Shown piece by piece: positions 1 through 64,000 of a stretch of DNA of 64,000 bases. Position 1 is the stretch's first letter. Every line of letters begins with the position of its first letter. A program made the translations under genes and the position numbers. This DNA comes from Phytohabitans rumicis (GTDB lineage Bacteria > Actinomycetota > Actinomycetes > Mycobacteriales > Micromonosporaceae). The notes below the pieces were generated by a model that saw only the letters and a program-made list of their open reading frames with translations, was not told the DNA's origin and did no database searches. Location of the stretch: positions 310,001 through 374,000 of the forward strand of contig NZ_BLPG01000001.1 of NCBI RefSeq assembly GCF_011764445.1. Direction: 5' to 3'.

Positions 1-804
1 CTCTACCCCGGCGGACCCACCGGCGGCAACGGGGACCTGAGCCGCTTCCACGGCGTCCGCATCCCGTCGCGCTACCCCACCGACCCGTTCCTCGACGGCC
101 CCTACGCCTTCCTCAACAACATCAAGACCGGGCTGGTCATGATCCGGGACTCGGCCGACGAGTCCGCCTTCCTCATCAGCGGAACGGAACGCGCGCTGCT
201 CATCGCGTCCGGCCGCAGCGCGCCCGGGCTCATCCGGTACGCCAAGCGGCTCGCCGGCCGCTCCCGGCTCGACGTCGTCCTGACCGACGGCGACCCGGCC
301 AGCCTCGACGGCATCGGGCAGTTCGACGGCCAACCCCTGATGGCGCCCGCCGGCGTGCCCGTCCCGAGAAGACGGTCCGGTCCCGTCACGTACCTGCGCG
401 ACGGCGACCGGATCGGCATCGGCCGGGACCAGGCCCACCGCCGGGTGAGCCTGGAAGTGCACGCGTTGCCCGGACGCCGGACCGACTCGATCACCCTGCT
501 CGACCCGGTGTCCCGGGTGCTGTTCGCCGGCGACGCCCTGGGCATCCAGGGCACCCGCGGGTTGACGCTCGGCTCCTCCCGCGACGCGTTCCGCACCGCG
601 CTGGACGTGTGGCGGGCCAAGACGACCGGCCGCTACGACACCATCTACACGGCCCACAACCACCAATGGCTGACCCGCCCCGGGTACGTCGACTCCCTGT
701 GGGCCGCGACAACCGGCCAGCCGGTCACCTCTCCCCAGCCCGGCTACGACGCCTTCACCTCGGGCAGCGGCGAACTCCTCGCCTGGGTGTTCGTGCCGCA
801 CTGA
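1..804 (+). CDS. Metallo-beta-lactamase-fold hydrolase, C-terminal part
   Basis: The reading frame is open from the first base of the window, so the N-terminus lies to the left and the internal ATG at 139 is probably not the start. The visible 267 residues contain GDALGIQG, which fits the metal-binding Asp strand of the metallo-beta-lactamase fold, and TAHNHQW near the C-terminus, a likely final His ligand. The canonical HxHxDH motif is not in the visible part. The family hydrolyses esters, thioesters or lactams using one or two zinc ions; the substrate cannot be told. The gene ends 45 bp before an MFS transporter on the same strand, so the two may be co-transcribed. The fold assignment is fairly secure, the role is not. 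Confidence 0.7.
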   Translation, partial: LYPGGPTGGNGDLSRFHGVRIPSRYPTDPFLDGPYAFLNNIKTGLVMIRDSADESAFLISGTERALLIASGRSAPGLIRYAKRLAGRSRLDVVLTDGDPASLDGIGQFDGQPLMAPAGVPVPRRRSGPVTYLRDGDRIGIGRDQAHRRVSLEVHALPGRRTDSITLLDPVSRVLFAGDALGIQGTRGLTLGSSRDAFRTALDVWRAKTTGRYDTIYTAHNHQWLTRPGYVDSLWAATTGQPVTSPQPGYDAFTSGSGELLAWVFVPH

Positions 805-848
805 CTCGCTGGTCAGTCGACAGGGACGGATGCCGATATCGTTCCGGG

Positions 849-2033
849 GTGGGCATAGCGGGCGACCGGTGGCGGCTGACCGCGGCTACGGCGATGGGCG
901 CGATGGCGGTCTCGGCGCTGGTGCAGTACGGGGTGGCGGCGTTGGCGCCGTTCCTGGTCGCCGACATGGGACTGTCCCGGGCGGCGGTCGGTGGCCTGGT
1001 CACCGCGGCCTTCGCGGTCGCGGCCGGCGGATCCGTGGTGGCCGGGCATCTGGTCGACCTGCTCGGGGCGCGGATCGGACTGGTGCTGCTGTGCCTCGCC
1101 GTGGCCACCGGGCTGCTGGGGGCCGCCGCGGCCGGGACGTACGTCGTTCTGGCGGTGGCGGTCGCGGTGGCCGGGTTGGGGCAGGCGCTGGCGAACCCGG
1201 CGACCAACGTACTGGTCGCCGGGGCGACGCCGTCCGACCGGCGGGGCGCGGCGATCGGGGTGAAGCAGGCCGGCGTACAGGTGGCGGCGTTCGGTACCGG
1301 ATTGGTGCTGCCGGTGGTCGCGGCGGCCGGCGGGTGGCGGGCCGCGCTGGGCTGGACGGCGACGCTGCCGGCGGTCCTGCTGGTGGTGGTGTGGCGGCTG
1401 GTGCCGGCCCGCGGGCCGGGCCGCGGCGCGGGGCGGCGGCGGTGGTCGGCGCCGTCGCGGTGGCTGCGCTGGCTGGTGGCCTACTCGTTGCTGCTCGGCG
1501 CCGGGCTGTCGGCGGTGACCACCTACCTGTCGCTGTACGCGGTGCAGCGGCTCGGCCTCGCCGAGTGGACCGGTGGGATGGTGCTGGCGGCGCTCGGGGT
1601 CACCGGCCTGGTGTCGCGGGTGTTGTGGGGCCGGTGGGCCGATCGGCTGGCGGACCTGACGGTGGCGCTGGCCTGGCTGCCGGCCGCCGCGGTCGGCGCG
1701 GCGTCACTGCTCTGGGCATCCGGGCCGGTGTGGTCCGGATTGGTCTGGCTCGGCGCGGTCGGGGTCGGCGGCTCGGCCACCGCGGCGAACGCGATCTCGA
1801 TGCTGGCGGTGGTCCGGCGCGGCGGCCCGACGGGGCACGCGTCGGGCCTGGTGTCGGTCGGCTTCTTCGGCGGCTTCGTGGTGGGTCCCGCGCTGTTCGG
1901 GGTGGTGGCCGATCGGTCGGGGTACGGGTGGGCGTGGCTGGTCGTCGCGGTCTGCTTCGCCGGCGCGGCGCTGACCTCGCTGCGGATACGGGCCGTGAAC
2001 CGGCAGCCAGCGACCGTGGCCGCCGGAACATGA
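849..2033 (+). CDS. MFS transporter
   Basis: This is a 394-residue polytopic membrane protein with about twelve hydrophobic segments and a short cytoplasmic loop of Arg/Gly/Pro near the middle (about residues 180-200), as in the major facilitator superfamily. The loop sequence GHLVDLLGAR after the second helix matches the MFS motif-A position. The GTG at 849 is chosen because the hydrophobic N-terminal helix begins about ten residues later; the frame is open further upstream, but that sequence overlaps the preceding hydrolase and is Arg-rich shadow. The substrate is unknown. The gene is convergent with the SARP regulator, the two stops being only 5 bp apart. It could export a metabolite, but nothing in the sequence fixes this. 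Confidence 0.85.
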   Translation: MGIAGDRWRLTAATAMGAMAVSALVQYGVAALAPFLVADMGLSRAAVGGLVTAAFAVAAGGSVVAGHLVDLLGARIGLVLLCLAVATGLLGAAAAGTYVVLAVAVAVAGLGQALANPATNVLVAGATPSDRRGAAIGVKQAGVQVAAFGTGLVLPVVAAAGGWRAALGWTATLPAVLLVVVWRLVPARGPGRGAGRRRWSAPSRWLRWLVAYSLLLGAGLSAVTTYLSLYAVQRLGLAEWTGGMVLAALGVTGLVSRVLWGRWADRLADLTVALAWLPAAAVGAASLLWASGPVWSGLVWLGAVGVGGSATAANAISMLAVVRRGGPTGHASGLVSVGFFGGFVVGPALFGVVADRSGYGWAWLVVAVCFAGAALTSLRIRAVNRQPATVAAGT

Positions 2034-2038
2034 GCGGC

Positions 2039-5005
2039 TCAGTGCGGCTGTACGGCAAGTTCGGCCCGTTCGCGCGTGCCGCACCGCTCGAACGTCTCCA
2101 GCGCCCGTACCCGCAGCTCCCGGGCGGTGGCGTGGTCGCCGCGCCGCCGGTGCACCTCGGCCAGGTCGCGCTCGGCGCGGGCGCGAAACAGGTCCAAGCC
2201 CGACGCGGCCCAGCGCTGCCGCGCGGCGCGCAGGTGCCCGGCGGCCCGGTCGAGGTCGCCGCCGGCCAGGTACAACTCGCCGATCGTCCGATGCACCAGG
2301 GCTTCGCCGAAACGGTCGCCGAGGGCGGTGCAGACGGCGAGGGCCTCGCGCAGGGGGCGCTCGGCCAGGTCGCCCCGGCCCTGTCTGATGTGGACCTTCG
2401 CCAGGCTCTGCCGGCCGTACGCCAGGAGCAGTTCGTTCCCGATGCCGGCGAGCACGTCGACCGCCTCGACCGACAGTCGTTCGGCCTCGGCGAGCGCGCC
2501 GGCGGCCCGATGGGTGAGTCCTATCCCCCGCAGGGTCAGGCCCTCGCCGCGCCGGTTGCCGGCCGCCCGGTACCCGGCCAGCGCGCGGTCCAGCGCCGCC
2601 AGGGAGCCGGCGTAGTCGCCGACCTCCCGGTCGATGTAGCCCGTGCCGTAGGCGCATTTGGCGAGGCCCAGGCCGTCGTCGAGGCCGGTGTAGAGCTCGG
2701 CGGCGTCCGCGATCAGCCGCCGCGCCGGCCCGAACCGGCCCAGTTCGCGGTACGCGACGGCCATGCCGATCAGGCAGCCGGCTTGGCCGCGCTGGTCGCC
2801 TTCGGCCCGGAGCAGGGCGAGCGCGTGGCCGTAGTAGCCGGCGGCGTCGACCAGACGGTCCTGCTCGTATCGCAGGTGACCCAGTCCACGTAGGAGGATG
2901 GCCTCGCTGAGCCGGTCGCCGGCGGCTCGGGCGGCGTCGAGCGCGGCCTCGTGGGTACGCCACCACGCGTCGAAGCTGTTGCGCAGCCGGAACGAGGAGA
3001 ACAGCGCCGTGCTCAGCTCGCAGGCCAGCCGGTGCAGGCCGAGCTGGCTCGCCCGGGTGACCGTCTGCACCAGTACGGAGCTTTCCTGGTCGAGCCATGC
3101 CTGGGTGTCGTCCCGCAGCTCGCCGATGATGTCGAGCAGCAGTGCGCCGAGGCGTTCCACCGCCCGCCGCTGCTCCCGCGCCGGCTCTTCCGCGTCGGCG
3201 CGTTCGCGGGCGAACAGGCGGGTCAGCTCGTGGATGGCGTACCGCGGCTGGCCGTCGACGGCGACCCCGGTGGCGTCGACGACCAGGGCGTCGGTGAGCA
3301 GGTCGGCGACGTACTCGGCCTTGTCCGCGCCCACGTCGAGCAGCGGGGCGAGCAGCCACGGCGAGAACTGGGCCGGGCCGACCACACCGAGCCGGCGGAA
3401 GGCCAGCCGGACCGGGTCGGCCATGCTGCCGTAGCTCAGTTGCAGGCTGGCCCGCACCTCCAGATCCCCGGCCACCAACTCATCCAAACGCCGGTGCTCG
3501 TCGCGGAGCCGGCCGGCCAGCACACTCAGCGGCCACCGCCGCCGCAGGGCCAGCCGGGCACCGACCGTGCGGATCGCCAGCGGGAGCCCGCCGCACAGCC
3601 GGACGATCTCCTCGGCCGCGTCCGGCTCGGCCGCCACCCGGTCGTCCCCGACCAGCCGGGACAGCAGGCGCCGGGCGTCGTCCGGCGGCAGCACGTCCAG
3701 TGCCAGGTGGCACCGCGCCTCCAGGCCCAGCAGCGCGGTGCGGCTGGTGAGCAGCACCGCGCTGCCGGCGTGGGCCGGTAGCAGCGGCCGGATCTGCGCC
3801 TCCGAGCCGGCGTTGTCCAGCACGACGAGCACCCGGCGTCCGGCGGTGCGGCTGCGGAAGAGGGCGGCACGCTCCTCAATGGACTCGGGTAGCTGCGCCG
3901 CCGGTTCGCCGAGCGCGCGCAGGAACGCGCCGAGAACCTCGCGGGCCTCCGCCATCCCGGCTCCGGCTCCGCTTCCGGTTCCGCCGAACGCGGCGTACAG
4001 CTGGCCGTCCGGGAACGCGTCGCTCACCGCGTGGGCGACCGCGTTCGCCAGGGCGGTCTTGCCGCTGCCCGCCTTGCCGGTGATGGCGCAGCAGACCGGC
4101 CGGTCGCCGGTGGCCGCGGCCCGCAGCGCCGTGCTCAGCGCCGCCTCTTCCCGGTCGCGGGCGACCAGCTCGCCCGGCTGGGTCGGCAGCTGCCGGGGTG
4201 TCCGATCGGGAGCGCCGCGGGCGGCCGGCGGCTCGGCGGCGACCACCTCGCCGCCCGGTGCTGCGAGGTCCGGATCCTCCCGCAGGATCGCCTGGTGCAG
4301 CCGGCGCAGCTCCGTGCCGGGCTCCACGCCCAACTCCTCGCGCAGCAGCTGCCGGGCCCGGCGGTACGCCTCCAGCGCGTCGGCCTGCCGGCCCAGCCGG
4401 TACAGCACGAGCATCTGCTGCGCGCGCAGCGTCTCCCGCAGTGGGTACGCGGTCACCAGCGTGGCGAGCTCGGCAGCCAGCTCGGCCAGCCGCCCCAGCC
4501 GCAGCTCCGCCGCGACCCGCTCCTCGACGACGGTGAGCCGCAGCTCCTCCAGGCCGTGGGCCGCCTGTCGCAGGACCCCGCTGTTCAGGCCGTCCAGCGC
4601 CGGTCCTCGCCACATCGCCAGCGCCGACCGCAGCGTCTCGGCCGCCGGCCCGTACCGGCCACCGGCCGCCGCCGCGCGCCCGTCGGCGGCGAGCGCCTCG
4701 AACCGGGCCACGTCCACCGCCTCCGGCCCGACGTCGAACAGGTACCCGGGATGGCGCGTCACGATGACCCGCCGGCCACCGGTGTGCAGGCTGCGCCGCA
4801 GGTGCGACACGTACGACTGGACCAGCGCCGCGGCGGTCGCCGGCGGGGCATCGCCCCAGATCGCGTCCACCAGCGACGGCATCGACACGATCCGGTTGGC
4901 CCGCAGCAGGCCGGCCGCGAGGAGCGCCATCGGCTTGGTGGCGTTCAGCTCCAGCCGCTGGCCGTCCACCCAGACCTCGGGCGCCCCCAGGAGGCGGAAT
5001 TCCAT
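2039..5005 (-). CDS. SARP/AfsR-type transcriptional regulator with NB-ARC and TPR domains
   Basis: The 988-residue protein has the AfsR-type order: an N-terminal OmpR-like winged helix (about 1-95), a bacterial transcriptional activator domain (about 96-245, ending near EELGVEPGTELRRLHQ), an NB-ARC ATPase with Walker A ITGKAGSGKT (about 310-320) and Walker B VLVVLDNAG, and a long C-terminal run of TPR-like helical repeats (about 650-980). Such proteins activate nearby operons, often for secondary metabolism, and use ATP binding as a switch. The start ATG at 5005 follows GGGGGATCA, a usable ribosome binding site. The gene is divergent from the five-gene cluster starting at 5216, with 210 bp between them, so it is the obvious candidate regulator of that cluster. 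That link is inferred from position only. Confidence 0.92.
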   Translation of the reverse strand: MEFRLLGAPEVWVDGQRLELNATKPMALLAAGLLRANRIVSMPSLVDAIWGDAPPATAAALVQSYVSHLRRSLHTGGRRVIVTRHPGYLFDVGPEAVDVARFEALAADGRAAAAGGRYGPAAETLRSALAMWRGPALDGLNSGVLRQAAHGLEELRLTVVEERVAAELRLGRLAELAAELATLVTAYPLRETLRAQQMLVLYRLGRQADALEAYRRARQLLREELGVEPGTELRRLHQAILREDPDLAAPGGEVVAAEPPAARGAPDRTPRQLPTQPGELVARDREEAALSTALRAAATGDRPVCCAITGKAGSGKTALANAVAHAVSDAFPDGQLYAAFGGTGSGAGAGMAEAREVLGAFLRALGEPAAQLPESIEERAALFRSRTAGRRVLVVLDNAGSEAQIRPLLPAHAGSAVLLTSRTALLGLEARCHLALDVLPPDDARRLLSRLVGDDRVAAEPDAAEEIVRLCGGLPLAIRTVGARLALRRRWPLSVLAGRLRDEHRRLDELVAGDLEVRASLQLSYGSMADPVRLAFRRLGVVGPAQFSPWLLAPLLDVGADKAEYVADLLTDALVVDATGVAVDGQPRYAIHELTRLFARERADAEEPAREQRRAVERLGALLLDIIGELRDDTQAWLDQESSVLVQTVTRASQLGLHRLACELSTALFSSFRLRNSFDAWWRTHEAALDAARAAGDRLSEAILLRGLGHLRYEQDRLVDAAGYYGHALALLRAEGDQRGQAGCLIGMAVAYRELGRFGPARRLIADAAELYTGLDDGLGLAKCAYGTGYIDREVGDYAGSLAALDRALAGYRAAGNRRGEGLTLRGIGLTHRAAGALAEAERLSVEAVDVLAGIGNELLLAYGRQSLAKVHIRQGRGDLAERPLREALAVCTALGDRFGEALVHRTIGELYLAGGDLDRAAGHLRAARQRWAASGLDLFRARAERDLAEVHRRRGDHATARELRVRALETFERCGTRERAELAVQPH

Positions 5006-5049
5006 TGATCCCCCGTACGCAGTCGCGAGGCGACGGTAACGCCCGGCGA

Positions 5050-5066
5050 CTTCATTCCGGCTTCAT
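5050..5066. promoter_or_regulatory. Direct repeat with 11-bp period, possible SARP binding site
   Basis: The hexamer CTTCAT occurs at 5050-5055 and again at 5061-5066, an 11-bp period, in the divergent promoter region of the SARP gene and the phosphatase operon. SARP regulators are known to bind heptamer direct repeats spaced at one helical turn. The match is short and may be chance. Confidence 0.25.
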
Positions 5067-5145
5067 GACGAACGGACTTCCGCTTTCGGGTGGCGAGGGC
5101 CAAAGGCCGAAATGTACACGGCCAGCACATAGCGAAAAGGCGGCG

Positions 5146-5174
5146 TTGTACCGGCCGCGGCGAGGGCTTAGCGT
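5146..5174 (+). promoter_or_regulatory. Possible promoter of the five-gene cluster
   Basis: TTGTAC at 5146-5151 and TAGCGT at 5169-5174 are separated by 17 bp and lie about 40 bp before the GTG start at 5216. The -10 resembles common actinomycete TAGnnT elements; the -35 matches only in TTG. Confidence 0.3.
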
Positions 5175-5215
5175 GATCCGGCGGTCTGGCATCTCACCAG
5201 GCGTTTGGGGGCACT

Positions 5216-7618
5216 GTGGCTTTCGTCCCGCTCGCGCAGAGGCTCTCCGGAAACGCGATTCCGCTCGTGCTCGCCGGCCCGATCCTTCGGCACGTCGCCG
5301 CCGACCAGGTCACCGTCTTCGTCGCGTTGCGCGAGGCCCGCACCGTCACCCTGAAGGTGTACGCCGGCACCGGCGGCATTCGCACGACGGTGTTCGAGGG
5401 AAGCCGGGCGACCGTCCCGCTCGGGAGCAGCCTGCACGTCGTCGCCGTCACCGCCGCGAGCTCCCCGCCGGTGGCGAAGCTGGTCCCCGAGACCACCTAC
5501 TACTACGACTTGGACCTCGGCGGCGGGCTGACGCTCGCGTCCGCGGGGGTCCTCGCTCTGGCGGCGACCACGAACCCGCTCGCCCTTCCCGGCGCCGACC
5601 TGCCGAGCTTCTCGCTCGCGCCCGCCGCGCTCGACCAGGTACGGCTGGTGCACGCGAGCTGCCGCAAGCCGCACGGCGAGTCGATCGACGCGCTCACCGC
5701 GCTCGACGACATGATCGCCGAGGCCGGCACCGACGCGACCACGCCCGCGTTCGCGCGGGCCCGCCCGCACCAGCTCTTCCTGACCGGCGACCAGATCTAC
5801 GCCGACGACGTGGCCGACGTGCTGCTCTACCTGCTGGTGGACGCGGCCTCGGCGCTGCTGGGTTGGCAGGAGACGCTGCCCGGCTCGAACGCGGCACTGC
5901 TCACACCGGGTGCGCGGGCCTCGCTCACGCTCGCCGCCGGCCTGACCTCCGGGATCCCGACGGCCGGCTACCCCAAGAGCCACCTGATGCGCTTCGGGGA
6001 GTTCGCGGCGATGTATCTGTTCGCGTGGTCGCCGGTGCTGTGGCCGGCAGACCTGCCGACGGACGCGGACGTGGGCACGGCGACCAACCTGACGGCGCTC
6101 GGGCGCGAACGGGCGCGGATCGCCTCGTTCCGGACCACGTTGCCGGTGGTGCGCCGGGTCCTCGCCAACGTGCCGACCTACATGGTCTTCGACGACCACG
6201 AGATCACCGACGACTGGTACATGAACCGCCGTTGGGTGGGGCCGGAACAGGCGGCCCGGCGGCCCACGGGCGGGCTGCTCGACAAGCCGCTCGGCCGGCG
6301 CGTGGTGCAGAACGGGCTGCTGGCGTACGCGCTGTTCCAGGCGTGGGGAAGCACGCCCGAGCAGTTCGCCGCGACGGGCACCGCGGGTGAGCCGGGCCGG
6401 GCGCTGCTGGCGGCCGCCACCAGTTGGCGCGGGACGAGCGGCGACGCCCACGACACCGCGATCGCCACCCGCGTCGGCCTGCCGCCCGCCGCGCTCGCGG
6501 CCAACGCCACCGCGCTGACCAGGCCGGCGGGCGCGCTGCGCTGGCACTACCGGGTCGCGCCGGCCGGTGGACGCTACGAGGTGCTCGCCCTGGACTGCCG
6601 GACCGCCCGCGCGTACCCGGTCGGCGCGGACACCCGCGCGGCCGGGCTGCTCAGCACCGCCGCGATCGCCGAGCAGGTGACCAACCAGCCCGACGACCCG
6701 AACCTGCGCGTCACCATCGTGATCGCCCAGACGCCGGTGCTGGGACTGCCGTTCATCGAGGACAAGCAGCGGGCCGCGACCGGCGACGACGTCTGGGCGA
6801 ACGACGTGGAGGCGTGGAGCCTCAACGAGGACGCCTACCAGCGGCTGCTCGGCGCCCTGGCGATCCGGCGCCGGCGGGTCGTGGTGCTGTCCGGCGACGT
6901 CCACTACACGTTCGCCGCGCGCATGACGTACTGGGCGACGCGCCCGTACGGGCAGGCACAGCAGGCGGCGCCGATCGCCGCCGCCATCGTCCAGATGAAC
7001 TCCAGCGCGTTGAAGAACCAGACCTCCGACGCGTTGTTCGCCGACACCATCCGCCTGCACACCGGCGGATACAACCAGTTCTTCGTCCAGAACGTCGGCC
7101 GGCGGCTCGATCTGGTCTGCTGGGCGACGCCGCAGACCAGCAACCTCGAGGTCGGCGGCGGCGGACGGCCGATCAGCGCCAGCCGCTGGCCACCCGGCTG
7201 GAACGGCACGCCCGCGGTGGTCGACCTCGCCCGGATGCCCAGCGGCAGCCACGTCGCGGTCCAGCCGGAGTGGCGTTACCGCGTCGAGTACCTGCGCGGT
7301 GAGAAACCGGCTCCGGGCCAGGACACGCCGATGCCCACCCTGACGAACCTGCCCGCCGACGCGGCGGCTCGGACCACGGCGGTGGCCGGCGTGCACGCCG
7401 CGTACAACGCGAACCTCCGCAACGACGAGGGTCGCGACATCGTCGGGCGCAACAACGTCGGGGAGCTGCGGATCGAGCTGGACGGCGCCGGCGTGCCCCT
7501 GCGGGTGGTCCAGCGGAGCTGGTGGCGGTTCCGCGACGAGGTGACCCCGGAGGCGACGACCACGTTCACGGTCGGGCTCGACCCGGCGACCCCGACGGCG
7601 CCGGGGCCGCTGCCATGA
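5216..7618 (+). CDS. PhoD-like metallophosphatase (alkaline phosphatase D family)
   Basis: The 800-residue protein starts at a GTG preceded by a run of G (ribosome binding site). After an all-beta N-terminal domain (about 1-125, fibronectin-like position in PhoD enzymes) come the metallophosphatase motifs: GDQIYADD near residue 190, DDHEITDDW near 326 and LSGDVHYTF near 560, with RLVHASCRK before them. These supply the Asp, Asn/His and His metal ligands of PhoD-type phosphodiesterases or phosphatases. It lacks the twin-arginine signal peptide that classical PhoD carries, so it probably acts in the cytoplasm. It is the first gene of a run in which the next start overlaps this stop (ATGA at 7615-7618), indicating translational coupling to the DUF6603-like gene. 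Substrate is unknown. Confidence 0.85.
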   Translation: MAFVPLAQRLSGNAIPLVLAGPILRHVAADQVTVFVALREARTVTLKVYAGTGGIRTTVFEGSRATVPLGSSLHVVAVTAASSPPVAKLVPETTYYYDLDLGGGLTLASAGVLALAATTNPLALPGADLPSFSLAPAALDQVRLVHASCRKPHGESIDALTALDDMIAEAGTDATTPAFARARPHQLFLTGDQIYADDVADVLLYLLVDAASALLGWQETLPGSNAALLTPGARASLTLAAGLTSGIPTAGYPKSHLMRFGEFAAMYLFAWSPVLWPADLPTDADVGTATNLTALGRERARIASFRTTLPVVRRVLANVPTYMVFDDHEITDDWYMNRRWVGPEQAARRPTGGLLDKPLGRRVVQNGLLAYALFQAWGSTPEQFAATGTAGEPGRALLAAATSWRGTSGDAHDTAIATRVGLPPAALAANATALTRPAGALRWHYRVAPAGGRYEVLALDCRTARAYPVGADTRAAGLLSTAAIAEQVTNQPDDPNLRVTIVIAQTPVLGLPFIEDKQRAATGDDVWANDVEAWSLNEDAYQRLLGALAIRRRRVVVLSGDVHYTFAARMTYWATRPYGQAQQAAPIAAAIVQMNSSALKNQTSDALFADTIRLHTGGYNQFFVQNVGRRLDLVCWATPQTSNLEVGGGGRPISASRWPPGWNGTPAVVDLARMPSGSHVAVQPEWRYRVEYLRGEKPAPGQDTPMPTLTNLPADAAARTTAVAGVHAAYNANLRNDEGRDIVGRNNVGELRIELDGAGVPLRVVQRSWWRFRDEVTPEATTTFTVGLDPATPTAPGPLP

Positions 7619-10600
7619 GCGGCAACCTCGGCGAGGTGCTCGTCGCGGAGCTGCGGCTGCTGCTCGCGCCGCTGGCCGACGCCATCGACGACGACCTCGC
7701 CCTCGAACGGCTCTTCTACGACCTGGGTCTGGACCTCGGCGGGCTCACCGCGTTCCCCATCGGGGAGCTCGCCCAGCTCGGCCAGGCGGTCCAGACGGCG
7801 CTGGACGCCCTGGACCAGATCCCGCTGCCGCCCGACGGCCTGGACGACCTGGCGCCGGTGCTGGAGGCGACCGCCGCCATCCCCGCCGCGGTCGAGGCGA
7901 TCGGCGAGATCGCCGGCGCGTTCCCGGCCGGGATCGATCCGCCGCTGGACCCGGTCCAGCTGGTCACCGACGCGCTCAACCTGATCGTGCTGCGCTACCT
8001 CGAACGCCGCGCGCGGTTCGCGCTGCCGCTGCTGGCGCTGCTCGGCGTCGTGCGGGCGCGCACCGACGCCGAACTTGCCCCGTACACGGTCGACGCGGAC
8101 ACCGGCCGGGTGCTGCGCTTCCCGCAGGCCACCCCGATCGTCGACTTCGCTCAGCTCGGCGCGCTGCTCAGCGACCCCGTCGACGCGCTGAAGCGGTCGT
8201 ACCTCGGCGACCAGGAGGCGGCGGCGCTGCTGCTGGCCGGCGAGCTGTTCCCCCGCCTCGACGATCTCGTCGCGCCGTTCGGCGGTGGCGTGTACGTGCT
8301 GGATCCGGCCGACCTGGACGCCGGCACGCTCGGCCCGGCCGGCGCGACGCTCGCCGGCGCCACCGCGATGCTGCTGGTACCGATCGGGCCGGACACGCAA
8401 CCGGGCGAGACGCTCGTCGGCGCGATCATCACGCTGTCCCCCGCCGACGCCGGCGGTCTGGGGCTGGTCATCACCCCGGTCGGCGCCCTCACGCTCAGCG
8501 TCGAGGCCGGCGGGTGGACGGTGACCAGCGAGATCCAGGCCACCGGCGGCACGATCGCGTTCAGCTTCTCCGAGGTCGTCGTCAGCGGGGCCGGTGCGGA
8601 GATCGGCGGGTCGCTGACGCTGGAGCGCGGCGGGGCGGCCGGCCCGGCGCTGCGGCTCGGCGGCGAGGACGGCACCCGCCTGGAGATCGGCACCGTCCGG
8701 CTGGGCGCCCACCTGCTGCTCGCCGCCGACGCACCGCCCGACGCCGGGTTCCTCGCCGAGGTCGGCGGCGCGGCGCTGGCGATCGCGGCGGGCGACGGCG
8801 ACGGCTTCCTGGGCAAGATCCTCCCGCCCGGCGGGATCGTCTGCGAGTTCGAGCTGGGCGTGGGCTACTCGACCCGGCGCGGCCTGTACTTCAAGGGCTC
8901 CGCGCGCCTACAGGTCCAGATCCCCGTGCACGTGAGCTTCTTCGGGATCATCGACCTGGAGACGATCGACCTGATCGTCGCCCTGGCCGGCGCCGCCGGC
9001 GATGGGCAGGACGAGCAGTTCCGGATCACGCTGACCGCCGCGGTGACCGCCGGCGCGCACCTCGGTCCGCTGGACGCCAGCGTCGAGCAGATCGGCGTGG
9101 ACTTCCACGTCACCTTCCCCGAGGGCGGCGGCAACGCCGGCCCGGCGAACCTGGCGGTCGGGTTCCACCCGCCGATCGGCGCGGGATTGGTGCTGGACGC
9201 CGGTCCGGTCACCGGCGGCGGCTACATCCTCGCCGACCACGCCAACGGTCGGTACGCGGGGATCCTCCAGCTGGAGATCGCCGACACCCTCTCGGTCACC
9301 GCGATCGGGCTGGTCGCCACCCGCATGCCCGACGGCCGGGAAGGGTTCTCCCTGCTGGTCATCATCGCGGTGGAGTTCCCGCCGATCCAGCTCGGCTACG
9401 GGTTCACGCTCAACGGCGTCGGTGGCCTGCTCGGCGTGAACCGCTCGATGGCGGTCGAGCCGCTGCGCAACGCCGCCCGCACCCGGGCGCTGGACTCCGT
9501 GCTCTTCCCGCCCGACCCGGTCGCCAACGCCACCAAGGTCATCCGCGACCTGGAGGCGATGTTCCCGGTCACCGAGGGCCAGTTCCTCATCGGACTGATG
9601 GTGGCGATCGGCTGGGGCAGCCCGACCCTGATCAAGGTGGAGCTCGGCATCATCCTCGAGCTGCCCAACCCGATCCGGATCGCGCTGGTCGGACGGGCCA
9701 CCATCGTGCTGCCGACGGAGGACGCCGCCGTCGTCGAGCTGCGCATCGCCGTCATCGGCATCCTCGACTTCGGCGCCAGCGAGCTGAGCGTCGACGCCAG
9801 CCTGTACGACTCGCGGGTCGCCGCGTTCGCGATCACCGGCGACTTCGCGGTCCGGCTCAACTACGGCGCCTCCCCCGCGTTCGCCCTCTCCGCCGGCGGC
9901 TTCAACCCGCGCTTCACGCCCCCGCCCGGCTTCCCCGCGCTGGGGCGGGTCGCGATCAGCCTCGCCACCAGCGACAACCCGCGCCTGCGCGTCGAGGCGT
10001 ACATGGCGCTCACCCCCACCAGCGTGCAGATGGGCGCCCGCCTGGAGGTGTACGCCGAAGTGGACCTCGGCGCGCTCGGCCTGTGGTCGGTGCTCGCCTT
10101 CATCGGCTTCGACGCGCTGGTCTACCTCGCACCGAAGTTCAGCTTCATCGTCGACGTCGCCGGCGGTGCGTCGATCCGCCGCAACGGCAAGGTCCTGTTC
10201 GGCGCCGAGCTGTCGCTCACGCTGTCCGGCCCCGAGCCGTGGCACGCGGTCGGGTACGCCGAGTTCGAGTTCCTGTGGGCCAAGCGGCGGATCGGCTTCG
10301 ACGAGACCATCGGTCAGGAGCCGCCACCGCCGTTCATCCCCGCCGCCGACCCGGTCGTGGACCTGATCGCCGCGCTCGGCGACGCCGGCAACTGGTCGGC
10401 GCAGCTGCCCCGCGGCGGGCCCGGCAACGTCACCGTGCGCGACCCCGGCGACGTCACCGGCGAGCTACTGGTCCACCCGCTGGGCGCGCTCGACGTCGCC
10501 CAGAAGGTCGTGCCGCTGAACGTACGCATCGACCGCTACGCGGAGGCGCCGGTCGCCGAGCAGTCGCGCACGCTCGCCGTCGCGGTCACGGTCGCGGGGC

Positions 10601-11109
10601 GCCCGGCGAGCGGCGAGACCGTCCGCGACGCGTTCCCCGCCGGCCAGTTCTTCGCGCTGTCCGAGGACGCCAAGCTCACCGGCGAGCAGTTCCCCCAGCT
10701 GCCGAGCGGGCTGGCTGGCGTACGGCTGCCCGCCGGCACGGCCACGGTCCCCGCGGCCGTCGACGCGAGCGACCGGTACGAGACCGCGGTCGTCAACCCC
10801 ACCAACGGGCGTCTCACCCGCGGCCTGCCGGCCTATCTGTTGCCGGCCGCCACCCTCGACGCGCTCGTCGACGCCGGTGCCGCGGCGCGGGCACCGACCC
10901 GGGCGACCGGCGGTGCGGCGTTCGCCGGCGCCCCGCTGGGGATCGCGGTCGCCGAGCCCGCGTACCGGATCGTCACCGACGACGCGATGGCGCCCGCGGC
11001 CGGCACGGCCGGCTTCGCCTCCAGCTACGAGGCCGAGGCTGCCCGCCTCGCCACCGCCGCCGGGGCGGGGCTGCAGGTCGTCGGCTCCCACGAGGCGGCC
11101 ACGCCATGA
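7615..11109 (+). CDS. DUF6603-like large beta-rich protein of unknown function
   Basis: The 1164-residue protein has a helical, Leu-rich N-terminal part (about 1-190), then a long stretch of repeating beta-strand segments with alternating hydrophobic residues (about 220-920), and a different C-terminal domain (about 920-1164). Around residues 595-685 are GFTLNGVGGLLGVNRS, a following LFPPDP, and LIKVELGIILELPNP, which I recognise as typical of the DUF6603 family; this assignment is from memory of the pattern, not a search. No signal peptide or membrane helix is seen. The start overlaps the phosphatase stop and its stop overlaps the next start (ATGA at both ends). Function is not known. The regular amphipathic strands suggest a large beta-scaffold or lipid/ligand-binding surface, which is inference. 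Confidence 0.78.
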   Translation: MSGNLGEVLVAELRLLLAPLADAIDDDLALERLFYDLGLDLGGLTAFPIGELAQLGQAVQTALDALDQIPLPPDGLDDLAPVLEATAAIPAAVEAIGEIAGAFPAGIDPPLDPVQLVTDALNLIVLRYLERRARFALPLLALLGVVRARTDAELAPYTVDADTGRVLRFPQATPIVDFAQLGALLSDPVDALKRSYLGDQEAAALLLAGELFPRLDDLVAPFGGGVYVLDPADLDAGTLGPAGATLAGATAMLLVPIGPDTQPGETLVGAIITLSPADAGGLGLVITPVGALTLSVEAGGWTVTSEIQATGGTIAFSFSEVVVSGAGAEIGGSLTLERGGAAGPALRLGGEDGTRLEIGTVRLGAHLLLAADAPPDAGFLAEVGGAALAIAAGDGDGFLGKILPPGGIVCEFELGVGYSTRRGLYFKGSARLQVQIPVHVSFFGIIDLETIDLIVALAGAAGDGQDEQFRITLTAAVTAGAHLGPLDASVEQIGVDFHVTFPEGGGNAGPANLAVGFHPPIGAGLVLDAGPVTGGGYILADHANGRYAGILQLEIADTLSVTAIGLVATRMPDGREGFSLLVIIAVEFPPIQLGYGFTLNGVGGLLGVNRSMAVEPLRNAARTRALDSVLFPPDPVANATKVIRDLEAMFPVTEGQFLIGLMVAIGWGSPTLIKVELGIILELPNPIRIALVGRATIVLPTEDAAVVELRIAVIGILDFGASELSVDASLYDSRVAAFAITGDFAVRLNYGASPAFALSAGGFNPRFTPPPGFPALGRVAISLATSDNPRLRVEAYMALTPTSVQMGARLEVYAEVDLGALGLWSVLAFIGFDALVYLAPKFSFIVDVAGGASIRRNGKVLFGAELSLTLSGPEPWHAVGYAEFEFLWAKRRIGFDETIGQEPPPPFIPAADPVVDLIAALGDAGNWSAQLPRGGPGNVTVRDPGDVTGELLVHPLGALDVAQKVVPLNVRIDRYAEAPVAEQSRTLAVAVTVAGRPASGETVRDAFPAGQFFALSEDAKLTGEQFPQLPSGLAGVRLPAGTATVPAAVDASDRYETAVVNPTNGRLTRGLPAYLLPAATLDALVDAGAAARAPTRATGGAAFAGAPLGIAVAEPAYRIVTDDAMAPAAGTAGFASSYEAEAARLATAAGAGLQVVGSHEAATP

Positions 11110-13805
11110 GCCGCCGCTACCTGCCGTGGTGGCGCCAGGGCGCGGCGGCCCTGGTCACGGTCGCCGACGCGCCCGGCCTGCCCAGCCGCGCCGAGCTCGC
11201 GGTGACCGCGACCGTCAACGCCGGTCCGGCCGCGACCGTCACCGCCCGCCTGTACGGGCCGGGCGAGGTCGGTGGCATCGACGCGCGCCAGGTGATCCGG
11301 ACCGAGCCACCGCCCGGCACCCCCGACTTCGAGCCGAACTACTTTCCCGCCGTCGAGCTGGACGCGCCCGACCTGCCCTGGGCGTTCACCCCCGCGACGG
11401 CCAACGCCGCCGGGCAGCTGCGCCCCTGGCTGGTGCTCGTCGCGGTCCGCCGCGCCGCCGCCCGCCTGGACCTCGGCCGCCAGCCGCTGCCGGTGCTCGG
11501 CATCGACGACGCCGGCGCCGAACTGCCCGACCTCGCCCAGTCGTGGGCGTGGACGCATGTGCAGGTCACCGGGACGGGCACGCCGGCGGCCATCCTCACC
11601 GGCGACGAGCCCGCCCGTACCCTCGCCCGGCTGTTGTGCCCCCGCAAGCTCGACGGCGACACCGCGTACGTCGCCGCGCTCGTGCCGGCGTTCGCGCAGG
11701 GCGTCCAGGCGGGGCTCGGCCAGCCGGTCGACCCCGGTCCGGTCCTGCCCGCCTGGGACGCGGGCACGACCGCCGTCGAGTTGCCGGTCTACTTCTCCTG
11801 GGAGTTCGCGACCGGCCCGGTCGGCGACTTCGAGGAACTGGTCGCCCGCCTGCGCTTCCAGGGGCTCGACGCCGACGCGCTCGCCGGCCTGCGCGTCGAG
11901 GTCACCGGCCAGCCCGCCGGGATGCCCGACGCCGGGACGATCCGCGTCCCCGGTGCGCTCGGAAACGGCGGCGACACGCCGCCACCGGTCGACCCGGCGG
12001 TCCCGGCCCGCCTGCGGGACCTGCTTGAGATCCCCGGCACCGCGCCGGTCCATCCCGACCTGCCGGTCGCGCTGCCCGCCTACGCGCGCTGGCACGCCGG
12101 GGTACGCGCCGCGTCCGCGCTCGGCGGCACCGGCTGGTTCGCCCAGCTGAACCTGCACCCCGCGGCGCGCGCCGTCGCCGCCCTCGGCACCCGCATCGTC
12201 CAGGACCGGCAGGAGCAGCTCATGGCGGCCGCGTGGGCGCAGGCCGGCGAGATCGAACGCGCCAACCGGCTGCTGCGGCAGGGCCAGTTCGCGCGCGAGG
12301 CGAGCGCCGGGCTGCACCGCCGCCACCTCGCGCCCCTGCCCGACGCGACCGTGCTGGCGCTGGCCGGGCCGGCGCACACGAGGCTGCTCGCCGGCGGCGG
12401 GTTCACGGTCGCCGCGTGGGTCGCGGCGCGGCGGGTCCCGGCCGGGCTGTTCACCGTGGCCGCGCGCCGTATCGCGCGACCGCGCGGGCCGTTCGCCCGG
12501 CGCTGGCCGACCGGGATCGCCGCGCTCATCGCGCGCGCGAACGCCCGCGACGGCGGGCCCGGCGGCCCGCTCGTCGGCCGGGCTCCCGACCGGCCGCCGG
12601 GGATGGTCAGCACCGACCAGATCGGCGAACGTTTCGACCTGCCGCGCGTGTGCACCACCGGACCGGAATGGTGGCCGAAGCAGCCGGGGCCCCGGCGCGA
12701 GCCGCATCGCGGCCTGGCCGCCGTCACCCGCAAGGTGCTCGCCGAGCACGCCAAGGGGTTCGGGCCGTGCTCCGCGCCGCCACCGCCCGACCCGCTGCCG
12801 GTCGCCGACCTCGCCAAGGCGGTACGCACCGGGCTCGACCCGGAGCGCGCGGTCACCGCTCGCATCCGCGCCCGCCTCACCCTGCCCGCCGGCTGGTCGC
12901 CGCCCGACGCGCTCGAGCCGGTCCTGGCCGCGCCCGAGTTCCCCACCCCGATGTACCGCGCGGTCGCCGAGCTCGCCCCCGACCTGCTGCTGCCGGACGC
13001 CAACGCGGTGCCGGGCAACAGCGTCTGCCTGGTCGGCACCAACCCGTGGTTCGTCCAGGCGGTGATGGCCGGCCTCAACCACGAGATCGGCCGCGAGCTG
13101 CTGTGGCGCGGCTTCCCGACCGACCAGCGCGGCACCTGCTTCCGCCGCTTCTGGGACCGCGCCGGCGCCGTGCCCCGGCTGGCCGGCGACCGGCTCGACG
13201 ACATCCGGCCGATCCCCGACTGGCCGCTCACCCAGCCGCTGGGCGCGGCCGGGCTGCCCGACGGGAACGGGCCGGCCGCCTCCCAACTCGTCCTGCTGGT
13301 CCGGGGCGAGCTGCTGCGCCGGTATCCGCGTACCACCATCTACGCCGCCAAGGCGGCCTGGCGCTCCGGCGCCGGCGGCGACCCGACCCTGCCGGACGGC
13401 GCCCAGGAGGAGCACCCGCTGTTCGGTGGCTCGCTCCCACCCGACGTCACGTTCTTCGGGTTCGGGATCAGCCCGGCCGACGCCCGCGGCAGCGACATCG
13501 ACCCGGGCTGGTACATCGTGTTCCAGCAGCAGCCGACCGAGGCGCGCTTCGGGCTCGACGTCGGCGCGCCGTCCGCGCCGACCGGCACGTGGGGCGACCT
13601 GTCCTGGGCGGACGTCACGCTGTCCGGCTCCGGCCACGCGCTGCTCGGGGCGACCGACCCGATCACCGTCGACCCGGCCGCCGACGCCCGCGGGCTGCAC
13701 TTCACGACGGCGGCCACCAGCGCGCAGATCGCCGCCATCGTCGAGCAGCGCCCCTACCGCGTGGCGGTGCACGCCGCCGCGCTGTTGCCGGAGCCGCCGC
13801 CATGA
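11106..13805 (+). CDS. Conserved large protein of unknown function (third gene of the phosphatase/DUF6603 cluster)
   Basis: The 899-residue protein begins with YLPWWRQG and contains FEPNYFPAVELD (about residue 75), a mostly helical middle with many Arg/Ala, and GWYIVFQQQPTEARFGLD near residues 799-817. These blocks look like conserved signatures, but I cannot attach a described function to them. There is no signal peptide, membrane segment or recognisable catalytic motif. Translation is coupled on both sides (ATGA at 11106-11109 and 13802-13805). The composition and codon use are like its neighbours, so the whole run has been in this high-GC background for some time. Confidence 0.75.
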   Translation: MSRRYLPWWRQGAAALVTVADAPGLPSRAELAVTATVNAGPAATVTARLYGPGEVGGIDARQVIRTEPPPGTPDFEPNYFPAVELDAPDLPWAFTPATANAAGQLRPWLVLVAVRRAAARLDLGRQPLPVLGIDDAGAELPDLAQSWAWTHVQVTGTGTPAAILTGDEPARTLARLLCPRKLDGDTAYVAALVPAFAQGVQAGLGQPVDPGPVLPAWDAGTTAVELPVYFSWEFATGPVGDFEELVARLRFQGLDADALAGLRVEVTGQPAGMPDAGTIRVPGALGNGGDTPPPVDPAVPARLRDLLEIPGTAPVHPDLPVALPAYARWHAGVRAASALGGTGWFAQLNLHPAARAVAALGTRIVQDRQEQLMAAAWAQAGEIERANRLLRQGQFAREASAGLHRRHLAPLPDATVLALAGPAHTRLLAGGGFTVAAWVAARRVPAGLFTVAARRIARPRGPFARRWPTGIAALIARANARDGGPGGPLVGRAPDRPPGMVSTDQIGERFDLPRVCTTGPEWWPKQPGPRREPHRGLAAVTRKVLAEHAKGFGPCSAPPPPDPLPVADLAKAVRTGLDPERAVTARIRARLTLPAGWSPPDALEPVLAAPEFPTPMYRAVAELAPDLLLPDANAVPGNSVCLVGTNPWFVQAVMAGLNHEIGRELLWRGFPTDQRGTCFRRFWDRAGAVPRLAGDRLDDIRPIPDWPLTQPLGAAGLPDGNGPAASQLVLLVRGELLRRYPRTTIYAAKAAWRSGAGGDPTLPDGAQEEHPLFGGSLPPDVTFFGFGISPADARGSDIDPGWYIVFQQQPTEARFGLDVGAPSAPTGTWGDLSWADVTLSGSGHALLGATDPITVDPAADARGLHFTTAATSAQIAAIVEQRPYRVAVHAAALLPEPPP

Positions 13806-16800
13806 GCACGTACGCCGAGCACACCGCCCGCCGCGACCAGTCCCGCGCCGCCGCCCGCGAGGTCGAGCGGGTGGAGGAGGCGCTGCGCGCCGCGCGGGAC
13901 GAGCTGGCCCGCCTGCTTACCCAGGTGCCGCCCAACGCGCGCGCGATCCTGGCGGTGCAACGGCGCATCAGCCAGCTCACCATCCAGCTCGGCGCGGCAC
14001 GGGCGGCCGCCGGCGCCACCCGCCACGCGTACGAGGCCGGGCTGGACGCGCTGCCCGCGAGCCTGGATCCGGCGGTGCCGCTGCTGCTGCTTCCGGTCCG
14101 GCTGGAGACCCGCATCCGCGCGCGCACCGACGGGGCGGCCGGTGACGAGCTGGTGGTGCGGGTGTACCCGGACGACGTACACCTCGACGCCCACGACCCA
14201 CGGCTCACCGCCGCGGAGGTCCAGCTCGGGCGGCACTACTGGCGGCAGCGCTGGGCGGTCGAGGCCGGCGCGGCGCCGGACGCCGAGCAGCAGTCCCTGG
14301 CGGCCTGGCGCCAGCTCACCGGCCGCCTGGGCCCGGCCCGGGCCGCCTGGGTCGCGCGCGTGCTCACCCCGGCGAACCTGCCGCCCACCGCCGGCGCCGA
14401 GCCGGACCTGCCCGATCCGCCGGTCCGCCAGCCCGGCGACGAACGCGCCGTGCTGGCCGCCGCGCTGCCCGACCGCTGGGTGGTACGCGTCTGGCGTGGC
14501 GGCGCCCGGCTGGGTGAGGCGCGCGGCGAGCTGATCCCCCGGCCGCTGGTCGCCGGCCCACCCACCGACGAGGCCGGGAGCCCGCAGTCCTGGCTGACGG
14601 AGCTGCCGGCCGCGATCGACGCCGGCATGGCGGTCGTCGTCCGGCCCGACACCCCCACCGCCATCGACCGGGTCGACGTCACCGCGTTCGGGGTGCGTGC
14701 CACCGACACCGCCGCCGAGGCCGCCGGGCACCTGCGCGACCTGCTCGACGCGCACCAGTTCGCGCCGCGGCTCGGCGGTGTGGGGCTGGATCTGGTCCCG
14801 CAGGGCACACCCACCAACAACACTCCGGCGGCGCGCGCGCTCGCCCGTACGGACCCGTCCAGCGGTCGCAGCGCCGCCGCCTGGACCGGCCGGCCCGTGG
14901 CCGCGCGCGGCGACGGCTCCGACGCCGACCTGCTCGCCGCCGCGCTCGGCCTGCCGGACCGCGACCCGCGCCACCCCGGCGACTCCGACCGGTTCGTCCT
15001 CGGGCGCCTGGAGCACGCGGCCGGCGCCGACCAGCGGGACGTCGCCGCGATGGCGGCGGTCACCTGGCCGGCGAGTTGGGGCTACTTCCTGCGCCAGTTC
15101 CTTTCCGGCGTCGAGGGGATCGAGGCGGACGCGGACCTCGGCGGGTGGCGGCGGTTCGTGCTCGACACGGTCCGCGGCCGCGGGCCGCTGCCGGCGCTGC
15201 GCGTCGGCGATCAGCCGTACGGCGTCCTGCCGGTGCTGCCGAGCGACCGCTGGCGGCCCTGGCCGGACCAGCCCGAACTGTTCGCGGTGACGCTCAACCT
15301 CGCCGGTGGCATCGCGGAGGCGTGGCTGCTGGTCAGCTGGGACCTCGACGCGCGCGGGGCCTGGACCGGCGGCTGGGTCGGGCCCGCGCCGCTGCCCATC
15401 GACGCGGGCACCGACGGGCTCGCCGCGGGCGCCGGCGACCTCGACGGCGACGGGCACGCCGAACTGGTCGTGCTCACCACCCGCCGGGCCGGGGACGCGG
15501 TGTACCAGGTCGGCCAGCGGCTGGACGAGGACGGCGTACCGGGCCTGTGGACCGGCCCGCACCCGCTGCCGCCGCCGGCCCCGGGCCGGACCCTGATCGG
15601 CGGCGCCGCCGGCGTGGCGGTCGCGTCCCTGAAGGGCCGTCCCTCGCTCGTGACGGTCACCCAGGAGCAAGCCGTCCTGCCGTTCCCCGCGCCGAGCACG
15701 GTCGTACGCGTGGTCACCGACCTCGCCCCGACGGCGGCGGCGGGCGCTGGTCGGCCCCGGTCGAGGTGCCCGGCAGCGGTGCCGGCATGCGGCTGACCGG
15801 CGCCGCCGCCGGCGACCTCGGCGGCGGCACCGATCTGGTCCTGGCGTACGTGCGCGCCACCGCCGCCGGCCCGGAGCTGGCCTACCGGGTCGGCAACAGC
15901 CTGGACGACGGCGGCGGCGTACAGCGCTGGAACCCGCCGCAGGCCGTACCGGCCGCGCTCCACGGTGGACAGACGCTGCTCGGCGCCGGCGTCGCGCTCG
16001 CCGACCTCGACGGCGACGGGCGCGCCACCGACCTGGTCGTGCACACCGTCGTGGAGGACGGCGGGCAGCAACTGGCCCGCTACGCGGTCGGGCTCGCGCT
16101 GGACGCCGGCGGGACACCCACCGGCGGCTGGCACGGCCCGTACACGGTGGGGATGCCGTTCGCGGGCACCGGACCGGTCATCGCCGCCGGGATCGCCGCC
16201 GCCGCGGCCGGCCGCAGCCCCGCGGTCAGCACCGCGACCGCGACCGGCCTGGTCAACCTCGCCGAACGCGCGCGCGGCGCCTGGCGGGCCGGTGTCGTGG
16301 CGGTCCCGCGCGTCGGGCGCGCCGCCGACCCGACCGACGACCTGCTCGACCTGCTCGCCACGGACGCGGTGTCCGGACACGTACGCGTGCGCGGCCTGCT
16401 CGGTGCGCAGCTGCTCGCGAACATGTGGCTCGCCGCCGGCCGCACCCTCGACCTCACCGGGTACGCCCAGGACCTGTGGCAGGCGAGCCGGCCGTTGCCG
16501 GAGACCTGGGGGCTGCTCGACCCGGCCGCACCCGGCGCCGGCAACCCCGCCGGCAAGCCGCGCCTCGGCCGGGCCGCGTTCGAGGCGCAGGCGGTCACCT
16601 TCCCCTGGGCGCTGGCCGGCGACGGCACCTCGGCGCCCGACTCGGCCAGCGCCCTCGCGTTCGCCGCCAAGGCCGGCCCCGGCGACCTGCACGCGTGGAC
16701 GCTCCCGGCGGACGCTCCGCTGCTCAACCGGCTCGCGCGGCACGCCACCCTGCAGGCGTGGGCGGACGCCGCGCTCGCGGTGTGCCCGCCCGACGGCGGC

Positions 16801-19587
16801 CGCGCCGACCTGCCCCCGTGGACCGAGCCGGAGCTGGTCGACCTCGCCGACCTGCGCGATCCCGACCCGGTCACGCCCGCGTCGACGCCGACCGCGTGGC
16901 GCCACCTGGACCGCGCCCGCCTGCCCCGCAACGACCCGCAGTGGCCGGGTGAGCCGCCGGTCCAGAAGGTCCTGGGCGAGCTGCTGCGGCGGGCTGAGAA
17001 GGGCGACCAGCTGGCCGCGTACGGCGCCGGCGGGCGGCGCGTGGTCGAGCTCGCCGAACTGCGCGCGGCGCTGCGGTGGTTGGCGACCCGCCCGGCGGAC
17101 GTCCTGGCCCGGGCGCTCGGCGAGACCCTGGACGTGGCCAGCCACCGCCTCGACGCCTGGCTGACCGCGATCGCCACCGACCGCCTGCGCGCCATGCGGC
17201 GGGCCCGGCCGGCCGGCGTCCAGCTCGGCGGGTACGGCGCCGTCACCGACCTGCGGGCCCGCACCCGGCCGGCGTCCGAGGGGTACCTGCACGCGCCCTC
17301 GGTCGGCCAGGCCGCGACCGCGGCGGTGCTGCGCTCGGGGTACCTGACGCACGCCGGCGCGCCGCTCGGCCAGCGCCTCGCGCTCGACCTCACCTCGCGA
17401 CGGGTGCGCCTGGCCGTGGAACTGGCCGCCGGCGTCCACGGCGGCCACCAGCTCGGCGCGCTGCTCGGGTACCGGCTGGAACGGGCCCTGCACGAGCGGC
17501 CCGCGCTCGGGCTCGCCCGCTACCTGCCGGCGCTGCGCCAGCTCGCGCCGCTCGCCGCCGGCAAACGCACCCCGGTCCCCGCCGGCACCAGCGTGGACGC
17601 GATCGCCGCCCCGGTCGTCGTCGACGGGCTCGCGCTGCTGCGCGCCGCGTCCACGATCCCGTGGGGCGGCAACCCGCCGGCGCCGACGTCGCGCTGCCCG
17701 CCGCGGGCAGCGCCGACCAGGCACGCCTGCTGGAGGTGCTCGCCGAGCTGCGCGACGCCGTCGACGCGCTCGGCGACCTCGGCGTCGCCGAGGCCGTCCA
17801 CCAGGCCGTCCACGGCAACGCGACCGCCGCCGGCGGCGCGCTGGACGTCCTCGCCGGCGGGGAGGTGCCGCCCGCCGAGCCAGCGGTCATCCGCACCCCC
17901 ACCGCCGGCATCGGCGTCACCCACCGGCTGCTGGTCACGCTGCCCGACCCGGCCGACAAGAACGTCGCTGCGGCGGTCGCGCGGTGGGGCGGCGGCCAGC
18001 CGCGCGCCCAGGCGATGCCGCGGCTGGACGCGTGGGCCGCCATGCTGTTGCCCGACCCCGGCCAGGCCCGCTGGCGGGCGAGCTGGCACGAACCGGGCGG
18101 CGCCCAGCTCGCCGCGGAAACCTTCACGCTCGCCGCGCTCGGGCTGTGCGCGCTCGACCTGGTCCAGCTCGCCGCGCAGCCGGTCGGCAGCGACGCGGTG
18201 GACGCCCCGGCCGGCGCCCGCGGGGAGTTCGAGCGGCTGCTCGCGCTGCACGCCGCGGCCAGCGCGCCGGCCGCCGCGGCCGGCGGCGCCGTGCGCCTCG
18301 ACCTGGAACGCGACCCGGGCTGGCCGGCCGGCAGCTACACCATCGGCGAGGTGCTCGAGGTCGCCCGCGCCGCCCGGGAACTGCTCGCCCACGGCCGGCC
18401 CGCCGCGGCCGGCGACCTTGCCGGCCCCGCTGGCCTCCGCCCCGACGCCGGCCACCAGACCGGTGACCTGGCCGGCCCGGCCATCGCCGCCGCCGGCGCG
18501 CTCGACACCGCCATCGCCGCGCTGCGCTCCCCGTTCCAGCTGGACGACCCGGGCGCCGGCCACGCGGTCCTCGCCGGCGCGTACCCCCAGCTGCCGGCGG
18601 CGACGTTCGACACCGTGGACAACCTGCTCGACCTGCCCACCCACCTGGACCCGGCGCCCGGCGTGGCCGCCACCGGCCTGCCGGCCGCGGGCGACGCGGA
18701 CGCGGTCCGCGACGTGCTGCGCGGCCTTGCCGGGTTCGGGCTCGACGGCGCCGCCCCGGCCAGTCCCGCCGGCAGCGGCGTCGAGGACCTGGCGGGGCTC
18801 GCCGTGCAGGCCCGCCAGGTCGCCGCCGCGGCGACCGGCCGGGCGGCCGCGGCGCAGGAGGCCGCCGACCCGGCCAGCGCGCTGGCCGCGCTGTTCGGCC
18901 CCGCGTTCACCGTCGTGCCGGAGCTCACCGTGCCGGACCCGGACGCGCTCGCCGACGGGCTCGCCGCCCGCGCCGGCGACGCCCCGGAACCGGCCGTCGC
19001 CGACTGGCTCGAACAGGTCGCGTACGTGCGCGCCGGCGCCGCCCGCCTCGCCGACCTGCGCCTGCTCGCCGAGGCCACCGGGAGCGACGGCGCCGGCCTC
19101 GCGGTCGCCCAGTTGCCCACCCGTCCCGGCGACTGGTGGGCGGCGCTGCCGGACCCGCCCGGCCAGCGGCTGGGGCGGGCGCGATCGCGCTGGTCCTGGC
19201 GGGCCGCCCGGTCGATCCCGCCGCCCGGTTCGCCGGCCTGTACGTCGACGAGTGGGTCGAGGTCGTACCCGCCGCGACGCACGACACCGGGTGGTCTTCC
19301 ACGCCGACGCCCCGGGCGCCCGCGCACCGCAGGCGCTGCTGCTGGCGTGCGCCGCCGACCCCGCCCGCCGCTGGGACGACGAGGAGCTGGAACACGTGGT
19401 GCTCGACACCCTGGAGCTCGCCCGGCTGCGGGCCGTCGACGCCGGCGTCGGGCCCGCCGGCGCCCCGCCCACCGGCCACTGGTTCCCCGCCGTCCTGCTC
19501 GCCCGCAACACCGGCGGCGATCCGCACGGCGACACCGTCGCGACCACCCTGCCGCTGGCCCCGCCGCCCGTACCGCCCCACCCGTAG
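13802..19587 (+). CDS. Very large protein with coiled coil and FG-GAP-like segments, frameshifted four times as assembled
   Basis: Protein-like sequence runs from the ATG at 13802 to the TAG at 19587 but changes frame four times, each time by one missing base: near 15726-15729 (C run), 17679-17680 (GG), 19172-19175 (G run) and 19289-19291 (GGG). Restoring one base at each site gives 1930 codons exactly. The N-terminus is a coiled coil (about 5-80). LLLLPVRLETRIR (about 94) and VYPDDVHLDAHDP (about 121) follow, then LPALRVGDQPYGVLPV (about 463). Two segments, GDLDGDGHAELVVL (about 545) and ADLDGDGRATDLVV (about 735), resemble FG-GAP/VCBS Ca-binding repeats. The C-terminal half is Ala-rich and helical. 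Because all four shifts have one sign and lie at short G/C runs, I think the gene is intact in the organism. Function is unknown. Confidence 0.72.
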
Positions 19588-19596
19588 GGAGCCGCC

Positions 19597-21291
19597 ATGG
19601 CGTCGATCACCAGCTGGCAGCGGCTGGAACCGGTACCGCGCGACCCGGCGATGCCCGGCCTCGCCGGGCGCGTGGCCGATCCACTGTGGATGCTCGCCCG
19701 CCAGTGGCAGGTCGGGGAGCTGACCGGCGAGGACACCGGATCGCCGGTCCGGGTCGACCTCACCGTCGAGATCGCGCACCTGAGCCGCTACCGGCCAGGC
19801 GTACCGGACGGCATCGCCGGCAGCCCGCTCGACCGCACGCTGCCCCTGGAGGCGGTGGTCGAGGCCGAGCCGCCCGCACCCCCCGGCGACCAGCGCGCCG
19901 CCGCGGTCGCCGGCGCCCGGCTGCTCGCGCTGCTCGGCCCGCTCGCCGTACAGGTGCGCACCGGCCTGCTCGCGGCCCACGCCATCGACCCGCCACCCGC
20001 GTACGCCGATCCGGCGGTAGGCCGCCGCGCCGAGTTGCTGCGCCGCCAGGTACCCGACGGCCACAAGCTGCACGCCGCGCTCGCCGCCGCCCACAAGGCC
20101 GGCGACGTCACCACCGCGCTGCCCGGCCTGGACCGCCGCGACCAGGCCGCGCTCGCCGCCGCCGCGACCGCCGCGACCGGCTGGCTGGACTGGTACGCCA
20201 CCCGCGCCGTCCCCGCCGGAGGCACGCCACCGGCGTGGCGGCCGGACCGGCTGGAGTACGAGCTGTCCGTGGCCGCGGCGGGCGCCACGTCGGCCGACGA
20301 GCGCGTGCTCGTCGCCAACGACCACGACGGCGGCCGGCTGGACTGGTGGTCGTTCGAGCTGCACCAGGGTGCGACCCTCGGCGCCAACCGCGACGCCGCG
20401 CCGGACGAGGTGACCTCCTCGACGCTGCCGGCCGGCCTGGTCCTCACTGGACTGCCGGCCTCCCGCTTCTGGGAGTTCGAGGCGGGCGAGGTCAACCTCG
20501 ACGCCGTCTCGGCCGCGCCCGAGGACCTCGGCCGGCTGCTGCTCACCGAGTTCGCCGTCGCCTACGGCAACGACTTCTTCCTCGTACCGGTGGAAGTGGA
20601 CGCCGGCTCGGTGGCGTCCGTGCGCGGCCTCACCGTCCGCAACACCTTCGGCGAGACAATCCCGATCCCCACCGCCGCCGACGCGGACCGCACCGCCGGC
20701 CGCGCCCCGTTCCGCCTGTTCCAGCCGACCGTCGGCGCCGGCGGTACCCCGGGCGGCGCGGTGCCGCTGCTGATCCTCGTGCCCGGCGCGGCACCCGGCC
20801 TGGAAGGCGAGCCGGTGGAGGAGGTGCTGCTGGCCCGCGACGAGATGGCCAACGTCGCCTGGGCGGTCGAGCGACGCGTGCCCGGACCGGACGGCCGCGC
20901 GGCCGAACGCGCCGAGGCGCTGCACCGGGCCACCCCGCAGACACCGATCGCGGACGGTTCCCCGCACGCGCCCTCGCTGCACTACCAGCTCGCCACCGGC
21001 GTTCCGGCGAACTGGCTGCCGCTGCTCCCCCACCCGACCGCCGCGTCCGGCGCCGCCCGCCCGGTCCTGCGCCTGCGCGGGCCCACGCCCACCGGCCGGC
21101 TGCTGACCCCCGGCACCGAGATTCACGCCGAACGGCTCGGCCGGACCGGCGTGACCCTGCACCGGCGGGCAGAACGCGCCCGCGCGGGCGACGGCCGCAC
21201 CGTCGTCTGGATGAGCCGTCGCCGCGCCACCGGCCGCGGCGAAAGCTCCAGCGGGCTGCGCTTCGACCAACTGTCCGCGGACGCCGACTAG
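19597..21291 (+). CDS. Conserved protein of unknown function, last gene of the phosphatase/DUF6603 cluster
   Basis: The 564-residue protein starts at ATG 19597, 9 bp after the previous stop, with GGGAG as ribosome binding site. Near residue 26 it has ADPLWMLARQWQVGELTGED, a distinctive block. Further on are DWWSFELHQGATLG and ASRFWEFEAGEVNLD, and the C-terminal tail is Arg- and Ser-rich. No signal peptide, membrane helix or catalytic signature is visible. Its position as the close-packed final gene supports a role with the four genes before it. The identity of the family is unknown to me; the Trp-rich N-terminal block should make homologues easy to find. Confidence 0.75.
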   Translation: MASITSWQRLEPVPRDPAMPGLAGRVADPLWMLARQWQVGELTGEDTGSPVRVDLTVEIAHLSRYRPGVPDGIAGSPLDRTLPLEAVVEAEPPAPPGDQRAAAVAGARLLALLGPLAVQVRTGLLAAHAIDPPPAYADPAVGRRAELLRRQVPDGHKLHAALAAAHKAGDVTTALPGLDRRDQAALAAAATAATGWLDWYATRAVPAGGTPPAWRPDRLEYELSVAAAGATSADERVLVANDHDGGRLDWWSFELHQGATLGANRDAAPDEVTSSTLPAGLVLTGLPASRFWEFEAGEVNLDAVSAAPEDLGRLLLTEFAVAYGNDFFLVPVEVDAGSVASVRGLTVRNTFGETIPIPTAADADRTAGRAPFRLFQPTVGAGGTPGGAVPLLILVPGAAPGLEGEPVEEVLLARDEMANVAWAVERRVPGPDGRAAERAEALHRATPQTPIADGSPHAPSLHYQLATGVPANWLPLLPHPTAASGAARPVLRLRGPTPTGRLLTPGTEIHAERLGRTGVTLHRRAERARAGDGRTVVWMSRRRATGRGESSSGLRFDQLSADAD

Positions 21292-21670
21292 AGCAGGGTC
21301 GCTCCCCCGGCTCAACCGCTCGCCACAGCCGGCCGACCTCACACCCGCATGAACGTGAAGGATGTGGGTCACGGATAGCCCGGGACCTCGCGGCCGGACA
21401 TGCCGGATACGTCCACGCGGCCACCCCGATCATCGACGCCAACAAGGTTCAAGATCGAGTTCTGAGCTACCGCGACGCCCGTCGCGGCCCAGGCCGTCGC
21501 TCCCGCGGCCGCACCCTCCGCAGTCCACAATCGACCCCGGCGGGCGGCGAGATCTCTATAGACCAGAGACTAGTTTTGGACCCCATACCTGAGCGGCATA
21601 TTTATGACTGTGAGGTATGCGGCCCAGAAACCAACCTGGCCCTTGAAGTGGAACGTGTTCTAATTTAGGC
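21292..21670. other. Intergenic stretch with local AT-rich patch and possible leaderless promoter
   Basis: No convincing gene is seen. The right half (about 21555-21670) is noticeably richer in A and T than its surroundings. It holds an imperfect dyad with arms CATACCT (21584-21590) and AGGTATG (21613-21619). TCTAAT at 21659-21664 lies six bases before the ATG at 21671, which has no Shine-Dalgarno sequence. This fits a leaderless transcript for the serine hydrolase. The change in base composition may mark the edge of the large cluster. Confidence 0.4.
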
Positions 21671-22825
21671 ATGGGTGGCTGCGTTGACGGCTGGGCCGAC
21701 ACGGCGTTCCGGGAAGTGCGCGAGGTCTTCGAAGCCACCTTCGCCGACGGGCGGAACCTCGGCGCCGCGGTGGCGGCCTTCGTGGGTGGCCGCGCGGTGG
21801 TCGATCTGTGGGGCGGGCTGGCGGACGCGCGGACCGGGCGGGCGTGGGAGCGCGACACGCCGGGCGTGACGTTCTCCTGCACGAAGGCGATCACGGCGAC
21901 CGCGGCGCTGCGGGTGGCCCAGGAGACGGGCACCGGCTGGGACGCACCGGTGGCGGCCTGGTGGCCGGAGTACGCGATCGCGGGCAAGGAGGCCACCACC
22001 CTGGCCGACCTGCTGACCCACCGGGCCGGGGTGCCGGCGTTCGACCGGCCGGTCACCGTGGCGGAGGCCGCCGATCCCGCGGCGATGGCGGCGTTGCTGG
22101 CGCCGCAGTATCCGGCATGGGAACCCGGTACCGGGCACGGCTACCACGCCCTCACGTTCGGATGGCTGGCCGGCGAGTTCGTCCGCAGGCACACCGGCGC
22201 GACGGTGGGCCAGTATGCGCGCCGTCACCTCGGTCCCGAGCTGTGGATCGGGGTATCCGGGGCGGACGCGGAGCGGACGGCACGCGTCGCGTCCCCGCCG
22301 GCCGAGGAGATGGCGTGGTCGGCGGAGGCCGGGCCGATCGACGCGGCCACCGTCGCCCGGATGGCGCAGGCGTATCGGGACCCCGCCTCGCCGTTGATGC
22401 GCGCCTCCGCCAATCCCACCGGGTCCTACAACAAACCGGAGGTACTGGCCGGCGGGTGGCCGGCGACCGGCCTGGTGACGACCGCTCGTGCGCTGGCGCG
22501 GTTCTACCGCGACCTGGCGGCCGGTGCGCTGCTGGCACCCGGACTGCTCGGCGACGCCATCCAGGAGCGGGTGCGCGGCAGCGACCAGGTGCTGCTGCTG
22601 GAGAGCGCCTTCGGGCTCGGCTACATGCTGCCCTCGCAGAATTTCATCCTGCCCGAGCCCGCCCGGCGGACGGCTTTCGGGCACCCGGGCGCCGGCGGCG
22701 CGGTCGGCCTCGGCGACGTCGACAACCAGGTCGCGATCGCCATCATCCCCAACCTGCGCCGCGACTGGCTCGCCGGCGACCGGCGCGCCTACGACCTCAT
22801 CGCCGCCGTCTACAACGCCTTGTGA
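21671..22825 (+). CDS. Serine hydrolase, beta-lactamase/esterase (class C-like) family
   Basis: The 384-residue protein has the S-x-x-K nucleophile motif as SCTK (about residue 77), a Tyr-centred second motif GYHALTFGW (about 158), and HPGAGG near the C-terminus in the place of the third, KTG-like motif. This is the EstB/class C beta-lactamase-like group, which includes esterases, D-aminopeptidases and few true beta-lactamases. VVDLWGGLADARTG near the N-terminus is typical of the esterase branch. There is no signal peptide, so it probably acts in the cytoplasm. The ATG at 21671 lacks a ribosome binding site; a leaderless start is plausible. It is convergent with the ECF sigma/anti-sigma pair. 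Substrate is unknown. Confidence 0.85.
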   Translation: MGGCVDGWADTAFREVREVFEATFADGRNLGAAVAAFVGGRAVVDLWGGLADARTGRAWERDTPGVTFSCTKAITATAALRVAQETGTGWDAPVAAWWPEYAIAGKEATTLADLLTHRAGVPAFDRPVTVAEAADPAAMAALLAPQYPAWEPGTGHGYHALTFGWLAGEFVRRHTGATVGQYARRHLGPELWIGVSGADAERTARVASPPAEEMAWSAEAGPIDAATVARMAQAYRDPASPLMRASANPTGSYNKPEVLAGGWPATGLVTTARALARFYRDLAAGALLAPGLLGDAIQERVRGSDQVLLLESAFGLGYMLPSQNFILPEPARRTAFGHPGAGGAVGLGDVDNQVAIAIIPNLRRDWLAGDRRAYDLIAAVYNAL

Positions 22826-22883
22826 CGACGTACCGCCGTCCAGCACCTCGACCTGCCCGACGATAGCGGCACGGCGGGTGAGC

Positions 22884-23635
22884 CTACCCGGGGAATGAGT
22901 CAAGGCGTCCCGCTGTGCGCCCGGCGAGACCGGTACGGCGCCAGGCGATGCGGTCTCGAATGCCGGCGGCGGCTGCGTCGGCGCCGGCCCCGGCGGGATG
23001 GGCTCGTAGTTGTTGATGGATTCCCGGGGCACCGGTACCAGCCCCGCGATCCCCTTGACGATGCACCGCGGTCCGGGCTCGTAGAAGTGGTCGATCGTCA
23101 TGACCATCTCGCCGGTGGCGTCGTCCAGCTGCGGGGAGAGGACCAGCAGCGTCCCGTCCGGCACGCTATCCAAGGTCCAGCGCACCTGGACGTGCTTGCC
23201 GAGGCCCATGTTCGTGACCAGGATGGTGGCGCCTTGGCCGCCGGCATGGCCGGGCACCTTGCTGCCCCGGTCCGCGGCCGGGCACTGCGCGGCGGGCACC
23301 GCGGGCAGCACGACAGCTGGCACGCCCGCCCGGCGCAACTCCGCGTTCACCTCGGCCGGATCACCCAGATAGTTCGCCGTCACCACGACCGTGCCGTCGT
23401 CGCTGGTGCTCATCGCGTACGCCGGCACGCCGCCGCCCGGCGTCAGGGTGACCAGCGCGGTCGCCGCGACGCCCATGGCGCCCACCGCGCCGGCCAGGAC
23501 CAGCCTGCGGCGTGGCACCGGCGGACGCGACGCGGCGGGTTGAGCCGATCCGGCACTGTGCGACCGCTGCGCCACGACCTGCTTCAGTTCGGCCAGGAGC
23601 CGGTCTTCAAAACGGCTTTCGACACTCTGGATCAT
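22884..23635 (-). CDS. Probable membrane-anchored anti-sigma partner, 3' end uncertain
   Basis: The N-terminal 40 residues (cytosolic, FEDRLLAELKQVV) are followed by a membrane helix (about 49-68, LVLAGAVGAMGVAATALV) and an extracellular domain with AYAMSTSDDGTVVVTANYL and a Pro-rich tail. Small one-helix proteins of this design, overlapping an ECF sigma gene, usually hold the sigma factor at the membrane. The start overlaps the sigma stop by 4 bp (ATGA at 23632-23635). The frame used by the N-terminus has no stop until 21665 and would run through the whole antisense of the serine hydrolase, which is not credible. One missing base near 22930 would give the stop at 22884 and a 250-residue protein, in line with other sites in this window. 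That repair is inferred. Confidence 0.6.
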
Positions 23636-24249
23636 GACCTCACCTCAAGAAAGTGCGTCGGGTTGGCAGCGGGTCCACCAGAGCGCTCGGTGGAACCTTC
23701 GAGTTGGCCGCGCAGAAGGCGGCGCGCCCGGTGCAGCCGTACCCGGGCGGAAACCCCGGCGATGCCCAGCGCCTGCGCGGCCTGCGCCACCGTCAGTCCG
23801 TCGAGGGCGACGAGTTCCAGCACCGCCCGCTCGCCGTCGGACAGCAGATCCAGGGACTGGTACAGCAGGCGCGCCTGCCGGTGCGAGTCGATGCGCTGCT
23901 CCAGCCGCGCGATGTCGTCGTCATCGACAAGGCGGCGCCCGGCCAGCCTGCCCACGGCGCGATGCTCCCGCTCGCCGCGGCGGTACTCGGAAGCCACGAT
24001 CCGTCGGGCGATGCCGTACAGCCACGCGATCGGCGTGCCCCGCGCTTGGCGGTAGGTGACGGCCGCGTCGATCGCCGCGAGAAACACCTCCGCGGTCAGG
24101 TCCGCGACCAGGTACGGGTCCGAGACACGACGCGCGACAAAATTCTGGACGGCCTCCACATATGCCCGGTAGAACGTCTCGAACGCGCCGGGATCAGCCC
24201 CGATGCGGGCCACCTCGGCCGCTGGTTCGACTTGGTCATCGGGTCCCAC
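23632..24249 (-). CDS. ECF-type RNA polymerase sigma factor
   Basis: The 205-residue protein has sigma region 2 (about 22-90, FETFYRAYVEAVQNFVARR and TAEVFLAAIDA) and region 4 (about 125-185, LDLLSDGERAVLELVALDG followed by LTVAQAAQALGI helix-turn-helix and VRLHRARRLL). Region 1.1 and region 3 are absent, so it is an extracytoplasmic-function sigma factor of about usual length. The start is GTG at 24249, preceded by GAGGAGG. The stop overlaps the start of the membrane protein at 22884-23635, so the pair is translationally coupled and likely acts as sigma and anti-sigma. The signal and regulon cannot be read from the sequence. Confidence 0.88.
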   Translation of the reverse strand: MGPDDQVEPAAEVARIGADPGAFETFYRAYVEAVQNFVARRVSDPYLVADLTAEVFLAAIDAAVTYRQARGTPIAWLYGIARRIVASEYRRGEREHRAVGRLAGRRLVDDDDIARLEQRIDSHRQARLLYQSLDLLSDGERAVLELVALDGLTVAQAAQALGIAGVSARVRLHRARRLLRGQLEGSTERSGGPAANPTHFLEVRS

Positions 24250-24317
24250 CTGGCCCTCCTCTGCCGTTGACTGGCCTACACCAGTACTTGGTCGCAGCCG
24301 GCCAAAGCGTTACCGCG

Positions 24318-24588
24318 TCAGTCCAGATCCTTGCCGAACGAGCGGACGTCCGGCTCGTCCCGGTAGTGGCCGAAGTCGGGGATCCGCCGGTATCCCGCCG
24401 ACAGGTACAGCTCGATCGCCTCGGGCTGGCGTCCGCCGGTCTCCAGCGCCATCTGGCGCCGCCCGTGCTCCCGGGCCGACCGCCTCGTCGTCCTCGTAGC
24501 GCTCGCGCAGGTCGGCCAGGGCCGCCTTGATCAGCACCTGCGCGTCCGGATCGAGGTACCCGATCCGCCTGATCTCGATCTTCTCCAC
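24318..24588 (-). pseudogene. GNAT acetyltransferase remnant with its middle deleted
   Basis: The start is a GTG at 24588 with GGGGAGGAT upstream. The first 35 residues, through LIKAALADLRERYEDDEA, look like the N-terminus of a GNAT. In another frame, REHGRRQMALETGGRQ followed by AIELYLSAGYRRIPDFGHY and SFGKDLD before a TGA at 24318-24320 is a clear GNAT C-terminus. The acetyl-CoA binding core (the R/Q-x-x-G-x-G/A motif and surrounding strands, about 75-80 residues) is absent between them. The junction lies near 24475-24485. Unlike the other frame breaks in the window, this is a loss of more than 200 bp, either a real internal deletion or a misassembly. The product would be inactive. Confidence 0.65.
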
Positions 24589-24601
24589 CGAATCATCCTC
24601 C

Positions 24602-24622
24602 CCGGCTCGATCGACGAGCCGG
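24602..24622. repeat. Perfect 8-bp hairpin upstream of the GNAT remnant
   Basis: CCGGCTCG (24602-24609) and CGAGCCGG (24615-24622) flank a 5-nt loop. It lies just downstream, on the minus strand, of the 24637-24669 terminator and upstream of the GNAT ribosome binding site, and may be a second terminator hairpin. Confidence 0.5.
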
Positions 24623-24636
24623 AGGTGGGGCGAAGG

Positions 24637-24669
24637 ATCGGGGTGCCCCCGCGAAGAGGGCACCCCGAT
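24637..24669 (-). terminator. Terminator of the ABC importer/metalloprotease operon
   Basis: A perfect 12-bp stem, ATCGGGGTGCCC (24637-24648) with GGGCACCCCGAT (24658-24669) and a 9-nt loop, begins 8 bp after the metalloprotease stop on the minus strand. There is no clear T tract, as is common in actinomycetes. Confidence 0.7.
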
Positions 24670-24676
24670 TCACCGC

Positions 24677-26623
24677 TCAGCTGAACGCCTTCACCTCCAG
24701 CAGGCCCACGGAGAGGTTCGGTGCGCTTTGCAGCAGCACGCGCAGGCGCGTGGTGTTCACCGCGGAGAAGTTGACCGTGTTGTATTGGTTGGCGACGACC
24801 GGATACCCGCTCGCGCCTGGCACGTCCACATAGGAGCTTCCGGTCCAGTACTGCAACCGCCACGACGCCGGCAGGTCGATTCCCTGGTTGTCGTCGAAGA
24901 AGTACACCTGCGCCTGCCGGAGCGTCTGCGCCGAGGACCAGGTGAGCTCGGCCCACTGCTCCCCCTGCTGCGGCCAGGTGCCCCAGCGGTTGCCCTGGTT
25001 GGGCGCGCCGGTGTTGGAGCTCGCCGGGTCGCCGCCGGTGTTGATCGCCGCGCAGCTCTCCCACGACGAGGTGAACGAGCACGACGCGGTCGCCTGCGTG
25101 GCGAGGTTTCCGCCGCCGGGGTTGCCGCCGCCGCCGACCGTGAGCTGGAAGGTACGTGTCACCGGGGTGCTGAGGCTGTCGTAGTCGCGCAGCTCCACGG
25201 TGAACGAGTACGTCCCGGCCGTGCTCGGCGTGCCGCTGATGGTGCCGGTGAAGCGGTCGAGGCTCAGGCCGGCCGGCAGCGCGCCGCCGGTGACCCGCCA
25301 GTCGTAGAAGGGCACGCCGCCCTTGGCGGCCAGGGTCTGCTGATACGCCTGGCCGGTCGGCGCGTTGGGCAGGCTGGTGGTCACGATCGAGGGCGCCAGG
25401 AACGGGGTGAGGTTGCGGTTCAACGGCCATCCGGCGTTCTCGGCGACCAGCAGAGCCAGCTTCGTCAGCATCCACCGGCGGGTCGGGAAGAGGTGGGTCC
25501 AGCCGCCGCTCTGGCCGCTGAGGCGATCCCAGTACGGGGATGTGCCGGGGATGTGGTAGCTGCTGTCCAGTGGAACGGCGCGGCCCTGGTACGCGATGAC
25601 CTCCGAATCGTTGGCGCCGCTGGTGTTCACGTAGTTGCGCATGCCGGCCCAGTCGCTGTGGTAGGCGACGGCGTGGCCGTACTCGTGCATGACCAGGCCG
25701 TGAACGTCGAGCACCGAGCCGGCGATCTCGGTCCGGTACCAGTCCTCGTCGGCGAGCGAGGTGAACAGCTGCTTGCCCGCCTCGTCGTACTCGAAGATCA
25801 TCGCGGTCGAGCGGTGCAGCGGCCCGGGTAGCTGTTGCCCGTTGCGGGTGCTGTAGCGGCCGTTGGCGGCCGGATAGCCGGTGGAGTACGGCGTCTGGAT
25901 ACCCCGGAAGTACACGTACATGCCGTTGTAGGCCACGTTGTTGGTGACGTTGACGGTATTCTGCCAGTCGTTGCCGGGCAGGTGGTTGGGCTCGGCCCCG
26001 GAGGCGACGGTGTCGAACGGCTGCAGGCTGAAGAACCGGAACCAGTCCTTCACGGCCTCTTCGGCGGCGGTCCGGAAGGCCGCGTTGTTGAAGTAGCCGG
26101 TGATGTTGTCGTACCGGTAGTCGAAGTTGATGGGGATCGTCGGTTCGAGCGCGGTCTTCTGGTCCTGCTGGACACGGATGGGCATGGTCTGGACGAGTGT
26201 GCTGTTGTCCGCGGCCCGGATGTTGAGCCGGAGCGTGTAGAGCTCGTCCGCGCCCGGGGCACGCTTGGAGTGGATGGCCAGCTTGAAGGTCTTCTGCTCG
26301 GAGGCGTTGGCGAAGGTGAGTTGTTTGGTGGCGCCGGTGGCGGTGAGCTGGCTGGGTAGGTCCATCATCAGCCGGGAGGTGCCCTCGGCCTTGAGGTCGA
26401 TGGTCACCGGGAACGGGCCGCTCGCCGGCGGCCGCACGGTCAGTTCGATGTACGGGTTGGCCAGATAGCCTTCCCAGTCGACGAGCTTCACGCCGTAGTC
26501 GTTGACGGTCCGGCCGAATCGGTCGACCACAGTGGCCGCACCGACGGCGTGTGCCGGTGTCGCGATCAGAATGAGCGAGGCGAGCAGCGCGAGTACCGCT
26601 GCGGGGGTGATGGCGCGTTTCAT
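24677..26623 (-). CDS. Secreted zinc metalloprotease with Ig-like and discoidin-like domains
   Basis: The 648-residue protein begins with a Sec signal peptide (about 1-27, ending ATPAHA). A beta domain (about 30-165) precedes the catalytic region with HEYGHAVAYHS at residues 313-323, an HExxH zinc motif with a possible third ligand at His322. After it come a putative Ig-like domain (about 420-515, LPNAPTGQAYQQTLAAKGG and GTYSFTVELRD), a Gly/Asn linker, and a C-terminal F5/8 type C (discoidin, carbohydrate-binding) domain (about 525-648, LATQATASCSF and WAELTWSSAQTLRQAQVYFF). ATG 26623 is chosen because it gives the signal peptide and has TGAGG upstream. It is the last gene of the importer operon, 8 bp after the permease, so it probably digests a glycoprotein or matrix polymer outside the cell. 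Target is unknown. Confidence 0.82.
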   Translation of the reverse strand: MKRAITPAAVLALLASLILIATPAHAVGAATVVDRFGRTVNDYGVKLVDWEGYLANPYIELTVRPPASGPFPVTIDLKAEGTSRLMMDLPSQLTATGATKQLTFANASEQKTFKLAIHSKRAPGADELYTLRLNIRAADNSTLVQTMPIRVQQDQKTALEPTIPINFDYRYDNITGYFNNAAFRTAAEEAVKDWFRFFSLQPFDTVASGAEPNHLPGNDWQNTVNVTNNVAYNGMYVYFRGIQTPYSTGYPAANGRYSTRNGQQLPGPLHRSTAMIFEYDEAGKQLFTSLADEDWYRTEIAGSVLDVHGLVMHEYGHAVAYHSDWAGMRNYVNTSGANDSEVIAYQGRAVPLDSSYHIPGTSPYWDRLSGQSGGWTHLFPTRRWMLTKLALLVAENAGWPLNRNLTPFLAPSIVTTSLPNAPTGQAYQQTLAAKGGVPFYDWRVTGGALPAGLSLDRFTGTISGTPSTAGTYSFTVELRDYDSLSTPVTRTFQLTVGGGGNPGGGNLATQATASCSFTSSWESCAAINTGGDPASSNTGAPNQGNRWGTWPQQGEQWAELTWSSAQTLRQAQVYFFDDNQGIDLPASWRLQYWTGSSYVDVPGASGYPVVANQYNTVNFSAVNTTRLRVLLQSAPNLSVGLLEVKAFS

Positions 26624-26631
26624 GTCGGACC

Positions 26632-27459
26632 TCAGTTCTTGATGCCGGTGAGGGTGACCCCTTCGATGAAGTAGCGCTGCAGGAAGAAGAAGAGCGCGAT
26701 GATCGGGGCGATGACGGCGGCGGAGGCGGCCATCAGGTAGCCCCACTGGGTGATGTAGATGCTCTGAAACGACGCCAGGCCGATGGACAGCGTGTACTTC
26801 TCCTCGTCGTTGAGGTAGAGCAGCGGTCCGAGGAAGTCGTTCCAGGTGCCGATGAACGTGAAGATGGTGACGACGACGATGGCGGGTTTGGACAGCGGCA
26901 TGACGACCATCCAGAACACCCGCCACGGGGAGGCGCCGTCGATGTAGGCCGCCTCGTCCAGCTCGAACGGGATGGTCAGGAAGAACTGCCGCAGCAGGAA
27001 GACGTTGAGCACGCCCCCGCCCGCTCCGGCGAACCAGCTGGGCACCGTCAGCGGGGCGATCGTGTTCAGCGCGCCCAACTCCTGCCACATGACGAAGGTG
27101 GGGATCAGCGTCACCGCGTACGGCAGCATGACGCTGCTGAGCAGCACGGCGAAGACCACGTTGCGGCCCCGCCAGCGCAGCCGGGAAAAGCTGAACGCGG
27201 CGATCGAACAGGTCAGTACGGTGCCGAGGACGCTGATGACCGCGATGACCACCGTGTTGAGGAAGTAGCGGCCGAACGGTTGGGCGGTCAGCGCCTCGGT
27301 GAAGTTGGACCACTGGAACGGGTCGGGAATCCACTGTGGCGGTGCGATGAACATCTGGGTGTCCTGCATCAACGCGCTGCGCACCAGCCACACGAACGGC
27401 AGCAGGGTAGGCACCGCGCCGGCCGCCAGTGCGAGGTAGAGCAGGATCCTGGTCCTCAT
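26632..27459 (-). CDS. Sugar ABC transporter permease (MalG type)
   Basis: The 275-residue protein has six membrane helices and the conserved cytoplasmic loop EAAYIDGASPWRVFWMVVMP (about 190-210), the EAA motif that docks to the ATPase. ATG 27459 overlaps the stop of the first permease (ATGA), which fixes the start; the open frame upstream is shadow. It is the second half of the heterodimeric channel of a carbohydrate-uptake (CUT1) importer. No ATPase is encoded here, so the system probably uses a shared MsiK-type ATPase elsewhere, as is common in actinomycetes. Confidence 0.92.
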   Translation of the reverse strand: MRTRILLYLALAAGAVPTLLPFVWLVRSALMQDTQMFIAPPQWIPDPFQWSNFTEALTAQPFGRYFLNTVVIAVISVLGTVLTCSIAAFSFSRLRWRGRNVVFAVLLSSVMLPYAVTLIPTFVMWQELGALNTIAPLTVPSWFAGAGGGVLNVFLLRQFFLTIPFELDEAAYIDGASPWRVFWMVVMPLSKPAIVVVTIFTFIGTWNDFLGPLLYLNDEEKYTLSIGLASFQSIYITQWGYLMAASAAVIAPIIALFFFLQRYFIEGVTLTGIKN

Positions 27460-28355
27460 CGCCCGCCCGCCATCTCGTAGTAGACCCAGCGCCGGGCGTT
27501 GCGGAACAGCAGGAAGGTCACGACCATTATGATCATGAAGAGCACCCATGCCAGCGCGCTGGCGTAGCCCATCTCGCTTTCCCGGAACGCCTTGCGGAAC
27601 AGGTAGTAGACGTAGAACAGGGTGGCGTTGTTGGGACCTCCTTCGGTCATGACGTATGCCTGGTTGAATACCTGGAAGGTGCCGATGACCCCGACGACGA
27701 GGTTGTAGAAGATGGTGGGAGTCATCATCGGCACGGTCACATGCCGAAAGCGGTGCCACGGCCCGCCCCCGTCCACCGACACCGCCTCGTACAGGTGCTG
27801 CGGCACGCCCTGCAACCCGGCCAGGAAAATCACCATCGTGTTGCCGAAGGCCCACGTGCTCATGATGATCAGCGATGGGACGGCCATGTCCTCGTCGTAG
27901 ATCCACATGCCGGCCGGCAGGCCGCCCTGCCGCAACAACGAGTTGAGCAGGCCGAAGTCCGGGTTGAAAATCCAGATCCAGAGGACCACGTTGGCGATCG
28001 CGGGCACGAGGGTGGGCAGGTAGAAGATCGTCCGCCAGACGGGTAGGCCGCGCACCCGCTGGTTGAGCAGCATGGCCACGACGAACGCGACGATCAGGGA
28101 AAGCGGGACGGCGCCGAGCGTGTAGTAGGTGGTGGCGCTCAACGACTTCCAGAACAGCTCGTCGTCGGCCAGCGCCGTGTAGTTCTCGGTCCCGATGAAC
28201 GAGGGGGTGCCGCCGACCTGCCAGTCGGTCAGGCTGAGACCGAGCGAGGCGACCATCGGCCCGGCGGTGAAGATGACGAAGCCGAGGATCGCCGGCACGG
28301 CCATGAGCAGGCCCCACCGCCGTTCCAAGCGCCGCTGGCCGGACAGAGCCGCCAC
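27456..28355 (-). CDS. Sugar ABC transporter permease (MalF type)
   Basis: The 299-residue protein has six membrane helices and the EAA loop as LYEAVSVDGGGPWHRFRHVT (about 190-210). GTG 28355 is preceded by AGGGG inside the end of the binding-protein gene and is 4 bp from that gene's stop. It forms the importer channel with the product of 26632-27459. Substrate is likely an oligosaccharide by family, CUT1, but no specific sugar can be named. Confidence 0.92.
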   Translation of the reverse strand: MAALSGQRRLERRWGLLMAVPAILGFVIFTAGPMVASLGLSLTDWQVGGTPSFIGTENYTALADDELFWKSLSATTYYTLGAVPLSLIVAFVVAMLLNQRVRGLPVWRTIFYLPTLVPAIANVVLWIWIFNPDFGLLNSLLRQGGLPAGMWIYDEDMAVPSLIIMSTWAFGNTMVIFLAGLQGVPQHLYEAVSVDGGGPWHRFRHVTVPMMTPTIFYNLVVGVIGTFQVFNQAYVMTEGGPNNATLFYVYYLFRKAFRESEMGYASALAWVLFMIIMVVTFLLFRNARRWVYYEMAGGR

Positions 28356-28359
28356 CGCG

Positions 28360-29718
28360 TCAGAGCCCCTGCGTGTGCTGCCAGCCCTGCATCCTGCTGG
28401 TGACCTTTGGCGCGATTTCCTTGAGCACCACGGCGGCCGGCCGCTTGTTGGTCTCGATCTCCTGCAACGCCGGGGTCAGCACGTCGCTGTTGATGGCGGA
28501 CAGGTTCTTCAGCCGGCCACGCAGATCCGGTACGCCATGATCCCGCGCGTAATCCACCACGGCCGTACGGAACTCGGACGGGTGGGAGTCGTTCTTGGTC
28601 CACGAGTCGATGGCCGCCTGATCCTCGTAGTATTTGCGCTCCTGCGGCATCCACAGGCCCTGCTTGTAGAGGTCGACGTAGCGCGGGTCGATGTGGAAGG
28701 CGAACAGCTCGATCGCCTCCTCCACGTGCTTGCTGCCCGCGAAGACGGCCGAGGCGCCGGCGACCTGGCTGGTGGTGAACGGCTCGCCGTACTTGGGCAG
28801 CACCCCGATGCCGTAGTCCACTTTGCTCTCGTTCATGTCCAGCAGGCTCCAGTGGCCGTCGACGATCATGGCCACCCGCTTGGTTTTCAACAGGATGTTG
28901 GTGCCCGGCACGTCGTCGCCGGTGGCGGCGAGCTGCCCCGGGCCGGGAGCCACCCGATGCTTGTAGATCAGGTCTTGGAGGTTCTGGAACACTTCGATCG
29001 CCTCGGGCGTATCGAGCAGGCACTTGGTGCCACTGGGGTCGGCGAAGTCGGCGCCGTTGCTGCGCAGAAAGCCGTACCAGGCCGCGGCGTAGGTGATGCT
29101 GATCGAAATGCCGAACTGCCTGACCTGCTTGGCGTTGAAGCCGGACTCGTCGGGGTGCTTGCCGTTCTGGTCGACGGTGAGCTGGTAGGCGTTCTGCACG
29201 AGCTGGTCCCACGACCACGCGCCGGACGCCTGGGCCGGCGGCGCGGAGATGCCCGCCTCGGCGATCGCGGCCTTGCTGTACCACAACAGCTCGATCTCGT
29301 TGGCGGTCGCGACCCCGTGCAGCTGGTCCTTGCCGTACCACAGGTAGGCGTCCGGCAGGTAGCTGGCCAGCTGCGGGTACTTGTCGAGATAGGAGAAGAG
29401 GTTGACCAGCTTGCCCTGCTCGGCCAGCCGGTACGACATCGCCATCGGGACGTAGCCGACGTCCGGCACGCCTCCGCTGGCCACCAGCGTGTTGAGTTTG
29501 ACGTCGTACTCGTCCGGGGTGAACAGCGGCTTGACCTTCGTACCCTTGTTGCTCTGCTCAAATGCCTTGAGCATCTTCTCCACGGCCTTTTGCTCGAAGG
29601 TCGAGCCCCAGTACATGAACTGCAGTTGTAGGTTTTCCGAGGAGCCGTCGCCGTCGTTTCCGCATGCGGCGGCCAGCGGCACGAGGCCGGCAAGGGCCAG
29701 CAGATTCCGTCTTCTCAT
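28360..29718 (-). CDS. Extracellular sugar-binding lipoprotein of ABC importer
   Basis: The 452-residue protein has a lipoprotein signal (MRRRNLLALAGLVPLAAAC; lipobox LAAAC, Cys19) and a family 1 solute-binding fold with SYRLAEQGKLVNLFSYLD and ELLWYSKAAIAEAG, typical of maltose/oligosaccharide-binding proteins. It is anchored outside the membrane and delivers substrate to the two permeases encoded after it. ATG 29718 is preceded by TGAGGA. A strong-looking promoter lies at 29883-29911. The final gene of the operon is a secreted protease with a carbohydrate-binding domain, so the sugars may come from glycoproteins; that is inference. Confidence 0.92.
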   Translation of the reverse strand: MRRRNLLALAGLVPLAAACGNDGDGSSENLQLQFMYWGSTFEQKAVEKMLKAFEQSNKGTKVKPLFTPDEYDVKLNTLVASGGVPDVGYVPMAMSYRLAEQGKLVNLFSYLDKYPQLASYLPDAYLWYGKDQLHGVATANEIELLWYSKAAIAEAGISAPPAQASGAWSWDQLVQNAYQLTVDQNGKHPDESGFNAKQVRQFGISISITYAAAWYGFLRSNGADFADPSGTKCLLDTPEAIEVFQNLQDLIYKHRVAPGPGQLAATGDDVPGTNILLKTKRVAMIVDGHWSLLDMNESKVDYGIGVLPKYGEPFTTSQVAGASAVFAGSKHVEEAIELFAFHIDPRYVDLYKQGLWMPQERKYYEDQAAIDSWTKNDSHPSEFRTAVVDYARDHGVPDLRGRLKNLSAINSDVLTPALQEIETNKRPAAVVLKEIAPKVTSRMQGWQHTQGL

Positions 29719-29882
29719 CGCACATCCTCAGGCTTGGGGCCAAGGCCAGCGCCCGAAATGCAAGGTGAGAGAAGCGGCGCAAGGGCCGCGGATCTCGGGC
29801 GACATGGACATGGAACCCTCGGTCGTCGACATCACGAACGGGTGTCACATGCGACGCGGTCGCCCGGTGCGTCGTGGGGAAA

Positions 29883-29911
29883 ACCGTAGAACCCTGATCG
29901 ATATCTGTCAA
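29883..29911 (-). promoter_or_regulatory. Promoter of the ABC importer/metalloprotease operon
   Basis: Read on the minus strand, TTGACA (29906-29911, a perfect -35) is followed after 17 bp by TACGGT (29883-29888), a good actinomycete -10. The start codon at 29718 is about 160 bp downstream. The -35 overlaps the last codons of the alpha/beta hydrolase gene. The 160-bp leader holds only a weak GACGC/GCGTC dyad and no open frame. Confidence 0.6.
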
Positions 29912-31164
29912 CCTTCGGCGGCCATGCCCATCAGGTGGCTCAGCACGCCCTCGCCGGACGTCCGCAATCCGTCATGCTCGTGCTCATTCGTCACCCAGGT
30001 ACGCACGTTGCCGACCGACGCCGCGGTCTGCAGCGAGAGGCCCGCGTCCACGTACATGTCGTCGGCGTAGACGGCTGCGCAGACCGGAACCTCGTTGACC
30101 GCCAGTCGGGTGCGGTCATACAGCGCTGGCCAGTCGCTGGCGCCGGCGAGGATGTCCGCGGCGGCGGCGAACGGTTTGAGCGCGGCGATCTGCTCGAACA
30201 TCCACGGATACATCATCTCGCCGGTGAACAGCAGCGGATCGGCGTCCGGTGCGAAGTCCGGATGGTGGTTCAGCGCGCGGGCGGCCGCCCAGGCCGACGG
30301 CGCGCCGCCCTGGCCGTAGGTGAATTCCTGCAGCGCGAACAGCGGTTGGTCGACGTGGCCGGTCAGCCTCATGACCTCGTACCGGAAGGCGTCCGACAGC
30401 TCCGTGCCGTGCCACGCCTCGTCGAGGAGCCAGTGCACCTGGGCGTAGCCGTAGCTCATGCCGAACAGGTTGCCGAGCAGGCGCAGCCGGCCGACCGTGA
30501 GCCGGTCACCGTCGGGCAGGCGCACGTCCGTACCGGACAGGTGATCCGCCATCCGGCGGACCGCGACGGCGTCTTGTGGAAAGGCGCGGTAGAACTCGGC
30601 GTTCTTGGCGGCGACGCGCGGGTACGTGCGGGCGTACACCTCGTCGGCGGTCGCGGTCAGGCCCGGTAGTCCACCGGTGATGTAGCAGGTGCGCAGGCCC
30701 TCCGGCGCCACGGACAGGTACGTCATGGTGACGAAGCCGCCGTAGCTCTGGCCGAGCGTGTCCCACGTGGCGCCGCCGGCGACGCGCTCCCGGAGGACCT
30801 CCGCGTCGGCGACGATGCTGTCCGCGCGGAACAGCTTGAGATACGCCGCCAGATCCTCGGCCGCCATGCCCCGCGCCGTCCGGGCGGTGATCGGCGTGCT
30901 GCGTCCCGTCCCCCGCTGGTCGAGCAGGAGCACGCGGTGGCTCTTCACCGCGTGCGCGAGCCACCCCTCCGCACGCAGCGGCCGGGGTGCCTTCCCGCCT
31001 GGACCGCCCTCCAGGTACAGCAGCCACGGCAGGTCGTCGCCCGCCCGGTCCGCCGCCACCACCGACCGGGCGAAGACCTCGATCGTGTCCTCGCCCGGTC
31101 GGCGGTGGTCCAGCGGCACATGGACGGTGTGGGAGGCGAAGCGAAGTCCCGGATGCGCGAGCAC
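29908..31164 (-). CDS. Alpha/beta-hydrolase, proline iminopeptidase-like
   Basis: The 418-residue protein has LLYLEGGPGG (oxyanion-hole region, about 47), LLDQRGTGRST (about 79), the nucleophile elbow GQSYGG (about 138), and a C-terminal NEHEHDGLR carrying the likely catalytic His. HGGPG-type motifs and DQRGTGxS are hallmarks of prolyl aminopeptidases and relatives (family S33); here the motif reads EGGPG. There is no signal peptide. GTG 31164 lies 17 bp after the methyltransferase stop, so it is the last gene of the SDR-methyltransferase-hydrolase set. It probably removes N-terminal Pro or other residues from peptides, but related enzymes hydrolyse esters or amides of small molecules. Confidence 0.85.
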   Translation of the reverse strand: MLAHPGLRFASHTVHVPLDHRRPGEDTIEVFARSVVAADRAGDDLPWLLYLEGGPGGKAPRPLRAEGWLAHAVKSHRVLLLDQRGTGRSTPITARTARGMAAEDLAAYLKLFRADSIVADAEVLRERVAGGATWDTLGQSYGGFVTMTYLSVAPEGLRTCYITGGLPGLTATADEVYARTYPRVAAKNAEFYRAFPQDAVAVRRMADHLSGTDVRLPDGDRLTVGRLRLLGNLFGMSYGYAQVHWLLDEAWHGTELSDAFRYEVMRLTGHVDQPLFALQEFTYGQGGAPSAWAAARALNHHPDFAPDADPLLFTGEMMYPWMFEQIAALKPFAAAADILAGASDWPALYDRTRLAVNEVPVCAAVYADDMYVDAGLSLQTAASVGNVRTWVTNEHEHDGLRTSGEGVLSHLMGMAAEG

Positions 31165-31181
31165 CCGGCCAGCCTATGCCG

Positions 31182-31936
31182 CTATCGCCGGAGGCTTTCG
31201 TCCTCGTCGAGGCGCAGCACGTACCCGGTGTATTGGTAGTCCGCGCCGTGTCGGCGCCGCAGCTCGATCTCCGCGCGGCTCGCGGCGACCGCCTCGGCCA
31301 TCGCCGGGTCGCTGGTGTCCGTGACGTCGAGCCGGGCACCCAGCGGGGTGTAGTAGTCGTCGAACCAGTCCGAGTCCGGCAGCGGCAGGACGGCGACGAC
31401 CGTGTATCCCGCGGCGCGGCCGCCACGCTGTTGCCCGCGGTGTCCCGCATTGACGCCTCGGCCCAGAACGCGGATGCCTCGGCGGACGGTGTGTCGGTGG
31501 ACCATTCGCATTCGGTGACGACCAGCACGCCACCGGGCGTCAGCAACCGTTTCCAGTCCCGCAGGGCGGCATCGAAGCCGATGATGTACGCCGCCCCCTC
31601 GGACCAGATGACATCGAATCCACCGTCCGGGAACGGCAGGTCGGCCATGGACGCGTTGATGAGATCGATCGAGTCGGTGAGGCCACGCCGGATCGCCGCG
31701 GCCGTCAACTCTTCCAGGAACGGCTGGTGCAGGTCGACGGCGGTGACGTGAGCGCCCGCCTCGGCGGCCAGCAGCAGGGCGGACCGGCCCGGGCCGCAGC
31801 CGAGGTCCAGTGCCCGAGGGCGGGCCGGTAGCGGACCGGCCAACTCCAGCAGCCGGCGGGTGGTGGCGTCAGAGCCGGCCCCCTGCCGGGGCAGGCCGTG
31901 GTGCAGGGTGAAGAACGCGGACATGAGGTCGCTCAT
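31182..31936 (-). CDS. Class I SAM-dependent methyltransferase, frameshifted as assembled
   Basis: The N-terminal part has the SAM-binding motif ALDLGCGPGRSA (about 41) and FDVIWSEGAAYIIGF (about 104). The frame breaks near 31418, where one C (minus strand) appears missing from a CCC run. The continuation, AAGYTVVAVLPLPDSDWFDD to LDEDESLRR, is in the next frame and ends at 31182. Adding one base gives 252 codons. ATG 31936 overlaps the SDR stop by one base (TGATG), so translation is coupled. The substrate is unknown. The DWFDDYYTPL segment near the C-terminus is typical of a common actinobacterial methyltransferase group of this size. Confidence 0.8.
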
Positions 31937-32739
31937 CAGCGGGCCAGGTTGTGCTTGCGGTGGACGAACCGCTCGATGAGCGTCGCCGGCAGCACCCGGC
32001 GCAGGGCGAAGACGAGCGGCGCGTTGCTGCCCACCGCGTACCGCGGCTTGGGGCGGGCCGCCTCGATCGCTTTCACGATGGTCGCGGCGACCCGTTCCGG
32101 GCTCACGCCAGCGCGCTCGTTGCGGTCGAGAGCGGCCAGCATCGTCTCGAAGTCGTGGCGATGCGGGGAGTCGGCGGCGATGTACTTGGTGCGGCGCTCA
32201 CTGATGCCGGTGTTGATCGAACCGGGCTCGACCGTGGTCAGCCAGACCCCGAAAGGGGAGAACTCGTGGCGGGCGCCGTTACTGAAGCCCTTGAGCGCCG
32301 CCTTCGTCGCGACGTACGAGGATCGGTAGGCCAGCGGGAACGAGGCGAGCATCGAGCCCACCATGACCACCCGCCCGTACCCGCGCTCCCGCATGCCGGG
32401 CAGCGCAAGCTGAGCCAGCCGGACCGGCCCGAGGACGTTGACCTGGAACAGCCGGTGTAAGGCGTCCGCTGGCAACTCCTCGAACGGGCCGGACTGGCTC
32501 TCGCCCGCGTTGTTGACCAGGATGTCGACGCCCGTGAGCCGGTCGCCCAGGGCGTCGATGGACTCTGGCGAAGCCAGATCCAGCGCGAGGTACTCCACAT
32601 TGGCCACCCGGTGCTCCGCGGGCAGGGACCGCGGGTCACGGCTGGTGCCCAGGACCTGGTAGCCACGTCCGGCCAGCGCGGCCGCCGTCGCACGACCGAT
32701 ACCGGACGATGCTCCAGTGACCAATACGGTACGGCTCAT
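31936..32739 (-). CDS. Short-chain dehydrogenase/reductase
   Basis: The 267-residue protein has the Rossmann motif TGASSGIG (about 8-15), NNAG (about 76), catalytic Ser in VVMVGSML, and the YVATK Tyr-Lys pair (about 138-142). This is the classical SDR layout and length, so an NAD(P)-dependent alcohol/ketone oxidoreductase is likely. The first gene of a three-gene set with the methyltransferase and hydrolase, it starts 25 bp after the copper monooxygenase-like gene and might be co-transcribed with it. Substrate is unknown. Confidence 0.9.
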   Translation of the reverse strand: MSRTVLVTGASSGIGRATAAALAGRGYQVLGTSRDPRSLPAEHRVANVEYLALDLASPESIDALGDRLTGVDILVNNAGESQSGPFEELPADALHRLFQVNVLGPVRLAQLALPGMRERGYGRVVMVGSMLASFPLAYRSSYVATKAALKGFSNGARHEFSPFGVWLTTVEPGSINTGISERRTKYIAADSPHRHDFETMLAALDRNERAGVSPERVAATIVKAIEAARPKPRYAVGSNAPLVFALRRVLPATLIERFVHRKHNLAR

Positions 32740-32764
32740 CGGTGCACCATACCGGCGCCGATCT

Positions 32765-33949
32765 CTACTGGGTGCCGATGAGTAGTCCGAGGCACATTTC
32801 GTCGGCGGTGCCGTCGCCCCAGACGACGTAGCGGGGTGGCAGCGATTGGAGTTGGGGGAGCATCTTGCGCAGGCCGGCGTCGTGGGTGCAGGTGACCCGG
32901 AGCACGTCGCCCTTCTTGATCTTTACCGGGGTGGCCAGCGGCCGGATGGCCTGGTCGTCGAAGTTGTACTGCGGCACGTCCAGCAGGGTTTGGGCGCCGG
33001 TGGTTCCGGGGTTGAGTTCGATCGTGATGGCGCGGCCGAGCAGGTGCATGTGTCCGGCCGTGGCGTAGATGGTGGCGGCGCCCTCCATCGGGTGGTCGCA
33101 ATGTTGGGTTGATCCGGGTGCCGGCGTTCCGTTGCCACACCGTCGGATCAGCGCCGCGGCGTTGGAGCCCACGTCATCGCCGAAGCGGCGGGTCACGTCG
33201 TCGATCGCCGCTGCCCGGTCGCAGAGCGGGCCGCTTTCCTGCGCGGTGCACGGCAGCTCGACCGGTGCGGGCAGCCGCACGGTGTCCAACGGGGTCATCG
33301 GGACGCTGCCGTCGGCGACCCGCAGCCGGATGCTCGACTGGTCGGTGCCGCCGGACTGTCCGCCGGTCGCGAGCAGGTTGTAGTGCACCTGCATGACGAG
33401 TTGGCTGCCGGCCGGCATCTCGTACCCCAGGCCCTCGTCCAACAGCACCTCGTCCGCCCCCGGCGCCCAGTGGGCCACCCACGCGTCGCCGTTCACGCCG
33501 GAGTCGCCGAAGCACTGCCAGCCTTCGCCGGGCGTACCCTCGTCAAGCTCGCGCGCCTCGGCCGCGCCCGCCGGAGGGATCTGGAAGAAGATCGCGTGGT
33601 GCACGATGTCGGCGTTCTGCGGCAGGAACTGGCTGCCCGTCAGGTACGCCTGGGTGGACAGTCCCGGATCGACCAGGAAGCAACGGTACTCGTCCGTCCC
33701 TCCGTTCGGCGCGACCGGCGCGTACGGCTGCGGCATCTTGAGTGTCACGAACCGTTCACCGGCGCGCGGCGGCGTCGGCGACGGCGGCGGCGGCGCGCCC
33801 TGACCGTGGCCGTCGTGGGTCGCACCGCCAGACTGGGCCGTCACCGGCGGATCGGCGGTGCCACCACCGCAGGCCGCGCTCATCCCGGCCACGGCCAGCA
33901 CCGTCGCCACCGCCACCAGCCGCCAGCTGATTCCCGTTGATCGATTCAC
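32765..33949 (-). CDS. Copper type II ascorbate-dependent monooxygenase-like lipoprotein
   Basis: The 394-residue protein has a lipoprotein signal (lipobox near AGMSAAC, Cys27) followed by a His/Gly/Pro linker. Ligand-like motifs of the peptidylglycine/dopamine beta-monooxygenase fold are present: IVHHAIFF (about 115), QVHYN (about 185) and AGHMHLLGR (about 290), with CTHDAG and VVWGDGTADEMCLG near the C-terminus, the last a very characteristic family block. The family uses two copper centres to hydroxylate aliphatic carbons; bacterial members are mostly uncharacterised. GTG 33949 follows GGGAGG. The gene is 30 bp after the FtsX-type permease and appears to be the last gene of the efflux operon. 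An extracellular copper-binding or oxidase role is plausible but unproven. Confidence 0.82.
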   Translation of the reverse strand: MNRSTGISWRLVAVATVLAVAGMSAACGGGTADPPVTAQSGGATHDGHGQGAPPPPSPTPPRAGERFVTLKMPQPYAPVAPNGGTDEYRCFLVDPGLSTQAYLTGSQFLPQNADIVHHAIFFQIPPAGAAEARELDEGTPGEGWQCFGDSGVNGDAWVAHWAPGADEVLLDEGLGYEMPAGSQLVMQVHYNLLATGGQSGGTDQSSIRLRVADGSVPMTPLDTVRLPAPVELPCTAQESGPLCDRAAAIDDVTRRFGDDVGSNAAALIRRCGNGTPAPGSTQHCDHPMEGAATIYATAGHMHLLGRAITIELNPGTTGAQTLLDVPQYNFDDQAIRPLATPVKIKKGDVLRVTCTHDAGLRKMLPQLQSLPPRYVVWGDGTADEMCLGLLIGTQ

Positions 33950-33979
33950 TCAAGCCTCCCTTCTGGAAGTCGAACCGCG

Positions 33980-35200
33980 TCATGCGATGGCCAGCGCTTC
34001 GGTCGGCGCCAAGCGCGAGGCCCGCACGGCGGGATAGAGCCCGGCCACCGCACCGATGAGAAGCGTGGCCGCGAAGCCACCGGCCATGACCCAGGCCGGT
34101 ACGACGGTCGGCCACTGCTGCGTACGCGAGTAGACGGTGGTGACAGCGATGCCCAGCAGGACACCGCCGGTGCCGCCGAGCACGCACAGCAGCAGCGCCT
34201 CGGCCAGGAACTGCAGCCGGATCTGGCCCCGGGTCGCGCCCAGCGAACGGCGCAGGCCGATCTCGGCCCGGCGTTCCAGCACCGAAATCACCATCGTGTT
34301 CGCCACGCCGACGCCGCCCACCAGCAGGGCCACCGCGCCCAAACCGAGCAGCAGGCCGGTGAACGCCCGGTCCGTGGCCTGCTTCGCGGCGAGCGCGTCG
34401 GAGGGCCGGGACACCTTGACCTCGTTGGGGTGCTCCGGGTTGGCCGTGGCCGCGAGCACCGCCCGGACGTCCTCCACGGCGTCCTCGCGGGTGCGGGTGT
34501 AGACGGTGGTGGGGTGTCCGTCGAAGCCGAGCACGGACTGCGCCGCCGGCCAGCCGATCAGCGCCGCAGTGTCCAATTCGGACGCCAGCTCCACCGGGTA
34601 CAGGATGCCCACCACGCTGAACCAATGCCCACCGAGCCAGATCTGCACGTCGGATCCCGCGGCGCCGATACCCAACCGCTCTGCCGCCGTGCTGCCCAGC
34701 ACCACACCCGGGTAGCGGGCGGTGGCCTCGTTGAGCCAGATTCCGTCCGCCATCTGGGCCCCCACGGTGGCGGGCAGGTCGGTGCGGGCCGCCAGCACCG
34801 CCAGTCCGCCGGACTGTGCACTGGGGACACGGTCGCTACGGTAGACCTTGGCGTCGGTCACGGCTCCCGTCGCGCTGACCGAGGTCACCGGTGGGATCCG
34901 GCTGATCAGTGGGATCGCCTCGTCGGGCAGGTACGCCTGCTCGCCGGAGAGGCTGTTGCCGGGGCCGACGGTGAGCAGGTTGGTGCCCAGCCGGTCCAGG
35001 GTGCGTTGCAGGTCGGCCTGGCTGGACGTGGAGATGCCCACCACCGCCACCATCGCGGCGATGCCGATCGCGATGCCCAGAGCGGACAGGAACACCCGCG
35101 TCGACCGGGTACGCAATCCCGCGCTACCGACCCGCAGCACGTCGCCCGGCCGCAGCCGCCGGGCCCGCAGGGCGGGCCGCTCGTCCGTCACGACGCTCAT
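33980..35200 (-). CDS. ABC transporter permease, MacB/FtsX type
   Basis: The 406-residue protein has one N-terminal membrane helix (about 37-57), a large extracellular domain (about 60-270), and three C-terminal helices with [20 protein letters not shown] (about 310-330), the typical FtsX/MacB cytoplasmic loop, ending [15 protein letters not shown]. The start overlaps the ATPase stop (ATGA at 35197-35200). With the ATPase and adaptor it forms a MacAB-like mechanotransmission ABC system that moves peptides, lipoproteins or drugs outside the membrane. Confidence 0.93.
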
Positions 35201-35883
35201 GAGACGAGTACCTGCGCGTCGGTGACGATCTGGCCGTCGCGCATCTCCACCCGACGCGGCAGTTGCGCGGCGATGTCCCGGTCGTGCGTGATGACCACGA
35301 CGGTGGTACCCGCCGCGGCGAGCTCCCGCAGCAGGAGCATCACCGCGGCGCCCGTGGCGGTGTCGAGGTTCCCGGTCGGCTCGTCGGCCAGCAGCAGCGC
35401 CGGTTCGCCGACGACCGCCCGGGCGATGGCCACCCGTTGCCGTTCGCCGCCGGACAGCTCGTTCGGCAGGTGGTCCAGCCGGTGCGCCAGCCCCACCCGC
35501 TCCAGGGCCGCCGCCGCGCGACGGCGCCGCTGGCGTACCGGTACGCCGGCGTACAGCAGCCCGTCGGCGACGTTGTCCAGCACGCCGACCCCGGGCGCCA
35601 GGTGGAACTGCTGGAACACGAACCCGATCCGGGCCGCCCGTAACGCCGAGACCTCGCGGTCGGACAGCTCCGCCACGTCGTACCCGTCGATGCGTACCGC
35701 ACCGCCGGATGGCCGGTCCAGCGTGCCCATCAGGTTCAGCATGGTGGACTTGCCCGAGCCGGACGGGCCGACGATGGCCACCAGTTCGCCGTACCCGATG
35801 CGCAGCGACACCCCGCGCAGCGCGACGACCCCGCCCGGGTAGACCCGGCTGGCCCCGTCGAGCGCGACCACGGCCCCGCTCAC
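35197..35883 (-). CDS. ABC transporter ATP-binding protein, MacB/LolD type
   Basis: The 228-residue ATPase has Walker [10 protein letters not shown] (about 41), signature [16 protein letters not shown] (about 140), Walker [13 protein letters not shown] (about 162) and the switch His in VVVITHD. The motif FVFQQFHL at the Q-loop is typical of the LolD/MacB group. GTG 35883 overlaps the adaptor stop (GTGA), and its stop overlaps the permease start, so all three are translationally coupled. It powers the permease encoded next. Confidence 0.95.
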
Positions 35884-36965
35884 TTCGGCACCCCCACCAC
35901 GGTGTCAGCGGTGATCCCGTCGCCGCTGACCTCCACCCGACCGCCGGCGAACATCCCGATCTCGACGGCCACGATCCGGGTGCTGCTCCCCTCGACGACC
36001 TGTACGCCGTACCCGCCCTCGGCGAGCGCGAGCAGCGCCAGAATCGGCACTGTCAGCACGTCCTTGCGCTGGCTGGCCACAAACGTGACGGTGACCGGAC
36101 TCTCCTCCAACGAGCCGAGCTTTTTCTGGTCGGCGATGGCGACGATGACCTCGACGGTGGCGGTGTCCGACTTGCCGTCGCTGTCCGTCGAGGTCTCGGC
36201 GACCCGACCGACGCTCGCCACCTTACCGGCCACTGTGGACCCGTCGGGCAGCTTCACTGTCACGCCCGCTCCCGTCTTGACCAGGCCGCGCTTGGCCAGC
36301 TCCACGTCGACCGAAACCTGGCGGGTGGTGCCGGTGTAGGTCAGCACCGGGCCGCCGGCCGGGGCGCCCACCTCCGCTTTGCGCTCGGTGACCCGTACCG
36401 GCCCGGGTGCGTACACCACCGCCTCCGGCGTGACCGTCCCGGTCTGGGTCAAGCCGAGATCCTCTTGCCAGGACTTCACGGCCGCGGCGGTCGACGAGCT
36501 GAAGTCCTTGTCCACAGTGAAGCCCTGGTAGCCCAACGCGACGAGATTCCGCTCGAACTGCTCGACGTCGTTGCCGGTGACGCCCGGCGCGAGGGTCCGG
36601 TACATGGGGACCGCGCCGTACAGCAACACCACCGGTTTTTCGTCCACTTTGCACGTCGCCTTGCCACGCTCCACCGTGGAACCTGGTGCCGGCAGCCAGG
36701 TGATCCGGCCGCCGCCCTCGACGTTGACGGACGCCACCGAGCCGTAGCCCAGGGTCCCATCCAGGTCCGCGGTCTCGGTGAGCGTCGTCCGGGTGACCCT
36801 GTCCGTGCCCGGGGGCATGGTGCTGTCCGCCGGCTTGTCGGCCGTGGCACCGCCGAACCCGAACGCCGCCGCGGTCCCGCCGCCGACCGTCAGCAGGGCC
36901 ACACCCGACACGACCAGCGTGCGCGCCCGGCGGCGGCGCCGGGCGCCGACCGTATCGTCGCTCAC
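35880..36965 (-). CDS. Efflux adaptor (HlyD/MacA-like) with peptidoglycan-binding domain
   Basis: The 361-residue protein has a membrane anchor near residues 14-35 (after [10 protein letters not shown]), and a peptidoglycan-binding helical unit (about 125-165, [16 protein letters not shown] and [12 protein letters not shown]). A beta-barrel/lipoyl-like part (about 200-361) is typical of periplasmic adaptor proteins in Gram-positive MacB systems. GTG 36965 is chosen because it overlaps the stop of the lipoprotein gene (GTGA); starts further upstream would overlap that gene by 40 bp. Its stop overlaps the ATPase start. It probably links the permease to the cell wall. Confidence 0.88.
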
Positions 36966-37480
36966 GAGCCCGACCCCGGACGCTTCGGACGCAGGTCCTT
37001 GCACGCTTCCTCGGCCGCTTTGAAGGTCGCGTCCTGCGGGTCGAGGCCGGTGCCGGCGAGGCTCAAACCGTCGGGGCCCGGATCCGGGAACTTGTCGATG
37101 CCCTTTTCACGCATGCACTGGGCGAGCTTCCGCATCTGCTCCAGGTCCTCCGCGCTCACCTGCTGCTGCAGCTCGCCCTCGGCGGGCATGTACTGCCGGC
37201 ACGCCTCGGACGCGGCCTTCATCTTTTCCGCGGTGGCGTCGGTGAACTCCATACCCCCGCCCGCGCCCGGGTCGGGCATGTCGATGCCCTGCTCGCGCAT
37301 GCACTGGACGTACTTGAGCGTCCGCTCCTCCCGCTCCTTGCTGGACAGGCTCGCCGTCGCCGTCGGCGTCGCACCCCCGCCGTTCGCGCTCGGAATGTCG
37401 CTGCCCTTCTCCGAGCCGCAGGCGGCCACCGCGAGCACCAGCGCGGGGATAACCACGGCCAGACCAAATCTCGTTGTCAT
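36962..37480 (-). CDS. Small secreted lipoprotein with repeated Cys-containing helical motif
   Basis: The 172-residue protein starts at ATG 37480 and has a lipoprotein signal (lipobox LAVAAC, about Cys21). The mature part carries two related units: YVQCMREQGIDMPDPG (about 54-69) and LAQCMREKGIDKFPDPG (about 117-133), each followed by a helical segment with a second Cys (EACRQYM and EEACKDL). The duplication suggests two copies of one small fold, likely with two disulfides. It is the first gene of the efflux operon and faces the response regulator across the 17-bp inverted repeat. Similar lipoproteins often accompany actinobacterial MacB-like loci, but their role is unknown; it may sense or bind the exported compound. 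Confidence 0.8.
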   Translation of the reverse strand: MTTRFGLAVVIPALVLAVAACGSEKGSDIPSANGGGATPTATASLSSKEREERTLKYVQCMREQGIDMPDPGAGGGMEFTDATAEKMKAASEACRQYMPAEGELQQQVSAEDLEQMRKLAQCMREKGIDKFPDPGPDGLSLAGTGLDPQDATFKAAEEACKDLRPKRPGSGS

Positions 37481-37503
37481 GCCGGAAGGTCTATCGGTGG
37501 GAC

Positions 37504-37557
37504 GGTTTCGGCAGGGTTTCACCACCACGAAGCCGCCAAGGAAACCCTGCCGAAACC
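37504..37557. promoter_or_regulatory. Perfect 17-bp inverted repeat between efflux operon and two-component system
   Basis: GGTTTCGGCAGGGTTTC (37504-37520) and its exact reverse complement (37541-37557) are separated by 20 bp. Within each arm GTTTC occurs twice with an 11-bp period, the spacing used by OmpR/PhoB-type regulators for tandem half-sites. The site lies between the divergent starts at 37480 and 37580, and is the likely operator bound by the adjacent response regulator. Confidence 0.65.
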
Positions 37558-37579
37558 CGGGCCGGGGCATGCTTGGCGC

Positions 37580-38232
37580 GTGCGGGTACTTGTGATCGAG
37601 GACGACGCGGAGATGGCCGAGGCGGTCGCCGTCGGGCTGCGCCGGGAACGGATGGCCGTGGACGTCGCGCTGGACGGCCGGGCCGGCCTCGCCCGCGCGG
37701 TCGACAACGACTACGACGTGATCGTGCTCGACCGGGACCTGCCCGGCGTGCACGGCGACACGATCTGCGAGAAGCTGGTCGCGGACGGCTGCCGCAGCCG
37801 CATCCTCATGCTCACCGCCGCGGCGTCGAACGACGACCTCATCGACGGGCTCGGCCTCGGTGCCGACGACTACCTACCCAAGCCGTTCGACTTCCCGGTG
37901 CTCGTCGCGCGGATCGGCGCGCTCGCGCGGCGCGCGCACCCCGCCGTACCGCCGGTCCTCCGCCACGGCGACGTCGTGCTCGACACAGCGCGCCGCCGCG
38001 CGCACCGGGGAGAACGGCCGTTGGAGCTCACCCCAAGGAGTTCGGGGTGCTGGAGGTGCTGCTGGCCGCGCAGGGCCGCACGGTCTCCGCCGAAGAGCTC
38101 CTGGAACGGGTGTGGGACGAGTTCGCCGACCCGTTCACCAACGCCGTCAAGATCACGATGAGCCGGCTCCGGGTCAAGCTCGGTGATCCGCCCGTCATCG
38201 AGACCGTGGCCAAGTCCGGCTACCGGATCTGA
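37580..38232 (+). CDS. OmpR-family response regulator, frameshifted as assembled
   Basis: The receiver domain (about 1-115) has the acidic pair EDD (9-11), phospho-acceptor Asp51 in VIVLDRDLPG, and the Lys in LPKPFDFP. The winged-helix DNA-binding domain follows after a frame change at 38031-38034, where a C is missing from a run: LELTP continues as KEFGVLEVLLA and ends VIETVAKSGYRI at 38232. With one base restored the gene has 218 codons, the normal length. GTG 37580 is the start. It lies 8 bp before the sensor kinase and is divergent from the efflux operon, so it probably controls that operon through the 37504-37557 repeat. Confidence 0.9.
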
Positions 38233-38240
38233 GTAGACGC

Positions 38241-39488
38241 ATGCGTATTCCTCGCCCGCATCTGCCCCGGCGCACGGTGCGGATACGACTGACTCTGCTG
38301 TATGGCGGTCTTTTCCTGCTCAGCGGCACCGGGTTGCTGGCCACCACCTATGTCCTGCTGCAACACGCGAACGTCGGCATCATCCAGAACACCGAGGAAA
38401 TCACCATAGTCCGCCAGGACGGCAGCATCACCACGTTCAGGCCGGACGACGGCCAGAGCCCGAACACGCGGCCGGACCTGAACCCGCCCCCGAACACCAC
38501 GCTGACTCCACAACAGGTACAGGCCGCGCAGGACCTGCTCGCGGAGATCGCGAACGCCAAGAAAGGCGCGTTCCTCACCCGGTCGGCGGCCGCGTTGGCC
38601 GCCATGTCCGCGGTGTCCCTGGGGCTCGGCTGGTTGGTGGCCGGCAGGATCCTCCGCCCCGTCCGCACCATCACCACTTCGACACGCCGGATCTCCGCTA
38701 CCAACCTCCATCGCCGGCTCGCCCTCCAAGGGCCCAACGACGAACTGAAGGAACTCGGCGACACCATCGACGACCTGCTCACCCGCCTGGAAGCGTCGTT
38801 CCAGTCCCAGCGCCGGTTCGTGGCCAACGCCTCCCACGAGCTGCGCACCCCACTCGCCCGGCAGCGCACGGTGGTCCAGGTCGCCCTGGCCGACCCCGAC
38901 GCCACCATCGACACGCTTCGCACCGCCCACGAACGGGTGCTCAACGCCACGTACCAACAGGAGCGGCTGATCAACGCGTTGCTGACGCTGGCCCGCGGGG
39001 AGCGCGGGCTCGACCACCGCCGGCCGGTCGCACTGAGCGAGGTGGCCACCGAGGTGCTCCTCACCCGGGAAACCGAGGCTGGCCGGCGTGGGCTGAGCCT
39101 CACCACCCGGCTGGACGATGCCCGCACTCTCGGCGATCCGCACCTGATCGAACGCCTCGTGGTCAACCTCGTCGACAACGCGCTGCGGTACAACGTGGCC
39201 GCCGGCCGTCTTGAGGTGGCGACCACGACCAGGGCCGGCGCCGCGGTGCTCACGGTGACGAACACCGGCCCGGTGGTACCGGCGGACCAGGTCTCCCGGC
39301 TGTTCCAGCCGTTCCAGCGCCTGGACGCGGACCGGACCCGCCACGACGGCGGCCTCGGCCTCGGGCTGTCCATCGTGCAGGCCATCGCGACCGCGCACGG
39401 AGCCACCATCTCGGCCCACCCGCGCCCGGAGGGCGGCATGGAGATCATCGTGGCGTTCCCGGCCGCTTACCCCGACGCCTGGAAATGA
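38241..39488 (+). CDS. Sensor histidine kinase
   Basis: The 415-residue protein has two membrane helices (about 18-40 and 113-137) around a short extracellular loop of about 70 residues, a HAMP domain (about 138-190), the phospho-acceptor His199 in NASHELRTPL, and an ATP-binding domain with NLVDNALRYN (N box) and GGLGLGLSIVQAIA (G2 box). It phosphorylates the response regulator encoded 8 bp upstream. The small sensor loop and the neighbouring MacB-like operon fit sensing of an envelope-active compound, as in peptide-antibiotic detoxification systems; that is inferred from layout. Confidence 0.93.
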   Translation: MRIPRPHLPRRTVRIRLTLLYGGLFLLSGTGLLATTYVLLQHANVGIIQNTEEITIVRQDGSITTFRPDDGQSPNTRPDLNPPPNTTLTPQQVQAAQDLLAEIANAKKGAFLTRSAAALAAMSAVSLGLGWLVAGRILRPVRTITTSTRRISATNLHRRLALQGPNDELKELGDTIDDLLTRLEASFQSQRRFVANASHELRTPLARQRTVVQVALADPDATIDTLRTAHERVLNATYQQERLINALLTLARGERGLDHRRPVALSEVATEVLLTRETEAGRRGLSLTTRLDDARTLGDPHLIERLVVNLVDNALRYNVAAGRLEVATTTRAGAAVLTVTNTGPVVPADQVSRLFQPFQRLDADRTRHDGGLGLGLSIVQAIATAHGATISAHPRPEGGMEIIVAFPAAYPDAWK

Positions 39489-39492
39489 CGCG

Positions 39493-39521
39493 GGCGCGAC
39501 CCCGGGTTCCGGGATCGCGCC
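39493..39521. terminator. Hairpin terminator between convergent genes
   Basis: GGCGCGACCCC (39493-39503) and GGGATCGCGCC (39511-39521) form an 11-bp stem with a 7-nt loop. The one non-Watson-Crick position is a G-U pair in the minus-strand RNA, so it may serve mainly the Ala/Asp/Gln-rich gene but sits right after the kinase stop as well. Confidence 0.6.
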
Positions 39522-39541
39522 TGGCGTCGTTCTCGCTCAGC

Positions 39542-40291
39542 TCACCGTGTCGTCGTCTGCGTCTCGGCGTCCTGCTCTTCGGCGTTCTGGTCCGCGCCGT
39601 TCGCCTCTTCGGCGTTCTGCTGGTCCTCGACGTCGATGGCCACGCCGGCCGCCACCTTGGCGTCGGCCAGCGCGAGGCATGCCTGCAACAGCGTCGCCTG
39701 GGCCGAGGCCACCGCCGCCGCGGCGGCTTCCTGGTCGGCAGCGGCTTCCTGGTCCGCAGCCGCCTGATCGGCCGCGGCCTGGTCCGCCGCCTGCTGGTCC
39801 GCAGCTGCCTGGTCCGCCGCTTCGGCGGCGTCCATCGCCGCGGACCACTTCTTGGCGAGGTGCTTGCGCTCCGCCCGAGCCTCCTCGGCGGTCTGCGCCT
39901 CTTCGGCGTCCTCGGCGGCCTGCTGGTCCGCGGCATCCTGCTCGGCCTCGACGGCCTGCACGTCCACCGCGAACTGGTCGCAGGAAGCCTCAAGCGCCTG
40001 AGCCGACGCCAGGGCCGCCGCGTTGGCGTCCTGGGCCTCTTCCGGAGCCAGAGCCTCGCCGTCGCAGATCACCTCGGCGCCGTTGATCTCCAGCTGCGCG
40101 CACTGGGACACGTCGAACTGCTCGCCGTTCACCACGATGACACCGGCGGCCTTGGGGGTGGTGGTGGCTGAGGCGAGCTGTACGCCGGTGATCCCGGCAG
40201 CGATCACGACACCACCGACGACGAAGGCACCGATCGCCTTGCGCCGGTTGCCCTGGCTGCCCTGGCTCCTGCGATACGCGCGCAATCCCAT
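39542..40291 (-). CDS. Secreted or membrane-anchored Ala/Asp/Gln-rich coiled-coil protein
   Basis: The 249-residue protein has a basic N-terminus (MGLRAYRRSQGSQGNRRK) and one hydrophobic segment (about 20-43, AFVVGGVVIAAGITGVQLASA), a signal peptide or anchor. A short domain with two Cys (SQCAQLEI and EVICDGEAL) follows. The rest is almost all Ala, Asp, Gln and Glu, with repeats of DQAAA/DQQAA (about 165-195), predicted to be a long helix or coiled coil. ATG 40291 is chosen because GAGGAG lies 5 bp upstream; ATG 40294 is the alternative. The gene stands alone, between a terminator and the histidine kinase. I do not recognise its family. A wall-spanning spacer or cell-surface stalk is possible. 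Confidence 0.7.
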   Translation of the reverse strand: MGLRAYRRSQGSQGNRRKAIGAFVVGGVVIAAGITGVQLASATTTPKAAGVIVVNGEQFDVSQCAQLEINGAEVICDGEALAPEEAQDANAAALASAQALEASCDQFAVDVQAVEAEQDAADQQAAEDAEEAQTAEEARAERKHLAKKWSAAMDAAEAADQAAADQQAADQAAADQAAADQEAAADQEAAAAAVASAQATLLQACLALADAKVAAGVAIDVEDQQNAEEANGADQNAEEQDAETQTTTR

Positions 40292-40595
40292 CATCACTCC
40301 TCGTCGTTGGGCGGCGGTGCCTCGGTCGGTTGCGAGTACGGCGCCCATCGGATCGCGGTTCAACGCCGATCGCGAGGTAAGGCCCTCCGGCTGCCCTTCT
40401 CGGCCACAAAACCGCAGGTCAGCGCGACTACCGGAAAAGATTGGAAATGTCCGACCGGGCGGTGCCCCGACTGCCGCGTTTAGGCTATTTGCGGCTTTTG
40501 CCGGACTACTTTCCGGCAGCCGTGCGCCGCGGCGGGCTCCACGCGTGGTCCATATCGACCATCGACTATATTCTGCTGGTACCTCAACGACCCGC

Positions 40596-40619
40596 AGACG
40601 TACTGGGCCCTGTACGTCT
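40596..40619. repeat. 24-bp near-perfect palindrome
   Basis: AGACGTACTGGG and CCCTGTACGTCT are reverse complements except for one position, with no spacer. It lies about 300 bp upstream of the Ala/Asp/Gln-rich gene and just past the DUF4193 terminator. It could be an operator or a second terminator hairpin. The remaining 40292-40595 stretch shows no gene. Confidence 0.5.
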
Positions 40620-40643
40620 ACCCGTAGACACGGACCGAAAGAA

Positions 40644-40677
40644 TGGCCCGCTACTCACCCGAACGAGTAGCGGGCCA
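40644..40677 (-). terminator. Rho-independent terminator of the DUF4193 gene
   Basis: A perfect 13-bp stem, TGGCCCGCTACTC (40644-40656) with GAGTAGCGGGCCA (40665-40677) and an 8-nt loop, begins 11 bp after the DUF4193 stop on the minus strand and is followed by TTCTTTC in that direction. Confidence 0.85.
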
Positions 40678-40688
40678 CCCTTTCGGGT

Positions 40689-40976
40689 TCAGGCGCAGTC
40701 GCGGCACACGTCGATCTCGGCCACCGCCCGCTGGTTGCGGTGACGCACCAGGTAGCAGCGCGAGCAGCGGAACTCGTCGGCCTGCATCGGGATCACCGTG
40801 ACGGACAGCTCGTCGTCGAGCTGCTCGGCGCCGGGTAGCTCGAAGGCTTCCGCCAGTTCGGCCTCGTCCACGTCCACCGCGCCGGAGCGTGGAGCCGCAC
40901 GTCGGGCCTGGAGCTCCTCCAGGCTGTCTTCCTCGACGGCGGCGGTGCGCGGCGCGTCGTAGTCTGTCGTTGCCAT
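40689..40976 (-). CDS. DUF4193 family protein
   Basis: The 95-residue acidic protein begins MATTDYDAPR and has EEDSLEELQARR, the VDVDEAELAEAFELPGA block and a C-terminal Cys pair set (FRCSRCYLV and DVCRDC), which together are the DUF4193 pattern found in almost all actinobacteria. The four Cys could bind zinc. ATG 40976 has GAGGAG upstream. It is monocistronic, with a strong terminator. The molecular role of the family is not established. Confidence 0.93.
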   Translation of the reverse strand: MATTDYDAPRTAAVEEDSLEELQARRAAPRSGAVDVDEAELAEAFELPGAEQLDDELSVTVIPMQADEFRCSRCYLVRHRNQRAVAEIDVCRDCA

Positions 40977-41099
40977 TACTCATCTCCTCTGGGCGGTAGG
41001 GCAACACCCGCCCTGCCGGATCTATTCCGCCTCGCCGACGCCTTCCGCCACGCCCCGGGCGCGAAGCTAACGGTGCCGGCGCAGCGGTGAATCCGCCGG

Positions 41100-41620
41100 T
41101 GTACCACGGTACCCAGATTCTGGGCGTCGCGGTCGCCAACGGCCACGCCGGACCTGGCGTTTTCTTCCCGCTTAGGGAACGGGTGCCGACGGCCGGCGGC
41201 GACGAGCCGGCACGGCCGTTGGCGGCGTAGACGGTAACCCGCAGCGGCCCGGCCGCGTCCCCGAGGCTGTACTCCCGCGCGGTCGGCGGCAGGTCCGCCA
41301 GGGCGACCGGCGGGCCGCCCGGGTCGGCGGCCGACCGGCACGACAAGGTAGCCATCGATGGCGGGCTGTCCCGCGGTCGGGGTGGGCTGCGTCCACAGTG
41401 GCCACCCCGTACGCGTTGCGCCATGTGTTGCCGACCAGTGGCCTCGCATGCCCCGAGGTCAGAATCCACTGTGCGGCGATCTGGACGCCGGTCGGGCTCG
41501 CACCAGCTAACTTCCACTCGCTGACCTCGGTGCCGGGCAACGGTTTGCGGACGGGCGTCGCGGTCGGGTCGAAGCCCCAGGCGACGGCGTGTACGGGAGC
41601 TCCGCGACGCGAAGCACGCC
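41100..41620 (-). pseudogene. Possible decayed gene of unknown family
   Basis: Protein-like pieces lie in three successive frames on the minus strand: EVSEWKLAGASPTGVQIAAQ and GNTWRNAYGVATVDAAHP, then GQPAIDGYLVVPVG, then LADLPPTAREYSLGDAAGP with LRVTVYAANGRAGSSPP. Each frame change is in the direction opposite to the single-base losses elsewhere, so real decay is more likely than the usual error, if this was ever a gene. Ends are approximate. No family is recognised, and chance open frames at this GC content cannot be excluded. Confidence 0.25.
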
Positions 41621-41674
41621 TGCGGGTTCGGCGTCGCCGGAGCGGAAGTCGGCGCCGGTCGGTAGATTTGATCT

Positions 41675-42211
41675 ATGCCGGTCAGGTCCATCCCAGAGCG
41701 CATCAGGTGGGCGGTCGAGACGATGGGGATCCGCCCCACCGACCGGATTCTGGAGATCGGCTGCGGTCGCGGCAGCGCCGTGTCGCTGATCTGCGAACGG
41801 CTCGACGGCGGTCGAATCACCGCGATCGACCGGTCCATCACGATGGTCAAGCTCGCCGAGCAGCGCAACGACGCCCACGTCGCCGCAGGCAAGGCGGTCT
41901 TTCACGCCGCCGCCCTGGACGCGGCAGACCTCGATGACGACCGGTTCGACAAGGTCTTCGCGATCAACGTGAACCTCTTCTGGGTACGCTCGTCCGAGCG
42001 CGAACTCGACCATGTCAGGAGCCTGCTGAAGCCCTCCGGGGCCCTGTATCTCGTCTACGAGCCGCCCGATTCCTCGCGAGCCGCCGCGATCGCCGACCGG
42101 ATCGCGCCCTTCCTCACCGAGCACGGCTTCACCACCACCGTATCGATGGCCACCACCAGGCGTTCCATGGCTCTGGTGTGCCTGAAGGCCACCAAAGATC
42201 TTGATCATTGA
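41675..42211 (+). CDS. Class I SAM-dependent methyltransferase
   Basis: The 178-residue protein has RILEIGCGRGSAVSLI (motif I, about 24-39), ITAIDRSITMVKLA (motif II with acidic Asp), FDKVFAINVNLFW (motif IV, about 91-103) and GALYLVYEPP. It is short for the family but complete in core motifs. There is no close partner: upstream is the doubtful stretch 41100-41620, downstream a gene-poor region. The substrate is unknown. Confidence 0.88.
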   Translation: MPVRSIPERIRWAVETMGIRPTDRILEIGCGRGSAVSLICERLDGGRITAIDRSITMVKLAEQRNDAHVAAGKAVFHAAALDAADLDDDRFDKVFAINVNLFWVRSSERELDHVRSLLKPSGALYLVYEPPDSSRAAAIADRIAPFLTEHGFTTTVSMATTRRSMALVCLKATKDLDH

Positions 42212-42385
42212 CGGCTACAGGCTAGCCGACCGCCTCTCCAACCCACGGCCGGTTGCCCTCGATCCATGCGAAAGTCCTTGATCGACGTGGGTGGGGACGG
42301 TCGATGTGCAGCCGCTCCGCGAAAATCGAGTTGCCCCGACGCATGGCCGGCGGCGGTGGCTGCTCGGGTCGTCCGTGGCGAATTT

Positions 42386-42403
42386 CTGCCCCTGGAGGGG
42401 CAG
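42386..42403. repeat. Short palindrome
   Basis: CTGCCCCT (42386-42393) and AGGGGCAG (42396-42403) are exact reverse complements with a 2-nt spacer. The setting is intergenic; an operator or a small repeated element is possible. Confidence 0.45.
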
Positions 42404-42432
42404 TTCCTCGCCACGATCACATCGCGACACGG

Positions 42433-42456
42433 CCGCCAGGATCAAGAACCTGGCGG
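42433..42456. terminator. Hairpin, possible terminator
   Basis: CCGCCAGG (42433-42440) and CCTGGCGG (42449-42456) form a perfect 8-bp stem with an 8-nt loop. It ends 5 bp before the stop of the possible small membrane protein gene on the minus strand, so it may terminate that gene. Confidence 0.4.
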
Positions 42457-42461
42457 GTGAC

Positions 42462-42755
42462 TCATTCTGCGCTGGCTCGGGGCCGACGTCGGAAGATTCG
42501 CACGGGCAGGGGCCCGAAGCAGTACGCCGCCATGGCAAGGCCGGCGAGAAAAGCCGCCAGAAACGCGGCGAACATCGCGGCCGGCACCTTCCACACACTC
42601 GCGTCGCCGTCCAGAAAGACCTGCGATCCGCCAGCGTAGCGGACCCGGACACACCGCGTACGCAACTGCCGTATTCGAGGCATACGCAGGCTCGACCAAG
42701 ATTGATACGCAGAGTCGGGCCGCCGATTCCGAAGAAGAGTCAGTGGGAAGTCCAC
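42462..42755 (-). CDS. Possible small membrane protein
   Basis: The 97-residue frame ends in a credible single-helix membrane segment (AAMFAAFLAAFLAGLAMAAY) followed by basic residues (IFRRRPR), preceded by VRVRYAGGSQVFLDGD. The true start could be a GTG in the middle, giving about 60 residues. A hairpin just downstream (42433-42456) would fit a terminator. No family is recognised and the frame may be chance. Confidence 0.35.
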   Translation of the reverse strand: MDFPLTLLRNRRPDSAYQSWSSLRMPRIRQLRTRCVRVRYAGGSQVFLDGDASVWKVPAAMFAAFLAAFLAGLAMAAYCFGPLPVRIFRRRPRASAE

Positions 42756-42889
42756 GATATTTCGGATTCACTATCGGCGACAGCAATCTGGTCGGCGGTA
42801 TCAATCGCATCAAGATAACGGTGTGCACCACGGTCATCGGTTCACCGTGGGACTGCGGAACGTCGAGGCACTACTACAAGCCCGCTTAG

Positions 42890-42941
42890 TAGATCTTGGT
42901 AGTAAATCGCCGCTGGGGCAGCGCTAAAGTACCAAGATCTA
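42890..42941. promoter_or_regulatory. Perfect 12-bp inverted repeat upstream of the redox operon
   Basis: TAGATCTTGGTA (42890-42901) and TACCAAGATCTA (42930-42941) are exact reverse complements around 28 bp. Just to the left, CTACT and AGTAG form a further small dyad. It lies about 140 bp upstream of the first gene of the redox operon (43080) in an AT-rich patch. TTGGTA/TACCAA half-sites resemble those of GntR-type regulators of lactate or glycolate oxidation genes, but no such regulator is encoded here. Confidence 0.5.
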
Positions 42942-43079
42942 TGCGAGCGCGGCGGCGGTTCGACGAAGTGTGTTGATCGGCAATGCCCCAGCCGCCTCAG
43001 CTGTCCCACCCGTGACGCGCCTCTTTACTGGCCAGCGGCCCGCGAGGCACGATGGATTGCGCGACCAGGGAGGACGACG

Positions 43080-44282
43080 ATGTCTTCGACCGAACGCGAA
43101 TTCGTCGAGCAGTGGCGCAATGCCGCGTACAACTGCTACAGCTCGGGCCACAAGTTCTGCCGCGAGGTCTGCCCCGTGACGCAGGTGACCCGCAACGAAG
43201 TGCACACCCCTACCGCGTTCCACGCGAACGTCGTGGCGATGGAGAAGGGCTTGCTGTCCATTGAGGACGTGGCCCGCGACTACGTGCACTGCACCCAGTG
43301 CGGCGCCTGCGAGCTGCGCTGCCCCAACACGCTGTTCACCGGTGACTTCTACCGCTTCCGAACCCGTACGGTGCAACTGGTGAAGGCGGTCCGTGCGCTG
43401 GCCGTCGACTCCGGCATCCACCAGCCCGGGTGGCAGCGCTGGGTCGAGGAGACCAACCGGCAGAAGTCCGAGCCGGTCCTCGGCGACGTGCCGGTCAGCC
43501 AGGAGCACGTGCGCGACTGGGCGGCCGGGCTCGATCTTCCCGTGGGCGGCGAGACCATCCTGTTCTGCGACTGCGAAGGCGCGTTCCACCGCACGTCGGT
43601 GCCGCGTGCCGCGGCACGGATCCTGCAGGCGGCCGGCGTCGAGTTCGGGTTGATGCGGGAGCAGTGGTGCTGCGGCGGGCCGGCAGCGGAGATGGGGTAC
43701 GCCGAGCGGGCCCGCGAGTTCGCCCGGCACAACGTCGAGGACTGGCGGGCGGTCGGCGCCAAACGGATCATCGTGTTCGACCCGCACGACTACATCTCGT
43801 TCACCGAGGACTACCCGAGCTACTTCGGCGACGAGTACGACTTCGAGATCGTGCTCTTCGTCGAGCTGCTCGCCGAGCTGATCCGCACCGGCAGGCTGGC
43901 GCTGACCCGCCCCGTCGAGCGGGTCGTCACGTACCACGATGCCTGCCGGCTCAACAAGCGCAAGGGCATCCACGAGGCCCCGCGCGAGGTGCTGCGCGCG
44001 ATCCCGGGCCTCACCTTCAAGGATGTCGACCACGTCACCCAGTGGTCGTACTGCTCGGGCGCCGGCGGCGGCCTGTCGATCGAGCGCCCCGACCTCACCG
44101 CGGAGATCAGCCGGCGCCGGGTCGAACAGGCCGGCGGCCTCGGCGTCGACACTCTGGTCAGCGCCTGCGTGTGGTCCGAGCGGCCACTCACCGAGCAGGG
44201 CGGCAAGCTCGACCAGCCGCTCGAGGTGATGGATCTGCTCGAGATCGTGGCGCTGTCCGCGGGCTTGGAGGACACGCCATGA
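43080..44282 (+). CDS. Cysteine-rich Fe-S oxidoreductase subunit (GlcF/HdrD-like)
   Basis: The 400-residue protein has Fe-S ligand regions KFCREVCPV (about 21-29) and CTQCGACELRCP (about 64-75, a full CxxCxxCxxxCP), then two CCG-type domains. The first has WCCGGPAAEMG (about 198); the second has YHDACRLNKRKG (about 284) but reads YCSGAGGG (about 324) where CCGAGGG is usual. Such proteins pass electrons from a flavin dehydrogenase to the quinone pool or another carrier. Its stop overlaps the start of the FAD-linked oxidase (ATGA), so the two probably form one complex, like GlcD-GlcF or LldE-type systems. The substrate cannot be told. Confidence 0.85.
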   Translation: MSSTEREFVEQWRNAAYNCYSSGHKFCREVCPVTQVTRNEVHTPTAFHANVVAMEKGLLSIEDVARDYVHCTQCGACELRCPNTLFTGDFYRFRTRTVQLVKAVRALAVDSGIHQPGWQRWVEETNRQKSEPVLGDVPVSQEHVRDWAAGLDLPVGGETILFCDCEGAFHRTSVPRAAARILQAAGVEFGLMREQWCCGGPAAEMGYAERAREFARHNVEDWRAVGAKRIIVFDPHDYISFTEDYPSYFGDEYDFEIVLFVELLAELIRTGRLALTRPVERVVTYHDACRLNKRKGIHEAPREVLRAIPGLTFKDVDHVTQWSYCSGAGGGLSIERPDLTAEISRRRVEQAGGLGVDTLVSACVWSERPLTEQGGKLDQPLEVMDLLEIVALSAGLEDTP

Positions 44283-45790
44283 CCGCGACTCTCGTCACCG
44301 ACCCGGTCATCGACGAGCTGGTCGGGATCTGCGGTCCCGACAACGTGTTCACCGACCGATCCTCCCGGGTCAACCGGGCGCGGGTGCCGGCGCCGTTCCC
44401 GGTGCACCGGTGGGCCGAGCACGTGCCCGACGTCGTCGTGCTGCCGACCAGCGCCGAGCAGATCTCCGAGGTGGTCAAGCTGGCCAACCGCCACCGGATC
44501 CCGGTCGTGCCGCGCGCCGGCGGGACGGGGCTCACCGACGGCGCCGTACCGCTGCGGCACGGCATCCTCGTCGACGTCAAGCTGATGAACAAGATCCTCG
44601 AGATCGACCTCGACGACCGCACGGTGACCGTGCAGCCCGGCATCAACATGCTCAAGCTCAACGAGGAGCTACGGCAGCACGGCGTGATCTATCCCGACGA
44701 CCCGGCGTCGTACCCGTGCTCACTGGTCGGTGGCCGGATCGGCACCAGCGGCTGGTCGCTGATCGGCGGCCGGTACGGGCACACCCGCGATCTCGTGATC
44801 AGCTTCCAGATCGTGCTGCCCACCGGCGAACTGATCTGGGTCGGCGACGGCGGCGGCCGCAAGGTGCGCAAGTCCTCCACCGGCTACCAGCTCAAGCACC
44901 TGTTCATGGGCCACCAGGGCACGCTGGGCATCGTCACCGAGGCGGTCCTGGAGCTGGTGCCGCGCCCGGAGGCCGAGTTCGCGGCGTTCTTCTCCTACCC
45001 CGACTACGAGACCGCGTGGCGCTCCACCGGCGCGCTCGCCAAGTCGGGGCTGGCCACGCTCGCCGGCGTCGTGCTGTTCGACGAGTGGAAGCTGGACTAC
45101 CTGCGCCGCGACGACGAGGCGTACATCCCGCAGCCCGACGACGTCCGGTGCGTTGTCGCGACCGCGATGTACGGCACCACCGACGAGGTGCGTCCGGGTG
45201 CCAAGCGGCTGCTGCGGATCGGTACGCAGACCGGCGGCGCCTACCTCGGCGACGAGATCTCGCAGGGCGACTGGGCATCGCGCCACGACCGGTACGCGAC
45301 GCCGCTGCACGGGCGGCTGCGCGACGGGCAGGTCGTCCCGATGAGCTGGCACTGCGAGGACGCGTCGATCAACTGGTCGAAGCTGCCGCAGGTCCGCCGC
45401 GAGTGGCACGACATCGTCGCCCGGCTCGGCGACCGCTTCCGGATCTTCGACGACTGGGGCATGTTCGCCTACACCAACGGCGCGTTCAAGCCGTGGGGCG
45501 ACTACCTCACGGAGATCGACGTCGGCATCTGGGAGCAGGAGCTCGACGACGCGGCGTGGGACGCGTGGGTCACCGCCAAGCGCGACATCGCCGCCGTGGC
45601 GATCGCGTACGGCGGGTCGATCAGCGCCTGCCACGGCGCCTGCCGCGCGGGCGAGGTCGACCTGGTACCCGAGGAACTCGGCGGAGGTTGGGAGGTCATG
45701 AAGAAGGTCAAGCGGGTGCTCGACCCGCTCAACATCATGAACCCGGGCAAGTACCTGCTCGACCAGGCGTACGAGGGTGATGAGCCGTGA
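44279..45790 (+). CDS. FAD-linked oxidase/dehydrogenase (GlcD type)
   Basis: The 503-residue protein has the PCMH-type FAD-binding domain: VVVLPTSAEQISEVVKLANR (about 50), PVVPRAGGTGLTDGAVP (about 75), and GTSGWSLIGGRYGHTRDLV (about 155). The C-terminal cap ends LDPLNIMNPGKYL, the usual signature of 2-hydroxy-acid dehydrogenases of this superfamily. It oxidises a hydroxy acid or alcohol and passes electrons to the Fe-S subunit with which it overlaps by 4 bp. Its stop overlaps the start of the small protein (GTGA at 45787-45790). The acidic, Trp-rich part (about 390-430, DDWGMFAYTNGAF) is unlike lactate or glycolate oxidases I can recall. Confidence 0.88.
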   Translation: MTATLVTDPVIDELVGICGPDNVFTDRSSRVNRARVPAPFPVHRWAEHVPDVVVLPTSAEQISEVVKLANRHRIPVVPRAGGTGLTDGAVPLRHGILVDVKLMNKILEIDLDDRTVTVQPGINMLKLNEELRQHGVIYPDDPASYPCSLVGGRIGTSGWSLIGGRYGHTRDLVISFQIVLPTGELIWVGDGGGRKVRKSSTGYQLKHLFMGHQGTLGIVTEAVLELVPRPEAEFAAFFSYPDYETAWRSTGALAKSGLATLAGVVLFDEWKLDYLRRDDEAYIPQPDDVRCVVATAMYGTTDEVRPGAKRLLRIGTQTGGAYLGDEISQGDWASRHDRYATPLHGRLRDGQVVPMSWHCEDASINWSKLPQVRREWHDIVARLGDRFRIFDDWGMFAYTNGAFKPWGDYLTEIDVGIWEQELDDAAWDAWVTAKRDIAAVAIAYGGSISACHGACRAGEVDLVPEELGGGWEVMKKVKRVLDPLNIMNPGKYLLDQAYEGDEP

Positions 45791-46056
45791 TCGGATTCTT
45801 GTTCTCGGCGCAGCGTCCACCGGACCCGCGGCGGATCAACGATGCCGTGGTCCAACGCTTCGAGCACATCTACGAGGTGGATCCCGCGTTGATGCGTGAC
45901 CACGTACGGCAGCACGACTTCCCGGCGTGGGACACCCGACGCATCGTCGAGAGCCGGTGGGAGCACCTGGGCTGGATGCACGCCCACTGGGCCGACTCGG
46001 TGATCTCCGGCGACGAACTGATCTCCGGCGACGAGCTGATGGAGGACGAGCCTTAG
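45787..46056 (+). CDS. Small acidic protein of the redox operon
   Basis: The 89-residue protein starts at GTG 45787, overlapping the oxidase stop. It is rich in Asp, His, Arg and Trp (RRIVESRWEHLGWMHAHWAD) and ends in a tandem SGDELISGDELMEDEP, a short internal duplication. No family is recognised. Translational coupling on its left and a 20-bp gap to the LLM gene make it a genuine member of the operon. It could be an assembly factor or a third subunit of the Fe-S/FAD complex. Confidence 0.72.
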   Translation: MIGFLFSAQRPPDPRRINDAVVQRFEHIYEVDPALMRDHVRQHDFPAWDTRRIVESRWEHLGWMHAHWADSVISGDELISGDELMEDEP

Positions 46057-46076
46057 GGGCGGAGAGTGAGGATTCG

Positions 46077-47126
46077 ATGAGGTTCAGCTATGTGATGCTT
46101 CCCGACTACCCGCTCGCGGACTCGATGGAGTCCATCAAGAAGGCGGACGAGCTCGGCTTCTACGGCTGCTACGCCGCGGACGAGACCTGGCACAAGGACA
46201 TGTGGTTGCTGTTCGCCGCGGCCGCCGACAAGACCACCAACATCCGGTTCGGACCCAGTCTGTCCGGCGTCGTGCTCCGCGAGCCGACGCTGATCGTGCA
46301 GGCGGTGGCGACGCTCGACGAGCTGACCGGCGGGCGCGCCGAATGCGTCATCTCGTGCGGCAACTTCGGACTGCTCGCGCAGTACCACATCGACTGGGCG
46401 CAGGTCCGGCCGCTGGCCCGGACGCTGGAAGCCCACCACGTGATGCGGACGCTGCTGGACGACGGAGCGATCAACTTCGAGGGCGAGTTCTACAAGTACA
46501 CCGGCCTGTTCACGTTCGCCCGGCCGGTGCAGCAACGGCTGCCGTTGCTGCTCGGCGCGATGCGCGGGCCGCGCTCGTTCCGCAAGGCGGGCGAGGTCTC
46601 CGACGGCGTACACCACGCGCTGAGCTACACCCGGGAGGCGTACGACTATCTGGTCGCCAACGTCCGCAAGGGCGCCGAAAGGGCCGGCCGGGACTGGCGG
46701 TCGCTGGACATCGGCGCCTGGATCGTGTTCTCGATCGGCCGCGACTCCGCGGCGGCGAAGGAGGCCGCGCGCAGCATGGTGGGTCTGTACGCGTCGTCCA
46801 TGCCGGCGGAGCAACTTCAGCGCAACGGCGTCGACCCGACCGACCTGCAGCCGGTCATCGACGCGCTCGGCAAGGGCGACCTGGCCGGCGCCATCGAGCT
46901 CACCCGGCCGGAGATCGCCGAGCGGCTGTCGGTGGCGGGCACGCCGGAGGAGTGTGTGGCCAAGCTCCGCAGCCAGATCGTCGACGCCGGCGTCAACCAC
47001 CTGATCTTCGCGATCACCGATGCCGCACTGGTGAAGGCGTTGATGGGCCGCGACCTCGACAACGTCGCGTCGGTCAACGACCAGCTCCAGCTCATCCACG
47101 ACGAGGTGATGCCGGCTTTCCCCTGA
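46077..47126 (+). CDS. LLM-class flavin/F420-dependent oxidoreductase
   Basis: The 349-residue protein is a luciferase-like TIM barrel: N-terminal RFSYVMLPDYPLADSMESIK, RFGPSLSGVVLREPTLIVQA (about 58-77), LDELTGGRAECVISCGNFG (about 82-100), and PLLLGAMRGPRSFRKAGEVSDG (about 158; the GP/A-rich cofactor-binding loop). It is of the length and layout of F420-dependent members such as methylenetetrahydromethanopterin reductase-like proteins, but FMN-dependent enzymes have the same fold. ATG 46077 follows GGAGAGTGAGG. It is the last gene of the redox operon. Its 3' end overlaps the convergent VOC gene by 35 bp. Confidence 0.88.
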   Translation: MRFSYVMLPDYPLADSMESIKKADELGFYGCYAADETWHKDMWLLFAAAADKTTNIRFGPSLSGVVLREPTLIVQAVATLDELTGGRAECVISCGNFGLLAQYHIDWAQVRPLARTLEAHHVMRTLLDDGAINFEGEFYKYTGLFTFARPVQQRLPLLLGAMRGPRSFRKAGEVSDGVHHALSYTREAYDYLVANVRKGAERAGRDWRSLDIGAWIVFSIGRDSAAAKEAARSMVGLYASSMPAEQLQRNGVDPTDLQPVIDALGKGDLAGAIELTRPEIAERLSVAGTPEECVAKLRSQIVDAGVNHLIFAITDAALVKALMGRDLDNVASVNDQLQLIHDEVMPAFP

Positions 47127-47442
47127 GCCCGACGACGTTGCCGTCCGCGTCCTTGACCTTGGCGATCAGCAGCCCGCGACCGACGTCGTGCGCCGCCTCG
47201 TCGAGCGTCGCGCCGGACTCGACCAGCGACCGCACGCTGGCCTCGATGTCGTCGACGTTCCAGTAACAGATCGGCCCGTCCGTCCCGTTTGGGTCGAGAC
47301 CGACCTCGAACCCGTCGACGCGGAAGCCGACGTAGTATTCACCGTCGATGTACGGGTCGGTGCCGAGCAGCGTGCTGAAGATCTTCTTCGCCCCGTCGAG
47401 GTCCTTGGTCGGGAAGACGACGAGTCGCATGGCTGAGGTCAT
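47092..47442 (-). CDS. VOC (glyoxalase/bleomycin-resistance) family protein
   Basis: The 116-residue protein has one VOC module in two halves: RLVVFPTKDLDGAKKIFSTL at the start and ICYWNVDDIEASVRSLVESG in the middle, with DADGNVVGLRG near the end. It is the size of a single VOC domain that dimerises. ATG 47442 has GGAGGAACC upstream. The 3' end overlaps the LLM gene by 35 bp, tail to tail. Members bind small molecules or act as lyases/dioxygenases; the function here is unknown. It is divergent from the LuxR-type regulator at 47552, which may control it. Confidence 0.85.
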   Translation of the reverse strand: MTSAMRLVVFPTKDLDGAKKIFSTLLGTDPYIDGEYYVGFRVDGFEVGLDPNGTDGPICYWNVDDIEASVRSLVESGATLDEAAHDVGRGLLIAKVKDADGNVVGLRGKPASPRRG

Positions 47443-47551
47443 GATTTGGTTCCTCCGGTCCGGTTGTCGTGGTGTGCTGATGACAGCGTCTCCCGGCCGG
47501 GTGCGGTCCACATCCGTGTTGGCCACGGAGGCGGCCACGGATAATGAGCCG

Positions 47552-50354
47552 ATGTCCAGTCCGGCTGTTTCGGCTCGGGAGGCCGAGGTGCTGGCGCTGC
47601 TCGGGGAGCACCTCAGCAACGCCGAGATCGGCGCGCGCCTGTTCATCTCCGTGCGCACGGTCGAGTCCCACGTCTCCTCGCTGCTGCGCAAGCTGGAGCT
47701 GCCGGATCGGCGGGCGCTGTCGCGGCGCGCGGCCGAGCTGGCCCGCGCCGAGCGGACGCGGCCGGCGGTCGCCCTTCCGGCGCCGCTGACGACGTTCGTC
47801 GGCCGGATATGGGAGCGGGCGGGGCTGGGCGAGGCGGTCAAGACGCACCGGCAGGTGACGGCGGTCGGTCCGGGCGGGGTGGGAAAGACGCGGCTCGCGC
47901 TGGCCGTGGCGGCGGAGGCGGCCGGTGACTTCGCCGACGGGGTGTGGTTCGTCGACCTGGTCCCGATCACCGATCCGGCGCGGGTCGGGGCGGCGGTCGC
48001 GGCGGCGGTCGGGATCGGCGAGCAGCCCGGCCGCGGCATCGACGACGCGGTGCTGGCCGCGCTGGCGGAGCGGCAGGCGCTGCTGGTGCTGGACAACTGC
48101 GAGCACGTACGCGACGGGGTGGCGCCGTTGCTGGAACGGCTGCTCGCGGCGTGCCCGCGGGTGCGGGTGCTCGCCACCAGCCGGGCCCGGCTGGTGGTGC
48201 CGTTCGAGCGGGTCTTTCCGGTCCCGCCGCTGTCACTGGCCGGCGGCGGCGAGTCGGAGGCGGTTGCCCTGTTCATGGACCGGGCGGCTGCGGTCGCCTT
48301 CGCGCCGGATCCGGCGGCACCCGACCGGATCGCCGAGATCTGCGAGCGGCTCGACGGCATGGCGCTGGCGATCGAGCTGGCGGCGGCGCGCTGGCCCACG
48401 CTGGGGCTGGACGGCCTCACCGCGGGCCTGTCCGACCAGCTCCGGATCCTCGCCGGCGGCCCCCGCGCCGACGACCGGCACCGGTCGGTGCGGGCGGTGC
48501 TGGACTGGAGCCACGACCTGCTGGAGCCGGCGGATCGGGCGCTGCTGCGGCGGGTGTCGGTGTTCGTCGCGCCGTTCACCACCGAGTCGGCGGCGGAGGT
48601 GGCCGGGTTCGCCCCGCTGGCGCCGGCGGCGGTCACCGATGCGCTGGCCCGCCTCGCCGAGCAGAGCCTGCTCGCGGTGACGATGTCCGCGGCGGGCACC
48701 CGGTACCAGGCGCTGGAGACCATCCGCCAGTACGGCACCGAGCGGCTCACCGAGGCCGGCGAGCTGGCCGAGGTGCGCTCCGGCACCTGGGCTGGTGCCT
48801 GGCCGGCGCGGCACTCCTGACGGGAGGCGTACGCGCGGACTGGCGGGCCCGGTTCGACGCGGTCGCCGACGACCTGCGGGCCGCCCTCACCTGGGCTGCC
48901 GACCATGAGGAGCAGCGCGCCGGCGCGTACCAAATCGCTGTGAACCTGGCCGAGCTGACCTTCAACCGCAACCTGCTCGGCGAGGCCCAGCTGCGGTATG
49001 AGCAGGCGGCCGCGCTCGCGGCCGATCCCGCCGCCGCGGCGGCGGCGCTGCGGCACGCCGCCGGTGTGGCCGGGTGCCGGATGCTCGGCGACGACATGTA
49101 CCGCCTGCACCGTGCCGCCGGGGAGGCCGCCCGCCGGGCCGGGGACGCCGCCGGCGCCGCCGGTGACCTGGCGACGGCCGTCACCACCGCGTACCGGTTC
49201 TCCGGCGCGTTCACGCGGCTCCCTCGGCGCAGGACGCGACCGCCCTGCTGGCCGCGGCCCAGGAGCTGGCCGGCGACGACCCGGCCGCCCTGGCCGCGCT
49301 GGCGGTGGCCGAGGCCGGGGTGCTCGCGGACGTGTTCGGCGGGATCCAGAGCAGCCCGGACACCGACGTGCCGTACGCGCTCGCGAGCGCTCAGCGGGCG
49401 GTCGACCTCGCCGAGCGGACCGGCGACCCGCTGGCCGAGACGGTCGCGCTGGACGCGTTCACCGCCGCGCAGAGCTGGGCCGGCGACACGTTCGGCACCG
49501 CCACGACGGCCCGGCGCCGGGTGGCGCTGCTCTCCTCGGTGCCGGTCACGCCGGCCAGCACGCACGAGCTCATCGACGCGCTCGTGTCCGCGACCGAGAC
49601 CAGCCTCGGGGTCGGGGACCTGGCGGGCGCCCGCCGGTGGGGTAGCCAGCTCGCCGAGCACCCGCTGCTGGCCGAGGTTGGCCATCAGGCGGTCCGGTGG
49701 CTGCTGGTCGCGGACGCGTTCGCCGGTGACGTGCCGGCGGTGCTCGCCGGCGGCGCGCGCTTCCTCGACGGGTGGCGGCGCAACGGCCGGCAACCGTCGT
49801 CCGGCCTGGCCCCGGCCGCCGCGGCGGTCGCCATGGTGCACGGCCTGCGCGCGGACGGGTCGGCCCGCGCCGAGTGGCTGGCCGTCGTGGACGACCTGCG
49901 TGCCCTGCCGGAGCTGGCCCGGCCGGCGGGCAACCCCGGTGGCTACGCCGCCACGTTCGACGCCATGGTCCTGCTCCACCACGGGGACGCGGCGGCCGCG
50001 CTGGAGCGGGTCGCGCCGGAGCCGGAAGAGGTGTGGAAGTGGGTCACCTGGATCTGGCTGCACTGGTACGTGGCGCTGCGGGCCGAGGCGGCGGTGCTCG
50101 CCGGGCACCCGGCCGCCCGGGACCGGATCGCCGCCGCCCGGGCCACGGTCGCCGGCAACCCGGTCGCCAGCGCCCAGGTGGACCGGGCGGAGGCCCTGCT
50201 CGACGGTGACCTGCCGCGGCTGCTGGCCACCGCCGACGCGTTCGACGCCGCCGGCTGCCGCTATCAGTGGGCGCGCACGCTGGCGCTCGCCGGCAGTGAG
50301 CTGGGCGCGGCCGCGCTCGCCGGGCTCGGTGTGGCGCCGATGGCCGTCCGGTAG
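47552..50354 (+). CDS. LuxR-type HTH/NB-ARC ATPase regulator, frameshifted twice as assembled
   Basis: The N-terminus is a LuxR-type helix-turn-helix (about 5-65, LSNAEIGARLFISVRTVESH VSSLL). An NB-ARC-like ATPase follows with Walker A GPGGVGKTRL (about 108), LLVLDNCEHV and RLDGMALAIELAAAR, and then a helical TPR-like C-terminus. The frame breaks near 48777 and near 49214, each time by one missing base; the continuations RHLGWCLAGAALLTGG and AAPSAQDATALLAAA are in the expected next frames. With two bases added the gene is 935 codons. The HTH at the N-terminus rather than the C-terminus marks a known actinobacterial subgroup. It is divergent from the VOC gene. Signal and targets are unknown. 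Confidence 0.82.
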
Positions 50355-51574
50355 CGGTATCCCAGCACACCCGCCACCGACGCCCCGAGAGCGATGGTGA
50401 GCAGAGCGGACAGCAGCAGGGTGGGGCGGCCGCCGATCGCGCTGACCACCGGTCCGCCCAGCAACGTACCCAGCGCGGTGGAGGGGATGGTGAGCGCGGA
50501 CCGGGCGGCGAGGACGCTGCTCAACGCCTCGGGTGGGGTGCCGCGCTGGAACAGCGCGGTGCAGATCGCGGTGAACGGCCCGTAGATCAGGCCGCCGGCC
50601 GCGAACCCCACCAGCCCGGGCGCGACCGTATCGGTCAGCCCGAGCGGCAGCAGGGCGGCGCCCCAGCCGACGATGATGCCGACCACCACCAGCCAGGGCG
50701 GCCGGTGCCGGAGCAGTCCGGCGCCGAGACCGCCCAGCGTGGCGCCGATGCCGAACACCGTCCAGTACAGGCCCAGCAGGCCCGGCGAGCCGTGCAGTTC
50801 GTGGGCGACGTGGATGGGCAACGCGACCTCGACCGGGCCATAGAGGAAGAAGAAGACGCAGGTCACGGCGATCAGCCCGAGCAGCCGGGGCTGGCCGGCG
50901 ATGGTGCGCCAGCCACCGGCGGTCCGGGCGGGGCGCTGGACCGAGGCGGCCCGGCGGCGGGCGACCGCCCAGCAGGTCGCCGCCAGCACGGCGAAGCTGG
51001 CCGCGTCGGCGCCGATCACCCAGCCGGGACCGACCAGCGCGGTCAGGCCGCCGGCCAGGGCCGGGCCGACCACGACCGCACCCTGCGTGAACGTGGACAG
51101 CAGCGCGTTGCCGGTCACCCGGTCCTCGTCCGGGAGCAGCTCGGCGACCATGGTGTACGCCCCGGCGCTCCCCCAGGCGTGCAGCAGCGACGAGACGGCG
51201 AGCAGCGCCACGTACCCGATCGGGTTCAGCAGCCCGGCGGTGGCCAGGATCGCGACCAGGCCCAGCGCGACCGCCCGCAGCGCGGCGTCCACCGCGACCA
51301 ACTGCGCGCCCCGGAACCGGCGCACGAACCGGGCGAGCAGGGCCGCGCCCACCGGGGCCGGCAGCGCGTACGCCGCCACCGCCAGCCCGGTCCAGACACC
51401 GGCCTGGCCGGGCGGCGCGATCTGCACCGCCAGCCAGGCCACGGCCACCATGCTCATCCCGTCGCCGAGGGCGGAGACCAGCATGGCGGGCAGGACGCGG
51501 CGCAGCACCGGCTGCCGCATCACTCTGCCGACCGAGGCGATCCAGGACCGGGTGCCGGTTCGTACGTCGTTCAT
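50264..51574 (-). CDS. MFS transporter
   Basis: The 436-residue protein has about twelve membrane helices with LVSALGDGMSMVAVAWLAVQ in the first two, ELLPDEDRVTGNALLSTF after helix five, and a Pro/Ser/Ala-rich C-terminal tail. This is the enterobactin-exporter/macrolide-efflux-like branch of the MFS (EntS-like). ATG 51574 (MNDVRTGT) is preferred over the GTG at 51610 because the hydrophobic region begins soon after. Its last 91 bp overlap the 3' end of the LuxR-type gene in tail-to-tail fashion. Substrate is unknown. Confidence 0.85.
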   Translation of the reverse strand: MNDVRTGTRSWIASVGRVMRQPVLRRVLPAMLVSALGDGMSMVAVAWLAVQIAPPGQAGVWTGLAVAAYALPAPVGAALLARFVRRFRGAQLVAVDAALRAVALGLVAILATAGLLNPIGYVALLAVSSLLHAWGSAGAYTMVAELLPDEDRVTGNALLSTFTQGAVVVGPALAGGLTALVGPGWVIGADAASFAVLAATCWAVARRRAASVQRPARTAGGWRTIAGQPRLLGLIAVTCVFFFLYGPVEVALPIHVAHELHGSPGLLGLYWTVFGIGATLGGLGAGLLRHRPPWLVVVGIIVGWGAALLPLGLTDTVAPGLVGFAAGGLIYGPFTAICTALFQRGTPPEALSSVLAARSALTIPSTALGTLLGGPVVSAIGGRPTLLLSALLTIALGASVAGVLGYRYRTAIGATPSPASAAAPSSLPASASVRAH

Positions 51575-51634
51575 GCGGTCGAGCCTGCCCGGGGGCGACC
51601 GGGCGGGCATCCGTGCCGGCCACGGAAAACCACG

Positions 51635-52993
51635 TCAGTGTGGCAGGAGCACACCCGGGTTGAGCAGGCCCGCCGGGTCCAGGGCGGCCTTGATCCGGCG
51701 CATGGCCGCGATCTCCTCCGGGGTACGCGACAGCGCCAGCCACGGCGCCTTGGCCCGGCCCACGCCGTGCTCCGAGCTGATGCTGCCCCGGTGCGCGGCG
51801 ACGAGGCGCAGTACGGCGTCGGTGACCTCCTCGGCGCGCTCCCCCGCGTCCAGCACGTTGACGTGCAGGTTGCCCTCGTTGAGGTGCCCGAAGAGGATCG
51901 CGCGGGCGGCGGGCGCGACCGCCGTCACCGCGCCGGGCAGCTCGGCGACCAGCGTGGACAGCTCACCGAGGGGTACGCACACGTCCAGCTTGGTCGGCAC
52001 GCCGGCGGCGCTGATCGCCTCGGTGTGCGCCTCCCGGTACGACCACAGCCGGTCCAGCCCGGCGCGGTCCGAGGCCACCGTGGCGTCCTCGACCGCGTCG
52101 CAGGTCGACAGCAACTCCAGCACGTCGTCGGTCGGGTCGGTGCGCCCCGCGCACTCCAGCACCACGTACGCCCCGGCGGGCTCGGTGAACGGCGCGGGCA
52201 GCTTCGCGTAGGACCGGACGAGGTCGAGCCCGTCCGGGTAGAAGATCTCCGCCGCGGACAGCGCCGCCAGCCGCGCGCGGGCCGCCGCGAGCAGGTCCAA
52301 CGCCGCGTCCGTGCCGGCCACCGCGACCAGGGCCACCACCCGCGCCGGCAGCAGGGGTACGAGCTTGAGCCGCGCCCGGGTCAAGATGGCGAGCGTCCCC
52401 TCGCTGCCGGCGAGCAGCTGGTTCAGGTCGTATCCGGTGTTGTCCTTGGCCAGTCCGGTCAGCCGGGTCAGCACGGTGCCGTCGGGCAGCACCGCCTCCA
52501 GCCCGGCGACCTGCGCGCGCATGCTGCCGTGGCGCAGCACCCGGATGCCGCCCGCGTTGGTGGCGATCATCCCGCCGACCGTGGCGGCCGAGCGGGCGGC
52601 CAGGTCGACGCCGAAGTCCAGCCCGGCGGCTCGGGCGTGCGCCTGAAGTTTCTCCAGGGTCACTCCGGCCTCGACGGTCACCTGGGCCTCGACGGGGTCG
52701 ACCGGTTCGATCCGGCCCAGTCGGGTGAGGCTGAGCAGCACCTCGCCGCCGGCCGGTACGCCGGCGCCGACCAGGCCGGTGTTGCCGCCCTGGACGACGA
52801 TCGGGGCCCCCGCGGCCGCGCACGCGCGCACCACCGCGGACACCTCCGCGGTGCTGCCCGGCCGTACGACGCAGCGCGCGCTGCCGGTGAAGCGGCGGGT
52901 CCAGTCGGTCTCGTACGGCGCCCGCAGGTCACCGTCGACGAGCACGTGCGACGGGCCGACGATCCCCCGCAGTTCGTCTTCCAAATCGCTCAC
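51635..52993 (-). CDS. FAD-linked dehydrogenase, D-2-hydroxyglutarate/D-lactate dehydrogenase type
   Basis: The 452-residue protein has the FAD-binding PCMH domain with IVVQGGNTGLVGAGVP (about 64) and VDLAARSAATVGGMIATNAG (about 128), and C-terminal GHLNEGNLHVNV (about 359) and SSEHGVGRAKAPWL (about 396). The HLNxGxxHxN and EHGxGxxK blocks hold the metal and substrate ligands in the D-2-hydroxyglutarate dehydrogenase group. GTG 52993 overlaps the SerA stop (GTGA). Known SerA enzymes can reduce 2-oxoglutarate to D-2-hydroxyglutarate, and in some bacteria a dehydrogenase of this family returns it to 2-oxoglutarate. The overlap makes that the best guess for its role. Confidence 0.87.
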   Translation of the reverse strand: MSDLEDELRGIVGPSHVLVDGDLRAPYETDWTRRFTGSARCVVRPGSTAEVSAVVRACAAAGAPIVVQGGNTGLVGAGVPAGGEVLLSLTRLGRIEPVDPVEAQVTVEAGVTLEKLQAHARAAGLDFGVDLAARSAATVGGMIATNAGGIRVLRHGSMRAQVAGLEAVLPDGTVLTRLTGLAKDNTGYDLNQLLAGSEGTLAILTRARLKLVPLLPARVVALVAVAGTDAALDLLAAARARLAALSAAEIFYPDGLDLVRSYAKLPAPFTEPAGAYVVLECAGRTDPTDDVLELLSTCDAVEDATVASDRAGLDRLWSYREAHTEAISAAGVPTKLDVCVPLGELSTLVAELPGAVTAVAPAARAILFGHLNEGNLHVNVLDAGERAEEVTDAVLRLVAAHRGSISSEHGVGRAKAPWLALSRTPEEIAAMRRIKAALDPAGLLNPGVLLPH

Positions 52994-54213
52994 GACAGGA
53001 CCCGCAGCCGGATGGTCTGCTCCATCGCGCGCAACCGGGTGAGCACGTCCTCGGAGTAGTCCACGCCGACGTCGGTCAGCAGGTAGCCGTACTCGCCGCG
53101 GGTGGCCAGCAGCTGCCCTTCGACGTTCACCGTGTGCTCGGCCAGGATGCTGTTGACCTGGGCCAGCACGCCCGGCGTGTTGCGGTGCACGTGGGCGATC
53201 CGGTGCGTCCGCGGTGACTGCGGGAGCGCGATCGTCGGCAGGTTCACGCTCAGCGTCGTGTTGCCCTCGCTGACGTACTGGGCCAGCTTGTTAGCCACGA
53301 ACCCGCCGATGTCGGCCTGGGCCTCCTCGGTCGACCCGCCGATGTGCGGGGTGAGGATCACGTTGGGCAGGCCGCGCAGCTCGGACTTGAACTCGTCGCC
53401 GCGGCCCTTCGGCTCCTGCGGGAACACGTCGACCGCCGCGCCCGCGATGTGGCCGCTCCGCAGGTGCCGGCGCAGCGCCGGGTAGTCGATGACGAAGCCG
53501 CGGGACAGGTTGAGGAACAGGCTCCGGGGGCGCATCCGGGCGAACTGCTCCTCGCCGAAGAAGCCGCTGTTGCCGGGGCGGCCGTCGACGTGCAGGGTGA
53601 CCGTCTCGGCCACTTCCAGCAGCTCTTCCAGCGTGTCGCAGCGCTTGGCGTTGCCGAGGGCGAGCTTGTCGGCCGTGTCGTAGAAGTACACCCGCATGCC
53701 CAGATTTTCGGCCAGCACCGACAGTTGGGTGCCGATGTTGCCGTACCCGACGATGCCGAGCGTCCGCCCGCGGACCTCGTGGCTGCCGGTGGCGGCCTTG
53801 TCCCACACGCCGTCGTGCATCGCGGCGTTCTTCTCGACCACGCGGCGGGCGAGCATGATGATCTCGGCCAGCGCCAGCTCGACCACGCTGCGGGTGTTGG
53901 AGAACGGCGCGTTGAAGGCCGCGATCCCGGCCCGCGCGGCGGCCGCCAGGTCGATCTGGTCGGTGCCGATGCAGAAGGCGCCGACGCCCAGCAGCTGTGC
54001 GCCCGCCGCCAGCACCCGCTCGGTCACCTGCGTCTTGGACCGCACACCCAGCAGGTGTACGCCCTGGACGCGCTCGATCAACTCCTCCTCGTCGAGCGCG
54101 TTCGGAACGGACTCGACGACGCAGCCCGCGGCATGCAGCCGCGACACGGCGTCGGGGTGGATGCTCTCCAGGAGCAGGGCGCGCATCTTGTCGTTGCCGA
54201 CCATGATTTCCAT
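52990..54213 (-). CDS. serA: D-3-phosphoglycerate dehydrogenase
   Basis: The 407-residue enzyme makes the first step of serine synthesis, oxidising 3-phosphoglycerate with NAD. It has the NAD-binding motif LGIVGYGNIGTQLS (about 149), catalytic Arg in NLSRGFVID (about 235), the Glu in FPQEPKG, and the catalytic His in TPHIGGSTEEAQ (about 285). A C-terminal ACT domain (about 335-407, RIAHVHRNTPGVLAQVN) gives likely feedback control by serine. The length matches the E. coli-type SerA with one ACT domain rather than the long mycobacterial type. ATG 54213 begins MEIMVGND; the internal ATG of MRALLLE (about 10) is possible. It is followed with overlap by the D-2-hydroxyglutarate dehydrogenase-like gene. 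Confidence 0.93.
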   Translation of the reverse strand: MEIMVGNDKMRALLLESIHPDAVSRLHAAGCVVESVPNALDEEELIERVQGVHLLGVRSKTQVTERVLAAGAQLLGVGAFCIGTDQIDLAAAARAGIAAFNAPFSNTRSVVELALAEIIMLARRVVEKNAAMHDGVWDKAATGSHEVRGRTLGIVGYGNIGTQLSVLAENLGMRVYFYDTADKLALGNAKRCDTLEELLEVAETVTLHVDGRPGNSGFFGEEQFARMRPRSLFLNLSRGFVIDYPALRRHLRSGHIAGAAVDVFPQEPKGRGDEFKSELRGLPNVILTPHIGGSTEEAQADIGGFVANKLAQYVSEGNTTLSVNLPTIALPQSPRTHRIAHVHRNTPGVLAQVNSILAEHTVNVEGQLLATRGEYGYLLTDVGVDYSEDVLTRLRAMEQTIRLRVLS

Positions 54214-54285
54214 TTCAGTCCCGGGCTCCTCGGCTGAAAAGCCCAGGTCAGATCGTAACCGGGTGGCCAGGGCCGTCCGCGGCGG

Positions 54286-55290
54286 TCAGGCGGCGTCCCG
54301 GTCCTCGGTCAGCAGCGTGACCAGCGCCACCCCGGCCGGCTCCAGGCCGTACAGGACCCGCCGGCCGGCCCGCCGCCGATGCACCACACCGGCGGCGTGC
54401 AGCGCCGCGAGGTGTTCGGAGACCGTGCTCGGCGCCAGGCCGAGCGCAATGGCCAGCCCCGCCGTGCTGGCCGGCGTGGTCAGGGCGCGCAGCACCGCGG
54501 CCCGACCGCGGCCGAGGAGCAGCGACAGCCGGTCGGCCGGCGCCGGCTCCGCGTCCGGCGGACCATCCGCGAGTACGGCGGCGCCCCGCGCCTGGTAGGT
54601 GACCTTCACGATGTCGGGGTGGTCGGTCGAGCACATCAGCGCGCCCCGCGAGAAGATCAGCGGAACGAGCAACAGCCGCTGGTCGACCGCCGAGAACGCC
54701 TGGTCCAGCGGCTTGACCAGAGTCAGCACCGGCCGTTCCCAGCGCACCCGCTCGTGCAGGCCGGACAGCAGCGCGTCCGGCCCGTCGGCGGCCAGCGCCC
54801 GCGCCCGCAGGAGCACCTCCTCATCCAGCGCCGCGCGCATCGCCGGCCAGTGCGGTGCGACCGCCGCGTCCCAGTACGCCCGCAGCGCGCCGGCCAGCCG
54901 GTCGAGCGCCCGCACCGGCGCGTCGCGGAAAGGCGCCAGGAAGCCGGGCACCTCATCGGGATAGTGCTTCGCCAACTGGTCCGCGATCACCTCGACCGGG
55001 GTGGCGCGCAGCGCGGCCAGCTCCTCGTCGATCGTGGGAGCCGCGGAGGGCGGGATCGGGCAGAAGAAGTCCGGCGACCGGGAGCCCAGCCGGGAGTACA
55101 GGTCGAGCGGCGCGGTGGCCGGGTCGGTGCGCAGGACCCGCCGGGCGTGGGCGGCCCACCGCTGGTACGGCCAGGGCACGCCCTCGGGGTTGCGGTCCAG
55201 CAGGTAGAGCCCGCAGACGACCTCGCTGAGCGGGCTGATCGCGATTCGCGTACGGGCCAGCGTCGGCTCGTCCAGCTCGATGCGAATCAC
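54286..55290 (-). CDS. ArsR-type transcriptional regulator with DUF5937-like N-terminal domain
   Basis: The 334-residue protein has a large N-terminal sensor-like domain (about 1-230, with ISPLSEVVCGLYLL and LVPLIFSRGALMCSTD) and a C-terminal ArsR/SmtB winged helix (about 250-330, TTPASTAGLAIALGLAPSTV and HLAALHAAGVVHRRRAGR). This fusion is common in actinobacteria. No metal-binding Cys motif is present, so it likely senses an organic ligand. GTG 55290 faces the ABC exporter operon at 55370, with only 79 bp between; the dyad at 55313-55330 is the likely binding site for repression of both. Confidence 0.88.
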   Translation of the reverse strand: MIRIELDEPTLARTRIAISPLSEVVCGLYLLDRNPEGVPWPYQRWAAHARRVLRTDPATAPLDLYSRLGSRSPDFFCPIPPSAAPTIDEELAALRATPVEVIADQLAKHYPDEVPGFLAPFRDAPVRALDRLAGALRAYWDAAVAPHWPAMRAALDEEVLLRARALAADGPDALLSGLHERVRWERPVLTLVKPLDQAFSAVDQRLLLVPLIFSRGALMCSTDHPDIVKVTYQARGAAVLADGPPDAEPAPADRLSLLLGRGRAAVLRALTTPASTAGLAIALGLAPSTVSEHLAALHAAGVVHRRRAGRRVLYGLEPAGVALVTLLTEDRDAA

Positions 55291-55312
55291 CGGTAGAGCC
55301 TAACGGGTCAGG

Positions 55313-55330
55313 ATTCGGTGAATCCCGAAT
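55313..55330. promoter_or_regulatory. Dyad operator between ArsR-type regulator and ABC exporter
   Basis: ATTCGG (55313-55318) and CCGAAT (55325-55330) are exact reverse complements, overlapped by a second dyad GGATTC/GAATCC (55311-55325 region). The site lies in the 79-bp divergent interval, between the regulator start and the exporter's -10. Confidence 0.5.
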
Positions 55331-55356
55331 GCGTTTCGGCCCCCGCCAAACCTGCC

Positions 55357-55362
55357 TACCGT
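55357..55362 (+). promoter_or_regulatory. -10 element of a probable leaderless exporter mRNA
   Basis: TACCGT lies 7 bp before the ATG at 55370, so transcription would start at the initiation codon. There is no Shine-Dalgarno sequence in front of that ATG. This supports the ATG over the GTG at 55361. Confidence 0.45.
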
Positions 55363-55369
55363 GCCGGCC

Positions 55370-56134
55370 ATGGGCGAATACGCGATCGAGGCCGACGGGT
55401 TGCGGCGGACGTACCGGAGCAGGACGGGCTGGCTGCGGCCCCGACGCGTCGAGGTGGAGGCGGTGCGCGGGATCGATTTCGCCGTGCGGCGCGGCGAACT
55501 CTTCGGGCTCCTCGGACCCAACGGCGCCGGCAAGACCACCACCATCAAGCTGCTCAACACGCTGCTGATCCCCACCGCGGGCCGGGCCCGGGTCTGCGGC
55601 TTCGACGTGGTCACCCAGACCCGCGAGGTGCGCCGCCGGATCGGGTACGTCTTCGGCGGCGACCGCGGCCTCTACGACCGGCTCTCCGGCCTGGACAACC
55701 TGCGCTACTTCGCCGAGCTGTACGCCGTGCCGCCGCGCCAGCAGCGCGAACGCATCGGCTACCTGCTGGAGCTGGTCGGCCTGACCGGACGCGAGTACGA
55801 ACGGGTCGAGGGGTACTCGCGCGGCATGCGCCAGCGCCTGCACATCGCGCGCGGGCTGCTGCACTCCCCCGAGGTGCTCTTCCTGGACGAACCGTCGATC
55901 GGCGTCGACCCGGTGGCCGCGCGCGAGTTGCGCCGCACGGTCACCAACCTGACCGCGGGCGGCACGACGGTCCTGCTGACCACCCACTACATGGCCGAGG
56001 CCGACGAGCTGTGCGACCGGGTCGCGGTCATCGCGGACGGCCAGATCCGGGCGCTCGGCACGCCGGCCGAACTGAAGCGGGACGCGGACACGCTGGAGGA
56101 CGCGTACGTGGCGATCGTGGGCGCCGCCGCATGA
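55370..56134 (+). CDS. ABC-2 type exporter ATP-binding protein
   Basis: The 254-residue ATPase has Walker A LGPNGAGKTTT (about 49), signature YSRGMRQRLHIARGLL (about 150), Walker B VLFLDEPSIGVD (about 170) and switch His in LLTTHYMAEADEL. The signature YSRGMRQRL replaces the usual LSGGQ, as in several DrrA/NatA-like exporters. The start overlaps a leaderless-type promoter and the stop overlaps the first permease (ATGA at 56131-56134). With the two permeases it likely exports a drug, lipid or peptide; expression is probably controlled by the divergent ArsR-type regulator. Confidence 0.92.
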   Translation: MGEYAIEADGLRRTYRSRTGWLRPRRVEVEAVRGIDFAVRRGELFGLLGPNGAGKTTTIKLLNTLLIPTAGRARVCGFDVVTQTREVRRRIGYVFGGDRGLYDRLSGLDNLRYFAELYAVPPRQQRERIGYLLELVGLTGREYERVEGYSRGMRQRLHIARGLLHSPEVLFLDEPSIGVDPVAARELRRTVTNLTAGGTTVLLTTHYMAEADELCDRVAVIADGQIRALGTPAELKRDADTLEDAYVAIVGAAA

Positions 56135-56904
56135 GCACGCTGCGCCTGATCGCGGTCGGTGGCCTGCTGCACGCGAAGCACCAAAGCCGGTCCACATTGG
56201 AAATCACCATCGCCCTGCTGGTGCCGTTGGTGCAGGCGACGCTGGCGGTGTACCTGTTCCGGGCCGGCACCGAGCCGCATCGGCTGCTCGAAGCCGCCGT
56301 CGGCGCCGGGCTGATGGGCGTGTGGTCGTCGGTGCTGTTCGGCTCCGGCGGGGCGATCCAGAACCAGCGCTGGCAGGGCACCCTGGAACTGCTGGTGCTG
56401 GCCCCGCGGCCGACCGCGCTGGTCATCCTGCCCATCACGCTGGCCACGGCCCTGACCGGCACGTACGCGATGGTGGCCACGCTGCTGTGGGGCCGGCTGC
56501 TCTACGGCATCCGGCTCGAGTTCGCCGATCCGTTCGGCTTCGCGGTGGCGGCACCGGCGTGCGTGATCGGCCTCGGCATGTTCGGCCTGCTGCTGGCCGC
56601 GACGTTCGTGCTGATGCGCAACGCCAACGCGCTCGCCAACACCCTGGAGTACCCGATCTGGCTGGTCTCCGGCATGCTCGTGCCGATCACCGTGCTGCCC
56701 GGCTGGACCACCCCGATCGCCGCCGTGCTGCCGACCACCTGGGGCGCACGGGCGCTGCGCGAGGCGGTCACCGGTTCCGGCCCGGTCTGGCCGTCGCTGG
56801 CCATGTGCCTCGCCATCAGCCTGGTCTGCCTGGCGCTCGGCGCGGCCAGCATGTCCTATGTGGAACGCCGGGCGCGCGCCGCCGCGACCCTGGCCCTGGC
56901 CTAG
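56131..56904 (+). CDS. ABC-2 type exporter permease
   Basis: The 257-residue protein has six membrane helices and the ABC-2 permease signature region NQRWQGTLELLVLAPRPTA (about 75-95) and EYPIWLVSGMLVPITVLP (about 173-190). It is encoded with overlap after the ATPase. Two different permeases in the operon suggest a heterodimeric channel. Confidence 0.9.
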   Translation: MSTLRLIAVGGLLHAKHQSRSTLEITIALLVPLVQATLAVYLFRAGTEPHRLLEAAVGAGLMGVWSSVLFGSGGAIQNQRWQGTLELLVLAPRPTALVILPITLATALTGTYAMVATLLWGRLLYGIRLEFADPFGFAVAAPACVIGLGMFGLLLAATFVLMRNANALANTLEYPIWLVSGMLVPITVLPGWTTPIAAVLPTTWGARALREAVTGSGPVWPSLAMCLAISLVCLALGAASMSYVERRARAAATLALA

Positions 56905-56912
56905 GAGGCACC

Positions 56913-57692
56913 GTGCTTCGCTTGATCGGCACCGGCGGCGTGATCGCCTACCGGGCGCTCTTCAACTGGACCAGCCCGCCGATGTTCGTCGGCACCCTGC
57001 TCGTGGGACCGCTCTTCCAGCTCCTCTTCTTCGCGTACCTGGGCCGGCAGCTCGGCGTCGCGGACGACCGCTTCTACATCGTCGGCAACGCCGTGCTCGC
57101 CGCGACGCTGTCCTGCGTCTTCGGCGGCACGATGGCGGTGGCCAACGAGCGCCGCTACGGCACCCTGGGTCACGTGCTGCTCGCCCCGCGCAGCCGTACC
57201 GCCATCTTCCTCGGCCGGGCCCTGCCGTACGCGGGAAACGGCGCCCTCGTCGCCGCGTTCACGCTGGCCGGCGGCGCGTTGCTGCTCGGCCTGCGGCTGC
57301 CGGTGGCGGCCCTGCCCGGCCTGCTGCTGACCCTCGCGATCGCCGGCCTCTCCTGCGCCTTCTTCGGCCTCACGCTCGGCGCGATCGGGCTGCGGTTCCG
57401 CGATGTCTGGCTGGTGTCGAACCTGTCGGTGGCCTGGCTGCTGCTGCTCACCGGCGTCAACGTGCCGGCCGAGCACCTGCCCGCCGGCATGCGGATCGCC
57501 GGCCAGCTGCTGCCGATCACCCACGCCGCCGAGGCCGCCCGCCGGCTCACCGCCGGCGACGGGCTGGCCGCCGCGGCACCCGCCTTGGGCGCCGAATTCA
57601 CGGTCGCCATCGGGTACGCCCTGCTAGCCGCCGTGCTGCTCCGGTTCTTCGAGGCCGAAAGCCGCCGCCGCGCCTCCCTCGATACCTTCTAG
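56913..57692 (+). CDS. ABC-2 type exporter permease, second subunit
   Basis: The 259-residue protein has six membrane helices and NERRYGTLGHVLLAPRSRTA (about 70-90), the same ABC-2 signature as the first permease, and TGVNVPAEHLPAGMRIAGQL before the last helices. GTG 56913 is fixed by GGAGG 6 bp upstream; the open frame further upstream is shadow of the first permease. It is the partner channel subunit. Confidence 0.9.
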   Translation: MLRLIGTGGVIAYRALFNWTSPPMFVGTLLVGPLFQLLFFAYLGRQLGVADDRFYIVGNAVLAATLSCVFGGTMAVANERRYGTLGHVLLAPRSRTAIFLGRALPYAGNGALVAAFTLAGGALLLGLRLPVAALPGLLLTLAIAGLSCAFFGLTLGAIGLRFRDVWLVSNLSVAWLLLLTGVNVPAEHLPAGMRIAGQLLPITHAAEAARRLTAGDGLAAAAPALGAEFTVAIGYALLAAVLLRFFEAESRRRASLDTF

Positions 57693-57752
57693 TGTCGAAC
57701 TGGCGGGGATCCGGATGTGTCAATCCGGTCGGCGTCGGGCAGACTGTCGTGA

Positions 57753-59162
57753 GTGGAGGATCGACAACTGTTGGGCGGCCGGTACCGGTTGGCGGACCAG
57801 ATCGGCCAAGGCGGCATGTCGGTGGTCTGGTCGGCCACCGACCTGGTGCTGCGCCGCGAGGTCGCGGTGAAGGTGCTGGCCGGCCCGCTCGCCGCGGATC
57901 CCGGCGCCCGCCTGCGTATCCAGGCGGAGGCGCGGGCCGCGGCCAAGCTTTCGCATCCGCACGTCGCCGCCGTGTACGACTTCGGTGAGTCGCCGGACGA
58001 GGATGGCCAGCCGGTGCCGTTCGTGGTGATGGAGCTCTTGCACGGTCCTACGCTCCGGTCCCGGCTCGCGGACGGTCCGATTCCCGTACCGGAGGCGCTG
58101 CGATTGTGCGCGGAGGTGGCGAGCGGCCTCGCCGCCGCGCACGCCGCCGGGCTCGTGCACCGGGACGTCAAGCCGGCCAACGTGGTCCTCACCCCGTCCG
58201 GCGCGAAGGTGGTCGACTTCGGCATCGCGGCCGCCGTGGGGCCGCTGGACGACCTGGACGAGGACAACCGGTACGTGGGCACGCCCGCCTTTCTCGCCCC
58301 CGAGCGGCTGACCGGCGGAGACGTCACGACGGCGTCCGATGTGTACGCCCTCGGCCTGCTGCTGTACTTCGTGCTCTCCGGCCGGCTGCCGTGGCAGGTG
58401 GAGACCACCACGCAGATGCTGAAGGCGCACGTGTACGTCGAGCCGAAGCCGCTCCCGTCCCTGCCGGGCGTGCCGCCGCAGGTCGTCGACCTGTGCCGCC
58501 AGTGCCTTGCCAAGGAGCCCGACGACCGGCCGTCCGCGGCCCAGGTCGCCGAGATCCTCGCCGGCGTCGGCGCCGGTGGTGACGCGCCCCCGGTCGCCGT
58601 CCCGCGCGAGCGTGGCCGCCGCCGTACCGCGCTGCTGACCATCGCCGCCGTGTCCGCGGTGGTCGTCGTGGCGGCCGCCAGCCTGCTCGCCGACCCGGCC
58701 GGCATCACGGGCGGCCCCGAGACGGAGGTATCGGCGCAGGATGGCGGCGCGGCCGATCCGTCGGCGACACCCACCGGCGCGGGTACGCCGCCGCCCCGAG
58801 CATCATGGCCAGGCTCGCCGCCGATCGTCGGCACCCGCGACACCACCCGGCCCGGCGCGACGGCGACCACGGGCGGGCCGCCGGCCGGTCCCGGCGGGCC
58901 GGGACCGGGACCGTCCACATCGGTCGAGTCGACCGCGACCGCGGCCCCGGAGCAGCGGACGTTCACCTCGGAGGGCGGCACGGTGGTGGCGGAGTGCGTC
59001 GGCACGCTGGCGCACGCGGTCAGCTTCGAGCCCGCGGAGGGCTATTCGGTCCAGAAGGCCGAAGTGGGTCCCGCCGCCCTGGTGCGGATCTGGTTCAAGA
59101 TCAAGCAGCCGGTCAAGATGAACATCCGCTGCGTCAACGGCGTACCGACCCTCGACGGCTGA
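57753..59162 (+). CDS. Membrane-anchored Ser/Thr protein kinase
   Basis: The 469-residue protein has a Hanks-type kinase domain (about 10-275): Gly loop GQGGMS (about 19), catalytic Lys40 in VAVKVL, HRDVKPANVV with Asp at about 137, DFG at 155-157, and APERL with DVYALGLLLY. A membrane helix (about 292-312, LLTIAAVSAVVVVAAASLLA) is followed by a Pro/Thr/Gly-rich extracellular stalk and a small C-terminal domain (about 410-469) with two Cys. It lacks PASTA repeats, so it does not sense peptidoglycan in the PknB manner. GTG 57753 is the start. It stands alone, with a strong hairpin right after its stop. Confidence 0.92.
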   Translation: MEDRQLLGGRYRLADQIGQGGMSVVWSATDLVLRREVAVKVLAGPLAADPGARLRIQAEARAAAKLSHPHVAAVYDFGESPDEDGQPVPFVVMELLHGPTLRSRLADGPIPVPEALRLCAEVASGLAAAHAAGLVHRDVKPANVVLTPSGAKVVDFGIAAAVGPLDDLDEDNRYVGTPAFLAPERLTGGDVTTASDVYALGLLLYFVLSGRLPWQVETTTQMLKAHVYVEPKPLPSLPGVPPQVVDLCRQCLAKEPDDRPSAAQVAEILAGVGAGGDAPPVAVPRERGRRRTALLTIAAVSAVVVVAAASLLADPAGITGGPETEVSAQDGGAADPSATPTGAGTPPPRASWPGSPPIVGTRDTTRPGATATTGGPPAGPGGPGPGPSTSVESTATAAPEQRTFTSEGGTVVAECVGTLAHAVSFEPAEGYSVQKAEVGPAALVRIWFKIKQPVKMNIRCVNGVPTLDG

Positions 59163-59179
59163 TCAAGGCTTTCTGCGTC

Positions 59180-59236
59180 GATCAAGGGCGAATGGTCGTG
59201 GATGGGAGATCGAACCACGACCGTTCGCCCTTGATC
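59180..59236. repeat. 22-bp inverted repeat, probable terminator of the kinase gene
   Basis: GATCAAGGGCGAATGGTCGTGG (59180-59201) pairs with 59215-59236 along its full length, with one G-T pair and a 13-nt loop. A second, outer pair of GATCAAGG (59161) and CCTTGATC (59249-59256) makes a nested structure. It starts 17 bp after the kinase stop. Confidence 0.65.
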
Positions 59237-59586
59237 GGCGGGCAAGCCCTTGATCGGGGGCACGCGGAGACGGCGACGCACACCACCGTCCCCGGGCGGC
59301 GCTCGGCCGTTGTCCCTGGGGTCTTGTGCCACGGGGCTGGCAGCGCTGGTCGGGGGTTTCGGCGAGCGCCAGCGAGCCGCCGACCTGCGCGGTGCCCGCG
59401 GGAGCATGCGGCCCGCAGGTGACGCGGGCCGGGGCATATCTGCCCGGACAAACCCCAGACGCCGCCTGACCCCAAACCCAAACCGTCTCTAGATCTACTT
59501 GTTGGCGTCGGTCACGTCTTGGACGTGCTTTTCCTTTGGACTCCACGTCGTCTTCACGATCGGAGTCCTACCCGAGCGCCAGCGTG
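59237..59586. other. Intergenic stretch without a gene
   Basis: No open frame is convincing. Near the right end, read on the minus strand, TPIVKTTWSPKEKHVQDVTD followed by ANK and a stop (about 59495-59575) looks protein-like and may be the tail of a lost gene. It lies directly after the LacI stop. Confidence 0.35.
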
Positions 59587-60639
59587 CTAGAACCGGGGCT
59601 CGGCGGTGCTTCCCCGTACGACGAGGAACGTCTCCACCACGGTTTCGCCGGGTTTCAGGTCGGGCTCCTTCACCCGGCGGATGGCCGCTTCGACCGCGGC
59701 GACACCCATCAGCTCGGGGTCCTGCCGGACGGTGGTCAGGTCGACCGAGGACAGGCGCGCGATCGGGGCGTCGTCGAACCCGGTGACCGAAATGTCCTCG
59801 GGCACCCGTACGCCGTTTCGCACCAGTATCTGCAGGACCCCGACGGCCGCGTGGTCGTTGGGCACGACGACGGCGGACGGCAGCGTCGCACGCCGAAGCA
59901 GCGTCCGCGCCGCCGCCGAACCGGCTTCCTCGAAGTAGTCGCCCCTGGTGTAGTCGCCGGCCGGGGACAGCACGTCGGCGGCCAGCCCGAGGCGGTTGAT
60001 CTCCTGGTCGTAGCCGCGGCGGCGCAGGACCGCCGCTGGCATGGCGGCCGGATCCACGAACGCGATCCGCTCGTGCCCGAGCTCGGCCAGGTAGGTCACC
60101 ACGCCGGCGATCCCCTTGTCTCCGGAGGACCGCACGACGTCGTAGTACGCGTTGCGCTTGCCGTAGCCCACGTCGACGACCGGCACCGGACTGCGCCGGC
60201 TGACCGCGCGCAGGCCGGCGTGGTCCAGGTTGGAGCCGATGACGATCACGGCGGCGCACCGGTGGCCGAGCAGCTCCTCGACCGCCTGGTTGGTGCTGCG
60301 CGTGGCGGTCTGCGCGCTCAGGATGACGTCGTATCCGCGGGCCGCGGCCGCCGGGTAGATGTGCTCGACGATTTCCAGCTCGGTGGAGTGGGCGGGCGCG
60401 AAGATGACGCCGAGGTCGGCGCTGCGCGCCCGCCGCAGCGACCGGGCGCCGACGTGCGGGCTGAAGCCGAGCTGCCGGGCGGCTTCCCGGACCCGTCGCC
60501 GGGTCTCCTCGCTGGCACCCGGTGCGTCCCGCAGCACCAGGGAGACCAGCTGCCGGGAAACGCCGAGATGCGCCGCGATGTCGGCCATCGTCGGCTGGCG
60601 CCGGCCTCCGTCGGCCGATTCGGCGTTGTCGCTGCCCAT
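59587..60639 (-). CDS. LacI-family transcriptional regulator
   Basis: The 350-residue protein has a LacI helix-turn-helix (about 17-40, TMADIAAHLGVSRQLVSLVL), the hinge region (about 60-72), and a periplasmic-binding-type core with ISVTGFDDAPIARLSSVDLT (about 280-300) and FSPHVGARSLRRARS early on. It likely represses the operon it terminates and is relieved by a sugar or sugar phosphate. ATG 60639 lies 4 bp after the isomerase stop, so it is part of the same transcript. Confidence 0.93.
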   Translation of the reverse strand: MGSDNAESADGGRRQPTMADIAAHLGVSRQLVSLVLRDAPGASEETRRRVREAARQLGFSPHVGARSLRRARSADLGVIFAPAHSTELEIVEHIYPAAAARGYDVILSAQTATRSTNQAVEELLGHRCAAVIVIGSNLDHAGLRAVSRRSPVPVVDVGYGKRNAYYDVVRSSGDKGIAGVVTYLAELGHERIAFVDPAAMPAAVLRRRGYDQEINRLGLAADVLSPAGDYTRGDYFEEAGSAAARTLLRRATLPSAVVVPNDHAAVGVLQILVRNGVRVPEDISVTGFDDAPIARLSSVDLTTVRQDPELMGVAAVEAAIRRVKEPDLKPGETVVETFLVVRGSTAEPRF

Positions 60640-60643
60640 AGCC

Positions 60644-61503
60644 CTAGCAGATTAGCTCGTCGATGGTCTTCCTCATGAACGTTGCCGACTCCCGGGCACG
60701 GTCTTCCCAGGCGAACACGCACGAGGTCATGACGTTGTCCGCGCCGTCGGCGAAGCCGAGCCGGTCCAGCGTCCCGAAGAACGCCGCCCAGTCGACCTCT
60801 CCCTGCCCGATGTCCAGATGCTGATGGACACGCGCGGTCGAACCGGGCGGGTTGACGATGTACCGCAGCCCCGACGACGCGGTGTGGTCGAACGAGTCCG
60901 CCAGATGCAGGTGCGTCATCAGCGGCCCGGCGTGCTCCATGATCTGGACCAGGTTGCCGCCCATGTGGAACGTGTGCGGCGCGCAGTACAGGAAGGACAC
61001 CAGCGGCGAGTTGATCCCCCGCACCATGTCCACCGCGACCAACCCGTCCTCCACGAAGTCGTCCGGATGCGGCTCCAGCCGCAACTGCACGCCCTCCCGC
61101 TCGAAGTGCGGCAGCAGCTCCTCCATCGACCGCCAGAACATGCCCTCGCTGCGGCTGGCCTGCTCCGGCCGGCCGTTGAACTCCGAGTTCATTACCCGGC
61201 AGTCCAGGTCCACGGTGATCTGGATGGCCCGCTTCCAGTACCGCACCGCGGCCTGCCGCTCCTCCTCGTCCGGCCCGGACCACCGGTACAACGGCAGGTG
61301 CGAGGCGATCCGCACACCGGCCGCGTCCAACGCCTTCTTGAACGCCCGGACGGTGCCGTCGTCCGCGCGGGGTGCAGGAAGAACGGGGTGAAGTCGTCGC
61401 GCGGCGAGAGCTCGATGTACTCGTACCCCAGGTCCGCCACCAACGCGGGAAGCTCCAGCAGCGGCGTCGTCCGGAACATGTACGGGTCAAGTGCGATCTT
61501 CAT
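60644..61503 (-). CDS. TIM-barrel sugar phosphate isomerase/epimerase, frameshifted as assembled
   Basis: The N-terminus ([19 protein letters not shown] to [10 protein letters not shown]) and the rest ([17 protein letters not shown] to [10 protein letters not shown]) are in two frames, joined near 61369-61372, where a G is missing from a run on the plus strand. Restoring it gives 287 codons, normal for the xylose isomerase-like TIM-barrel family. LEPHPDDFV and [10 protein letters not shown] carry likely metal ligands (Glu, His, Asp). ATG 61503 overlaps the dehydrogenase stop (ATGA). The family includes IolH/IolI and related epimerases; a role in inositol-like catabolism follows from neighbours. 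Confidence 0.85.
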
Positions 61504-62528
61504 GGGTGCTGGCCTCCGGCGTAGATGGCGGGCTTCTCGATCAGGTCCACCGCGACCCGCTCACCGCTGTGCAGCGCGTCCACCGCGGCGTCGCAGACCA
61601 CCTGGGCCGCGTAGCCGTCCCAGGAGCTCGGTCCGGTCGCGCCGGCGCCGGCGGAGACGGCGTTGATCCAGTCTTGGAGTTCGCTGTCGTAGGCGTCGAT
61701 GAAGCGCTCGCGCCAGTCCTGCGGCACCGCGCCGGACGCGGTGCCCCCGCGGCGCAGGACGACCTGCCCCCGGTCGGCGAGCGCGGCCGTGCCGTCCTCC
61801 CCGACCACCTCGCCGCGGATGTCGTAGCCGTAGCGGATGTTCACCGAGGTCTCGACGCTGACCAGCACGCCCGAGGTGGTTTCGAGGATCATGAGCAGCG
61901 GGTCCTGGAGGTCGCCGCCGTGGCGGTTGCGCCGGGGCGCGAGCACCTGGACGCCGGTGAACTCCTCCGCGAGCAGCCACCGCGCGACGTCGAAGTCGTG
62001 GACCGCGGTGTCCACGATCGCCATGTCGGTGGTGTAGGAGTCCGGCACGCCGGGGTTGCGGTGCCCGGAGTAGTACATCAGCGGCGCACCGATGGTGCCG
62101 GCTTCGATGACGTTCTTCAGCCCGCGGTACGCGTCGTCGTACCGTCGCATGAAGCCGACCTGCACCAGCCGGCGGCCGGCGGCGACCTCCGCGTCGATGA
62201 TGTTCCGGCAGGCCCGCTGGGTGGTGGCCAGCGGCTTCTCGCAGAAGACCGGCTTGCCGGCGGCGATGCCGGCCAGCACGTACTCCTCGTGGGTGGGTCC
62301 CCACGAGGTGACGAGGACGGCGTCGACGTTCTCGTTCCCGATCACGTCCTGACCGGTGGCGTGCACGGTGGCGTCCTTCAGCCCGGCCGCGACCTGCTGC
62401 GCCAGGTCGGCGCTGAGGTCCGTGACCGCGGTGACGTCCGCGCCCGACAGGACCTGGGTGATCCGGCGGATGTGGTCCTGGCCGATCATGCCGGTGCCGA
62501 CGACTCCGACTCGTACGCTCCCGCTCAT
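61500..62528 (-). CDS. Gfo/Idh/MocA dehydrogenase, inositol 2-dehydrogenase (IolG)-like
   Basis: The 342-residue protein has the NAD-binding motif [16 protein letters not shown] (about 6-21), the conserved CEKPLATT (about 95; Lys97 type catalytic) and [16 protein letters not shown] (about 122), the last a frequent block in IolG-type myo-inositol dehydrogenases. [10 protein letters not shown] carries the usual D-x-x-x-H-like active-site region. Its stop overlaps the isomerase start. Substrate is inositol or a related cyclitol/sugar; exact specificity cannot be read. Confidence 0.88.
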
Positions 62529-62540
62529 AGGTTCCCTTTC

Positions 62541-63464
62541 TCAGTAAGGCCAGCGGCGGACCGGGCCGAGCCCACAGCCGACGTAGTAGCCGGCGGTGCG
62601 GGCCCCGATCGGCAGCGGGATGTGCGGCTCGACCGGGTAGAGGTCCTGCTCGATGACGGCGAAGAGCTCGCGGTCGAGCCGGCCCAGGGCGTCGAGCAGC
62701 GGCGGCATGTCGGGCTCGCCGTACGGCGGCTCGCACATCACGCCGAGCTTGACCGCGTCCGACAGCGGCAGGTTCTCGGCCAGCGCGCGGGCGCGCACCA
62801 CGGGATCGACCTGCTTGAGGTGTACGTAGGTGATCCGCTCGGGGAACCGTTCGATGATCTCGATGTTGTCGCCCTCGCAGTAGGCGACGTGGCCGGTGTC
62901 CAGGCAGAGGTTGACCAGTGCCGGGTCGGTGTCGCTCAGGAAGCGCTCGATCCGGACCTGGGTGTCGACGTGGGTGTCCACGTGCGGGTGGAAGACCAGC
63001 TTGACGCCGTACTGCTCGTAGATGACCTTCGCGAGCACGTCGGTACCGGTGACCAGGTTCGTCCACTGCTCAGGGTCGATGTCCCCGGCCTGCGTCGCCG
63101 CACCGGTGCGCATGTCGGTGTACTGCTCGGGCAGGTGGACCAGGTACTCGGCGCCGAGCGCGGCCAGCAGGCGGGCCTCCTGGCTGAAGGCGACGATCGC
63201 CGCCGCCAGCGCCTCCTTGCCCTTGTGCAGGCCGGCGAACACGGTGCCGCCGCAGACGGTGAGCCCGCGCGCCGCCAGTTCCTCCTTGAGCCGTACGGGG
63301 TCCTGGGGCAGGAATCCCTGCGGGCCGAGCTCGGTGTGGACATAGCCCACGCGGGCGATCTCGTCCAGGTACGCGTCCCACGTCACCTGGTGCGGATCGC
63401 TGGGGAACCACACTCCCCAGGAGTCGGGCGCGGTGCCGAGCCGCAGCTTCGACAGATCGGTCAT
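62541..63464 (-). CDS. IolE-like inosose dehydratase/sugar isomerase
   Basis: The 307-residue TIM-barrel protein begins KLRLGTAPDSWGVWFPSDPH, the hallmark start of IolE-type inosose dehydratases, and has LVFHPHVDTHVDT, NLCLDTGHVAYCEG and ITYVHLKQVDP, carrying Glu/Asp/His metal ligands. It would dehydrate the keto-inositol made by the IolG-like enzyme next to it. ATG 63464 overlaps the ABC ATPase stop (ATGA). It may instead act on another 2-keto polyol. Confidence 0.86.
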   Translation of the reverse strand: MTDLSKLRLGTAPDSWGVWFPSDPHQVTWDAYLDEIARVGYVHTELGPQGFLPQDPVRLKEELAARGLTVCGGTVFAGLHKGKEALAAAIVAFSQEARLLAALGAEYLVHLPEQYTDMRTGAATQAGDIDPEQWTNLVTGTDVLAKVIYEQYGVKLVFHPHVDTHVDTQVRIERFLSDTDPALVNLCLDTGHVAYCEGDNIEIIERFPERITYVHLKQVDPVVRARALAENLPLSDAVKLGVMCEPPYGEPDMPPLLDALGRLDRELFAVIEQDLYPVEPHIPLPIGARTAGYYVGCGLGPVRRWPY

Positions 63465-64000
63465 AGCGGTTTGCCCTCCCGGTGACGCCGTACGCCTTCC
63501 GCCCCCTCGACCACGGCCGCGGTGAGCTCCTCGACGCTGGTCTCGTCGCGCCGGACGTCGAGGATCTTGCGGCCGTGGTTCATGACGATGTGCCGGTCGC
63601 AGACCTTGTACGCGTGGTGCAGGTTGTGGGTGACCAGCAGCGAGCTGACCCCTTCCGCCTTCAGCGCCACCAGGTAGCTCAGCAGCGCCTCGGTGGCCCG
63701 GACGGCGAGCGCGCTGGTCGGCTCGTCGAGGATCAGCAGGGAGCGCTTGAAGTGGACGGCGCGGGCGATGGCGACCGCCTGGGCCTGGCCGCCGGACAGC
63801 GAACCGACGAGCTGCTTGGCGCTCTTGATGCCCTCGATGCTGACGACGCTGTCGAGGATCTCGGTGGCGATCTCGTCCATCTTCTTGAGCTTGAGAAAGC
63901 CGAGGCGGTTGGTCAGCTCCCGCCCCGCGAAGATGTTGCGGGTGATGCTCATCGTGGGCACGAGTGCGGAGTCCTGGAAGATGGTCTCCACGCCTCGGCG
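63461..64000 (-). CDS. Sugar ABC importer ATP-binding protein, C-terminal part
   Basis: The frame is open through base 64000, so the N-terminus with Walker A is outside the window. The visible part has the Q-loop TIFQDSALVPTMSITRNIF, signature GSLSGGQAQAVAIARAV, Walker B LLILDEPTSALAVRATE and the switch His in LLVTHNLHHAY. It is a single-domain ATPase like those of ribose/xylose-type (CUT2) importers. It probably powers uptake of the sugar or cyclitol degraded by the next genes; its permease and binding protein are expected to the right. Confidence 0.9.
   Translation of the reverse strand, partial: RRGVETIFQDSALVPTMSITRNIFAGRELTNRLGFLKLKKMDEIATEILDSVVSIEGIKSAKQLVGSLSGGQAQAVAIARAVHFKRSLLILDEPTSALAVRATEALLSYLVALKAEGVSSLLVTHNLHHAYKVCDRHIVMNHGRKILDVRRDETSVEELTAAVVEGAEGVRRHREGKPL

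What the first reader, a model, noticed from the sequence alone, without database searches (positions are those of the whole stretch)
5216..21291. Five-gene cluster of very large cytoplasmic proteins around a PhoD-like phosphatase and a DUF6603-like protein
Five consecutive genes, mostly with 4-bp stop/start overlaps, encode 800, 1164, 899, about 1929 and 564 residues. Only the first has a recognised enzyme fold. None shows a signal peptide or membrane helix. The proteins carry strong, distinctive sequence blocks (for example FEPNYFPAVELD, LPALRVGDQPYGVLPV, ADPLWMLARQWQVGE), which suggests long conservation as a set. The layout fits a multi-subunit assembly with one nucleolytic or phosphatase activity. 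I know of no described function.
Basis: partly seen in the sequence, partly recalled or inferred. Interest (0 to 1): 0.82.

Follow-up and report, generated by a model that had tools for sequence, protein, structure and literature searches.

The report
Conserved protein set with swappable enzyme
Four very large proteins of unknown function travel together through bacteria and archaea, and the gene in front of them is often an enzyme that differs from genome to genome, as if the four form a carrier or platform that can be fitted with different enzymes; here the enzyme is a PhoD-type phosphodiesterase.

Summary
The five genes are real, and three of four joins are ATGA overlaps. The "1929-residue" fourth gene is broken in this assembly by four frame changes; relatives have one ORF. 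The set is conserved: g3-g4-g5 in order in 58 of 61 loci with room, DUF6603 in 41 of 41 g5 genomes tested, across bacterial phyla, archaea and plasmids. PhoD is not a fixed member: of 34 same-strand genes just upstream of a DUF6603 gene, 11 are PhoD, 4 PLD, others M64 peptidase, tyrosinase, ferritin-like, peptidoglycan-binding and more; 11 of 45 DUF6603 genes have no such neighbour. I read genes 2-5 as a chassis with an exchangeable enzyme slot. The DUF6603 protein is predicted as a long amphipathic beta-meander, loosely like ApoB and porin sheets; the g5 model gave no significant PDB match. Natural fusions argue for physical association. Delivery or display of the enzyme is inferred, not shown. 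No paper in the searched library names DUF6603.

The parts
5216..7618 (+). g1: PhoD-type metallophosphoesterase, 800 aa; occupant of the variable enzyme slot
   Evidence: Pfam PF09423 E 3.3e-11; HASC, GDQIY, DDHE, SGDVH blocks in the translation; homologues directly upstream of DUF6603 in a subset of genomes
7615..11109 (+). g2: DUF6603 protein, 1164 aa; helical N-terminus, then a long amphipathic beta-meander
   Evidence: Pfam PF20248 E 4e-123; AF2 model and fold comparison; strand alternation
11106..13805 (+). g3: chassis protein, 899 aa, no match in the family libraries scanned; part of it related to type II cluster proteins
   Evidence: no Pfam, NCBIfam or PDB-sequence match; 37-row alignment; order conserved
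13802..19587 (+). g4: chassis protein with FG-GAP-like stretch; one gene in relatives, broken here by four frame changes near 15.75, 17.68, 19.17 and 19.29 kb
   Evidence: frame segmentation; pieces match one ORF in relatives
19597..21291 (+). g5: chassis protein, 564 aa, used as marker (WMLARQWQ)
   Evidence: 50-row alignment; AF2 pLDDT 81, no significant PDB match

Best explanation
Genes 2-5 encode a mobile four-protein chassis (DUF6603, g3, g4, g5) that assembles into one large complex and carries, docks or presents an exchangeable enzyme encoded next to it, usually just upstream of DUF6603. In this genome the enzyme is a PhoD-type phosphodiesterase, the family that contains Streptomyces chromofuscus phospholipase D. 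The DUF6603 protein has a helical N-terminal part and a long amphipathic beta-meander whose greasy face probably meets lipid or membrane; g3, g4 (with FG-GAP-like repeats) and g5 would form the body. Mechanism proposed: the complex is assembled inside the cell, released or displayed at the surface, and brings an envelope-attacking or envelope-modifying enzyme to a target membrane or wall. SHOWN by computation: conservation as a set, occurrence across phyla and on plasmids, different enzymes in one slot, natural fusions, amphipathic sheet prediction. INFERRED: physical complex, binding of the enzyme, lipid contact, extracellular action, target.
Against: No export signal seen, and beyond close relatives no further gene family is conserved beside the cluster. 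11 of 45 DUF6603 genes have no same-strand neighbour within 400 nt, so an adjacent enzyme is not obligatory. Tyrosinase and ferritin-like occupants are not obvious envelope attackers. Three occupant domains (M23, Exo_endo_phos, trypsin-like) lie below Pfam cut-offs, and the Exo_endo_phos stands before a type II cluster, not this chassis. The count of 10 occupant changes on the tree means little, since 10 different states force at least 9. The DUF6603 model has pTM 0.47, Foldseek TM-scores for the model are 0.15 or less, VIA rmsd is 11-13 A, only 13 of 24 core strands alternate significantly on their own, and soluble beta-sandwiches also alternate. PhoD-PhoD pairs share the DUF6603 N-terminus only slightly more than PhoD-other pairs (0.194 versus 0.164). 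No experiment was seen.
Confidence: 0.45

Rival explanations
1. A lipid-handling complex acting on the producer's own envelope: the DUF6603 sheet binds or moves phospholipid and the enzyme (PhoD/PLD type) hydrolyses it, for phosphate scavenging or lipid remodelling.
For: The commonest occupants are PhoD (11 of 34) and PLD (4 of 34), families with phospholipid-cutting members; sheet loosely resembles ApoB.
Against: Peptidase, tyrosinase, peptidoglycan-binding and ferritin-like occupants; presence in only about 2-3% of the sampled genomes of the phylum does not suit a housekeeping role.
Confidence: 0.2
2. An accessory or effector-loading module of extracellular contractile injection systems.
For: Sheath matches in 23 of 42 cluster genomes, 22 over the cut-off; in the phylum sample 5 of 9 DUF6603 genomes versus 26 of 287 others, p 0.0009, and 3 of 7 g5 genomes versus 28 of 289, p 0.03; in Rhizocola (L074) sheath, tube, spike and baseplate genes lie about 6 kb downstream, after a lantibiotic dehydratase.
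Against: 19 of 42 genomes have no sheath match; of six genomes with a match on the cluster's own contig only one has it near, and in the other 17 it lies on other contigs, distance unknown. Single-sequence phmmer found no such gene in the other fetched loci or the window. Large genomes may carry both by chance.
Confidence: 0.12
3. Genes 2-5 are a conserved complex, but the upstream enzymes are ordinary neighbours without functional link.
For: 11 of 45 DUF6603 genes have no same-strand upstream neighbour within 400 nt, and 5 of 34 neighbours look by eye like housekeeping genes.
Against: Mostly overlapping or short gaps; PhoD recurs in this slot in Actinomycetota, Chloroflexota, Pseudomonadota, Bacteroidota and a haloarchaeal plasmid, and beside the set in a Myxococcota contig.
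Confidence: 0.13
4. An intracellular defence system.
For: Patchy distribution and plasmid carriage.
Against: No useful PADLOC match (best E 0.9); occupants include wall- and lipid-acting enzymes.
Confidence: 0.06

Closest known systems
Pfam DUF6603 (PF20248)
   Same: g2 is a clear member (412 bits)
   Different: The family is a name only; no paper in the searched library mentions it, and the name says nothing of fixed neighbours or an enzyme slot
PhoD family (PF09423; B. subtilis PhoD, S. chromofuscus PLD)
   Same: g1 matches and keeps Cys, DDHE and GDVH blocks
   Different: No export signal seen; encoded in an operon with the chassis; Asp-Asp where, by my recalled alignment, Asn-Asn binds calcium
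ABC/Tc toxin complexes
   Same: Works alike in the proposed sense: large multi-protein carrier with exchangeable payload; FG-GAP-like repeats in one component (recalled for Tc)
   Different: No Tc component family matched in the window's chassis proteins; payload is a separate gene
Extracellular contractile injection systems
   Same: Patchy spread and varied associated enzymes (recalled)
   Different: No sheath, tube or baseplate gene in the cluster; linked in one examined locus only
Lipid-binding amphipathic beta-sheets (ApoB) and outer-membrane beta-barrels
   Same: Predicted sheet topology of DUF6603
   Different: No signal peptide; occurs in single-membrane bacteria and archaea; rmsd 11-13 A, low TM-scores

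Membership tests
PhoD family (PF09423) | Profile match above curated cut-off | tested here: met
   43.3 bits versus 27
PhoD family (PF09423) | Metal-ligand blocks (Cys, Asp, Asp-Asp-His-Glu, Gly-Asp-Val-His) | tested here: met
   Read in the translation; ligand list from passages of PMC4223295; mapping is by eye, and the Asn pair appears as Asp-Asp
PhoD family (PF09423) | Extracytoplasmic, exported by signal peptide | tested here: not met
   No signal-like N-terminus by inspection and hydropathy
DUF6603 (PF20248) | Profile match above curated cut-off | tested here: met
   412.1 bits versus 27
ABC/Tc toxin complex | TcA, SpvB/TcB and RHS-type components (recalled definition) | tested here: not met
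   Pfam, NCBIfam and PHROGs scans of g1-g5 (g4 in pieces; the whole L001 g4 in PHROGs only) gave none; only sub-threshold FG-GAP
Extracellular contractile injection system | Sheath, tube and baseplate genes in the cluster | tested here: not met
   None by phmmer in the window or fetched loci except L074; queries were single sequences
Outer-membrane beta-barrel | Closed transmembrane barrel with export signal | tested here: inconclusive
Bridge-like lipid transfer / AsmA proteins | Repeating groove lined with hydrophobic residues | tested here: inconclusive
   Amphipathic sheet seen; not among the listed PDB rows, which excludes nothing
Known anti-phage defence systems | PADLOC model match | tested here: not met
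   Best E 0.9

The most novel reading that the evidence does not exclude
A previously undescribed class of mobile payload carrier, neither contractile nor Tc-like, shared by bacteria and archaea: a four-protein particle whose DUF6603 subunit uses a giant amphipathic beta-sheet to engage or open membranes and whose enzyme is exchanged between lineages, so that the same carrier serves lipid-, wall- or protein-degrading payloads.
Probability: 0.33. Interest if true: 0.92.

Novelty: categorically new. Interest (0 to 1): 0.76.

Why it matters
Three of the four chassis proteins match no curated family above cut-off in the libraries scanned, and the g5 model found no significant relative among solved structures, yet the set spans bacteria and archaea and sits on plasmids. 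If it carries enzymes out of the cell or to its surface it would be a new kind of delivery or display machine with natural exchange of its enzyme. The question is directly testable: does the enzyme co-purify with the four proteins, and where does the complex go?

Tried and rejected
Gene 4 as one 1929-aa ORF: rejected by frame segmentation. Programmed frameshifting: four changes in one direction, with one continuous gene in relatives, make it unlikely. Missing bases in the assembly are favoured: the second cluster of this genome shows same-direction frame changes, and G/C runs of six or more are rare (1 in 64 kb, 0.16 per 10 kb; other loci over 68% GC 0 to 6.0 per 10 kb, a few of them 0 in 10-22 kb). 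No run of five or more lay within 60 nt of the four switch points as segmented, so this is suggestive only; decay is not excluded.

Phage origin: an IMG/VR scan with the g5 alignment gave 28 pattern matches, none confirmed; one unverified 'phage' record holds the end of g2 and g3-g5 and may be a bacterial contig. PDB sequence searches: g5 and g3 profiles nothing up to E 1; g2 18 weak matches (best E 0.017), nearly all to helical proteins over its N-terminus; g1 nothing at 0.01. PHROGs: only weak unknown-function matches. Rhizobium genes of 357 and 731 aa between DUF6603 and g4 looked like cargo but are two parts of g3. Absence of AsmA/VPS13 proteins from the fold list proves nothing. Paper searches listed no paper whose title or abstract describes this system; apart from PMC4223295 only listings were seen. 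One search used a meaningless pattern only to learn the window's place.
Full report
WHAT IS THERE. The window is G000:C1:310001-374000 of a 10.7-Mb, three-contig high-GC genome. Five + strand genes start at 5216, 7615, 11106, 13802 and 19597. The first three joins are 4-bp ATGA overlaps; the last is a 9-nt gap. Upstream lies a divergent 988-aa gene that looks by eye like a SARP/BTAD regulator; the next genes downstream look unrelated by eye. Gene 1 is PhoD (PF09423), gene 2 DUF6603 (PF20248); genes 3 and 5 match no Pfam or NCBIfam family up to E 1, and gene 4 in pieces only sub-threshold ones, FG-GAP among them.

GENE 4 IS BROKEN HERE. Third-position GC and a Viterbi frame segmentation show the coding frame stepping +1, +0, +2, +1, +0 across 13.8-19.6 kb. 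In relatives the gene is continuous: 62 calls over 1000 aa, 1376-2573 aa, median 1678. The second cluster in this genome (C2:396.7-412.3 kb) shows same-direction steps as well, and long G/C runs are rare, though none of five or more lies within 60 nt of the segmented switch points. Missing bases in the assembly are the likeliest cause; decay is not excluded.

CONSERVED AS A SET. A scan of genome contigs with g5 confirmed 91 relatives, of which the best 80 were kept. By record title they span Actinomycetota, Bacillota, Chloroflexota, Nitrospirota, Pseudomonadota, Bacteroidota, Acidobacteriota, Planctomycetota, Myxococcota and archaea. g4 was called directly upstream of g5 in 69 of 78 loci. In seven of the nine exceptions the g4a/g4b profiles missed a short upstream gene, but tblastn with the later g4 pieces finds g4 there; L063 has another order with g4 present by tblastn, and L079 is fragmented. 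Of 61 loci with room, 58 have g3, g4, g5 in order; L063, L075 and L077 do not. DUF6603 occurs in 41 of 41 genomes tested (41 of the 80 loci were given) and in 0 of 14 control genomes. In 296 genomes of the phylum sample, own genome included, 9 have DUF6603, 7 have g5, 6 have both (Fisher p 7e-10); in one of the six (G304) the g5 match is a short piece on another contig. The quick g5 tree mixes phyla, for example Trebonia with Dyella at SH-aLRT 100, which suggests transfer without proving it. Thirteen plasmid records carry g5. In 7 of the 8 annotated plasmid regions that I opened DUF6603 stands upstream; the eighth, S. anthocyanicus, has none within the 14 kb shown. An unannotated haloarchaeal plasmid has g2-g5 by profile.

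THE FIRST SLOT IS VARIABLE. Forty further stretches were fetched, most of them upstream of DUF6603; one 1.5-kb piece was not gene-called. By rule (same strand, within 400 nt upstream of a DUF6603 gene, in all fetched loci up to L143) 46 rows arose: 34 with a neighbour, 12 without. One of the 12 is the second half of a split gene, so 11 of 45 DUF6603 genes lack one. The 34: PhoD 11; PLD-like 4; M64 peptidase 1; tyrosinase 1; M23-like with a peptidoglycan-binding domain 1 (M23 just below its cut-off); Exo_endo_phos 1 and trypsin-like 1 (both below cut-offs); ferritin-like 1; DUF2515 1; unknown 7 (four scanned, three not); probably unrelated, judged by eye and not scanned, 5. Four of the 34 (L102, L103, L129 and the first of L118) stand before DUF6603 genes that are not followed by the g3-g5 chassis; without them 30 remain, with PhoD 11 and PLD 4 unchanged and Exo_endo_phos gone. 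The window itself, not in the count, is PhoD. A haloarchaeal plasmid also has PhoD there. Right after g5, GH10 (L001), pentapeptide and WD40 proteins (plasmids) were seen; of 14 rows of close downstream genes listed I scanned four (in L001, L039, L042, L068), three without a match. On the g5 tree PhoD versus other occupants needs at least 6 changes in 19 rows; all occupants need 10, but ten different states force nine anyway, and no shuffle was run. Hence genes 2-5 are the conserved unit and gene 1 is an exchangeable passenger.

DO THE CHASSIS PROTEINS TOUCH? Natural fusions suggest so. A 1918-aa protein of this same genome (C1, about 1.24 Mb, L102) joins a DUF6603 region, a g3-like region and a part like the 275-aa component of another cluster. 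In G292 the g4 and g5 regions lie in one open frame with no stop between. A second cluster type (L103, C1:895-912 kb) has a 3365-aa DUF6603 protein followed by a g3-like 528-aa protein and three further proteins.

HOW IT MAY WORK. Shown: conservation, different occupants, fusions, predicted sheet. Inferred: g2-g5 assemble; the enzyme docks on them; the DUF6603 sheet meets lipid; the complex acts at or beyond the cell surface. Supporting the last point: occupants with peptidoglycan-binding or PLD domains, and lamin-tail and BGTF surface domains annotated in haloarchaeal g5 and g4. Against: no export signal seen, no conserved secretion neighbour noticed. The PhoD family includes B. subtilis PhoD and S. 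chromofuscus phospholipase D (PMC4223295, abstract and passages seen), so the window's enzyme may cut phospholipid or teichoic acid.

RELATION TO CONTRACTILE SYSTEMS. Sheath matches occur in 23 of 42 cluster genomes, 22 over the cut-off, and in 31 of 296 genomes of the phylum sample; DUF6603 genomes are enriched there (5 of 9 versus 26 of 287, p 0.0009; g5 3 of 7 versus 28 of 289, p 0.03). Of six genomes with a sheath match on the cluster's contig, only Rhizocola has it near. Association is possible; dependence is unlikely, since 19 of 42 have no match.

KNOWN OR NEW. No paper of the library holds DUF6603 or PF20248; other searches listed no description. Subscription journals and preprints were not searchable, so prior work may exist.

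On recounting I lowered the weight of the tree count, marked M23 as below its cut-off, and named the four rows outside the chassis.

Noticed in passing
G000:C2:396700-412300 (L100, L101): A second full PhoD-DUF6603-g3-g4-g5 cluster in the same genome, also with same-direction frame changes in PhoD and DUF6603.
   Followed up: partly
G000:C1:895000-912500 (L103): A second type of DUF6603 cluster: 178 aa, 3365-aa DUF6603, g3-like 528 aa, 275, 1204 and 351 aa; a relative in L129 has an Exo_endo_phos-like enzyme in front.
   Followed up: partly
L102 (G000:C1, about 1.24 Mb): A 1918-aa protein fusing DUF6603, g3-like and 275-aa-type parts.
   Followed up: yes
L074/L178 (Rhizocola): Lantibiotic dehydratase and a contractile injection cluster directly downstream of the chassis genes.
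   Followed up: partly
L006, L010 and 11 other Nitrospira-type loci: An extra conserved protein of about 269 aa between g3 and g4 (13 loci).
   Followed up: no
L108 (Nitrospira defluvii): Two DUF6603 genes in a row, each with its own enzyme in front (PLD, then M64 peptidase).
   Followed up: partly
L169 (MT835531.1): A record filed as an unverified bacteriophage carries the end of g2 and g3-g5; it may be a bacterial contig.
   Followed up: partly
window 1-64000: Only one G/C run of six or more in 64 kb at 73% GC, which hints at shortened homopolymers in the assembly.
   Followed up: partly
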